Positions 1 to 64,000 of a stretch of DNA of 64,000 nt are shown piece after piece. How positions within the stretch are numbered: position 1 is the first letter of the stretch; every line of letters begins with the position of its first letter. The translations under genes were made by a program, and so were the position numbers. The notes under the pieces are model-generated. The model ran no database searches, was not told the DNA's origin, and saw nothing but the letters and a program-made list of their open reading frames with translations. The stretch covers positions 12,778,192-12,842,191 of the forward strand of contig NC_037603.1 in the NCBI RefSeq assembly GCF_003073045.1, written 5' to 3'. Origin of the DNA: Pomacea canaliculata (lineage: Eukaryota > Mollusca > Gastropoda > Architaenioglossa > Ampullariidae).

Positions 1-93
1 AAACAAAAAAAATTTAATTTAAAAAATGCAATCAAAACAATAGAACCATAAAGAGTCAAAGGATGCGTTTCAAACTAATATTCCCCCTGTGCA

Positions 94-2239
<2,146 letters not shown>

Positions 2240-2420
2240 CAGTGTAGTCAGAGACTATGAAAGTCCGAGGATTCGTGTCTCGTCTCGGGTCACGCTACCA
2301 GCACCTGACACATGTCCATAGTCCTGACTGTTTGGTACTTCTCCGGGTACTCCAGGTGTTTCCCCTTTCCTTTTTCCTATTAGTGCGAAATCGTTGCTAA
2401 GAACCCGCCAACCATTATTT
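2240..2420 (+). repeat. Dispersed SINE-like repeat (tail-domain type)
   Basis: The segment contains CTCCGGGTACTCC followed by a GTTTCCCC stretch (about 2341-2365), a wording typical of the conserved central domain of many invertebrate SINEs. Upstream is a CTCGGGTCACGC-like segment. Assignment rests on recall of the motif and was not confirmed by a repeat search. Confidence 0.45.
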
Positions 2421-5400
2421 CTTTAGTTCCCCTATGTCTTTCTGAGTCCAGAGTCAGTAAAGCATTTATTACATCCTCCCTCCCCTATTTTCCCCTTGGT
2501 TTGTGATACAGCTGGAAAAGAAAACAACTTGCTGCTATACAGTGCCTCCGTCCATCATTTAATCGATGATAAAAATCTGTTTTTCAGCCTCTCTCTTTCG
2601 CACTCTACACATTCCTGAATCTCTCCACTAATAATTATCATCTTCCCGCAATCGCGCTTGTGGGCGTCAATAGCCGGCTGATTGAGTCCATAACCGCTCA
2701 CATCATGGCTCTTGCATTGTGGGATATCAGGTTCCTGATATTCTGATTTTCTCGACGCTTCCGGTGAAAATTAACAGACCGATCAATCAGTTTTCAGCCA
2801 ATTACACCTCATCACATCCGAAATTGCAGGCTCGTCAGGTTCACTGCCTGAACTGTCGGATAGACTGGCGCCAACACACCAACGCACCAGCCCACGCAAA
2901 TACCGCTGCCATGGAAACGAGTAGGCGGCAGGAAGCAGGGGGGAGCATTTTCCACTCGGCAGTAAAAGGTTTTCCCGGCGCAGACAATGTTATGAGGAAG
3001 TGATCAAACAAATTGATTCAGGTTTCCTTTTGCCGTGGAATGTCAGGAGCTAAATAACAGGCAGACAAGGCCACAGGTCGCTGACATGACAGGGTTATAA
3101 ACCTGTCACGTGGTTAACACACAAGCGGGTGTAGATGGCGACCAACGATCAGCCAAGCGTGACTATAGCAACTCGGTGTATAGACACTCACGGTTGACCG
3201 GCAAGTTTCACAACATTGAATCGAATCGATGGTCTAGCCAGCTAACAAAGGGTTTCGATGATCCCCATCATCATTGTTCTCCAAGCCAGGCAACCCTGAC
3301 CCCACCCTCGAGTGACGGTTAACTCTCCGCCTCAGTGCTACTCGCTTGTAACAGCTTGCTGATACTGCTTCCGGCCTGCTTTCGACCTGACAAGGTGTGC
3401 AGCGCACCTCCGCCCTCACCTGAGACATCCCAGGTAAGTGTAGCTTGACAGGTGTTTTGTGATAATGTGTGTGGTAAGCTGATCGTGGTACAGGAAACCT
3501 TGCAAAGCTCTTTACAACACATCGTGGATGAGGTGGGATGACCCTGACACACCCGGTGAATGAGATGACAGCACGGTGCTGCAGGAGTGAAGAACAAGCT
3601 TTGGGTGTTGGTCTCTTAATTGTAACGGGATACGACAGGCTTCGATCGCAGGCGATTACAACTTGATTGGCAGACGGTGACGGTCACGCTGCATGCAGCA
3701 CAATGCACGCTCATGTGTGTGTGTGGGCGTGCGCGCGTGCTCAGTATCACAAACATAACCGCTTCGCCCTCGATCTCGCCAGGTAACCCCAGTGACCCCG
3801 CGTTTTTCCGTATGCTCAGCTTTTATGCAGTCGCGCATGCGCAGTGGGTGGGTCATGCGTGCGAGAAACTCGGAGGCGGTGAGTGGCATAAACTCATGTT
3901 GACCCCTGCAAAGTGTGATAATATGGAAGATGTGTAGAGGGCGAACTTCAGGGTTTTTTTTTTTTTTCTCGCTCTCTCTCTCTCCTTCGTTTGTTCGTGT
4001 TTCACCTTGAAGCTGTGTAGAGTCAGGTGACAAACTATATATGCTGACTCAGGGATACGGTCTGATTGCTGCACAGCCCCACCTAGGTCAGGACAAGTGC
4101 AGGTCGGAGGATCAATCCAGCGTGACAACCCTCAGGTTTTCCTCCTGTGGACACGTATAAAGTTACTCTCTCACCCCCAGAGAGACAAACTACATAATAA
4201 ATCTTCCTGTCAAGATTTTTTTTAATAATGCAGTCGTCATATTACATACATGTTGAAGATGGTACACAAGTACTCACGAACATGCACATTAAATATAGCA
4301 AAAGAGAACACACCAGACGAGTGACACATGTGTCATAGGACAGTGTCGGTCATGACACGGCAAGATTTCTGCCTTGCCGGCAGGTGAGAGTTCCTGGGTG
4401 TACCGGACACAGGTAACATGAAAACAAACCGCCGCCCACCGCTCACCTTGTGTCGCATATTTCACCTGTACCACGTCCTGTTTGTGTGTCACCTTCGTTG
4501 TTGTTCTCTGGCTGCCAGTGTCCTCTAGTTCTTTAACCGACCTCGCTTTGCCAGCGACGACATCCAGGCGATGACAGACGAAACTGATTTCAATTTCTCG
4601 TTAGTGAGTAGTATTTTATTTTTCTTGAAAACGACCCGCGATTCTGAAGTGTTCTTACTTCATTACAAAAACTGAAGATACAGGGAGGGATGGAGTGTTT
4701 ACTGATCCTCGCTAAACACACTGATAAAAACATGGCTGTCCACTTGATCCTCCTCCCCCACTTTGTTTTGTCGATTGTCGTCCTGGTCTGGAGGGAGAGA
4801 TAATAAATGCACTTGGGCATGCCTTCGTTGGCAAGTGCGATGGCGGAAGACACTTTTGTAAACATATATTTACTTTCAGTGAATGCTATACTAACTTGGC
4901 GAAGAACTAGAAAATAGTCGTGTTTATTTTTTATGATATGTGTGTGTGTGTGTGTAAAAGACAGAGTGTGTAAGTGGATGTATGGTGTGTAGTCTCTCTC
5001 TCACACACACAGAGTAGTTCATCTCATTCTTCGGTGTTCCAAGACATAATTCATTATAAGAATTTTCATACTCTTGCTCCAACAATATTCATGCGACTGC
5101 TTATTCCTTATAATGATTTTTCGTCGAGCCTGTCTTTCAAAAAAAAAAAAAAAAAAAAAAATCGGTTTCCTGTTTACAGGAAGCCGCCAGGCGAGTTTCG
5201 ACTCAGCAACCACGAGAGCGAGGCCAACGTGCTGTGTCATCATGAAATATTAACAGAAGCTGAGCCAGACTTCGCTTCCAGACTCGATGCTGGAAACAGC
5301 CAACCACTCTGATCACAGGCTGCTGCTCCACAACCAAGACTCAATGAATTTTTAAACTTTGTAAACATGGTGGTCTATCTGGAATAGGGTGAATGGACCG

Positions 5401-5763
5401 GGACAAACCCACCCCCACTGTTTATACATTCATCTTTCTTTCGGCTTTTGTTTACTCCTTCAGAGTTCATCAGTTCATCAAAAGCAATAAAACTATTTTT
5501 AACACTCAAACACTGACAATTTTTTCTTCTTCACCAATAACACATGCATTCTTGACGATAAACAAGAGGCTAGACACCTACACACCCACCCACACATTGA
5601 TGGTGCAGGTAGTGCAACAACTTGTGAAGGAAATACTTGACCCACTTTCGGCCTTGACCTGAGGCTTTCGAGAGTCAAATACCTTCTTCTCTCACTTACT
5701 ACTGACGACCTGTACTTGAGCTGCCAAGGTGTGAAAAAAAAAATCACAGGAAGAAATTGTAAA
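2421..5763. other. Intergenic stretch without recognised gene
   Basis: The part from about 2640 to 3450 is richer in GC and CpG than its surroundings and could be a promoter or an old repeat, but no exon can be supported. There is an A20 run at about 5140-5160, a T run at about 3953-3966 and a few CT/GT-rich tracts. No protein family is recognised on either strand. Confidence 0.55.
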
Positions 5764-5847
5764 ATGGTTCTGACATCGGCCCTCTTGTTCTTCTACTTTC
5801 GAGACCTGGCGAACTACATGTTGGACTGGGGACAGATCTACTACAAG
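5764..5847 (+). CDS. Candidate isolated coding exon, 28 codons, unknown gene
   Basis: An ATG opens a frame of 28 codons that stops exactly at a strong donor (AAG|GTGAGT) in phase 0. The peptide has a helical, aromatic core reading FRDLANYMLDWGQIYYK. The first splice-supported exon of the downstream plakin also begins in phase 0 (AAA AAA ATG), so a join is formally possible, and helical W-containing segments do occur in plakin spectrin repeats. The distance is 11 kb and nothing lies between to support the link. It may equally be a chance open frame beside a chance donor. Confidence 0.25.
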
Positions 5848-8811
5848 GTGAGTAGTATTCAGTCACTCAAGTGAAGCTTTGTTTATTACATTTGTAAACA
5901 CAGGTACAATCATCCAGGAAATATTAGTGTGGCACGTGTGTGTTTGTGTGTGTTTACATGAATGCGAGCGTGTCCATACAACAAACAGCCAAATGTCTTT
6001 CGTTGTTCTACCAACCTTCATCTACATATCGCTTGGGTTCTGACTGGCTGAAGGCCACAGAAATGTTCTGGAAGTATCAGACGATGTTTTTTTTCTGCCG
6101 CGACAAACACGTTGCCGGGTGGGTCGATAAAACCATCGATAATGTTAACGACGGTAACCTGCCCGTCTGGCTGTGACGCCATTCCTCACACCGCCAACAT
6201 GAGGGTGGAACTCTTCCTGCAACTGTCTGGGGTACGTACACGTCTGCCTTACTGCACCTGCACCCGACCTTTGGCGCTGTTGACGATTTCTGTTGTACTC
6301 GTGTACTGTTGTTATTGCTAGCTTCGTATGTAACAATTCTTTAATGTTTAATACATTATAAAATTATAAAGGTAGGTGGGAGCCAGCGGTCTCCATTCCT
6401 CTCCCTCGCGGCTTAATACCTTCATTAATCCTCGATCAGGGGTCACCAAGCGTTTTGACACTGAGAGCCACTTGATACTGAGTAATACGACGAACTATTT
6501 GTTTGGTAAAACTTACTGAGTAGCATACACGATGGTAGAGACATGCCAGGTATCAACATGCCCCGCAGGTGACACACAGTCTGTCTAGCCTACCTATCCA
6601 TGCTCCCTGTAGTCAATTACCCGATCCAGACAGCTGAGTCAACAGGGGAAAGCTTACCACATGGGTATCGAACTCTGTGTGTTTGAGTTGAGCTTTCTTT
6701 CTACGTTTAAAGACAATGTAAGACACGAAAATGGCAATGGTAGATTGGTAGCAGTAACATTAGACACGTCAGATGTAATGTTACTACATATGTAACGCTG
6801 TCTATGCTTACAACAAAGGAAATGTGAGGAATAATAATAAATAACACATTGTGTGCGCTTTTTGCAGCATCAGTGTCAGAGGTCATGCTAGACAATAGAG
6901 AAAAGAAACATTGGCATTCCAAGCAGCTAGATCATATGGAATCTCGTCTTCTGTTATTGAATTATTTTGTGTCAAACTTTATTTAACTCTTTTGTGTCAT
7001 ATTTTTGTTATTATTATCCTTTTACATGTTTTATATCGCTGTTTTCATTTCGCGTCGTTGCTCAGTCTCGCACGCACGCGCAGGAAGCTGCTGTTTACAA
7101 TCCGTGAACTTCTAGCACCTAGCACTGCGCATGCGTGACACAACCCGCTGTGGACTTGGTCAGCGGATGCACGTGGTCACGTGACCATTGATGCAGTAAC
7201 GGTAATGCTGTCTTGGAGGGGGAGGCTACTCAAGTGCACATAAGGCCGGCCAGGACACGTAATCGCCCTTTGATCAGCTCACCTGTAGTTACCTGACTTC
7301 CATACAGCGTGTGTGTGCGCGTGTGTGTACGTAGTGTGTGTGCGTGTGTGTTTGTTTAATATGCGATTATCTTTTTTGTGCTCGTCTGTCTGTACGTGAA
7401 CTTATCTGTGAATGTCCTTTTGGTACTCAGTGTGTGTGCGCGCGCTACCAAGAGCTGGCGGGATGCGAGACTGGAGTCATGGTTGCCCAATGGGGTCACC
7501 ACCTGTGGGCCGAGGGCGTCTGTTGTCTAAATATGGTGTGTGAGCGAGGGAGCAGGAGTGGGAGGCACGTTTAACCACTTCCCAAGTAGGGGCAGGCAAC
7601 CGCAGCAAGCACACAGCTGGATTCTTGTCACCTGGGTGTGTATAACTGGTCGAGCAACGATTCACCTGGGTGTCCTCATCTGGTCCTGGGTTTATCAACT
7701 GTGACAAGCTCCCGCACCCTGCTGTGACTCAGTTCTGCGCAAACTTTGTCCAACTTCCATGTTATTTACACACAGAGAGACTGAGAGTGTCCGTTTGACT
7801 GTCGGTTAGATGAAGTAAAATTTGCCGACCATTAACTTGCAGGATGGATGGAGATAGCTTCACAATACCCCCCAGGACCGTTCTTTATGCTTCCATTTTG
7901 TCGCCTTGTCTCATTCCTCCATCTTCTCTTTGTTCTCTCGATGGGAACGAAAATAATATCTATGACAAACCACAGCCAGGGCAGTAGTTGGTTTACTGAT
8001 GATATACTTGCTTTTAAACAGCAGAATAAACTTCAAAGACACCGCAATAGTTAACAAGCTAAGAAGGTTGGAGACAAAAGTGTCGCAGGTAAATATTACC
8101 TATGGAACACCTGAACATGTAGGTGAGCACTGTGGCCTCAAACTGTGTACGGCTGTGGTGTGAGATATGTTGGTGTGTCACACCCACCAAAGCTAGTCAA
8201 ACCAGTCTTGCCGAGCTTGTTTTTAGCAGGAAATTTATTAGCTGCCTTTATTTTATTTTATTTTTTACAGCGTTATCATCGCATACGACTACAGGTAGCG
8301 AAATATCCAGTTTTCTCGCACCTGCCTGCCATTGGACATTGCTGTTGAACAGTAATTTTTGCAACTGATGAGAGACATCGATAGATACTCTTCTTTCCGT
8401 CCTCTAACGACGACTAAAAATTTCAAAAAAATAAATAAAAACCTGTATCGCATCGATACTTACAGGTGAGTCCCCCAACTTACAGGTGCGTCCGTAAAAC
8501 TTGTGCTAAAAATAGCACATCAGGCGCTTGGGGGAGGTAGTTGGGGAGGGCGGGTGTTGGTGTGAGGAGATCGACGTGTTAGCCGGGTGTGGGGCGTACC
8601 CCTTTCTACGCAGACAGTTATTCAGGGCAAAGTAGGGGCAGGCACATGCCTGGTGTTTGTATTGGTGAACACGGTCACTGGTCGTTGGGCTTGTTTATGA
8701 TGGCTGCCTAATCGTTGTCGTCGTGAAGTGAGGTGACGAGTGTTGGTCCGGACACCAGACCGCCCAGAAGTCTAAGGAGGGAGTGAAGGGATTAGAGGAG
8801 GTTGTCGTCAG
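5848..8811. other. Intergenic stretch without recognised gene
   Basis: No coding region can be supported. Between about 6585 and 6670 lies a segment resembling the reverse-strand tRNA-like repeat at 48540-48690 (listed separately). GT-rich tracts occur near 7305-7350. A CACGTGGTCACGTGAC cluster with overlapping E-box palindromes lies near 7171. Confidence 0.55.
6585..6670 (-). repeat. tRNA-derived SINE-like fragment
   Basis: It shares an ordered set of words with 48540-48690: a TACCC block, a TCAACAGGGGA-type block and a CATGGGTATCGAACTC block. The last reads on the minus strand as a GTTCGAT-like polymerase III B box. The fragment is short and diverged, so the family link is tentative. Confidence 0.35.
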
Positions 8812-8886
8812 TTTGTGAGACGAGTCGAGTGAAAGTGGGACGTGAAGTCGCCAGGGAGGACCTGCTGGAGTTTGTGCATCTGATTG
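8812..8886 (+). CDS. Candidate isolated exon, unknown gene
   Basis: A 75-nt open segment lies between an acceptor-like TTGTCGTCAG and a strong donor (ATTG|GTGAGT). In the open frame it reads as a polar helix ending EDLLEFVHLI. It may be an untranslated leader exon or a chance match. No neighbouring exon was found that completes it, and no homology is recognised. Confidence 0.2.
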
Positions 8887-11317
8887 GTGAGTGTGGATGT
8901 CTGCGTGTGCGTGCACGTGCGTACGTGTGTGTGTATGTGTCCCTCTACGTCGATACATGCGTTATTAGGTGTGAACAGCTTTAATTATTCTCTAGAGAAA
9001 TTGTTGTTCATGTGTGTGTAAGTGCATGTATGCCTGTGTGAGTTGGGAAGCACGAGCCTCTCTTTAGAACCTCGCTGTGTCACACTCTCAACCACTCACG
9101 CACACACATACACAAACACACAAGCAAACACCATTTCCTGCCATCTGTAGCCACCATCGATCTGCAATCAATACTTGTCACACCTTTCTATTTTTAATAG
9201 TTCAGGCTTGCCTGCACATTCATTCAAACCGCTGCTGGCGAAATACGAGGCTCGTAATGAGCTGAGCTCATTAAATCATAACAAACAATATTGCCCGCCT
9301 TAGTGTGGTCAATGCTGTTGTATTCTGTACATAAACTTTATATTTATGCAATAATATAAATCATTGTATACAGTCTGTAGATTAGCGAAAACTTAAATCC
9401 CTTAATTTATCGGCTGCTGTAGTCACACTGTATATATATATATTGTATAATATTTTATAAATAATCCAATAGCTTATGTTGGTGGGTTAGCAATGCTGCA
9501 TACCACAAGCTAAAATATGAAAGTATATTGCACAACAGATATGCTTATGTTGTTACTGATATCTTACGCATTGGTAAAGTTACCTGCGCAGGTATCCCAG
9601 GTGTACTGTAGCATGACGGAGGGACAGCTTTATGAAGAGCTGATGTAGGTAAAAGTGATATATAAGGGGGAGGTTGACATGAACAGGGTGTATGTAGGTT
9701 TTTTCCCTTTTATGTCTGTCACTGACACTTACTAGACGAGCGCACTTGACAGTCCTTGAAGTGAGTGTTTACTTCAGTGTTTGTATATCTACACACCGAC
9801 GGTTACGTTTATGGTAGCGGTCTCTAACAGAAATACACGCACACACGCTGACACATACACGGATACATACACACTCGCAATCACATACACACAAAGGGTA
9901 TTGTGTGATCTCTAACAGGAACAACATCACATAAACATGTCAACTTTGAAAGCTGCTCCTGTTTGCTCTGAGAGAAGGTTGAAAAGACTGAATGAATGTC
10001 AAAGAAAAACAAATAAAAAAAGAAAAAAAATTATAGCCTTCGCGTATCAGCATGTAGACATAAATTAATAGCCTCACTGGACTTCAATACACGAGACCAG
10101 TCGTCATTTGTGTGTTTGTGTGCGTGTTTGTGGCTGTCAACGCGACTGTTCGTGTGCGTTCGCGTGTACAAGTAAGTAGTGCGAAGGTTCGTATGCGTAA
10201 GTGCGTTATGTGTGTATCTGGAAATGAACAGCGAGCGAGAGAGAGAGAAGAATGTGTTCACAGGGCGTGGGAAAGACTTCTAGAGAACGTTCTCTATTGA
10301 CAATCCTGTTTCACAAGTCGCCCAAGACCATTCTTTCACATTCGCTCCATTACCTTCCTGGCCATTATCAAACCTTAACATCAGGGTATACAAGGGGAGA
10401 GAGAAAAGGAAGGATTAGAAATCTGTTCGCTTGCGAGAATATTAGGGATTTGGATAATACACGAGGTTTTTAAAATTGACAGAATATAATTGTGGGTTAG
10501 GGTAACACATGGGTTCGTGGGTTTTAAAGAAAAAAATAAGGTTTGCGGATTTTCAACAAAGCTTTTGGTTTTTTTTTTTTGTTTTTGTTTTTTGTTTTGT
10601 TTTGTTTTGGTTTTTTTTTTTTTTTTTTGGTTGTTGGACAATACTTGTGATACCCATCATGCACCATTCAGCATCCAGATGGAAAGGATAACAAAAAGGA
10701 ATTCTAACTAGTTATAATTAAACTTCCGTAGTGTTCTATCTAGTCCTTGTCTTCGTGTTCGATTCTTTGATGTTGTAGTATTCGTGGTGTTCATCTTCTC
10801 GTAGTCTGCTTTGGCTTTCCTGTCAAGACAGAGACACGATCCAAGACAGGTTCGTTTCTCCGCATGGTCGGCTTTATGAAGACATAAGAATTAACAGCTT
10901 TGGTGTTACCCAGAATTCCTTTCCGCCTGCTGCACACCTGTGAAAGGCAGGTGACCCAGGGAGAGCCAGGATGACCTGGCAGGCGAGCGCCCGAGGGGGT
11001 AGTTACCTGGAGTTTGTCACAGCCCCGTGTCACCATTATGTGACGTCACACAGGATAATATCACAGGACAATTTGTACTGTGGTCTCTTTTCCCGCCTGC
11101 TTTATCTTTTTTTCGCTCTGTCTCTGTGGGCGTGCCTGGTTTTCAAACAAAATGAGTCAATGATGCACAGGAGGACATTAAACACTCGCTAAGCCCGGTA
11201 ACCCGGCTGTTATCAACTTTTGGAGGCGATGTAATAACTTAGTGATATTAATTAATTTTTGCTCGACTGCATGTCTGAAGCATGCGTGGACCTGTGTCTA
11301 GAACATTCTCCATTCTT
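8887..11317. other. Intergenic stretch with low-complexity tracts
   Basis: No gene recognised. CA/GT-rich tracts lie near 9095-9125 and 9835-9895, and a T-rich tract interrupted by single G residues lies at 10567-10630. The open frames across the T-rich tract on both strands are low-complexity artefacts. Confidence 0.55.
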
Positions 11318-11462
11318 CTTGCCAACCCGGCGAAACAGAGCGGGTACCTGAGGTTTCACGGGAGTTAAATGTGGCGGAAAGGGAGGGTTGGGTGCTGCCT
11401 CCCACATATTGTGTTTTTTACACGGTGAACCACTTTAAGTGCCTCTATGGCTTTTAGGTTAA
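11318..11462 (+). repeat. Dispersed repeat, copy A (related to 42585-42726)
   Basis: This segment aligns by eye over most of its length with 42585-42726 in the same orientation. Shared blocks in order are CGGGTACCTG, GGAGGGTTGGG or its variant AGGTTGGGC, a CACATA..TGTT block, CGGTGAACC or GGGTGAACC, and TTAGGTT or GTAGGTT. The two copies are clearly diverged, so this is an old interspersed repeat, probably SINE-like. Confidence 0.6.
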
Positions 11463-11654
11463 GGGGGTCTTTATCTTTTACCTGTTGGCTTTTACGTGCT
11501 ACCTTTACCATGACATCTTACCTCTTACCTTTACCGGCTTCATTTTACATGTCACCTGTGCCCTTGACCTGTTACTTTTCCACTTGATCCTGATCAGGAC
11601 CTCCTTCTCTTCGTTTTCTTCATCATTTCCCTTTTCTTCCTGTTTCCTTCTTCT

Positions 11655-11810
11655 AAGTGGTCCGGTGGCACAAAGGTCTGTCACCAAAACAGCGAGGATT
11701 GGTAGCCATGGGTTCGGATCTGGTCTCGGAAACGCTGTTTTTTGGTTTTTTTGGTTTTTTTTTTTTTTTTTTGTTTTTTTTTGTTTTGTTGGTTTTTTTC
11801 TTTCATGTGG
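11655..11810 (+). repeat. tRNA-derived SINE with T-rich tail
   Basis: The first ~70 nt look like a degenerate tRNA gene: GTCCGGTGGCACAAAGGTCTG fits a polymerase III A box and GGGTTCGGATCTGG fits a B box about 50 nt later. A T-rich tract of about 60 nt follows. It is not a functional tRNA because acceptor-stem pairing and the distal part are missing. Confidence 0.55.
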
Positions 11811-14800
11811 GACCTGTTTATCTTTGCTTTTAGTTGCAGGCTTGGTGTAAAACACCAATTCCATCCCTCCCCTGCAAATCTTCTAAAATGGTCACGTGAT
11901 GTTTGCCAGACATTTTGACATCCTCCCATGCATGTAACCGCCTATGAAGTAGTGATCATTTTACAAAAGATTCGAACAGCAGTAACAGACATTATTCACA
12001 TAGTTTCTCCTCGTGGGACCATAGACCTCAATCTTCTGTGGGCCTGTCCCATGCGCGTGACGTCACGAAGTCACGTGTCCATCCATCAGCAGCTTCGTTT
12101 GTCAGATCGGCTAACAGGCATGCTACATGATGCTAACAGTGTATTACAGTCTTTACTTTAAGACACCGACCTCATAAAACATAATCTGATTTTAAAAAGG
12201 AGGATTAGGCTTAATCTGGTCGAGAACATGAATCGAGACCCCGCCACGTGACATGGAGAAACGATTTGGAGAGGGGAGTGACATCAACTGATGCCATTAG
12301 TGCGTGGATGCTAATCGTCCAATAAAAAATGTTTGAAAATATTTGTAAATCTTGTTCCAGTCTGAAGTTGTGAGATGCAGAACTAATGACTAGGACTGTT
12401 TGAAATGCTAGACACACACCTGCTGTCCCACACCTTGAGGCTGTGGCTTTGCAAACTCGCAGCCTGCTGATGTTATTCGAACTTTATTGTCACGTGGATC
12501 GACAGGGTGACGCACGCTTTTAAGGGGCAATAACTCTGTCGTGTTTTAATACCAAACCTTTACACACAAATCGACTGTATGACAAAGTAAAAGGAATAAA
12601 ACATAGCATTGAACATTAAACATCCAGAAATTAGAGAACGAGAGAGAAAAGGTGTGTTTGTGTGTGTGCGCGCGGTCCAGCATGTCACATGCATAATGAA
12701 TATGTCGGTAGAAGATCGGTTACCATCCTTCTGACAATTACGCACGCAGACAGGGTAATGCAGGGTACCCTGAATACAGACCCGCAGATTACGAGGACGA
12801 AAATATATCCACTCCCTGAAAAGCAAATGTTTCTGAACCTTACCCTCCAGCCCTCCAGTACCTCCCACCCGCCATCGCTTCCTGTTCGTGCCTCCCACCC
12901 ACCCGCCTGCCAGCACGGGAGGGAGAGGGACCGACACCCAGTGCTGCCAGCCAAGTGGGTCACACTCGTTTTTCAGGCCCTCAAAAGGTGAGTGAGTGGC
13001 AAACGCGCCAAGTCAGGGTCTGGCTGAGGGTCTTCCGTCACTGACCTGCGCGTCTGGCCGGGCGGTGGGACTGGTTCCAGTTCTCGTCAAGCTCGCGCCG
13101 TAAGCGGTTGCACGTTACGTCCACGCGCTACGTCGTTCTGCCGTCAAGCAAAGGTCAGACACCTTTATAAGCTGCTTTTGGTTTTTAGAAAGAAAACAGT
13201 TTTATTTTTCAACTGAAGCGTTAGCACAACACGTGTTCGTGTCTGTGACTGTGTTTATTATTGTTATAATATGTTTGTGTCATATTGCGTTGATTTATCT
13301 GTGACAAACATTCTACATTTTTTTTTGTAATGAAACTACACCTTGGAAAGGGTGAGTGAAAAAAAAGGGTTGGCGGGCTTTTGTTGGGTGTTAACCAATG
13401 CGCTAGGTAACGAATGTGAAACGAAGTAAAATAAGGTTGGGCTCAACTTGGGTTTACTTGTTCTTTTTTCTCTCCTTCATAATACTTAAACGCGGTTAGT
13501 TAAATACACTTATCGGACACTGGCGATATAACACATAACTGTGGCTGTTACATTACATAAAAATGTCCCTGGCAGTAAAGAAAAGATTTCAGATATGTAA
13601 TTTGTTCCACCCACGCCATCACACCCATCCTGTGCGACAAAAGCCCTGTTCACCTATGACCCCGTGAACAGAAATAAAAGCTTGAGGGTTAAACGAGTCG
13701 AGAACCTTGCAAGCAACAGTCCGTATCAAGCTATTTATATATTCCTCTAATTTTTTGTGACGGAGGTGCGAAGAAAAACCAGTTTTAGGGTTAAAATTTA
13801 GAAAATGTTGAAAATAGAGTATTAAAATTTGTCCTTTTGACATTTTTTCGGGGAATAAACGCCAAGCAGTTTTTCCTCCATGGCCTAGTCTAGTGCTCAT
13901 GCACTACAGCTGTTTGGCTGGGATGAATATTAAGAACCTATCAACCATATACACGTTTAAAGTAGAATGTGAGGCTAATATTTTGTGCAACATCCTGCGG
14001 CGATGAAGGGTGGTTTGCATTAGTCATCCAACGGATTGAATGCTTGAGAGCAAGTCAAATAAATCAGCTGATTGGTTATGTTTTATATTAACGGGATCTC
14101 GACGTGGGTTTTAATCAAATCATGGCCTGTCTGTGTAAAATTTTGATTGATTCAGTAACACGTTTTCTCTCTCTCTCTCTGGCATTACTCCCTTCTCTCC
14201 TCTTCTTTCCCCTTCCATCTCTTTCTGCTTTCTCTTTTATTGTTTTTCATTCCTTTTTTGACTTTCTTTGTTTTTTCATTCACCCCTTCCTATAGATGCC
14301 AAAAAGTAGTCACATAGACCTGTAATAGCATTGGGTAGCACAGTATGTTAGGTACCTACAGCCCTCAGTAAACCTCCCAGCACACCTATGCACCTCACCA
14401 ACACACACACTCACCTGGCAGTGTGCAGCGTGTCGTAGTCCCTCCCGCCATTTCTTCCCTCCTTCCCACCAGCACCCCTACCACCCCGCCCTCAGCGTGG
14501 TTAATCAGTGTCCCACTGCTTGCATCCTCCCTCCTTCCTCCCTTCCTCCCTCCCCCCGTGTCGTCATTCCCCAGACCTGACCGCAGGTATGTCGGCATGA
14601 GCGCGTCGCTCAAGGAGTGTTTTCATTATGACTAAAGAAAGCGCTGGCGGCATGTCAAGTGTCGCGTGTTTGTATTCACGGAAAAACACAATCGCTTCTT
14701 GCATGTCTTCAGAATGTGTTTCACGCCTGAGTTTGTTAGTCTGAGGATTACACAGGGGTCATTGGTATGGGGAGTCATGTCTTGAATTCAAATAGACACA

Positions 14801-17121
14801 GAGAAGGTAGATGTTTCGAGAAATGTTGTGAAGCAGCATGAAGCGAAAACATTCATTGGGCGGGACATGGGGTTCTTCTTTCTCCTCCTCATCTTGTCCC
14901 TTGTCTACATCATATATAAATATACTTGTGCATGCTAGCGTGTATTCACAAACAAATAATAGTTTGAGAGACAATAAATTTCCTTTATTCGATAGACTCG
15001 TGCTCATTACCGATGTCGAGGTAATGGTGGGGTAATCAAGTAAAAATACAAAATACATACATGCAGTGCCCTTATTTTAATAAATTTACAACATACATTA
15101 ATTTTTATTAACAATATTAATAACTTGCAAGTTATTTGTCCTCCCTAATCTACAGTGATTGGTAAACAAAGTAGACAACATTGTTGGACAGAAAGAGGGA
15201 AGGAGATATTCAAAGTTTCATCAGCTCGGGCTTAACTCTTTTACAAGTCAACACTTCGCGATCTCTCGTCGCTTGACAATTTCAACATGAGCCTAAACAT
15301 TTGCTGCATTTCATGTCAACAAATAAGCTATAGGGCTGTATTGTGCCATTGTGAATACATAGCCCTGAGTCCTTATCTCCAACCCTCCCGTCTGACACAA
15401 ATGTTGAACGACAGGCGAGGACGATTTGAAAGAGGGAATGGGATCCACAGCAAGGGGTTACTTTGAGGCTAATCTGTTCTGTCACAAAGTGTGGCGGGAG
15501 GATTTATTTTTTTTTTTTTTTTTGCGAGATAACACCTGATAAAATTCTTTTCTAATACTCGAAACTTTTTCTCGTTAATTGTCGGATGTATGAATACCAA
15601 CGCTTTATATCCTAGGTATTTAAAGGATTAACGAGGTGAACATCGGATATACAGGTCTGAGTTGCTTTGAGAACAACGAAAACGCTGACAGGATTGGGGG
15701 GATTCTGTGTTGACCCACTTGAAGAAAGCGGGTGAAACTGCCGTGTCCTCCAGTCCCTTCAAAACCAACACGAAACAGGCTTTTCTTGTTTGATCAGAGG
15801 TAATAAGGGGACGAGTCGACAGTTTGAAGACATCCGCCCGACCTTAATCGTGTTCCACCCTGCACCCTTGTTTTCATTCTACTCTCTTAAATTGAAAAAA
15901 AAAATTAAATTAATTTAAATTTGCAAGTCCACCAACTTTGTAGTCCGCAAAACCTTGTTCTTGACTCGAATTCTCTCCCTTTAGCCATTTTGTCTCCCTT
16001 TTTCTATTTTTCTATTTAACGCCACTTCTAAAGGATTTTTATTTTCTTTTATTTTCTTTCGGAAATACTTATAGCTTCTCTGATAATACCTGGGCTTTTT
16101 AGATGAGCAAGTAAGATTTTTGTCGTCCAAATTGATGGAAGGAGGTTCATCTGAAATAAATTTCATCTATGTACTGGTCATTCGTCTGAGAGCGATTTTC
16201 TTAGCAAGTAGACTGCTTATTATCCACTAACATGAAATGTTAAACAAATTATATATATATATTCCTTCTCGCTTAATTTTTATTATTATTTATTTATTTG
16301 GGTTATTGACATGGTCGTTAATTTGCGAAGAGATGGGAGGTTAGCTTCATCACCCAAGACACCGATGCAAACGTTTTCTTCTTTTATCTTTCCTTTAGAA
16401 TCGCTGTCTTTTATTTAGCAATATCTACCTCTGGGCTAAGCTTTGTTAACACCAGCAGTGTGAACAGTACCTGGGTGTAGGTTGAAGGCAGTTATTGGTG
16501 TTCAGTCACACCTACACGGACTGTATTGTTATCAAGCAGTCACGCGACTCAGTCAACAGCCGGGGTACAGGCATCATAGCACAACTCACAAATGATTGTT
16601 TACATAAAAATATTGATCTGTTATTATCGTCTCCCCTATTCTCATCACACCCCACACCCATCATCAATCGCCTGACCCTCTCCGCATGCACGCACACTGT
16701 CTCGCACGCACGCGCACACACACATACACACGCACGCGCACACACTATTTACGCGCGAGTTCATCCAGCATCATTACACTCACCTGCCTCCGACACATCC
16801 ACACAGGCAAGTATGAACTTCTGTAACAATCAAGAAAATAAATTATTCTCCATGTCACGGGAAAGCTTATTAACAGCTGGCTGGACACTTCGCCTCAAGT
16901 CGTCATCGTCGTCAGTTCATATAGTTGTTACAGACGACTGCTTCAACATTCGACTCCCTCCTTGGTGTTCGTCCACGGTGTAGAAAAACTGTTATCAGTA
17001 ACATCTGTTTCCAGTTGTTTTAATAATCCTACTTTCTATGCAAATAGAAACACCTTTGCCATTTTTTTTCCCCTTCCTTTGACATTCATCGATTCACAAC
17101 TTGTGGTTTTTCTTTTTTCAG
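11811..17121. other. Region upstream of the plakin, no gene recognised
   Basis: A CpG-rich patch lies at about 13010-13150, just after a donor-like AAAAG|GTGAGT at 12987, and could be a promoter or first-exon area for the plakin. A pyrimidine-rich tract occupies 14165-14290. A GGGGCAATAACTC motif lies at about 12523. The T run at 15508-15524 and the TA run near 16250 are simple repeats. No coding exon can be supported. Confidence 0.5.
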
Positions 17122-17127
17122 AAAAAA

Positions 17128-20100
17128 ATGGCGAAGTCGGAAGTGCAGAGGTGTTTAGACTGGCTGTTTCAAAAACAGGTAAGTGTTCATATTAATTTTT
17201 AATACTACGTGCAATAACTTGGATACATATTTTTCTTGGCAACACTGTTCAAAAAACAAATCGACTTAAACTGCTACTCTTTAGTTAATGTATTCCGGGT
17301 GCATGGTTGGGTGCTTTGCCTGTCAACTACAACTGTCGACGTGAGGTTGGCTAGTATAGAAGGAGAGAAAGAAAGCAGAACTCAAGAGTGAAATAGTCAG
17401 AGAGGGTTAGGCTTATCCGCGAGCACAAATTGAAAGCCTGTGACCTCTGACCTGTTGGAAACTACTCCTTACCAGTCTGTGCGCACGGTTTTCACCTGGC
17501 GCGTGCAGCACGTCATCACATAAGCACGACACGTGCATCAAGTTATTCAGTAAACAGTCATAGACAGGGAGCATGGGCAAGTGCAACAACATAGGACTAG
17601 TGGTACAGAGGTTTGCATGGTAAGACAGGTAGGTAGACAGGTAGGTAGACAGGTAGGTAAACAGGTAGGCAGACAGGTAGGTAGACAGGTAGGTAAACAG
17701 GTAGGTAGACAGGTAGGTAGACAGGTAGGTAGACAGGTAGGTCTGAGAGAGACCAGTGTGCAGCCATGCGTGGCGACCGTAGTAAACAAGACGCCAGGTG
17801 GTTCATCGACAAACACTACCGAAATCTAGATAATGCACGTCCTCCCCACACACATACATACAGTCACACACAAACATATACTCGTACATACTGCGTGTGA
17901 TAGAAAGAGAGAAAATATAGAATGAAAATATTCTTCAATCGGATAGACTCGTGTACAGTCCCACCAACCCACAGACATGTCTGCCAATGTCCAGACCTGT
18001 GACCTGTCGCTTCACTGTTGACATGTAGTCCACAAATAAAAAATAAATAAGAATTTCACGTCAACTGGTATCAATAAATTCATAGTTTACTAAACAGGTT
18101 TAATTAATCCATCTATGACATCCATGTTAGACCTCTCTAATTAGAAAGTTTACACTTCATTACACAGAATAAAAGGGAGAAGTGAGTGGTCCAACGATTG
18201 ATTTGCTGTGGGAGCTCGAGTGTGAAGAGATATTTTCAACAGAAGGCATGAGTCATGATATGTACCTTCACTCTGCAGTCTGTGTATTCTATTTAGCGGA
18301 TTTTTAGCCCAACCCCTATTTCTGAATCCACCCTCCCTTCCCTCCAATCTACGCTCGACCCACCACCGGTGCCGCGACAACAAAAATACTCCGTCGTTGT
18401 CGTTGTCAGGCACCTGTCCCTGACACTAGAGCAATTCAACAAGTTATCTGCGACCTCAGATCTCATTCTGTTTTGTACCCGCACTTGAAAAGTGAAACTT
18501 CCCAATGGCGGCAATGGTTTCAGGGGAGAGTACTCGCTTTTCTTCCTCCCCCTTTCCCCACCATTATCCTGTGAGACTGAGTCCTGTGGGGTCCCCCCGA
18601 AGTGTCCTTTCAGTCTCGTGTGTCGGCCAACGATTTAGCAAAATAGACGAGAGTTTCAGGGCCGACAATCTGTCGGACAAGTCTTCTGACGCAGTAATGT
18701 CCCTTTGCCTGTGATTGAGTACGTGTGTGTGTGAGGGAGAGAGAGACAGAGGGATACAGAAATTCGAGAAAATAAGAAGAAAATTACATAATGAGAGCCA
18801 CGTATACCATCATTCATTTCATCGACTCAATCATCATTCCCGGCATTAATTTTTATTTTTCTCTTGTTGATAAGGCAACAAGCTTGACGACAGAAAACAA
18901 ACTAAACACCAGCTTGATTAGCTTGAACTTTTGATGCATCTTTAACCAAACCATCTTTTTATTCGTCCTCCATCTGTCATTCCACTTCTGCAAGAAGCAA
19001 GAATGTGGTCAGGCCCCCAGCCTCGTGCACTATTATCTCAATGGCGCAGTTACCCATGATTCAGTCGGCAGTAATGTCGAATCACTTAGTGGTTGACCTT
19101 TTGGTGGAGCAGACCAGCGATGGTGTCATTAGGTGGAAGCTGCTGCAGCAAACTCTGTGTCGTGTCAGGCAGTTGGGAAGTGCATGTGTGTCACTGGATT
19201 GCTTGCCGCCGGAAACCGGACATGGAGTTCACACAGGTCAAGGACCATTAACCAGAAATTGGAACGGACTGGGTTGTGACTGTATACAACCGCCTGGGTC
19301 AAAGGTCACAGGAAACTCCATTGTACTTATAGCTCTGTTGGTTATTTTGTCAATAACAATATTTATATATCATGCTGTTTACGGCTTTATATGTGTTTAT
19401 TAAATAAGAAAAATTATCCTCTCTACTCTTTCATATTTTAAACTATTAAACCCATAACCACACACAATACAGAAAGAATAACATAACTCTGTACAACATA
19501 AATGAGAAAAGTACAGTTTTGCGTCCTATGGATGGTAAAGGGAATACAGAATCAGAGTGGTTCAGTGTGCCAAATATCGCTCTATGACAGTCCATCTACA
19601 GTGAATATTTAAGATCTGAATTAAGGAAAGCAGCTAGTGTGTCTTAAAAAATATTTTAAAAAAATATCCGTTTATATTCTCTGTTGAATTTAAATCTGAG
19701 AACGAGACTAATGATAGTAAAAATAGTTCTATAATTGTATAAACTATACAGTTTGTAGTCACATGACTTGTGTTGCCGTATAGTTATATAGTTGCATGAT
19801 GTAAATAACTACATTAGGTATATTGTTGAAATATTTAGTGACACGTGTTCTTTAGTCATAATAGTTTAATACCTGTCTGTCACATAATTATATGGCTACA
19901 CGTACTATGTATCTAAGCTATACACTTACACCAATGTTACATTTTATCAGCTACATACGTACATGTAAATAATACGATTATTTAGGCAGCTATACAGCCG
20001 AGGTTCAGGATTTGTGACTGAGGAGACAGGAGGTTGCTATCCCATGCTGCTTAGGGGCAACAACGACTTTTGTGTCTTTGTCATAATTACGGTATCTGAT

Positions 20101-23100
20101 GATTGTTTGTTTATTTACAGAGCGAGCTGGAGACGGAGAGTTTCGGCAAGGGGAGACAAGGCGTCGTGGACGCGCTGTCTTCTCAGAGGGCAAGGACGAA
20201 CGACATCCACAACTTCCGGTCCAAGATTGACAAGCTTGTGGAGACTGAGGTCTGTAGCAGAGACCCTGGCTTGGTTTATTCTTCTCTTTATTTTTCTCTT
20301 CAATAAAGATCAATGGACAAAGGTATGCACGATCTTATTAAAGTGCAAAGTAATCTCAAGAATAAGACAGGGGGTGGTCCTTGGGGTCCCTGCCAAATGG
20401 TATGCGCATTGGTCTTTGTCCATCCACCCACTTGTGTATCTTACAGTCTGTCGATCCATATATTTGCACGTTTAATGTCTTTGTCCTTCTGTATTTTCAC
20501 TCACAGTCAGCTCTGTTTTGCTGTTATTAAGCTAAAAATTTCATTTGATGACAGAAATTGGCCGCAGAAACAGCGAAAGATTTGGATGGCAATTACAACT
20601 CAGTGTCGGTGAGTAGACAGATGTGGAGAATATTTAGTAGCAACCTTACAGTCTTGATTGCACGGTATGTGCGCTAATATAAGAGTTTATAAAATTTATG
20701 TTGCTCCTCATCATTCTCATCTTCTTTCTCCATCTCGTGCTCCTCTTCTTCTCTCACTTTTTCATTATCTTCTTATTTTTTTTAATCTCGAAAATGTAGA
20801 ATCATTTGCAGCGCCAATCCCTTCGTGGGTCTGTTGTACTTTTACTTTTTCCATTGTCCGCTGTTTATTTTGGCGCAAGGGAGATAAGAATCCAGACAGA
20901 CTTGATGTTATTGGTTGACAGAAAAGTTGGAGAGAATCTTATTTACTCGATTATGTTTGTCAAATATTTAGTGAAACTGAAACAACTACACGTTGGTTTT
21001 CAGTCCTTGTCCAAGAAAAGACAGCAATGTCTGGAGACTGTAGCCCAGATCGCTTCTTTGGAAGAATTTATACAGGTAAACAAGCTGTTGACTATTAGAA
21101 TATCCTACCTTAGCTAAATAACTCCTGAAAGGCGGTTGATTTTTCGATTGAAAGAGGAGGGTGGGATTGTTGCATGAACAATCAAGTATAAGGCTCGGTA
21201 ATGTTTTGGTGGAATATGCTGTTTATGTACGTTGACAACAAAAGTGGATAAGCAATTACACCTGTCATTTTGTTACAGAACATGGCAACAGAGTTCGATT
21301 CCAGAGCGCTTCATCTTGTGAGCAAAGCTGAAGTGGAGAAGCAGACCGGATCCCCAGACCAGTCCAATGAGAGTCTGGCCAAAGCCAGTCAGGTGGGTGG
21401 ACATGACTCACCGGGGTCAAGGAGTGCTCCAGTCTGGTGTTACCTTTATAGTAGAGATTGAGTCTCCAGACCTGTCTGTCTCTGCCGGTCCAACTCATCA
21501 TAGACCTTACTGTATGCTCACGTGCTTGTGGACGTTGGTGTGTTGGAAGCACTTCTCTCTCTGTCTCCATGGCTTTATTCTCACACTCACCTGTCTTTTA
21601 CTCACCATCGTGTTCGTTACTTGGGTTCCAGACTTGTATCCAGGCGGTGCGTGCCAACTGGCAGTGGCTCTTCCAGGTCATGCAGTGCGCCGAGGTCCAC
21701 CTGCGCAACGACGCCCTGTATCAGGAGGTCAGTACATGATCACGTGATCAGCACTAGCGAAGGGCAAAGGCCAATGGTCATTGTAAAGTTGGACCTGCCC
21801 ACCATACGCTAGAGTGTCAGATTTTATTCATCGTCCAGTTGTTACATTATCTCTCTGTCTCTCTGCTAATGAATGTCTAATGCATTGATATTCCACAACA
21901 CATCCATCCAAAAACACAAGAATTCATACTTTCTGCAAGTATGTAGGTCTGCGAGAATATGGCATACTTATCACATCCGTCTCAGAACAGTAGCAAGGGC
22001 ACAGTCTACAAATATATTAATGTTGCTGAGGTTGTTTAAAAAAAAATAGGTCTCATAATTTATTGGTGGGTTCCCTTAGAATTATTTCTCATTTGCATTC
22101 TCTTTGGTTAAACACCATGCCTGACATCTGTGGATGCAGTTTTTCCACGAGGTAGAGGAGGCTGAGTACTGGATGGAAACCACACTTACCCGCATCCACC
22201 TGTCCTTTGACCGGAACCGCCTGCAGGGAAACAGAGCCGACGCGGAGGCTATTCAAGAAGAAATCAATGTAGGTGTCTCTGTCTTTTAAGTGCTTTTTTT
22301 TTTTTAATAAGAATTTTCTCCTCTGTGAGAGTCGAATTGCATTATCTATCATTATCCCCTTCTGTGAGTTCTCTTCCGCACTGTCAAGACCTTTTTTCTG
22401 TAATTTTGTTTTTATGGCATTCGTGAAAGTTAAACAAGTGTAAGCAAAAACTGCTGTGGTACAATGACAATGAAATTCGTGATTTTGTCAGAACACCTGA
22501 TCTTAGACATTTGTCGATTCTCTTTCTCGTAGCATCAAACACTCATCCCAAAGCAGACAGATCCTCTGTTAGTCGTGTAATTAATCTTCTCATCTTGCTT
22601 AGGAGGATTAGTTTCTTCAAACTCTTGCTGGATGGCTGGTTTCTCTGACAATAAGTTAAATCAGGTAAACTAGGGAGGTTCAGTTTGTCAAAAAAAAAAA
22701 TTCATATCGAAAGTTCATGAGACAATTCATTCACAGAACACATCCTCAGTCCATATTTCAATGGGATTATAATTGATACTTCTGCTCAAGCATAGTGTCA
22801 GAGAAATATATTATTGAAAAGCCGTTCATTTGTATGCATTGAAGTGTTTATTAAAGGGCAATAACTCTTCAGAGCTTACAAACTGAACACACGCGTGATA
22901 GGTAAATGAGGGAAAGTTACGTCCCTTTGTCTATACACTCTTCCTTGGCTGGTCCAGATTGTGTGTTAGAGGGTGATAACTCGTCAGACCTTATAAACCA
23001 GATAAAAAAATCTTTGGAGTTCCTCTCTACACACATCTGTCACTGGAGCTTGGTCCTTAGTGTTTATTGTAAAACCTCTGGCTTGTCTGAGTATTTGTAA

Positions 23101-26100
23101 TCACGCTCTTCATGATCTCCTGTTCGTCTGTGTGTACTTGTAGATTATCTTATCTTCTGTTTGATGATCCCTTCACAATCCCCATTCTTCTACTCCACAC
23201 ATAATCATCACCGCATCCGTTTGTACTCGTTACTTGACAACACCGGTCCTTTCTTTCTTCCTTTATTCATTGACCTGGTCAAGCTATTCACTGAGTGTGG
23301 TCAAGCTATTCATTGATGTGGTCAAGCTACTCATTGATGTGCTATTCATCCTCCTTGGTTGCTGTGCTGCAGGACGTGCTGCAAGCCTTCCTGCTGTGGC
23401 AGACCAAGATCGACTACCTGTTCGACCGCGCCAAACAAGTCGTGCCGGTGCCGCAAAGGGTTAAAGGGATTAAAGAGCCGCGACCTGTCTTGGCCCTCAC
23501 AGACTTCGACAACAGCGAGGTGAGCACCACCAGCATCTGCACCCACATGTGGTGTGAGAGAGAGAATGTGTGCATAAGTGAAAGTGTGAAGAGAGTGTGT
23601 GAGAGAGCAATCAAGATGTGTATGTATGAGACTGTGTGAGTGAACGAGCTTAGTGTATTTAAGGATAATTGCGATGTGTTTGATATGTCATTACTGTTAG
23701 TGTGTGACACCCTTGTGTCTCGTGTTTGTGTAAAGACAGGAGAGTGTGCCTGTTGTAATTTCAGAAATTCGAAGCTAATGACTCCTTAAGTTAAAGGATA
23801 TCAGATTTTTTTTTTTTTTTTTTTTTTTTGATAAATAAAATAAACTAGATACATTCTGTTAAAACCTTTATTGTTGCTTACTCAGATAAAATTCATCGAG
23901 GGAGAGGCACTCACTCTGCTGGATAACTCAGATAGAAGCAAATGGAAAGTAAGTGTGTTACTGCGCTGAACAAATTGATCAGCATCATCATTATCATCAT
24001 AATCATCATCATCATGCATACGATCTAGTAAGAAAATCTCTAATTTTAGTCTGATAATCTTCTTACATCTATCTGCTGAAGGGAAGTAATATTCGTGTTC
24101 TCTCCCTTGTCTTGATGTCGGATGAGGCTGACATGCGGATAGGTTGTGTACACCGTGCGTCACAGTGACGTTATGTATGTTCCTGCTTAACTGTTTGTCA
24201 TCCTGTGTGGTGACGTGTCTGCAAAGTGTGTGACTGTCGAGTGACTCAGGGTCTGTGCGTTAGAGCCAGGCGTGAGAACCATTCAGACAGAAGAATGAAC
24301 TGTAGAACAAGTTACATAAGAGTGAGTGTGTTACGACTGAAATTTTTGTATATCCCAGAAAGGTCCCCTGATCCAAGCCATTTAATGTTTCAACAAATTC
24401 TCTCATTATTTCATTTTTTTTCTCACAAAAGATGAAGAAACTCTTTTTCTCTCTCTTATTCTTTCTCTCTTCTCTCTCTCTCACCAGATGTCATTGTATT
24501 ATCTCCTTCAACAGGTACGCAACAGTGAAGGTAAAGAATCCCTGGTACCTGCTGTGATCATTCTCATACCTCCCCCGAGTGGTGAGGCCATGGACGCGGC
24601 CATCAGGTGTGTATGCTAATGCGACCCTGACCTCACTTCCACTTTCTCACAGGTGTTCAAGGCCCAGAGTAAGATTAGAACATTCCCTCAGGTGTGTTTT
24701 CTCTCTTTCTTGCTTTGTACACGTTTACTCGAACAGGAAACTGTTTTCCAACGAAAGCAAGAAACTCTGAGCTGTAAGATGTATCCTATTCATCCTCGCT
24801 GTCTGATGCACATGCAGGTTGCGCGTGCAGCTTCTGTCGCTATGGACAACGAGTGTCAAGAGGTTAGGCTACCAGCTGATCGCCTTCATGCTTCTCGTCT
24901 TCCGAGACTGGAACGATGAGGAGGTGAGTGGACTGTAACCTACACAACAAAACAACAAACATCTTATACGTCACACGTTGCGTCATTTTCACCCTCCCCT
25001 AATGCGTCACAGTTCTTAAAATTGTCGCAAAACGTTTGCTGATGACGTCGCAGTCAAAAAGACGTCAGAATTCAGCTGGGCTTAAAGACCTACTAGAGTG
25101 CAAAATCTGTGATTTTCAAATATAATATAAAGTGTTTCAAAAGATGCTATTTCTTCAAATGTGTTGATAGTCTCGTCGTTTTTTAAGACCATTAAAACAT
25201 GTCTAAACATAAGGTCTCGCTGGTGACGTCTAGTTCACAGCTATCTCAGTTGCTGTGGTCTTAAAGCTGAAACTTGCAAATATTACTGTCTGCGTTTCTG
25301 AGTGCTTCTTGACAGAAGGAAGCAACGGGAGTATTGAGGATATTCATCCAAATTTGAAGAAACAGCATTTCATTCTGAGCTCAGAACAGGTCATGGAAAA
25401 AGAAATTACGCTTTTGTAAATCTTTAACGACAATAAACACTGGAGCGCCACCTGGCGATAACATCCTAAAATAGACATTTGCTTATTTATATTTACTGAA
25501 TAGGATGGAAGAATCATCGTACCACATTTTCTGGAGAATTTAACCACGACCTAGCTTTTAATTTTTTTAAAGAACTCTTCACAGCAAACATATCATCACA
25601 TGCAAACAGTGATTAAAAAATAATAAAACAGTTGTAGCGCACATCTTTGCTGTGGCCTTGAAACTAGGGATGGTGTGGGAGGTGTGGGAGGTGTGGGTTC
25701 ATCACCCCTAGGGCCATCTGCTGACGACATCGTCACAAACATTTCGAGGCGTTTCCTCAAATAACCACCAATCGTCCGTGCCTGAAGGCGAGGAAATGTT
25801 TAGAGGATGTCCCATGAGGCAAAGTGTTGACGACATCGCGACACTGTGTCGCTGATACCCAGAATTAGCATATGGCGGTGTGACCACAGCCTCGAGTCCA
25901 CCGCCAAGTCTTTAAGTGCAAAACGCCGTTGGGTGGGGGAAGGATTTTAGTGATCTTTAATGACACGGAGACATTTGCAGTTGAATACCAGATGTGTGTA
26001 CGCGAGTGTAGTACAGTTCATGTTTACAGAGGCCTCTACATTATTTATAAAGAATCATTACATCTTAAAAAAGAAAACATCCTCCCGGCTATTGGCTAGC

Positions 26101-29100
26101 AAAACAGAACTTAAGTGGTTAAAGAGAGAGAGAGGATAAAACTAGGATGGTGTGGAGAGATAGACACTCATAAAACAGAAGGACAATGTGTTTTATTGGT
26201 TTATCGGTTATCTAAGCCCTTAAGAAATGTAATACATCAGGTTTAAAAATCCACATTTAACCTGATCATAAAATATACTAAAGATCTTTTATATATATAT
26301 AGGGGAAATCTTTTGATTGCAATATAGACAACGATACGATTTTAAATGCCAGTACTTGGTATAATATTCAGTATTTATGTGAGGTCCGTGAGGGGCTGCC
26401 TGGAGGGCGATGTGGACAGCGATAACGATGACTGTGACGTCGGTAGTGACGAAATGAGGTGCCTCTCTGTCCGCCAGACGGCGCTGTTGCAGCAACTGTC
26501 TCCTGAGGACAAGGTGGAGCTGCTGCGGGTCATCAAGTACATTGAGAGCACGCTGCAGGAGCACTGGCAGGAGTACGGGGACTTCCAGGAGCTGCAGGAG
26601 AGGATTCTGAGGCTGAGGATGATCATCGAGGAGGCGCCTGAAGGGAGAGAATCGAGTAAGTGGTGGGAAGAAGCGATGAAAGAAATAAAAAGAAGTGGTG
26701 TGTGTGTGGGTCTGTGTTCGTTGGTTTATAGAAAGGGAATGTATTTGATAAAGAAAGTGTATGTGTGTGTTGAAATAAGTGAGAGAGTGGACGAGTAAAA
26801 ATGAGAAAGAATTTTATACCGTGAGTCTGTTTTGTTTTTGTTTTGTTTTTTTTTTTTTGGGGGGGGGGGGGTAAAAAAAGAGAGAGAAAAAATAGTATAA
26901 TTGAAAGGTAAGAAATTATTCAAAGAAGTGGTGGAATTAATTTAAATTCCAAATATTCTATATATATATATATTCCTGAAGTATTGGGGCTCATAAGAAT
27001 GGGACGTAGCGTGGGTCTGTGTGACTGGAGAATTTCTTTGGAAAGTATTGACTGAAACTCTTAAAGTTTGTTTTATTAAATGTTTCAGATACAGAATTTC
27101 TGCAGACTGTTGTCGTTCAGATTAAAACACTCGAAGACCTCTTGAAAAAGTACAAGGTAGGTAAAGGTCTAGATGTCTCACTGTGTCCAATGTGGTTCTG
27201 TGTGTGTGTGAAAGAGCTGAGAGAGACACTGCTCCCTTTTTGTCTCGCAATTAAAGATTGAATACAAGAGCATGCTGATTTACATTTTTGAATAAATTTA
27301 TATCTTGAATACGCACACAATACTGTTAGCAATAAACACAGCTCTTAGCAAAGGATTTCGAGATAAATCTCAAACCTCGTTTAGTTTGATAAACATGTCT
27401 GTGGGTATTTAAACTCGAAGACTATGAGGTGAAGTTTGGTGTGTAATGAATATGACTTTTTTCAGGACTTCTGGGCCTTTTGGGAGACCTTCAAGGTGAT
27501 CGTGGAGCTTCTGAAGCAACCCAAATTTTTGCTGGTGTGTGACAAGTGGGACCAGCTGAAGTACATCACCACAGCCCACTTCGTCAGGTAGGTCCACCGC
27601 AAAGGTAGTTGGGAAATATGTTAGTGGTTGTAGACTATCTGTTAGTACTAACGTTAGTCCACTACCTGTATCGTCAATTAGAGAATTATTTATCATCATT
27701 AGAGTTAGCAATACAGCCTATCATTACTAATGTTGGTAGATGAGCTGGTAAAACATTTTTTGTTTAACTTTTTTGGTAGAATTTGACTACAAACACTAAC
27801 AGTCTGTAGTTGAACGGTGGAGGTTGTATGTGGGGATTGTGGTGGTGGTGATGGTTAGGCAACAAGCATGGAATGAAAAGTGAAAGGAAAGAAATGTTAG
27901 CTAATCTAGTCTCAACACCTGACTGTTAGTACAGCACCCAAAATAGTCTCAACGTTTTCAGACAAGTTCGTGATATAGTTATGATACATTCCATATATTT
28001 ATCCAGTTGAAAAAACTGAAGTTGTTCCTACTTATAATCTATGCCCCTGAGAATCATAGTGTAAATAAAAGTATATAACGGCGAATATTTCATTGCAAAC
28101 TTTGCGAACTCTAGCTATAAAATGACATAAGGTTTGGGCATGATAGTTTTTGACATCTAATTTACCTGCCGGAGGAAGAAAACATACAAATTTCGCATTA
28201 CAAGTCAAAATTTTGCTATTTTTGCCAATAAATCCGTGTATCCGTAGCAAAATTAATTCTCACCTTACATCAACAAGAATGCGCTGTATAGAGTGCGTGT
28301 AGATACAACGAAACTCATAAAGATGTCGATGTCTTGGAAGTCAGGTTCCTTTGGAGAGAACTTTTTTAAAGACAAATGGCAGAGTTGAATCTTTTTTATG
28401 TTCACCATATCTCGTTGTATCCATGACTTTTGCTCTATTTTAATCTACATAAAATGCTCTTCAGTCTAGTGTAGGCTGCTCCTCTTTCACATCAAGCATC
28501 ACGAAGTTGCTTTCCGACAGTTAGTTCTGCCCCTAAGACCAATAATCACCTGACAGTAGTATACATTTACTCAGAATAATTTCCTCGAGACTTGTTTGCA
28601 CTTCTCTAGCACAAGTCCCTATTGGTTTGGGTCAAATAAACCTGCTTTCGGTCTGGTTTGTAATCTTCTGTAGGAAGCTACTGGCATGCATGCAATGGCT
28701 TGATACGTGCCTTGCAATCCACCCTTGTTCTAGGTTCTTGGATGTAAAACTGGATGCTGTTAATGGAAAAGCCAAAAAAGAGCCATCCAGCATGGTTCTG
28801 CAAGAAAAGTATCATGTCTCGATGTATACTACTTCATTTCTTTCCTGTCATTCTGTTGGTTATTTTTTTTTTTCATTTGCAAATTCTTTTTATACTGAAA
28901 GGCAGTAATTCTTCAACAGATAAAGCCGGGTAAATTTTTGATAGCAACGGAAGGCGGAGAAGATATTTTGTTTACTCTAGGACATCATAATTTTTTTTTA
29001 ACCTAAAATCGTGTGAATTCTAACTTATTCATGCCACAGATTGTCATGGATGAGCGCCGGACTCACACATTTATCCCTAGAGTTACGAGTTCTTTTGTTC

Positions 29101-32100
29101 AAACCACGAGGACAAACTGCGGCTAGAGCTATCTACTGAAATTACCTAATTATATCAGTCAAACTAAAGTGACTCTATCTTAATATTATACATCAAATAA
29201 ATAAAACTCGCGCGAACAACGAAATAACTGGTTATTTCCGAAATTGTTAAATAAAACGCAACATGCTCGATTCCAACTGTTGTAAATGCTACTCTACATG
29301 ATTATTAATTAAGAACATTTACAATAATTTTCACAATTCCATGTCACAGTTACTTTTGACAATATTGTGTAACCCAGTATTTATAAATATTTTTCGCTCA
29401 GGCTATCTGGTATAGAATTGCTGCCTTCCAGTATACAACAGTGAAACCTGTGCTCTTCATCCTCATTATAACATTTTTACTTTTTTTGCTGCCTTTTCTT
29501 TCAATGTCAGTAATTACCACATACAATGTGTTTGATATGTCTCACATTTAATCTTCTTTCAGTGCGCTTTGTTTATAATTATTATTATTCAGCTTAAGTG
29601 GTGTTGCACTGAGTTCAAGGCGCTGATGTGTTAGGGACACAAAGCTGCCTCCTCCCATTAGCTGCACAGGAAACAGTGGAGAGGCTGAGTGTTGTGTTGA
29701 AGTATTTAATTACACCTGATGTGATGTGTGTCTGTGCGTGCGTGCTTGTGCTCCAGCTCCTGTATCTGCTTTGCGTGGTGTGCGCGCACATGAAAGAGAG
29801 AAAGAAAAAAGGGAAACAAGAAATAGATAAGCAAAGAAATACAGGGAAAGAGACATAAAAAGCAAAGGAGAAAGCGAGTGAAAGAGTTAAAAAAAAGAAA
29901 GGAATGATGGAAGAGGAAAAAATAAAGTAGAAAGAACGAACAAGACAGGGAAATCTGACAGAAAAACAAAGGAAATGTGATAAAATATAAACTATAGTTC
30001 CCCCTACTGGTTAACTGGGTCGATGTAAGTCCAATTCGGGTGCTTATATTCACAATTGTGTAAAATGTTAATTCAAGCAGCAAACCAAATTATTTACGAA
30101 TAAGCTCTGTTAGCACTAACATTAATAAAAATAAAATCCACTAGCAAACAAACACACAAACAAACAAGCAAGCAAACAAACAAACAAAAGACAAAGAGAG
30201 TTTATTCCATGCTTGACAATCATTGACTGAAGAACCTTACTCGTGAATAATGTTGTCTATAGAAAAACTCCTTTAAACTTATTTTAATTTTACTTGTGTT
30301 AGCTTTATATAAATACAAGATTTGTTTTTCTTTGACATAGTTTGACGAAGAGTTATTCCTCTAAAAACCTAAATCAAACGGAGCGAATTTTGACTTTCAA
30401 GACAGAAAAATTAAGAAAAACGAGATAGTCTTAGATAATGTTGAAAATAAAACTAAAAGTTCCGGTTTTTATGTAAGTTGTTTAATTTTAATGAATGATA
30501 AATAGATTTTAAAAAGTGTTTTGTGGCTTCAGCGCCAATTAATTCATTTCTACCCATTCTCTAAGGAACATGAAGCCTGGTAAATTCTTCGGTCCTGCAG
30601 ACAGGTACACGTGTGTTACAAGCGCATTAACTGACAGACAGGTGTGGCAGCTGAGCTGAGCTCAGTGGCTTTGTAGATGCAGCATCATCATCATCAGGCA
30701 GCAAGTCGTGCATGGCAGTGATGTTGCTACAGACGTTTGCTTAAAGCTTGATTTCTAGTGGTACCTCGGCACTCGAATTGCGGGCTCAAACATTTCAGTC
30801 TTTGGCCAATACTTATGTTCGAGAAAATTCGGTCTGGGTGCTCGCCTTCTTGCTCGACACTCTGTCATACAATACTATGAATAATACAAAGTAGTTACCT
30901 ATTTATTGTTGTCGGAACCAATCAAATACATTAACATGTTTTTCTCCTGAGGAATGGGGAATGTTCGGCACTCAACCAGCGTTCCATTGTGGTCGAGTGC
31001 CGAGGTACCGTTGTATTATGATGACGTAGCTTGGACAGGTAACATTACTGACTTTTACTCAGGTAGGATTTATCATCATACACATAAGCGTGCTTCATTT
31101 GCTTTGCTTGACGATCTACGGTGAAGATAAGCTTATCAAAGTTACTTTAATCGCCTTTTAAAAAAAACCTGACCAATCCACCTAATCACTTAAAAGGACA
31201 TTAAAGCCGTTTGACAGTGTGACAAAGGAGTTGGACGGTTTTGTTTGTATTTTTAATTCGTGTGGCGTGATGAGTTAACAAAACTCCTAAAAACATTTAA
31301 CAAAATTTGTGTGTGCCTAATTATTTTTATATAAACTAGATTTAAAAAAAAAACTCGGTACTAAAATTTCCGCTATGAAAATGTTAGTACAATGTCAACA
31401 ACACGCTTGAGTGCTTTACATGTCTATTAGATATCCTGGTAAAAACCTAAAGAAAAAAGTTTGGTTGTGCTTGCTCTTATTTTGTGTGGTTTGTTGAAAT
31501 ATTTAATGCTGTTTTGTTTCCAAGATGTGTTAAATGAATGCTATAGCCACAGATGATTGTAAATTATGCTGAAAAGTTGGCTGTGTTCTTTTTACACGTT
31601 TTCTATTTTTTCGCATTTAAATTTTCTTTTTAAATCTTTATTGTATGCTTACAATTTCTTTAATTCTTTCTGTTCTTTGAATAATCAGAATCATATTGAT
31701 GTTGTTGTTGCTTTATTTGATGACATTATTATGGAATCCGGCTTGTACATTTATATATTAAATTCACACAAACTCGTGAACGCAAGCCAAAAAAAAAAGT
31801 GATTAATTTTTACTTATATGTGCATATTACAAATACACAATTATTAGTTATATCCTTTATTACTTTTTGTTCATTCAGTTCGTGGCTACATCCATTTTCA
31901 ACTTTAAAAAATATACAAACGCACACGAATGCAGGCTAACTATATCATACATAAGTGCATAATTACAGACGAGAATACTCAAGGCAAACGAACGAAATCC
32001 CGATCTGACTTAAAAGAAAAAAAAGGATTAAAAGCATCAGACTGTGTCCCATAAATATCTAACTCTTTGTATTTCTATTTTGCCTATTTCTTTTTTTAAT

Positions 32101-33940
32101 AACATAAAGATAAGAACTTCTTATTAACAAAGATCCGACAATAGTTGTGGTTGATACATAATGAGCTTGGAGACTAATCACATATTTGAACTTTTAATTA
32201 ACAAGGTTCTGGGACACCAACCTCGACATTGCTGACGGCGACCTGACGAAGCAGACGGCATCTCTCGTCCTACAGGAGGCGCCGAGTGAGGAGCTGGTCA
32301 GCAGTGAGGTCATCATTTCGGAGGAGAAGGAGGAGACCACGACTGACACAGTAGGTTATGTAGTGCTTGAGTCCGTGCGTGAGTGTGTACGTGCATATGT
32401 GTGACGGAGTGTGTGTGTGTTTGAGGATGCTGTGAACACTACTCTCATGCGTCGCTCTTGTCTCGACAGCTGACAACGAGCTTAGAAGAAGAACAAAGCA
32501 CCTTCATCATCACAGGTGTTCTCGACCCTCGCGACAACGAGAGCAAACTGACGTTACAGGAAGCCATCATGCTTGGAGTTGTTGACCAGGTATGAAGATT
32601 TGACTGATATCCTCAGTAATTGATGTCTTGCTTGCCTTCGTGAACTGATATGGCAACATTGGTAACATACAATCAGATTTTAGTACGAATTTGATGGCAG
32701 CTTTTGACATCTTGCCTGTAATCAGGCAGTGGGATGGTTGCCATGGCGATTATTGACCTTTTTTCCCGCTGTCAGGCCAAGGGACTGTACCGGAACCCAC
32801 TGACCGGCAGCAGCATGACGATGACGGACGCTATGAGCGATGGTCGTGTCCTGCTAGAGATCGTCTCTAAGAAAAAGATCCGGGAGGAGAAGAATTCTTA
32901 CGGCATCATCACCATCAAAATCACTCGAGAGACACGTCCGTACACCATCACAGGTGAGTCTTCAAAATTTGTCATCTTGAATCACATCCAACCCCGTGAA
33001 CCACGCAGATGACATTTGCCATGCAGACTCTGTGGTGCACACTGACTGATTATCTACCCAAGAACAGAAAACTGTGTACATCATCATAAAGTGTTTTTAG
33101 AGCGACATATTATTTTTTTTCTTCTTCTTCTTTTCCATTTTTAAGACCATGGATATGACATCAGATGTCATCCTCGTAGTCCAGCTCTCCAGTACATATT
33201 ATGATAACTTTTTTGATGGACAGGAGTTGTCGACCCTCACTCGGAGACGATTTTGAGTGTGACTCAGGCCGTTCACGACAATATTTTAGACACACACAAC
33301 TCCACCTACAAAACAGAGACAGGGGAGCTCATTTCCATCAGCGATGCCATTGCCAGTGGACTGGTTCACGTGGACTACCACGAAGACCCGAACGCCAAAC
33401 CGGAAGTCGTGTCGAAAACGTACACCGTCCATGGAGTGGTAGACACGAGGCGCAAACAGAAGGTGAGTTTAAATTTTCTGTCCTCGTCATAATGTTTCTG
33501 GCAAAGATTTTACAACTTTTACTGAATGGAGACTTGCAGTTATAAGAATTCAAGTCAGTACAAATGTCAAGAAAGGATAAGAAAATGTAGACAGAAAGAT
33601 TTGGGGGATGATGTTCGTCAAGTTCTCTCATTAAAGTTTCTCTTTGAGGAAAGTTACATCATAAAGTATGTTGCAGGTATCCTTCTCAGACGCTGTTCGA
33701 CTTGGCCTGCTGGACCGTGACACAGGTGAGTATATCAACAATGTCACGCATCAAAAGGTCGGAGTGCAAGAGGCCATCATGCGAGGATTCATCAAAGCCA
33801 GGGTCGTGGCTGACCCGTCCAAGCTGGAGGTCGACCCAAGGAACCAGATTGTCGTTCAGAAGCTGGAAAGTGCGAAGGAAAAACTGAAGAAAGGCGTGAG
33901 GGCAATCAAGCAGTTCAAAGCCCTTGGAAAGCCGCTGTAA
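17128..33940 (+). CDS. Compact plakin-family cytolinker (spectrin repeats, SH3, plectin-type repeats)
   Basis: Nineteen exons join in phase to 788 aa: 17128-17178, 20121-20249, 20555-20608, 21004-21075, 21279-21392, 21632-21727, 22140-22268, 23373-23519, 23886-23948, 24515-24606, 24818-24923, 26478-26655, 27089-27156, 27466-27587, 32206-32350, 32470-32589, 32776-32953, 33224-33462, 33677-33940. Residues 1-245 are amphipathic helices that follow the plectin/envoplakin plakin domain in order (LDWLF, ANWQWLFQVMQCAEVHL, FLLWQTKIDYLFDRAK). Residues about 248-305 match the plakin SH3-like fold, with PRPVLALTDFD, SKWKV and an IPPPSGEA exit. Residues about 545-750 hold three plectin-type repeats (QEAIMLGVVDQAKGLY, SDAIASGLV, SDAVRLGLLDRDTGEY). 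Plakins link cytoskeletal filaments to junctions. No calponin-homology, long rod or GAS2 part is visible, so it is much smaller than typical plakins. The start is the ATG six bases after an acceptor; AAA AAA ATG is also open upstream, so further 5' exons are possible. Family call is firm; the exact 5' end and the acceptor at 26478 are less sure. Confidence 0.85.
17625..17743. repeat. 12-bp minisatellite, about 9-10 copies, in plakin intron 1
   Basis: Tandem units of AGGTAGGTAGAC, with single variants carrying AAAC or GCAGAC. The unit is a multiple of three and free of stops, so it opens four-residue repeating frames on both strands (such as VGRQ and CLPT). These frames are by-products of the array and not genes. 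Confidence 0.95.
19041..19403 (+). other. Intronic open frame of 120 codons with hydrophobic C-terminal tail, unknown
   Basis: The frame runs from an ATG inside plakin intron 1 to TAA. It is unusual in ending with a strong membrane-like segment (SIVLIALLVILSITIFIYHAV) just before the stop, preceded by a CDCIQPPGSKV stretch. No signal peptide, family motif or splice support is seen. It could be a decayed retrogene or transposon piece, or chance. Confidence 0.2.
22852..22985. repeat. Cluster of GGGCAATAACTC-type motifs
   Basis: AAAGGGCAATAACTCTTCAGA at about 22853 is echoed by GAGGGTGATAACTCGTCAGA at about 22970. An inverted variant (AGTTACGTCCCTTT) lies between them near 22916. The same motif occurs near 12523 (AGGGGCAATAACTCTG). 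I read this as the core of an old interspersed repeat in an intron. Confidence 0.5.
23808..23829. repeat. Homopolymer T22 in plakin intron 8
   Basis: An uninterrupted run of T lies about 55 nt before the acceptor of the exon at 23886. It may be the reverse-oriented tail of a retrotransposed element, though no element body is recognised next to it. Confidence 0.9.
24653..24691 (+). CDS. Possible 39-nt cassette exon of the plakin
   Basis: A 39-nt segment is bounded by a good acceptor (CTTTCTCACAG) and a donor (CTCAG|GTGTGT). It enters and leaves in phase 2, exactly like the junction between the exons ending at 24606 and starting at 24818, so inclusion adds 13 residues without a stop. Comparison with the plectin pattern after PPPxxEA favours skipping or only a few extra residues, so inclusion may be optional or the match accidental. 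Confidence 0.3.
29045..29115 (+). repeat. Possible tRNA-derived SINE fragment
   Basis: GGATGAGCGCCGGACTC could be a worn A box and TTGTTCAAACCACGAGG a worn B box, about 45 nt apart. No acceptor stem or tail is evident. The assignment is weak. Confidence 0.25.
29788..29965 (+). repeat. Strongly purine-biased tract
   Basis: About 170 nt on the plus strand are almost entirely A and G, with repeated GAAAGAGA and AAAGGAA words. No period is fixed, so this is low-complexity sequence and not a tandem repeat. The long open frame on the opposite strand (Phe/Leu/Ser-rich) is a by-product. Confidence 0.8.
30755..31014. mobile_element. Short inverted-repeat element, pogo/Tigger-like MITE
   Basis: The left end carries GGTACCTCGGCACTCGA from 30760. 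The right end carries its exact reverse complement (TCGAGTGCCGAGGTACC) at 30993-31009. The roughly 260-bp interior has no coding capacity. TA lies at both outer borders (CTAGTGG on the left, TTGTA on the right), as expected for TA-targeting pogo-type elements, whose ends often read like GGTACCTCGG. Class assignment is from motif recall. Confidence 0.8.
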
Positions 33941-34172
33941 ACTCTCCTCTTGCCGCCATGGATTTGAATTGTAAATTATAGACTTCATGAAAGTGGAGAA
34001 TTGAACTACATGCATGAAAATATATCCTCTACTGATTTAGTGTAAAGATCTCAATTTGCATTTCTTTTCTATGGGTTTCTTTTTTTTCGTCATGGCTGTA
34101 GTTAGATATTTTAGTGTCTTTTAAATAGAATTCAGAGTGACTAGAATTGAAAATATTGTAAAGACAAATAAA
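33941..34172 (+). terminator. Plakin 3' UTR with polyadenylation signal
   Basis: After the TAA the sequence becomes AT-rich and non-coding. A canonical AATAAA lies at 34167-34172, about 230 nt after the stop. Further AATAAA sites near 34813 could give a longer end. Confidence 0.6.
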
Positions 34173-37100
34173 AATGTTATCAGAAAGTTGATCTGTAAGA
34201 TTGCATGTATTATGAGCGAGGTCAAATGAATGTAATAAGTGAGAAGGTCGGCACATTTATCTGAGGAAGTTATAGCCAGCTAAACAATATTTAATTTCAG
34301 GATTTCATTAAAAAAAACAAAACAAAATAAGTCATCTTGCTTTAACTATAAGGCTAGAGATTTCCTGTGACGGAGCTTACACAGACAATACACACTTAAA
34401 TGTCATGTTTATTTCTGTGCCAGGTATTAATTAAATTAAATTAAATTGAGTTAAGCTAATCATCTTACAGTCTTAGCTAAAATGATATTTTTCTTGTGGC
34501 TGAAGATACTGCAGTTCATCTGAATATTTAGAGATAAAGAAGATAAAATTTGAATCACTTCTAAGTTTTTCTTCTGCTTATACTTTGGAATTAGATAAGA
34601 GATTGATTTATATAAATTTTTATGAATGTTTAAATATATTTAAATTCATATATTTTAATATCTGTTGTACTGAAACATGCATGCACTTTAATGTAGATGT
34701 GCATTTGCATGTTTTATTCTGTGTTTTCTACCGGAATGAATGTGTCAGTAAGTAATGTTCTCAAAATATGGCGCATGTCGTCATTTGGCGTGTTACTGCT
34801 GGGAAGTAAGAAATAAAATAAATCGTTGAACTTTCTTTTTGTGAGTGAAGAATATCGCTGGAAAAAAAGAAACTGGAGATACGAACACAGATTTACTTCT
34901 TAGAGAACAAAGCAAAGTGAACATGATCTGAAGTAACACTTTTAATTCCCATGCTCCTTTTAGTGATCATATGGTTGTCTTATCTGTGAAGATGATGACA
35001 ATAATGAGGATGATAGTAGTGGTAGTGCAGGTGGTGATGGGTTCACACAACGACAAAGCTGATACTTATTACATACAACAGTTTAATTCGCCATGACGCC
35101 TGATAAAAATATGCCTCTGTCTGCCTATCTGTCTGGTTGTGTGTGTGTGTGGTTGTTTTTTTTTTTTTGTTTGTTTTTGTGCAATTGTATTTGTTCAGAT
35201 ACGTTGTCTTTGAATAGTTCTGTCTCTTAAACACGTTTCTACATACATATATGTATATGCGTTTTTTATAAGTTAGAACGAATTCAACTTTCATCTGGGA
35301 CGTACAAGCAAGGAGGTTAGACATTATAGCTGCCTTCATTCTTTATTTTAAAGGATAAATTCTGATTGAAGAAACAAACAATTTTCGCACGACATTAACT
35401 TTGGAGAAAATAGCGGATTATAATTTATCACTTTACAACAAGCTCAGCGCACTTTTTCAAATAATTCCAACATAAACATCGTTCTAAAGTAAAATATGTG
35501 TTCATGAAAATAGTGACAGCAGACTCAGAAGCTATTCATTACCATTATTCTTTCAAATGTCTATTAAATAATTGCCCACAAAAAGTTTAAATTAACATAC
35601 TTATTTACTAAATAAATTTGTATTCACTGTTACCTTCACGGAAGTCGAAACTCAAGAAGTCAAAATTTTAAAGATTTATAACTTTTAAAAAAAAATCACA
35701 GGGCTGCACCTTTATTTTAGAGGTTTGTTTCATAAATCCTTTTAAAAGATGTCTTTCAAGCGGTTGTACCTAGGAGATGGGTTTGTTTAATAGGATGGCC
35801 AGGAAGAAGACTCGCGGAAGTATTCGAAGTTGTCAGACTCCAAGCCGAGGTCCTTCCAGTAACACTTTGACTTACTGAAAGGATTTGCCTGAGTAAATTT
35901 TTAGAGAGACATGAACATGAACCACGAAAACGAGGAAGAGTGGCCTCTCTAGCTAAGCTTCTGACGACAGCGGCAATTCAAAACCATCACCGGATGTTGG
36001 GACTGGTTTAACTTCCGTGACCTCTTGTCTCTACCGCCATCTTCATTGCTAACTACAGTTGTGGTCGGGTGAAAATAACTTCACTCCACTCCCACAATCA
36101 CGTTTTGTATCCGTCTTCTATTTCGCACTTTCATTGTGCACATGCAATCATGTAAAGTTTAGAGTAGGTATTACTGTCAGCAAGTAATGTAAACAAAGTT
36201 ATGATCATAGTTGACTAGTCCGCCTGCTCGTCTTTCCTCAGACTTCTTTTCCATCGTGTTTGTTCCCTGATTCCTCTTTGTATCTTTTATGTTTTCTTTT
36301 ATTACTTGTCTGCAGAAATGTTTCTCCTTCTTATTCAGTCCATGTCTCCTACATCGTGAGCGTGATTAAGCGTTTTATAAATCACATTATTATTGTAGTT
36401 GATTTATGTAAATGTATTTACATACTGTGAGAAATTCAAGGTATTACGGCAACGTACTCAAAAAAATTTTGGAATATATTTGTTTATGTAAGGAATTATT
36501 TGAGATTTTTTCCAGTCCCAGTTTAGCATCACATACACGCACACAGGGTTTTGGTAGAAACACAGGATTACTAGAAATCTTTGTCTTGTAGATCACAAGC
36601 TGTTGAACTTTGAGGACTAAAAATCCTCGTCTGAAAAAAAGTTTCCTCCAATGTACACTAGTTAAACTGTCTGCTGTCCATTTGTTTGTCCATCCATTCT
36701 TTTTGGTGTCTCTTTTCTTCTGGCTATTCCCTTCATAATTTATCTTTTCTCGTTTGTGTATTTATCTTAAGCCTCTGTAAAAACGGTTTATAAGCAATTC
36801 TTGTCAACTTTCTTGCTACCTACATGCGCTGGACTGAATGTGGACACTCTGTAGAAGGCGAATCAAGGTAGACAAACGGGGTGGAGAGAAAGACAATGAC
36901 AGAAAGAGATAATCTGTTATCATGCCATCCTCTATAGAGGCGGTCACGCAAGGGGACGACACTCTTGTGACAAGCACAGTTAACGTTCTTGATCCCAGCA
37001 ACGGCGGTAGACTGGACCGCGCACGTTTCCCTTTCTGCGACTAAAGAAGGTATGAAACCCATTTTTGTGTATGACATACTTGGAAAAAAGAAGTAAACAG

Positions 37101-38939
37101 AATTAAATCTGACAGTGTACAAAATTTCCTTAACCCAGTTTTTATTCAGAAGACGATTTAGACCGTCAAGACGTCTGACTGATTTCACATGTGCGCAAGA
37201 GTATAAGTCCTTCTAATGCTAAGTCGATTAACTTGAAAATCTTCCCTCCTTGTCACTGAAAAGTCGGGAAAGTCATTTTTATGAGTAAATAAGATGTGTC
37301 ATTTGCAAAATCTTGCTTTTGACTTTGTTAGAAATTTTGATTTGAGTTACTGGTAATTGTTGGTGAACAGTGCGGTAAAACTGAAATTTCTGTGTTAAAA
37401 ATATAAAATATAAAATATAAAATTAATTTTTTTATAATAATAGGATAGAATTGTATGATTATGTCCGATATTAAGCAAGATGCCCAGATGTGTCACAGGC
37501 TGGCATACAAAATAAATGTGGCCACTCGTATTCAGAGATCTATTAAATGTCGACTGCAGATCTAAGGTTGTCTCGACATTGAGACGACTTGCGAAGAACG
37601 ACAACCCCGTCCTCATACAGCATACTGATGAAGCATTTTACTTGAATTACTTATAATAGTGACACTGTTACTGCTTACAATATCAACACTATTACTGCTC
37701 ACAATATTAACAGTATTTATGAATCGATCTAGCAGTGGATTGCTTTAAAAAAATGACACATTTAACAAATCTAGATAATCTGGTTCCTAGAGGGCAAAGG
37801 TTAATCCTTGTTGTAATTATCTTTTCTTTAAACATTGAATCAAATTTAAAGTTAAAGATAGAAAAAGCGGGTTCAGCTATAAATTCAACAATCGTGTATA
37901 TCTTAGTTTGCTTTATTTTTTAATGTTTTACACACTCCGTAGTATCTTTTGTCCGACCAGCTCCGCCAGTTGATAGATTATAATGTATTCTTTGTATTTT
38001 ATCTTCAACTTTATACAACAAATGATTGAAACATGTAATCAGATTTTCAAAACAGTGAAATGTCGGTAAAACACTGTCTGTGTTATGCATTCATTCATTT
38101 CAGCATCATTTCCCAGACTTAGGCAGAAATTCGTTGTCGTTGAGTTCAACAAGTTAATTAAATCTTTTTTTTTCAAACCTAGCACTCCGTGCACTTTCCT
38201 TTAATGTCGGGAACAAACAGGCTGGTCTCTGTTTCACGGTTGACAGAATCCCTGTTCATGACTTCAGGACAGGTCAGATGTATAGCGGTCAACATGTACG
38301 CCGCGCTTGTACCGTAAGCAGGTCGAGTTCGTCCCTGTAACAACGGCAAAAGTTCGGGTCCCCTCTTGACGACCGGAAGGCGCTCGTCCTGTGTGGCTCT
38401 TCACGCTGCCGATGGGACGAAAGGGCTCGAGTGAACAGACCTATACACAGCAGTAAGACTCGGTGGTGAGCAAAGCAAGGGGTAGGGTAGCGACATTTCT
38501 TCTTGCCATTGTGCCAAGACGGAAAAGGGGAAATTACAAACTGTTGAATACTTTGAAAGGTCGTTTGAATGCCGTATGGTAGGAACGTTGATAAGAAAAA
38601 AAAAAAAACGCAGTTGATTCTTCTTGTCGGGTTCATCATCACAAGAGAAGAAGGAAGAAGAGAGAGGTTCTAAGTGCGCAAAATGTGTAACAGTCTCTTG
38701 TCCACAATTAAGATCGTTGCAAAGACGCAGTTAGAACAGTTTGTACCATTGAAGTTCGTGGTAACGTTATGGCAAGCGTCAGTAAACAACAATATAAACA
38801 ACAGTTCAGAACTTCACGGTGAATAAGTCTTTAGTGTCTCCTCCTTTTGTAGTGAATTATTAGCCGAGTTCAACCCAGTGTCACAAAGCAAACACAAGTC
38901 AAAGTTCGAAAGGCGGTCCGTGGTCCACCCTACATGTCG
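34173..38939. other. Intergenic stretch between plakin and receptor gene
   Basis: AT-rich sequence with GT and A/T low-complexity tracts (for instance 35135-35180 and the AAAATAT repeats at 37398-37425). The patch at 38290-38420 is richer in GC. Open frames here are short and unlinked by splice sites. I see no gene. Confidence 0.55.
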
Positions 38940-39250
38940 GTCGTGCCAGAGAGCGTGCGCGTGACGTTGGGCATCTCCTGAAGAGGTTGCTGCAGCAGCA
39001 GCAGCAGCACTGTCGCCGACTGCGGAGCGACGCGAGCTTGACCCCGCGTTCCTCGCGATGGTGGTCGATCGAGAGCCTCTGCGACGGAGGAGAGTGGCGG
39101 ACATGGGAGTACTCGCGATGCAGGCAGTTAAGTGGGGGGAAAAGGGAGGAGGCGTGTCACCGTATTGTCAGGCACTGAGTCATGGCTGTCTTCTCCTCTA
39201 GCAGCGGCAGGACCGTGGATTCTGTCACGTGACAGCTATGGCGGTTCTGG
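38940..39250. promoter_or_regulatory. GC/CpG-rich island with (CAG)n, possible promoter
   Basis: This patch stands out from AT-rich surroundings, with many CpG and a short CAG run at about 38992-39009. It lies about 1.1-1.3 kb before the receptor signal-peptide exon, so it could serve as its promoter or a first untranslated exon. The minus strand has an open frame with seven alanines from the CAG run, which I do not regard as a gene. Confidence 0.3.
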
Positions 39251-40298
39251 GGAGTTTCAAACGCTTCTAGAAACACTCACACATCGTGATGCTTCATTTG
39301 TTCCAGTAACGACATTGACGTGAGGCAACACTTGAAAGCCTGACGTAAACAACTCACCATCCTTTAAAATCAAAACAATGACTCGGTTGTCCTGCTAGTA
39401 AGACTTTCTCACGTTCGTGATCACTATCAATGTCCTTGTTTACAGTTTCATTATAGCTGAAGTAGAGAAGAGGACTTTGTGTGTCCTCGGCAATATTCTA
39501 ACTTCCTTTGAAGTTCACGTCCTTTACAATTAAAACAATTTTATTTGCTAATTAACAAATCATTTTCTAAGATTTTCTTCCGGGTTACTAGAAGAAACAT
39601 GCTTACTTATCTATATTTTTCTTTGTTTTTTATTACTTTAAGACAGAATATTTCAAGGCGTTTCTGTGAAACTTTTTTGGATAAATGTGAGGGTTCGTTA
39701 CAGATAGGTTTATCTACACGAACTAAATATTCTTGTATCCTCCCATTTTTCCATGTTTTTTTCGAATGTTGAGTATCAAATGTTTTAGTCTTTTAAATAT
39801 TTGTAGTCTGGTAGGTTTATTAATATGAATACATCCGTATTTGTATAATCTTTAGTTTTAGAGGGAGGACAGAAAATGACATTTATAGGACATTTCAGTG
39901 ACATGTGCAAAGGAGATTTTCGTCCCATTAGAGTAAAACTGAACTGACAGATTATTAGGAGTAATGAAAAGTAATATGAAACTGTATGAGCAGTCATTAC
40001 ACTGAACCGTTGCAGACAGTTGTACGCAGGGTGATGTAGGTACCAGGTGGGTATAATAGTCCCCTCCACCTACCCTCCCACACACACATACAGAAAAAGG
40101 CAAGTAGTTGAAATGTCAGAGTTAGTTGATGGATAGAAGTGAAGTGGAAGGTCACACGCGCTGAGGCGGAAGTTGTATACGATCGTCTGCTACTTGTGAA
40201 TGAGTGCCGTGCCGCGCATGTGCAGGCCTGCTCGTGCTACACTTCTCTCCACAACAACCGCCTCAACCGGCAGCTGCTGCGTCGTGGATGTGACAGCG

Positions 40299-43200
40299 AT
40301 GGTCCAGACATCAAGTATGATCCAGTTGGCATGGATACTCCTTCTCCCGGCGGCTTTTTCAAGTAAGTATCCGCTGGACTATTTTCTTTACCAGCTGCAG
40401 GTTTCCAGCCTGGAGTTGAACTCTTTGCCGTTAATGGCGGGTCTGCCAGTCACATCACCCACTCGATAAATTCATCTGCAAGCAAGACGCTCTGCCTTCT
40501 CCGACCTATATTTGTGTCGCACGTCACGTCGCCAATGTTATGTTCAGTGTCGCAAATATTAATTGACTCCATGCCATGGCAGACTTGTTTCTCTGTGTCG
40601 CGGTGCGGGCTTCTCCATCTCTGTGTGTGTGATGCAGACTAATAGACAATCATCTGGAGAGAGGGAGGGAGGAAGGAGATGGGAGGAATGAAAGAGGCAG
40701 ACAGGCTGCCAGCTCTTGACGATTTCCTCACGAAGAAATCAGATACCTGATTTGTGGTAGATTTGTGTGTGGAGACCATGGCATGCAGTGTCAATTGGGG
40801 GTAATTACAGACATGGCACAGTCACCACGTCATCACTCACGGCACTAGAAACAAGGGCCACGGGAAATGAACCTTCTCCTTATCGGTTCCACAGTTGTTT
40901 TGAAAGCCATCGTTAGTCGTGAAGACGTTGGCGCCACGAAAACATCTTTTGCCTACGCATGGAAGCAACAGGTTGCAAAGGAAATACAGGGTTCGCTCGT
41001 GACCCCAGTTGGTTAACTGTAGATATTTGTTTGAGTACAATGTATTAGACAATGTAACTTGATTTTAAGATGCATGTCTATGAAGGATCTAAGAAGGAAG
41101 CATTTAAATTCATCAGTGTATACCAAGAGTACTGTCTGACCCAATACATTTTTTTCTGTGGCTGATTACAAAATCTGCTTTAACGTACCTGTTCGTTTCT
41201 AAAAATTTATTACCTTTTAATAGACTTTAGAAATTTTCGAATAGCGAACTGGAAACCTGTATCGTACTACTAGTGTATGAAGAAAGTTCTCTCTAAACGA
41301 AGAATAATTAATCAGGAGAAGGTTATCTTTGAATCATTTTCTTGATAACAACCAGAAACTAAATATTATCTTTTGAAGCCCATGACCATTGCGCCTATAC
41401 ATCACGAGCAGACGAGTGACACAGAAATAATGAAGTTGAAACAATACATGTGTAATTATGTGGTGTATTTCGAAAAGACAGCAATGCGGAAAAATGAAAT
41501 ATTACACATGTTTAATATTTTAAAGGAAGCACATATTTTGAGTGTGTTTTCCTGTGACTTCGCTACAACTCAGCTTGGAAGTCACGTGATCTGGAAAAAA
41601 GCTGATTACGGCGAGATTAGCGTTTATTATCCATTTAAACAAAGTTAATCGAGAGGACTTTCATTTAAACCTCTTATCAAAGTATCACCATGCAGATAGA
41701 ATACGGTAATCACAGTAAATATTATCGGCTGTCCTGACCCGCAAGGGCGTGTCTCTCCCATCCCGCCTACACTTAATAAGTCTTCTAAGTTTCGGAAATG
41801 GGATCGGAAGTAGAGTACACACCACAGCGAGGCTAGATACAGTTGCCATGCCGCCAGTCGATGTTACCAATGTTTTCTACTAGTTTTGGGTTTGGTTTTG
41901 GTTCTTCTGTTCATCCAATCTATTATTGGCCTTAAACAATGCTTAGAGCCAACAGATATGACTCTTTGACCATAAAGGAATCAGAACAAGCTTCACCGAG
42001 TTTGTGGATATATTTTGTAATACAGTATTTTCTAGACTTCACGTGTATTTATCAATATGATTAGCATCATTAACCGGATTTTCCCCAGGAAATCTACTCT
42101 ATGCTTAAGAGAAAAGCGCACATAGTTAAACATTGGTATGTCCTCCCTAACAGCATCATCCCTGAAGTCAAAGTCAACCTGGACATCCACCATTTCTCCC
42201 CATCCCCTTCAACAACCCATTGTTATCAATCTCAACCTTGTATTTTCTTGAAGCCAGGAGCTCCTTGATAGGTTACCTCCCTTCCCTCCCCCATTTTCCT
42301 AGTGTTTGCCAGAAAGATCCAGAACTACCAAGCAGTTGTCCTTCACTTTGGTGGCCTGTGGTGCGTGAAAACCCACATCAAGAAAGTAGGTCAGCCTGCT
42401 CGAAGGGAGTTTCCGGTGAGGGCTTTGCCCTCGGGGTTCAAGGGCTAGACAGGTCTCACCTCGGGTGAGGTGTCCAGCCATTGACGCACCACCATCCTAC
42501 TTAGCCTTTGACTCACTGCTTTTCTGCTCCTCCCCTTAACAAATATCGGAGTTGTCAATGGTAAACGTGTTCCCCCAGACCTGTCTACCCTGCTGGGCAG
42601 GAACGGGTACCTGGTTTATCTCGGAAGGTAATGTCGGGGGAGGATAAGGTTGGGCTTCGCCTTTCACATACCATGTTCTAGACAGGGTGAACCCTTCACA
42701 GCCACTGTCCTCATGGTCTGTAGGTTATCCCACCATTTATATATATATATCATTTAGATTACTGTCACTTTATATTTATGTAAAGCTGTAAGCTATGTCC
42801 CTGGTATTTACAGAAATAAATATATTCAACTTTAGTGCACTCTTGCTCACTTAATTTGTTTATCTTTGTTTACCAGCATCTGTCCTCCAGCTAAGCAACA
42901 GTACAGTTGCACCAGTTGTAAATGAAAGCCACTTAGAGTACAACTTCAGGCTAGTTGAGGGTTCCATAATTTTTGCAAAAGCTTCCGTTACTGTACGAGA
43001 AAGTCAAAGGATCAAGTGGTCTGCCTTACTGAAGCAAAACCACTTCTCTGTGCGTTGACTACCTTAAATTAAAGAAACAATCTGTTTTAGTGATGACACA
43101 TTATCTGCTTTCTGCTTTAGTGTAATAAATTGTTGTAGCACCATCGAGATTTTGGCTTGAATGATGTTTGTTGCAGTTCGACACGAGTCGAACTTGATCT

Positions 43201-46200
43201 GGGCTCAAACTCCATCCCTGCAACTGGTGGTGTCGCGCCTGGTGGGCATAGAAGGTGACCCCTCCGTGTGGGTCACCAACCGAATGCCGAGTGTCAAACA
43301 GATTAGTGCCCCGCACATCGGATGGGAGTTCAAGGCCCTGGGCTTTGACTACCGGAAGCAGATGCTTGTGTGGAGCGAGGCTATGAACAAAAAGATTCAG
43401 GGCTTGTACTTGAATGGGTTCGTATAACCTCTTAAGGTTCTGCTCTCTCTCTGTTGCATCCATACCACTTTCTTTTCTTCATTAGCGGAGTATAACTAGG
43501 GCTGGTTTATGTTTCTTCTAATGCGGGAAGGAACGGGTTCTTATACTGGAATTAAAAAACCCTCCGTTATTAACAGCAGCAGCATTGCCAACAACAGAAA
43601 TAAAAATAAACAACAACTTCCACCAACACCACCAACAACTCCATATAACTACACCTAGCAAAAGAAAGAACAGCAACGACAACTTCTAAATTTTGTCAAA
43701 TAAGATAAACAGCAAGTTGTTGACTCCAATGTCTTTATGGTACATGAATTCTGACTTGCTAGCCTTATATCAATAACAAATTACCAGAGAGCTCTAGACG
43801 CGGTCAAGAACACAAACGCACGTTGCAGGTCGACGGAGACAGTGGACGTGTATACGGGTACATCCTCTGAGGTTCTGGGGCTGGTCGTCGACTGGGTATC
43901 TAGCAACGTCTACTGGTCTGATGGCATCTACAACTGGATCATGATGGCGCCCTTGCGAAAGTCGGGTGGCCAAGACCAGATCTACCGAATCTTGGTGCAA
44001 GAGGGCCTGGACAACCCTCACGGCTTGGCTGTGTATCCCAAGAAGGGGTATGTCTCTACCGCCCACATCCTCTGTGTGGTCTAATGAAATCTCCAGAAAA
44101 AAGATAATTATAACGCTTAATATTTCAATTAACGTATCTTTGGAGGTTTAAAGGTCAAGGGTTGCACCTGCTTGTTGTCAAATAAATTTACAATCTTTCA
44201 AATATTATGTGCTTACTATTTTATCACTGTACCTCTTTTAACTTCTATAGCTTCAGATTTAAAAATCACATTTTACACTTTACGGTTTGATTCTTACTGA
44301 CCTGAACGTTTCCAGATACCTGTTCTTCTCCGACTGGGGCATCAGGCCACGCATTGAAGTCTGCGATCTCCTTGGCAACAACAGACGGACCATAGTTGAC
44401 TCGAACCTTGTGCACCCGAGAGGTCTGGCTTTGGATATGTCTCAGGATCGCATCTTCTGGGTGGACAGCGGTATATACTCTGTGGAAAGTGCCTCGCTGA
44501 ATGGAATGGGCCGCGAAGTTTTCAGAATAGACACCGGGACCAGCTACTACGGTATAGCAGTCCACAAGGTACGCGAGGTGGTCCGATCACTAAATTTGAT
44601 TTCAAAAGTTGAAATGAAAATGATAAAGACATATGTATTATCTGTGGTGTAAAGAATGGAACAAGAATATCTTGCTGCGTGTCTGTGTTGTTGAAGGATG
44701 ACTGTCATTGAAACTGTGTTATTGGTGTTGAAAGTAATACTGTCACCAAAACAACTCTCGATGTTGTTCTATTATGTACAATGATTGTCACAAACCTTTT
44801 TGTGTTTGACACAAACCTTTCTGCTTCTATCTATTTGTTGTAGAACTTTCTCTTCGTTACGGAGCAGTCAAACGGTTTGCTCAAGATTTTCAATCGGGTC
44901 GGACATGTTCCACCTGTCAGCTTCACACTGGGTAACGTGCCCAACAGCATCATCATGTACGATGAAAGTCAACAAGAGGGCAACAGCAGTGAGTCAACCG
45001 AAAAAAATATACAATTCGTTTATCGTTTAATCAGACGTCTTTTTTCTCTGAACCCTCTTCCCTGCAAATTTCCCTCCGTTCTTCGTTTAAGTTCATGTTG
45101 CAATGAGGACATACCTCTCTGTTTGTAACCTTGCACTTAATTTGATGTGTTTGTTTACTGAAACATCCTCTTGTCCCAGGTGCGTGCGATGCAGAAAAGT
45201 GCGCACACATGTGCGTGGATGACCCTCTGACTGGCCCCAAGTGTATTTGTGGCGAAGGTTACGTCCTGTTACCGGACAACAAAGGCTGCAACCGTACGTT
45301 GGACTTAACAGTCTAAATTCACGCCTTAACCAAAAGTAAAGGTCTAGAGACGCTGACTATCGTTCTGATATACACTTTCCTATACTTTTACGATGTTAAG
45401 TCTTCGAAAACTATTTGAAGTATTCTTTTTTTTCTTTTTTTCCGATGAGAAATCTGAAACTAAATATCTACTCTGTCCTTTATATCATCCTGTCTTTGCC
45501 TTAGCAGGGATTCGGGGGGTAGGGGAGGAAGCTATGACAACCAGTGAGACCGTTAGTGTTGGGGACACTGGAGGTGTCGTACACACACAATCACTCGGGT
45601 GTTCTTTCCACCAAAAATAATTTCTGGACGTAAAACGAATATTAACACAAATGTGAAGTACTCAAAGTCCTAGGGTTCACCTTCGACTTTAAGTATTTGA
45701 CTTCTTCTGTCTATCCACTCTTTTCTCTTTTTCTTATCTACCTCCTTTCTCCATCTTTCTTACCCTCTCTTTCTCTCATCTACTTTTTTGTCTTAAAATG
45801 CTACAAACTGATTTATTTACATTTTCTACGTTCTACTTTTATGTCGTGGCGCTCACATCCGTGACAGACAGATAAACAAATCTGTGATAAGCATTTCTTT
45901 AGTATATCCATCGGTATTACAATAAACATATCATCGGCTTAAGTTTGTGTCGATAAACTCATTTCAGCAAGTCACTGAGTCTATAAACATTTCTCTAGTA
46001 CACACATATTTTTGTTTCTTGACGCGTGATTTTTCTTTCAGTCACCAAACATTTTGTGCATCCCTCACACCTGTATGCTATCGGCGAGGCCATCTGCCAG
46101 TACCCTGCCAACATGGCCGACATGTCCCTGGACAACGTCACCTTGACCTCGCAATGCTTCCTGGCGGAACGTTACGGATACCTGGCCTTGACCTTTGACG

Positions 46201-48688
46201 GCGCCCAGAACATGCTCTACTACTCCAGCAACTACACCAACACCATTTCCGCCATTCCACTGGAAACGGGGGCCAAGGCAAAGATTGTGGCGGGAGGAAC
46301 TGGAACGGTCAAAGGTAAAAGCCAGAGCTACTCACTCCATCAGGGGTGGGGTAGGGGTGGGGATGACGTTTTAATTAAGCACATCCAGAGTCCTAAGATT
46401 CCTGAAATTTCACACCTCTGCAAGAAATGTTATCTGCTAACCATCGGCATCCTCGTCATGGTTTAGGAAAAATATTTCAACTACTTGCCCTCGCCTGCTT
46501 GAGAAGATGAGTTAGGGGTATGGGAAAAGAAAATCTAACCTGTTGGTCATCTGAAAACATCAGGAGGGGTTTCTCGAGCTGGGGTCTTGTTTCTATTGAG
46601 GTCTAATGTCCTCTGTAAAGTTTGTTAATACTTTTGCAGGCTTGGCGCTGGACTGGGTAAGCGGCAACCTGTTCTGGACCGACAGCACCAACAGCGTCCT
46701 CAAGGTGGCACGCAAGGACGGCGCCTACCAGCGGGTATTTGTTAACGACAAGGTGTTCAGCCCCCTGGGTATCGCAGTCCACCCAGCTAGAGGGTAAGAG
46801 TGGGAAGTTACTCTCACTTTGGCTTAGATGCTGACATTTTCTTGAATGACTGTCAGTTTTATTGTAATAATCAAATTACATAGAACAGAGAGAATCTTAA
46901 CGTAAAGATATCCTGGTAAAACAACTTTTCTGTCATCAGAAATGACAACTCAGTACCAAACAACACTCAAACTTTGTAAAATTTTTAAGAAAGGTAGTAA
47001 AAAAAAACTTGACAAAATCCTTTTAAAATAATCTTATTTCATTTGCTAACATAGATGTTTTTCATCATGCACAAGATCAGTTGATAAGAATTATTAAAAC
47101 AATATCCTTGTTTACCCACAGGACAGTCTACTGGACGGATCTCGGTGATGATGATTATTTAATGCACGCAAAGATAGAGAAAATAAATATGGACGGCACA
47201 GAACGAGAATTAGTCATTGAAGAACACGTTGGGCAGCCTAACCATCTTTTCATCGACTACCAGACAGATATGTAAGTCTTGAAAATTGTTCAAAATTCAT
47301 TGAAAGGCTTGATGACCCCCCAAAAAAAACAACTTTGTAGTGTCGATGTTCTGCTTACTGACAACATTTTGTGATGTTTGTAATGTATTTTTCAGAATGT
47401 ACTGGGCAGACTCTCAGCTAAACCAGGTGGGACAAGTTGACCTGAACACAAACATAAAATCTACTTTCTTCACCATGAAAAATGTTCGCTTCTACGGAAT
47501 CAGTCTTTTTAAGGTCTGTATCAGATTTTTCATCCTCGATTAAACTGTAGCACTGACATCTTAGTCTCTTGTATAAACGAATTTCGTTCCAGTTATGTGT
47601 TGTTGTACAGGGTGGGTCATGTTAGTGCAAATCTTTTGTAGGACCACCCCAACAGTGTCATCTCCACTTAGGTCTTAGGTTCTCTTTTTTTAGGTGTATT
47701 GTAGACCAGTGACTATTGTCGTTGTTATTATTGTTGTCGCTATTGTTATCAGGATCTGCTGCTGTGGACAGACAAAGGTGAGATGAATGGCATTCACGTG
47801 GCACGTCTGGACAAGATGCGCAAGGTTCGTGGTATCATCCACCCCAGCTACGGCGACGCCAGCGACATCATCACCTTTGACCCCCTGGCGCAGCCCAAGT
47901 TAAAGTGTGAGTTCATGCTTGAAGTCTGTGGGGGGAGGGTTAGGGATGCAGGCTCCCCCATACACCTGTTGTCCGAATACCGGTGACAAATGTTTAGACA
48001 AATCTTTGCCCCTACACCCACCTTCTTCCACCCGTCCTCAACCATGCACGTCAACATTTTTTCTAAAAGCTAAAAATCAAGGTTTTTTCTATCTGTCCTT
48101 TCAAGTGGCGTCCTTCTGTCTGTCTAACTGACCTGTAAAATGACGTTCATGTGTTAGTGTCTTTGTTCGACTATTCAGCTGTCTTTGTTTCCTTGTCATT
48201 TCTGTGTGATTGTGATTGTGATTGTGTGATTAGGAACCTTCATATTTTCAAATTTGACTGCGTAGTGGTTTCAGTAGGTTTAATTAGCGCGCAATCAATG
48301 CATCCACTTGACCTACAGTTCTACACAGAAGGTTGGCTACATCAGCAGTCAAAGGGAAGCAAGAAGGTGGCCGTTAATTCAAAGTTAGGGAAATGTACAT
48401 TGTACATCCTCAAGCTCTTTACCAAAAGAAAAAAAAACCTTCACCCTTTTTATGTCATTAGGGTGTGAAGCGTGAAAGACATCCCTTAACTTAGTACCAA
48501 ATTAATGTGAAGGCTAATTAACCCTAACCCTGGTTAGCTCCACTTCCTAGCTACATTATCGTCACCAACTCTCTATGGGGTCGGGTACCCATTCCTTATT
48601 GTTGACAACTGGATCCAACTGGGGAGTTACTGCGCCACACGGAAATCGAACCAGGGCGCCTCTTGGTTAATCTTATTCCCTTTACCTT

Positions 48689-48719
<31 letters not shown>

Positions 48720-51700
48720 AAGAAAGAGAGTTTAAAAGTGAAAAAGACAGAGAGTCAATGCTCGGTAGATTGCGACACCCTCAATCATGCTGACGGAGAA
48801 ATGTAAGGACGGATAAACTTTTGAAAGTGTATCTTCCTTGTTTGTCATGGAACTGGTGTGCTTCTCTAACAGCCAAATGTCCAGAAGGGGAAGATAAGTG
48901 CCAGCAACTGTGTCTCCCTCACGGCAAAAGTTACTACACCTGTCACTGCGGCCTGGGATACCAGCTGGACGACAATGGCTACCACTGTAGATCAGGTAGA
49001 CTACAGGTGTCAGTAGGTTGTGGTTACTGTAATGCTTCCTACAGACCAAATCTGTATTTTATCACGAAATAATAATAATATTTAATAATTATAAATAAAT
49101 AATATAATAAACAATATTATTTATTAATTTATAATTATTATTACTGTTTTTGTTATTTTAACTTTTTTTATAGAGTGCATCTCGTACCTACTCAGTGGGC
49201 TCATTGTTACTCAATTTGAGTTTCAACAAACAGCAAACCAAATGTCTGAATCTGAAGTTTGTGCAATTTCTATTATGAAATTCCTTAAAAATGGACAAGT
49301 AACAGCTTACGGGGACTGATCTGTGTCTTTTTGTATTCTTCTCTCACCGATCTTTGTCTTGATGTGCTTTGGGTCGTTGCTGCCAAAGGATGCGATGCAT
49401 CCTTCCATCTCGGTGGCAGTTTCTTTAGACCGGGAGACATCAGTGTCTTTTATAAATAATAATGTTAGTAAAAGCACAAACTTCCCTTAGTATTTCATCA
49501 GCTAAAAGGTTACCCATTCTTAGCTGTTTCTGTTATCATAGAATTCACAATTTTGATGTGGCGTCGTTACAGTCATCTTACCGCTCATCTACGACAATTG
49601 TTTCGTCACGCAGAGCTCGTCAACGACAACTTTCTGATCGTCAACGACGCGCAGAAGCAGATCTATCAGATCGACACCCGCAACGGCGCCATCAGCGCTC
49701 TGGGGCTGGCCACGGAGCACGAACCCATTGCCCTCGATTTCGACCCTCTGACGTCACATGTGTACTGGTCCGACAACACTGCGCATGTCCTGGCGCGCAC
49801 GGAACTCCAGTCCCGCGAGACAGAGCTCGTACGGAAGCTCTCCGAAAGTAAGTTCACAATCTGTTTATGACTTTTTTCTCATTTCTTCCTTTGGAGATTT
49901 TTTTAAAGCAGGATGAGGCACTTACATGGCTTCGAGTTTTGTAATTAAAAGTCCGTCTCGTAGCCCAAGATTTTTTTAGAAAATAAAATTAATATTTGCT
50001 GACACTATGAATGAACAAAATGGTTGAATTTGCCTGGTACCCCGAGTTTCTGTCTTCAAGCTACCTGCAGATCTAAAATCGTTTTTTTAAACAAAGAATT
50101 CAACTTCTGGTCTGATCATGTTTCTGTCGTGAATATTGTAAGTGCAATCATGCTTCTGTTGGCTTCAGAGGCCATTTGTGATGGCATCGCAGTTGACTTC
50201 GTCAACCAGCTCCTCTTCTACACAGACACGGGCAATGACGTCATTGGAGTTGTGTCCATTGTCGACATCTCAAAGTTTAGGACACTCATTAACCACAGCC
50301 TTGACGAGCCACGTGATATTGTCGCGTCACCAACTGAGGGGTAAGGTAGATGTTCCAGGGAATCGTAAAACTTAGTGTTTGTATTAAAATATTCGATAAG
50401 TAGAATATGGCATGACAGTATTTATAATAGAATAATATATAAGTAAAGCATGGCATGATATATAAGGAGCACCAGTTAAATGTAGAATGACGTAATCATG
50501 ATGTGAGTGATGAAGAACGACGATGGTTATGAAGGTAGCAAAGACGGCGAAAATATATTGTTGTGCTTCAATTGTGAAATTTCTGGTAAATAATGCAGGA
50601 AGATTTACTGGTCGGATTGGGGTAAAGAACCTCGGATCTCCTCGGCGAGCATGGATGGCACCGGGATTACGATAGTGATCTCCCTTAAAACTCTCTCCTG
50701 GCCTAACGGACTCGCCCTTGACGTCAGAGGTAACCTCTCCTACTCCGTAAAACGCTTTTGCATTGTCTTGATGGGGATTTTTAAATTAAAAATACAACAA
50801 ACACCAATACCAAAAAATTCCCCATCAGGTAATAGTTTTTTGTAGACTCTTACAATACCTTATACCTGTTAATTTAACACCTTGCACAAAGCAAATTAAA
50901 ACATTAAAATATATAACATTAATGTGGAGGTGATATTTATTGTTATTGTTTTTTGTATGAAATGGTAATATATTTACATTTCTCTCGACTTCGCACATAG
51001 GATTTGCGAGTGGTTTGACTCTATATTTGTACTTTTTTGTTTTTATTTGTGTAAACGTCATCAAGTCCGCTCTATAGTGGAGTCCGTTCTATATAAAGCT
51101 GTTGATGTGTTGATGTAGGACATTGTAGAATGTAAGTGAAGGTGTTAGACAAAGAGTGAGAGATGGTGTTTGGGCAGGTCGAGTGCTGTACTGGGCAGAC
51201 GCACAGGCCAACTCCATCCACATGTACAACATCGACACGCAGACCAACCGCACCATGGTCATCGAACCTGCCGCCCACTACTTCGGCCTCTTCGTCATGG
51301 GAGACTTTCTCTACGTCACCGACTGGCGCCGGAAGTACGTTCGGAGTAGTCCTTTTTATTCAAAGCTAACACATTATTTTATAAAAGCGAACACATATTT
51401 ACACGTGCAGAATGCTTATTTTTCACTGTTTCACTCCCTCCTTCCACTCGACATTGCAGCTCTCTGGCCAGGATGCACAAGTCTGGGGGAGAAATCATGC
51501 CTTACAGCACTGCCAATTTCACAAAACTTTACGGTATCAGTGGCTTCAACTCCTCTGAAATACTTCGAGGTATGAACTTTTCATCTTCAGGATCAACATC
51601 TCCCAGACACTAATCACTCAATAGTTATAATAACTCCTCGCTTTAAAAGCGATTTGAATTTTTCAGTAGCGTACAATGTACAAAGTATTTCTGGAAAGTA

Positions 51701-54700
51701 TTATAAACGAAGAAAGGGTGGCAAAAATCTAGACAATTGTTATTACTTCAGGTTACAATTTTATTCATTTCTTTGCTCTGCACAGCCGTGAGTGTGTGTA
51801 GGAACAACTCGTGTGCTCACCTGTGCATACCTCTGCCCCACAACGAACGGCGCTGCATGTGTTCTGATAATTACATGGAGACACCTGGAGGAGGATGCTT
51901 TCCATGTGAGTCTTGACTCCCAGCTTTGTTTATGTGCTCTTTGAAGCTATAATCTCTCGAGAAACTCTTTCTATTATGTCTAACACGTAACTACAAAATG
52001 AATTTTAACAACAATTTTATAGTTATAATTTACAGGTTCCGACATTTCTTTTGGTATTTCTTACTGCGTTATACAGGTTTGAAGTGTGTAGGTACCCTAG
52101 CGGCCTTTTTGAGAAAAACAGGTTCAAAATTTTTTTAGCAATCCTACGAGGTTTATCTTAGCAACTAATAATTCTAATAGCTCACATTGTACTCAATTGT
52201 CTATGGTTATGTGTGGATACATACAATAATATTATATCTCTCTATTTATACTCACATAATACCTACAAATTTGTAGGTGTATGTACACATAACATATAAA
52301 TGTGTATATGTATGTACACGCTATTGTGTTTGTGTATGTAGACAGCATGTTATCGTGTATGTTTGTGTACAAGTACGCGTAAACCGTAGGCATATGTCTA
52401 GCTAGGACTACAAGTGCACTTGTTTTGATTTCTGTATATTCACCTGGGTCTTCTTCCTCTCATCGTGTCTTTAGTATTTGATGAGAGTACCACGACGTCA
52501 AAGCCAGCTGAGCCCACCTCTTCACGCTCTTCATCTGAAGACTTTTCGTCTCACCATTTCACCTCTCACTATGACCATGACGAGGAGCACGAGGTCGATC
52601 ACGATGACGACGACGAGTTCGATAAGGGGTCCCCGAGCTTACCAGCCTCCGCCACCACACCCACCACAGCAGTTACCAAGGAGACGCCTCCTAGTTCCCA
52701 GACTAACTCGGAGACGCCTCCTAGTTCCCAGACTAACTCGAAGGAGACGCTGCCTAGTTTCCAGACTAACTCGCCCCTGCCAACGGGAAACAGTCCACGT
52801 CCAACGATGACGTCGTCCACCAGCCCAAAGCACGTGACTCCAACGCCTAGGACTGGGTCTGGCACCAGCGCCAGGGTAGCGGAGACAGACAAGCCTCCCG
52901 TCGCTGGGGAAAGCCAGAGTCAGCGTGAGTTGGACAGTCTATCTTTGCTTATTTCGTGGAATTTTAAAAGTAAACATCTTGTCCATTCTGTTACAAATTG
53001 TGTGAACTAAGTCTTGATGTTACTGCTTGACGCGGATATGTGTGGATAATGTAACCTCTATGTCCAGTGGTGTCTAAGACAGCAAGTGAATTTATTCTGA
53101 GTTCCAGTTGCCACACAGGTAAACATTACAAAAGACATTCAGGGCTTCTGCTAAGGCTAAATTCTTTGGGGTCCCAGGGACCCCTTCTTCAGACTTTTAA
53201 GGGGTCCATGTTCTTCGCCCAAATTTGAATGGGACCCCATTGACGAAAATTGAAGGGGTCCTCCGAGCTTTTAATGCGTACTGTACGCAATTTTTTGCGT
53301 AAGCAGAAGCCCTGTGACATAAAAAGCAAAAATCTAACCAAAACACAAACAAAAACAAGCGACAAAAATTAACAACAAACAAACGATAACCGATTAACAA
53401 AATTCAACCAATAAACAATTATCAAAACACTAACAATAAACAATCCAGCAGCAAAAACAAACAAGCAAAATTACACAAAAAATAAAAGCCTAACGAAAGT
53501 CCTGTTAGTCAGATTTCCTAATTGTTGTTTTCTTTTTCTATGTTAGAAGCCAACTCGGGTACCATCGTTGCCGTGGCAGTCGTTCTGTCTGCTCTTCTGG
53601 TGTCCGCTGGGGTGATAGCGTTCATAGTGTACAAGAGGTAAAGTTGACAAAAATAAAAGTGATAGATGCTTCTTTCATTAGGGGAGTGACCGATACTCAT
53701 GCTTATTATTTCCTCTCGACATTACACGCTGTATATTTTATTACACTTCTCACATAAAAATGTTAAGTTAATTAGCAACGTCGACTGCACTCACTTTAAG
53801 ACTCTCACAACACAAGACATGATTATGGAAGGAAAAAACAGAATTGTGTTGGCTTAATGTAGCAAAACATAACTAGAAATAACTAGTGACAGTTGGGTTG
53901 GATTGGTATATAAGTAGACAATAACTAGTGACAATTGTGCAGTGGCAATCGTTTTGGTAAATCTTCTGGTGGCTGCTGCGGTTTCAGCGTCCCTGCTCAA
54001 CAAGAGGTAAGGTGAAGAGAGATGAAGAGGCTGACAGATGTTGCAAAAGAGAGTGGTGGATATTTTCCCTTAGTTCTACCTCAAAACAATTAGTGACCAT
54101 TGTGATGGATGCTAGAACAAAGTCTAAGTGGACAAGAACTATATTTGGCATGCATATTAAACAAGTTTTAATTCACGTGCAGTTTATATTGGTCATACAT
54201 CTTTTTTTTTTTTTGGTTCTACATCCAAAAGAAAAAGGAGACAAAACTCATTGAAACTTTCTGTGCTGATATTCTCTAGACCACGGCGGAACGATATATT
54301 TATATGTGTATATGTGTGTAATAAGAACAAAACAGAAATCACTATACATTTCTCAACACAGTCTGTACAAAAAAACTGTCAAGCCTACTTCATTTATTCA
54401 CAATTAGCATTTGACTCGAGACTAGTCTGGCGGAGTGCAACGCGAAGATCCAGACAAGATAATGACGAGTGTGTCAAAGACCTCTAGAATCTACCATGTC
54501 TGCCCTGTAACTCTGGGGTTGACAGAGTTTGAATGTACGAACGGTGAGGAGAAGATTGACAAAATGACAACGACGATAATTTCTTGATCCTCATAGGTCG
54601 TCAAAAAGGAAGGAAAGCCACAAAAATATTTCCATTATTGTGGGAAGAACATTTTCAGCCACGCTTCTTCTGTTGTTACTTTATACTCTAGTCATAACAA

Positions 54701-54961
54701 AATTTTTCACTATTCCACGTTAACTTTAATATGCATGTGTTATTTTAATTAATATTCAATACGTCACGAGTCTAACTCAACCTTTTCTTCTCTAGGCGTC
54801 ATGGCTACACTATTCCTCATTCAAAGCTGACAGAAGAAAGCTCGGGAACCTACCCAAAGGTAATCTTTCCTCGAGGAGGAGACAGTGTGACGTTTGATTC
54901 CGGAATCGAAAACCCAACCTATGACGTCACGCAGACTATGTTGAAGAACGAGGAATGCTAA
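40299..54961 (+). CDS. LDL-receptor-related type I membrane protein with three YWTD propeller-EGF modules
   Basis: Exons: 40299-40362 (signal peptide, WILLLPAAFSS), 42877-42960 (tentative), 43177-43417, 43829-44047, 44316-44568, 44844-44988, 45180-45293, 46042-46314, 46640-46793, 47122-47271, 47396-47513, 47753-47906, 48873-48995, 49614-49847, 50169-50340, 50599-50729, 51178-51334, 51460-51569, 51786-51905, 52475-52924, 53547-53637, 54796-54961; about 1,240 aa. Propeller 1 has NVYWSD, YLFFSDWG and RIFWVD; EGF1 is the 45180 exon. Propeller 2 has NLFWTD, TVYWTDLGDDD and MYWAD; EGF2 is at 48873. Propeller 3 has HVYWSD, KIYWSDWG and VLYWAD; EGF3 is at 51786. Then come a Ser/Thr/Pro stalk, the membrane helix (VAVAVVLSALLVSAGVIAFIVYKR) and a ~55-residue tail with ENPTY, the NPxY endocytosis and PTB-binding signal. 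Likely a surface endocytic or signalling receptor; ligand unknown. LRP5/6 have four such modules plus LDLa repeats; none are seen here. The weakest part is the donor of the second exon (GAGG|GTTCCA), chosen because it alone keeps phase with 43177. In-frame ATGs also lie at 40200 and 40218; 40299 gives the best signal peptide. Confidence 0.85.
42585..42726 (+). repeat. Dispersed repeat, copy B (related to 11318-11462)
   Basis: Ordered blocks match copy A: CGGGTACCTG, GTTTATCTCGG, AAGGTTGGGC, a CACATACCATGTT block, GGGTGAACCC and GTAGGTT. It sits in receptor intron 1 in the same orientation as copy A. Confidence 0.6.
48540..48690 (-). repeat. tRNA-derived SINE-like element
   Basis: On the minus strand the segment begins near 48690 with a TTAACCAAGAGGCGCCCTGG block and GGTTCGATTTCC, the latter a good polymerase III B box. 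It continues to a GGGTACCCGACCCC block. A diverged relative lies at 6585-6670. It sits in a receptor intron. Confidence 0.5.
49083..49142. repeat. AT-only inverted repeat (long hairpin) in a receptor intron
   Basis: The left arm from about 49083 (TTAATAATTATAAATAAATA...) is matched by a right arm ending about 49142 (...TTAATTTATAATTATTA), with a tip near AACAATATT. The arms are about 25-28 nt with a few mismatches. No flanking terminal repeat is clear. Confidence 0.7.
52675..52773 (+). repeat. Coding tandem repeat in the receptor stalk
   Basis: Three 30-33 nt units encode ETPPSSQTNS, ETPPSSQTNS and KETLPSFQTNS. The first two units are nearly identical in DNA (GAGACGCCTCCTAGTTCCCA), which points to recent duplication. 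Length variation between alleles would keep the reading frame. Confidence 0.9.
53140..53314. mobile_element. 175-bp inverted-repeat element (MITE), possibly hAT-like
   Basis: The ends are perfect 13-bp inverted repeats: CAGGGCTTCTGCT on the left and AGCAGAAGCCCTG on the right. The interior repeats GGGGTCC or GGGACCCC several times in both orientations. GACAT occurs just outside both ends (GACATT before, TGACAT after), which may be a worn target-site duplication. No coding capacity. CAG..CTG termini suggest hAT, but this is not certain. It lies in the intron before the transmembrane exon. Confidence 0.8.
53943..54006 (+). CDS. Duplicated transmembrane exon of the receptor (alternative exon or relic)
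   Basis: About 305 nt after the main membrane exon lies a second copy: GTGCAG acceptor, 64 nt, donor AAGAG|GTAAGG. It enters in phase 1 and leaves in phase 2 exactly like 53547-53637. It reads LAIVLVNLLVAAAVSASLLNKR, paralogous to VAVVLSALLVSAGVIAFIVYKR, and the DNA aligns without gaps over the last ~60 nt. It is about nine codons shorter at the start, has no stop, but its pyrimidine tract is poor. It could replace the main exon by mutually exclusive splicing. Using both copies in series would break the frame, because the phases do not match between them. Confidence 0.55.
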
Positions 54962-57357
54962 CACGATGACTTTCATTCCATGAAATACTCATCATTGTGG
55001 CTTATTAAATATTGCAAGCGCTTAAATAATGGTTCTAAAATATGTTCTTTGTAATAATTCTTTAAAACGTTTACAGGCATAATGATCTACTTAAGAAGTG
55101 TTTGGGGTTTTTTTATGATTCGGGTACTCAGTGGCGATTTGGGATCTCACCAATCACGTTTTCAAAGGAAGATCTTATTCTTCGTGTGAGGTTTTGTTTT
55201 CGAGAAAGTGCTGGCAGTGACTGTGTTGTTGGAGAAGACGTTGCAGGACTTTACACTTGGGCATTCCAGACTTCTGTGTTCATAGAAAAAAATGTCGCTG
55301 TCATGAAGTTACGTTGTAAAACCATTTTGGTGCTATTTACTAATGTTACAGTTTTGCTTAATGTCTTAATGAAGTCTGTATTTACTATAATTGCCAGAGA
55401 GAAACCCAATTGTCACCTGCCCTTCGAGAAGGAGGCTTTAAAGAGATCACTGCTTTTTGTAGGCTAAAAAAGTTTAACAACTTTTTGATTTCTTTGCTTC
55501 TCTGTCGAGGACCTCACGTTTATGAATCTGCGGTCGACTGAAGGTATACCTACCAAGTTAGGTCCCTCAGATTTCAAACCTTTTTTTCTGAAGAAAAGTT
55601 GTCTTACTGCGTGACGTAGACCAGAGTTAAATTCACTTAAAGATGCTTTGCTAGGTATTGCTGTATTTGATGTGTATGCTTGTGTGTTTATCTCTGCATG
55701 TGTTCTTTGCATTTGAATATATATGTGTGTGCGTGAAAGCATTCGTATGTGTGCATCCTTATTAAAATAAGGCGGTACAAAAACATCCACACCATTGTTT
55801 AAGTAGCAGTGACAGTCGCTGTAATAGTAATTAGTGTAGCAGAAAACAAAGATATTTGTGAAATGTCATACCTCTTACGTACAAATTATTTTAGAATGAA
55901 ATGCATGTATACAGCCTGCATGATTTTTTCACTGCATTTTTATAAACTCTGATTCAGAATCTACTCTCAGTGTCTTACTCACAATGTGTACTTAAGCATA
56001 CCATCATGCCAGGAACAAATACAGACCCGTTGGTAAGGTTCTGGTTGTAGCCTGTGTAGCCTGATGTCAATGAGAAAGTCCCGTTACTGATGCCAAAGCC
56101 GTTGTTTTATCTCCATTGCCGTAGAGGAAACGGTTCACGTCCTCTTTCTAGATGAAGTTATACTGCGTGTTCATTTTGATTCTGAAGTCAATGTTTCTTC
56201 TGCATTACCCTAGTGCAGACTTGTATTTCATGTTTTCGAGGCCATTCCAGATGTCATTCCAGTTCGTCACCTGTCTCTACCTCTTTCTTTTATTCCAGGG
56301 TTTTCTTATTCTTTATTCCCTTGTTCCGGGGTATCCTATGGTCAAACATATTTTCAGAACGTATTGGGACAAAAATACTGACTTTGACCAGTGAACAGAT
56401 TTAATCAAGACTTGAAATAACTAATATGATAGAGTTGTATTGTCATTGACTATTTTGATTAACTGTTTTTACTTTTTCATCAGATCATACAATAATGTCT
56501 AAATTATACTTGAGACAAATTAATGATATAGATATTGAATCAGTTTGATGGTTCAATGTAATTTTGTAGAAAAGGTTTGCTGTCCTTGTTTTCACTTTCA
56601 GGTCCATTTTGAAAATCTGTTTTTACTTGTGGTCAGTGAACAATTTTGTTTTTGTTTCTTCGGCCTAGAGCTGTAATGTTTTATGTCGAAGTAAGGATGT
56701 ATGCTCTGTAATCAGAGTGTGATTGGCTACGTGGCATGCAGCCAACGATGTCGTCAATGATGAGGACTGAATACACTTTCTTTGTTCTTGTAAACCACAG
56801 TCCTCAAGCTGTTTGCTTCTGGTCAGTATGGAAACCTACGGTGATATAATGACTAAAATCATGCCTTTGTCATAGACATCAGTCTAGTCATTTTAGATTA
56901 TCAACAATCATCTTAAGACATGAAATTACTTGACCAGTAGTTTTTTTTATTTGTTAGTTCGTTGAGTGTTCATGATATATTGTACATAGTTCCACAATTT
57001 GGAAAATGCGCTGAGCTTTAATCACTTGAGTCAAATTTTCCATGACATTTCATCTAAAATTATGGTAAAAAACAAACAAAGTGTAATGCTAGCAACATGT
57101 GTTGTTGCGCAGTCAGATAAAAATAATGTTTTTGTATTTTTTTCTTGTTGTTTGTTGGAATTGCAGTTATCATTTTTCAAAGCATATCAAAAAGCTGTAA
57201 AGATTGAAAACTAGTCGGTACTTAATTCTGTAATGTTACCAGAAAATTCAAATTTTTTCTAGGGTGTGTACTAAAGTACAATGTCTCCTAGGGTTTGCAT
57301 GCACAGATCAGACGGGTCCATTACACATAGACATCCACATACGCACACACAAATAAA
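54962..57357 (+). other. Receptor 3' UTR and downstream sequence, no other gene
   Basis: Sequence after the stop is AT-rich. A variant ATTAAA lies at 55004-55009, only 43 nt after the stop codon, and a canonical AATAAA at 57352-57357 could end a long 3' UTR. A 121-codon open frame at 55102-55467 shows no family motif and I treat it as untranslated. Confidence 0.45.
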
Positions 57358-58774
57358 GATACACATTATCAAAAAAAAGTATAGCGCATGCTTGTTGGTA
57401 CGGACGTAAAAGGACAGTCCACAGGAAATTTTAAAAAATATGTCTTGAACTTGATTTCCAATTGTTGTACATTTGATAAATTTTGATTAAGAAATACAAA
57501 AAACTGGTGATACCGATTCAATTCTTTCATGTCACTGACTTGTCATTGTCCACTGAATGACACTTTGTTGTTGCCAAACAAGCACAGGTGAGAGAAAGAA
57601 AAATAAACATGCCTTACACCAGCTGCAAATGGTTTGTCTTTGTTTATTATTAGGACCATAATAAAATATCCTTCTAGGTAACTGATGTACAAAAACAGAC
57701 ACATACTTGCAACTTTGAAAACGAGAAAAGACAAAAATCATGTTTGTTGTTGAATGTTCTGTTGATTTGTAATGCTAAAGTTTTATGACAATGACAGGAT
57801 TTTATTATTTAAGCAATTACTGGATTGTTCACGTTTGTAATAAAATTAAAAAAGAAACATTTACGAGAATGTTTCCTCTGAGAGTACATTCTCAACCAGA
57901 AAGTCTGCCGATGAAACGACTCAAAATCTCCGAGAAATATCTGTCATATGAATTTTGGGGATCTTTCGCCTGTCCAATACTTTCTACACCTTCTTAAAGA
58001 CTTAAAAACACCCGGTCGAGATGTTGAACTCATTTTTTTGCTAAGAAGACACCAATTAATTCTCCATGTTGCACCCATGGAAGAGATTTATCTTCGTCTA
58101 TAACTGCTGCTACAGGAGGTGAAACCAAAGTCCGAGATGAAAAGTAACACCCACCGAAAGTTTCCATCTTATTGTTACAAAACTAAATATTGTTTTCAAT
58201 GTTTATATATCTTGCGAGAACTGATGGCTGTGCTTCATCATTTTCTTGCAGATAGAATGGTAAAGACGGTAAAAATACGATGATTAATGATCGTTTAAAA
58301 AAATAGACAATTACTTTGCAAATATATTACATTCTGTTTTATCATAAAAATCAATTTCATCACAATAAAAGAATTTCTTTCATACCTTATTTCTCTTAAA
58401 TTCACGCAGAAAGTGACGGTGGCAAACAGAGCTTATGCACAGGTATGGCTTTCCCGAGACAGAAAGAAAAAGAGAACGGGCAGAATTTCTAATCCTAAAG
58501 ATTTGATTGGAGGGACCCATGTGCTACCTGGTTACTGTTACTGCGGGTGATGATGGTGTCTGAGTCTTGCATCCAGCTGCCCTCTGGGCGGGGTCCGGAA
58601 ACACGCAGCAGCAGCAGCCGCACACGTGGCGCCATCTTGCAGTCCTCCAAACATCGGTTCTTGAGTTGCCAACGATTTGGTAATAAGTAGTCTCTCCTTG
58701 CCAACGACAGAGGATAACTGATGGGCTAGGAGTTGACTGTAGGGATGTCTGGAGGGAGTCAAGTGAGGTCTCTC
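57358..58774. other. Intergenic stretch without recognised gene
   Basis: AT-rich non-coding sequence. The AATAAA sites near 57600 and 58365 have no gene to serve that I can see. A short GC-rich patch with a CAG run lies near 58597-58630. Confidence 0.5.
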
Positions 58775-58860
58775 TCTCTCACACTCACACACACAAACAT
58801 ATACACGCCAACAGAACAGACACACACTCGCACACACACCCGAAACTACACACGAACATT
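58775..58860. repeat. CA-rich low-complexity tract
   Basis: Imperfect CA repeats with scattered AT and CG steps lie immediately upstream of the predicted TATA box at 58881. Confidence 0.8.
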
Positions 58861-58880
58861 CACGTATACCCATGCATAAG

Positions 58881-59041
58881 TATAAAAGTAAGGAAAGAAG
58901 AAGGACCGGCGCAGATCTTTCATCGGAGTAGACAGGAATGGTTGGAAACATCTAAGGTGAAGAACAGTTGCTGCACGTCTTCTGTCCTCCACTTCTCGCT
59001 TCACTGAACACCGACAACACCGCTCCAGCCAGGTGATCTCA
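58881..59041 (+). promoter_or_regulatory. TATA box and untranslated first exon of the hormone-like gene
   Basis: TATAAAAG at 58881-58888 predicts a start near 58911. The following sequence is non-coding and reaches a donor either at CCAG|GTGATC (59033) or at CTCA|GTAAGA (59042). The coding exon has a matching acceptor (CTGCCCTCGTCAG) four bases before its ATG, so a short leader exon spliced to 59337 fits well. Inferred from signals only. Confidence 0.55.
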
Positions 59042-59340
59042 GTAAGACTATTTTTTTTAATTTTCGAGTAAATAAACTCTGTGCTGTTTAACTTCTAAAA
59101 AAATAAAATAACTAATTTTTTTATAGTAAAGTACATAAAATCATAAGAAACAACATATGAAGACCTTTACTAGATCGACAAGTATTTCTCGCTTTAAATT
59201 ATTTCTGTTAATCAAAATGTTTAGTTGGCACAAGAGGATATTTTATTTATACTAGTGTGCAGCATTGCTCAAAAAGATAAAAACCCTAAAAAAATTCAAT
59301 TTAAAATGAAAGCCTTTATTTTATCTGCCCTCGTCAGAGG

Positions 59341-59645
59341 ATGAGACTCGTGCGGTTGCCGGGTCCCTGTGTCTTGCTGTGCATGACCGTCTTCAGCCAC
59401 ACCTCCATGGCTTCGGGTGAGTGCGTCAAGGCGCACAAGTCCATCCACTTCACGGTGCCCGGGTACATCACGTACCCCATTCATACCAACGAGTGCCGCG
59501 AGACGGTGTCTTCGGTGATCTCCCCTGTCGTGTCGGTCAACGCGTCGCACCTGAGCATGTTCCGCCGGCACTACTCCACGTGCTGCTGCGGCATCGACAA
59601 CACCAGTCTCCATGAGGTACGGCAATCGTTATCCTTCTTTGTGAT

Positions 59646-59740
<95 letters not shown>

Positions 59741-59995
59741 TCATGCATACAGACTATTCTTATTTTGTTATAGGCAGAACTGCTCAGTCTAGATGGCCGT
59801 CCGTCCATCATTCTCCTGTACCGTCGGATTGAAGAGTGTGTCTGCGTCTCCTGCGACGATGTTTCCAGAGTCAGTCGTCGGCTACTTCCGGAAATCGCCG
59901 ATCGCTTCCGATCCAAGCGGCTGCAACTTGCCCGACAGCCATCGCTCGCCACTCGCGGAGGTGCGGAGGCTCTCAGCGACATCCTAGGGATGTGA
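59341..59995 (+). CDS. Secreted cystine-knot protein, divergent glycoprotein hormone alpha-2 (GPA2)-like
   Basis: Two coding exons (59341-59616, 59774-59995) join in phase 0 to 165 aa. The start follows an acceptor by three bases. Residues 1-26 look like a signal peptide (CVLLCMTVFSHTSMASG). The rest follows the GPA2 layout: C28, TVPGY..YPIHTNEC52R, potential N-glycosylation sites N67-A-S and N87-T-S, a Cys cluster C81-C82-C83, and a C-terminal C114-V-C116-V-S-C119, the C-x-C-x-x-C ending of alpha subunits. GPA2 pairs with GPB5 as thyrostimulin and signals through an LGR-type receptor. Oddities: residue 42 is Tyr where the family has Cys, the second Cys of the usual C-x-G-x-C loop is Val56, no Cys lies between 83 and 114, there is an extra Cys in the CC pair, and a basic ~45-residue extension follows the last Cys. 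Either a diverged paralogue with an altered knot, or another cystine-knot family. Gene structure is sound; family call moderate. Confidence 0.7.
59647..59740. repeat. (ATC)n microsatellite inside the hormone-like gene's intron
   Basis: About 31 uninterrupted TCA/ATC units fill 94 of the 157 nt of the intron 59617-59773, from 30 nt after the donor to 33 nt before the exon. The poly-Ser and poly-Met frames across it are artefacts. Confidence 0.97.
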
Positions 59996-60472
59996 AGACC
60001 ACGTGACCCTGTCTTGAGGCCCCTCGGTCCCCTCTTTTCGACCACATAGCACGTGGTACCTGGTTTCCTAAGTAGGAACGAGTCGACTGTTCTGCACTGT
60101 CTTGTCGTCTGGAAAGGATCAGAGAGAAAGTAGCTCCGTGGACTTGGATTTTGAACTTTAAGAGACGGTAGTTGTGAATCTATTAATAACTTTTCCACGA
60201 TCTGCTCCTTCGTGCGAATGGCGACGCAATCGGAAAGTGCCCCAGGGTTTTAAAAATGTAGACATTGTATCCCATCTCATATCCAAATTTTTTTTTACAG
60301 TTTTCGCAGAAACATGTTCACATATTTTTCTGCCTTTTTCTCTTCATCTTCACTTCTCTATGTCTATCTCACTATATATATATAAAACACTACATGCACA
60401 CATACTAGTGAAAAACACCCGTTATTTTATCTTCTTTTCATCTGGAACCCAGGTTGGTAGGAAAGACAAAAG

Positions 60473-60478
60473 AATAAA
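60473..60478 (+). terminator. Polyadenylation signal of the hormone-like gene
   Basis: AATAAA lies about 480 nt after the stop codon at 59995, followed by non-coding A-rich sequence. It is the best-placed signal for this gene on the plus strand. Confidence 0.55.
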
Positions 60479-60933
60479 AGTACAGTGAAAATTGAAGAAA
60501 AAAAAGGACTAAATGAACAAACAAATAAGCGAGTTTGTGAGTGAGCGAGAGAATGAGTGACAACCATTACATACCTCAGTAAGATGAAGCAGGGGCGGTA
60601 AGACAGTGATAACAGTCAAGGGGAGACAAGAACGGTAAGAGGTCTCATTTTTGGCTCTAGAGTTGTCGAAAAATAAAAGCATGCAAAATTATCTCGCGAG
60701 TCACGTGCTTTGTTTCCTTTAATTTGTATCATTCGTGTTTGTTGTGCCACAGCTTTGAGAAGGTGTTTACCGAACTCGGAATAACAGGATCATCATGACC
60801 CATGTGGTCACTTTTGCCCTCTCCCTGTCCTCCCGCATCCATTCAAGCACAGCAGCATGCGAGCACACACACATATAAACACACACAAACACACATACAC
60901 ACACATCTATCACACATCAAGCGAAGTCCATCA
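60479..60933. other. Spacer between convergent genes
   Basis: Non-coding, with a CA-rich microsatellite at about 60861-60912. The hormone-like gene (plus) and the glycosyltransferase (minus) converge here. No AATAAA for the minus-strand gene was spotted. Confidence 0.6.
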
Positions 60934-62962
60934 TCAGTCAACAAACGGATGATGCTGTAGTTTTTCGTCGTCACAACTGTCGTCTGATTTGAGGAACCAC
61001 TGGCCAAACGCTTTGAAGCGGATTATTTTCTCCCTCGTGGTCGTCAAGAAGTTGTTGTGTATGGCTTTAGGAGAGGTTCGTCTCCTAAGAATCTTGTTGG
61101 TGTACCATTTGCCGTCGACGACACTCGTGTTGTAATCCACTAAGCCATAGCGAACACCTTCGTAATTCACCTGTAACCCAGAAATGAACTAAAATGAAAA
61201 AAATTAAAATGTACATTAATGAACAAACATTTGTCAGATATTCAAGGTGTGAGCTCCCATTCAAAGGTGTTTGAATTACAAAAATATGAGTTTGAGAAAC
61301 TCACCGCTAGAAGAGCGTTGAGGTACCGCTGTTCATTTTCCTTCTTCGGTGCAGACTCATTGTCTTTCAAGAATTTCATTCTGTCCTCCAAAGAGTGCAT
61401 CTTACGCGTCACTTCCGCCCAGAGAAGGCGCGTGTGCTCTGTGTTCCGAAAATAAATGAATCCTCCGCACATGATTTGGTCCTCTACGGCTGATTTCGAT
61501 CCGACCAAGTCCAACTCTTCTTTGAAAGCCAGCTCAAGGAAATCTGGAACCGGGTTCCTCAGCCAGACAAAATCCGTTTCGAACAGAACGAACGGCAGGT
61601 TACTTTGCACCAGTTCATTGAGAACCTCGGTTCGAAGCACCATCATGCGAACGTAGCCCACAGTGTTGAACGGCAGCTGACCACCGAGACTGAACCGCTG
61701 AGAGTTGATGGTCATGGAACGGACCCCAGGCCATCTCTGGGTGAACTGTGCCAGAGATTGCTTGTCCTCGGCCAACACCAGCAGTCTGTCGTGTAGACCT
61801 TGAAAACGCTTTGTGTGACACATCCAGTTGTACATCAACGGCAGGTAGGCGTGGTTGATGACCGTGACGAGGAGAGGATGCTCGTCTAGCAATTTCTTTG
61901 CTGCACTCGCCACGACTGACAACGAAGGGTCTCGAATGTCAGCTTTGTTCACTGCATCTTGGTAGGGCATTGGATGATCGAAAGAAGACAACAGGAGAAG
62001 CAGATATGAAAAAAAAATATTTAAGGTGTCAGTGATGGATGGCTATAATAAATAGTTAAAAATTCTAACAAAAGAAACATTTTTAATTAAAAAAAATCAA
62101 GGAGAGCTAAAAACAGACTTAGAAAGAAATATGTGATCTTTGATAAAATGTTTTCTTTTAGAACTACTAAATGCTGATTTATCTAAGCTGAACCAGCTAG
62201 TCAGAATCAAAGTTGTTATTTCTTATTTGTAACTTCAGTGGTTATAAATGACTTCAGATACTAAACAAACATACAAATCAGAATGTCCCCAGCAATTTTT
62301 ATCTATGAAATCGCAATTTTTCAGTATAGGGGCACGTCCATAGCCGATAAGCTAAACGTGGCGTTGACAAAATTACGGGGGAGTTTAAAAGTCCACACTG
62401 GGAATATAAATTAACTGACATCTCTAAAGTAGCCATGACAAGTGTAAAGGTCACCAACAAGATGGACTAGAGGTAACAAAGTGCAGGGGAATGTTTATGA
62501 ATCTTTACTGACACGCACGAGTCTTGGAAGAGACAGAAAAAGTAAAGATTGTTCGCGAACCTTTTCATCGCAGGGGAGAGAAGTATTACAGCCACCATGT
62601 ACCTCCATGCCAACACTTCGTGAGAACGACACCCATTCTCTCGCCGACAAAGCTTACTCAACATTCCACAGGTAAGTTTTGCTACTCCACCCCGGCGTTG
62701 AACTAATGTATCTCTATGTTCAGACGTCAGCGTTCAAACCACTCAGCTCCTCCCCTCCCCCAAAGTGTGTGAGAGGGGAAATGGGGGGGAAAGGGAGAGC
62801 ATCCCAACCCTATGTTTGTCGTGTAGTCGGCAGGATCTTTGACTCACCTCCATACCTGCAGTTATTGTGGAAGAGATCCGCCAGGTAGATGACCAGACAC
62901 ATCAAGAGGACAACGGTTATTGCTGGGCAGAGGTGGAGCCGCCTGATCCCCATGTCTGACAT
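60934..62962 (-). CDS. Type II membrane nucleotide-diphospho-sugar transferase
   Basis: Three exons on the minus strand: 62962-62848, 61957-61305 and 61170-60934, joined in phase 1 and phase 0 with GTGAGT donors, giving 334 aa. Residues about 11-31 form a signal anchor (AITVVLLMCLVIYLADLF), typical of Golgi type II enzymes. The body matches the Nucleotid_trans family (Pfam PF03407, as recalled): an opening TVINHAYLPLMYNWMCHTK-like strand, a YVRMMVLRTEVL helix, VLFETDFVWLRNP where the DxD metal site normally lies (here E165-x-D167), then DLVGSK and IMCGGFIYFRNT. It probably transfers a sugar from a nucleotide donor in the Golgi lumen; donor and acceptor cannot be told. The start is the first ATG of the frame before the anchor, with a second ATG three codons on. 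Confidence 0.85.
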
Positions 62963-64000
62963 CACTTTACACGTGACTCCAAGCGGAAGTAGATCAAAGA
63001 AAGATATCGACAATAAATGAACAACAAAAAAAAAATAAATATAATAAATAAAAAGAAATCATTTCCGTAACAATTCGTGGTTATAAGCATGGACTGTATT
63101 TTCACGGCATGAAAGAAAACTTAATATTTAAGTTGAACTATGGAACGAGTAGTATATCACATATTTAACTTTTTAAATTATTTTACGAGTAGTGTATCTT
63201 ACAGTAATAAAAAATGAATTAATGCCTTCATATTGCTTAAGAATTTATCTTAGGATATACTGAACTGCACTCATATGATTGGCAAGATTAATCCCGAAAT
63301 GCGTATCCGCAATCAAGGAATAAAAAGTTCATTTTTATGCTTTCTTCTGTCTTAATGTTTTGAGACTAAGAGTGTAGCTTGATATTCGACAATGTAAATA
63401 TTTTTTATTTCGCTGTTGGTCTCAAACGTACTTGTTCTATTGGTTGTTAATATATATTTACACCCCTAGATAGGTATCGGCACGAGCTTAGTTAAAGGAA
63501 GAAATATTGTAGAAGTAGAAGTCTTAGTTTTCTTCAATTAAAATCGTTTTTTAAGTCGAAGAAGAAATTGACGCAAAGAAGAACAAAAGAGACTGTGTAC
63601 AGAAAAGAAAGAGTTAATAAAATAAAATCAGAAAAAACAAATAAAAACCGACACATTTACGATACACACATAGATAATCCACGACTACTTACTCGCTGGG
63701 AGAAACGTTTTCACGCGCATGTCTGCAGGTGTAACATGGTTGTGCTACCTGTATCTGTTCTGTTCCTGTTCTCCCGGCTCACAAGCCTCAAAATATCACC
63801 TTTGTACACCTGCCAGGTAACACACCTTGATAACACCCACCTCACCTGTCCCTGGGTCCCGGCGATACCTGCACAATCTTCTGCACGGAGATATTGGAGC
63901 TGACGGTCCTGAGGGTCAAGTCCTGCTGTTAAATATTTCTTATCTCTTAATTTTATTCTTATTTCTTATCTGTGCTGGACTTCAATCGCATGTCGGCTAC
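62963..64000. other. Upstream flank of the glycosyltransferase, no gene recognised
   Basis: This should hold the promoter or untranslated leader of the minus-strand gene, but I see no clear TATA box or leader-exon splice sites. The rest is AT-rich, with one open frame at 63568-63903 that lacks family features. Confidence 0.5.

Follow-up and report, generated by a model that had tools for sequence, protein, structure and literature searches.

A gene that probably encodes a secreted protein was found on contig C14 of the Pomacea canaliculata genome, inside the 64,000-nucleotide stretch of DNA that we analysed (the window, C14:12778192-12842191). The reading of its sequence that we tentatively prefer, at somewhat less than an even chance, is that the gene is complete and specifies a paralogue that has diverged from the cystine-knot hormones, with GPA2 as its most likely origin, and in which the standard knot could not close. 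The gene consists of two coding exons, 59341-59616 and 59774-59995 on the plus strand, which join into an open frame of 165 residues followed by a stop codon. The features of the locus, in window positions, are as follows:

58881 to 58888, plus strand: TATA-box-like TATAAAAG, a possible promoter judged from its letters
58915 to 59032, plus strand: putative 5' UTR exon with an approximate start, its last letters CCAG followed by GTGATC, placed by splice-site inspection
59338 to 59616, plus strand: exon with the start codon at 59341, encoding a likely signal peptide and the stretch of the domain between Cys28 and residue 92, Cys81-83 included
59464 to 59466, plus strand: codon TAC, Tyr42, where GPA2 has its loop-1 cysteine
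59500 to 59508, plus strand: codons GAG ACG GTG, Glu54-Thr55-Val56, replacing Gly-x-Cys of the C-x-G-x-C ring motif
59581 to 59589, plus strand: codons of Cys81, Cys82 and Cys83, one cysteine beyond the CC pair of GPA2
59617 to 59773, plus strand: phase-0 GT-AG intron of 157 bases
59774 to 59995, plus strand: final coding exon, encoding residues 93-165 and the stop, with Ser97, LDG, CVCVSC and a 46-residue tail
59786 to 59788, plus strand: codon AGT, Ser97, at the loop-3 cysteine position
60473 to 60478, plus strand: AATAAA, by pattern a possible polyadenylation signal

The element TATAAAAG lies about 30 bases upstream of a plausible transcript start predicted near 58911-58919. On inspection, an acceptor (...CTCGTCAG) ends at 59337, directly upstream of the first coding exon, and the donor of that exon reads GAG followed by GTACGG at 59617. 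A second AATAAA with the pattern of a polyadenylation signal occurs at 60672. The intron between the coding exons is mostly occupied by a perfect (TCA)31 repeat at 59647-59740. Ten other frames of the window were scanned against Pfam and two of them matched; neighbours recognized by Pfam are a nucleotide-sugar transferase exon (61245-62042, minus strand) and an LDL-receptor class B repeat (44263-44649, plus strand).

Translation of the joined exons gives cysteines at residues 10, 14, 28, 52, 81, 82, 83, 114, 116 and 119. The first two belong to the likely signal peptide (about residues 1-26), leaving eight in the mature protein. The hydrophobic start resembles a signal peptide, and the product is probably secreted. 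N-glycosylation motifs are present at residues 67 and 87. The 46 residues that follow Cys119 carry dibasic sites at 127 and 140, and release of an 11-residue peptide from this tail at the dibasic sites (residues 127-142; 59876-59923) is a speculative possibility.

GPA2, the thyrostimulin alpha subunit, is described in PMC5996578 as carrying ten conserved cysteines. At these positions the candidate keeps seven, replaces three (Tyr42, Val56 and Ser97) and adds Cys81. A preliminary description of this DNA had reported VPG-Tyr42, HTNEC, Cys81-83 and CVCVSC in that order, Tyr42 (TAC) and Val56 (GTG) at positions where GPA2 has cysteines, no cysteine between 83 and 114, and an extra cysteine in the CC pair; each of these was recovered in the 165-residue frame, and alignment placed the two replacements as described. 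It had not listed Ser97 (AGT), the third lost position, or Glu54, which stands where C-x-G-x-C has its glycine. With the CC pair taken as Cys82-83 and replaced positions counted, the candidate's spacings are 14,10,4,26,1,14,17,2,3, compared with 14,10,4,26,1,14,15,2,3 in the canonical GPA2 of the snail (eight of nine intervals equal) and 14,10,4,19,1,14,15,2,3 in PDB 8enb, which we take to be C. elegans GPA2. Compared with the cystine-knot hormone group (GPH, bursicon, BMP antagonists and Norrin), the candidate fits the spacing frame and the CC...CxC order. Since other cystine-knot hormones share several of these spacings, the frame supports membership of the superfamily more than of GPA2 itself.

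Like GPA2 of the snail (contig C8), the fly and C. elegans (GPLA-1), the candidate combines a likely signal peptide with the ten-position spacing frame. It shares T-N-x-C-R around the second knot cysteine with snail and fly GPA2, LDG after the loop-3 position with snail GPA2, and the CxCxxC end with GPA2. It differs from GPA2 in the three replaced cysteines, in the change of the ring Gly to Glu and in the extra Cys81, and its tail after the last cysteine is 46 residues long, whereas that of snail GPA2 has three.

These replacements fall on defined bridges. PMC4079206 describes the six knot cysteines of the superfamily as invariant, and PMC3224965 gives the GPA2 bridges as knot 1-4, 2-5 and 3-6, loop 1-loop 3, and loop 2-C-terminus. 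Mapped on GPA2, the candidate retains cysteines at knot positions 1, 2, 4, 5 and 6 (Cys28, 52, 83, 114 and 116) as well as the pair that joins loop 2 to the tail (Cys82 and Cys119). By position, then, five of the six knot cysteines are present and knot cysteine 3 is Val56; the ring glycine of C-x-G-x-C is missing as well, the candidate having C52-R-E54-T-V56, so that Glu54 and Val56 interrupt the ring of the knot. The loop 1-loop 3 bridge has also lost its two cysteines, to Tyr42 and Ser97. That bridge is reported in PMC3224965 to be missing from vertebrate GPH-alpha, which keeps the full knot; the candidate does not. In C. elegans, the allele gpla-1(ut5) changes a GPA2 glycine to glutamate and reduces body length and width; PMC10319355 describes this glycine as strongly conserved and as having an important part in forming the knot. 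Glu54 is thus the same residue as in this growth-reducing mutant. On our own reading the mutated glycine would be that of the C-x-G-x-C ring; CRGHC holds the one glycine of the worm-like chain 8enb that fits.

Database searches with the candidate protein gave no match in Pfam or among PDB sequences, and the gene was not among the 11 places that PF03045 or the 10 that PF00007 picked out across the genome. True GPA2 proteins also score weakly: Pfam E values were 7.3e-5 for human and 4.3e-5 for fly GPA2 (both provisional sequences) and 4.3e-4 for snail GPA2, and the human protein reached only E 0.044 against PDB. The candidate's lack of a match is therefore weak evidence. A genome scan with PF00236 was silent for the controls too and so says nothing.

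Clear local alignments were obtained with three of 13 cystine-knot proteins, namely Norrin (L024) and GPA2 of the snail and GPA2 of the fly (provisional sequence); for each, none of 1000 full shuffles and one of 1000 cysteine-fixed shuffles scored as well. No clear local alignment was found with the other ten, including human GPA2 (provisional sequence), which was equalled by 470 and 730 of 1000 shuffles. Identity between the candidate and snail GPA2 is 20% in a four-row alignment. An ungapped block of 35 residues from Cys28 was matched by cysteine-fixed shuffles in 0/20000 cases for fly, 32/20000 for snail and 77/20000 for 8enb.

With a snail and fly GPA2 profile the candidate scored 16.4 bits (3/5000 cysteine-fixed shuffles as good), the best other frame of the window, among about 1356 of 30 residues or more, reaching 10.3 bits. 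Profiles of snail, worm and fly and of snail and worm GPA2 gave 16.1 bits (20/10000) and 13.4 bits (47/10000), respectively, again with cysteine-fixed shuffles, and inclusion of the human sequence beside snail and fly gave 7.5 bits (496/5000). A Norrin profile gave 16.9 bits (4/10000 cysteine-fixed shuffles), a gremlin profile 0.0 bits (3274/10000, likewise cysteine-fixed), a profile of L024 with a provisional fly bursicon beta sequence 2.3 bits (798/5000), and a bursicon-alpha profile no reported match. The snail and fly GPA2 profile also gave 16.8 bits to the snail locus L008 and 21.6 bits to human GPB5, and the snail, worm and fly profile 25.5 bits to the bursicon-alpha-like L010. Other branches thus match or exceed the candidate's scores with GPA2 profiles, and the profiles do not set the branches apart. 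The label of GPA2-like in the preliminary description holds as far as a diverged cystine-knot hormone relative with altered cysteines; the narrower assignment to GPA2 is only partly supported, the C-terminal half and, without firm support, the tree being nearer Norrin and the profiles unspecific.

We searched the genome assembly (440,159,624 bases, 24 contigs) for the canonical hormone and its partner. A GPA2 with all ten cysteines lies on the minus strand of C8, two of its exons identified by search; the first exon rests on a script scan and on likeness to the fly protein (provisional sequence), and its match in a later genome search is not independent, as the query contained it. An oyster-like GPB5 query (provisional sequence) detected a GPB5 exon at C8:8632574 (E 4.0e-6), some 36 kb away from the last exon of GPA2, and the same locus contains an earlier GPB5-like exon; a human GPB5 query of the genome returned only a chance-level place (E 0.77). 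At the CxC motif of the GPB5 exon (L044, about 1501-1690; C8:8632574-8632763) the frame apparently shifts by one base. This is likely an assembly error; if real, it would truncate the partner subunit. With canonical GPA2 and GPB5 exons on another contig, the candidate is an extra gene, distant from that locus (C14 versus C8) and, unlike snail GPA2, unlinked to GPB5. The canonical GPA2 that the preliminary description proposed to look for elsewhere in the genome is thus present, separate from the diverged candidate. Its suggestion that the candidate may be losing its old partner GPB5 gains no support, as GPB5 exons lie about 36 kb from canonical GPA2, the last of them with the apparent frameshift.

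A genome self-search with the candidate returned its own two exons and three weak places, and no second copy was found; a snail GPA2 query of the genome did not return the candidate. From these results the candidate appears strongly diverged, with no near copy found. On both strands, the sequences of the three weak places (L003, L004 and L005) resemble chance matches. Other snail cystine-knot loci were named as bursicon alpha, gremlin, SOST, slit and TGF-beta, presumptive names that we read from their sequences. Among further observations, L008 (C5:25433694-25433960) encodes a member of the DAN family (Pfam 2e-11) that has a CTCC motif and ends like bursicon. L026 and L027 (C5:28420157 and 28448900, minus strand) are similar cystine-knot exons about 29 kb apart and probably a tandem pair. 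L033 (C5:22954703-22954795, minus strand) is a short Norrin-like fragment with an internal stop codon (E 0.066), perhaps a piece of a pseudogene or chance. The best PDB match of snail GPA2 (E 1.8e-7) was a chain labelled Bursicon in 8enb, 8end and 8enf; the label looks generic, and the chain is probably C. elegans GPA2.

The strongest alternative, possible if on the unlikely side, is that the gene arose from Norrin (NDP) or from another branch of the cystine-knot hormones and then diverged, and that the GPA2 look of its N-terminal half reflects shared superfamily ancestry. Besides the slightly higher Norrin profile score (16.9 bits, 4/10000, against 16.1 bits, 20/10000, for GPA2) and the equally high scores of other branches with GPA2 profiles, this reading draws on the C-terminal half, whose signal is stronger for Norrin (shuffles as good: snail 0/3000, human 19/3000) than for GPA2 (snail 92/3000, worm 484/3000, fly 954/3000). 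This half resembles Norrin in the Y-R-x-I before the CxCxxC end and, counted by eye, in its spacing. Snail Norrin (L024, C14:15724747) lies on the candidate's contig, about 2.9 Mb away; an initial assignment of L024 as bursicon beta was dropped, since its PDB alignment shows Norrin. In a tree of 15 rows the candidate was placed beside Norrin (94/84, unstarred). Its branch length there is 10, however, which leaves its place unsure, and a clade of candidate and GPA2 was not rejected (p-AU 0.33). The N-terminal half matches GPA2 (shuffles as good: fly 0/3000, snail 38/3000, worm 369/3000) and gave no signal against Norrin (971 and 2218/3000), although the snail Norrin row of the tree has no first half and starts only at the NVLLARC exon. 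No exon upstream of that one was found within about 8.7 kb.

Gene structure bears on the same question. In snail Norrin an acceptor-like site precedes NVLLARC, and the frame is open from that point up to the stop; the candidate is uninterrupted at the place, before VLLARC, where that exon begins; its intron falls in the following loop, where Norrin has none. It also lacks the CxCC and CxGxC motifs of Norrin. Canonical snail GPA2, like the candidate, has a phase-0 intron in the loop after the CC pair, but the two sites are close and not identical, that of GPA2 being two codons nearer the pair; GPA2 also has a further phase-1 intron, which the candidate is without, and the candidate has no intron between the first two positions. 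As far as exon layout can indicate, gene structure leans to GPA2, and we consider an origin from GPA2 more likely than one from Norrin.

Less probable is that the gene is a decaying copy of GPA2 or of another cystine-knot hormone, under relaxed or no selection, so that its losses are degeneration and not redesign. The losses do strike knot cysteines described as invariant in PMC4079206, Cys116 is left without its normal mate, and the intron is mostly microsatellite. Against this stand the 165 open codons and usable splice sites, a frame that stayed open in only 0.74% of 5000 base shuffles, and a GC content of 0.75 at third codon positions (0.56 and 0.49 at the first and second). The losses also amount to one bridge pair and the ring Cys together with the ring Gly, and the number of mature cysteines is still even. 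A codon-usage score of 46.1 was reached by none of 5000 base shuffles and by two of 4000 random stretches, drawn from the same window. Training of the score used 2012 codons, of which a single long open frame supplied about half. An antisense frame exceeds the candidate's (50.4 versus 46.1), so the score does not single out the strand. If the gene is only decaying, its interest is small.

It is quite improbable that the gene encodes an unrelated cysteine-rich secreted protein that fell into the cystine-knot frame by chance; the missing Pfam and PDB matches and the 20% identity to snail GPA2 would suit such an origin, and the shuffle tests and the spacing match speak against it. A mosaic of a GPA2-derived first part and a Norrin-derived last part is barely credible: the N-terminal half does match GPA2 and the C-terminal half Norrin, but both signals are weak, and since the best Norrin alignment starts at about Arg75, within the first coding exon, simple exon shuffling does not explain it.

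If the gene is a GPA2-derived hormone paralogue, as we prefer, its eight mature cysteines could form four bridges. Cys28-Cys83, Cys52-Cys114 and Cys82-Cys119 would retain their old pairing, and Cys116, partnerless with no cysteine at 56, would bond the spare Cys81. A protein built in this way, having neither a threaded ring nor a loop 1-loop 3 bridge, would not serve as the alpha subunit of GPB5; it may work by itself or join a different partner, a free ligand and a binding competitor being two conceivable roles, and the thyrostimulin role would stay with the canonical GPA2/GPB5 pair on C8. The rewired disulfides and independent action suggested in the preliminary description would agree with such an arrangement. 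The full proposal, of a working and selected GPH-alpha paralogue that naturally lacks the knot, has four re-paired bridges with Cys81 taking Cys116, and has left GPA2/GPB5 to become a lone signal or a decoy, must be considered unlikely as a complete account. Among the matches listed in a literature search, no title concerned a GPA2 paralogue without knot cysteines, which does not show that none is in print; searches limited to Pomacea, for GPA2, for neuropeptides with bursicon and for glycoprotein hormones, found no papers.

Were the candidate confirmed as a natural member of the family without the six-cysteine knot, it would mean that the hormone scaffold can persist while the knot is given up. 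It would also allow one to test directly whether GPA2-type subunits can act without GPB5.
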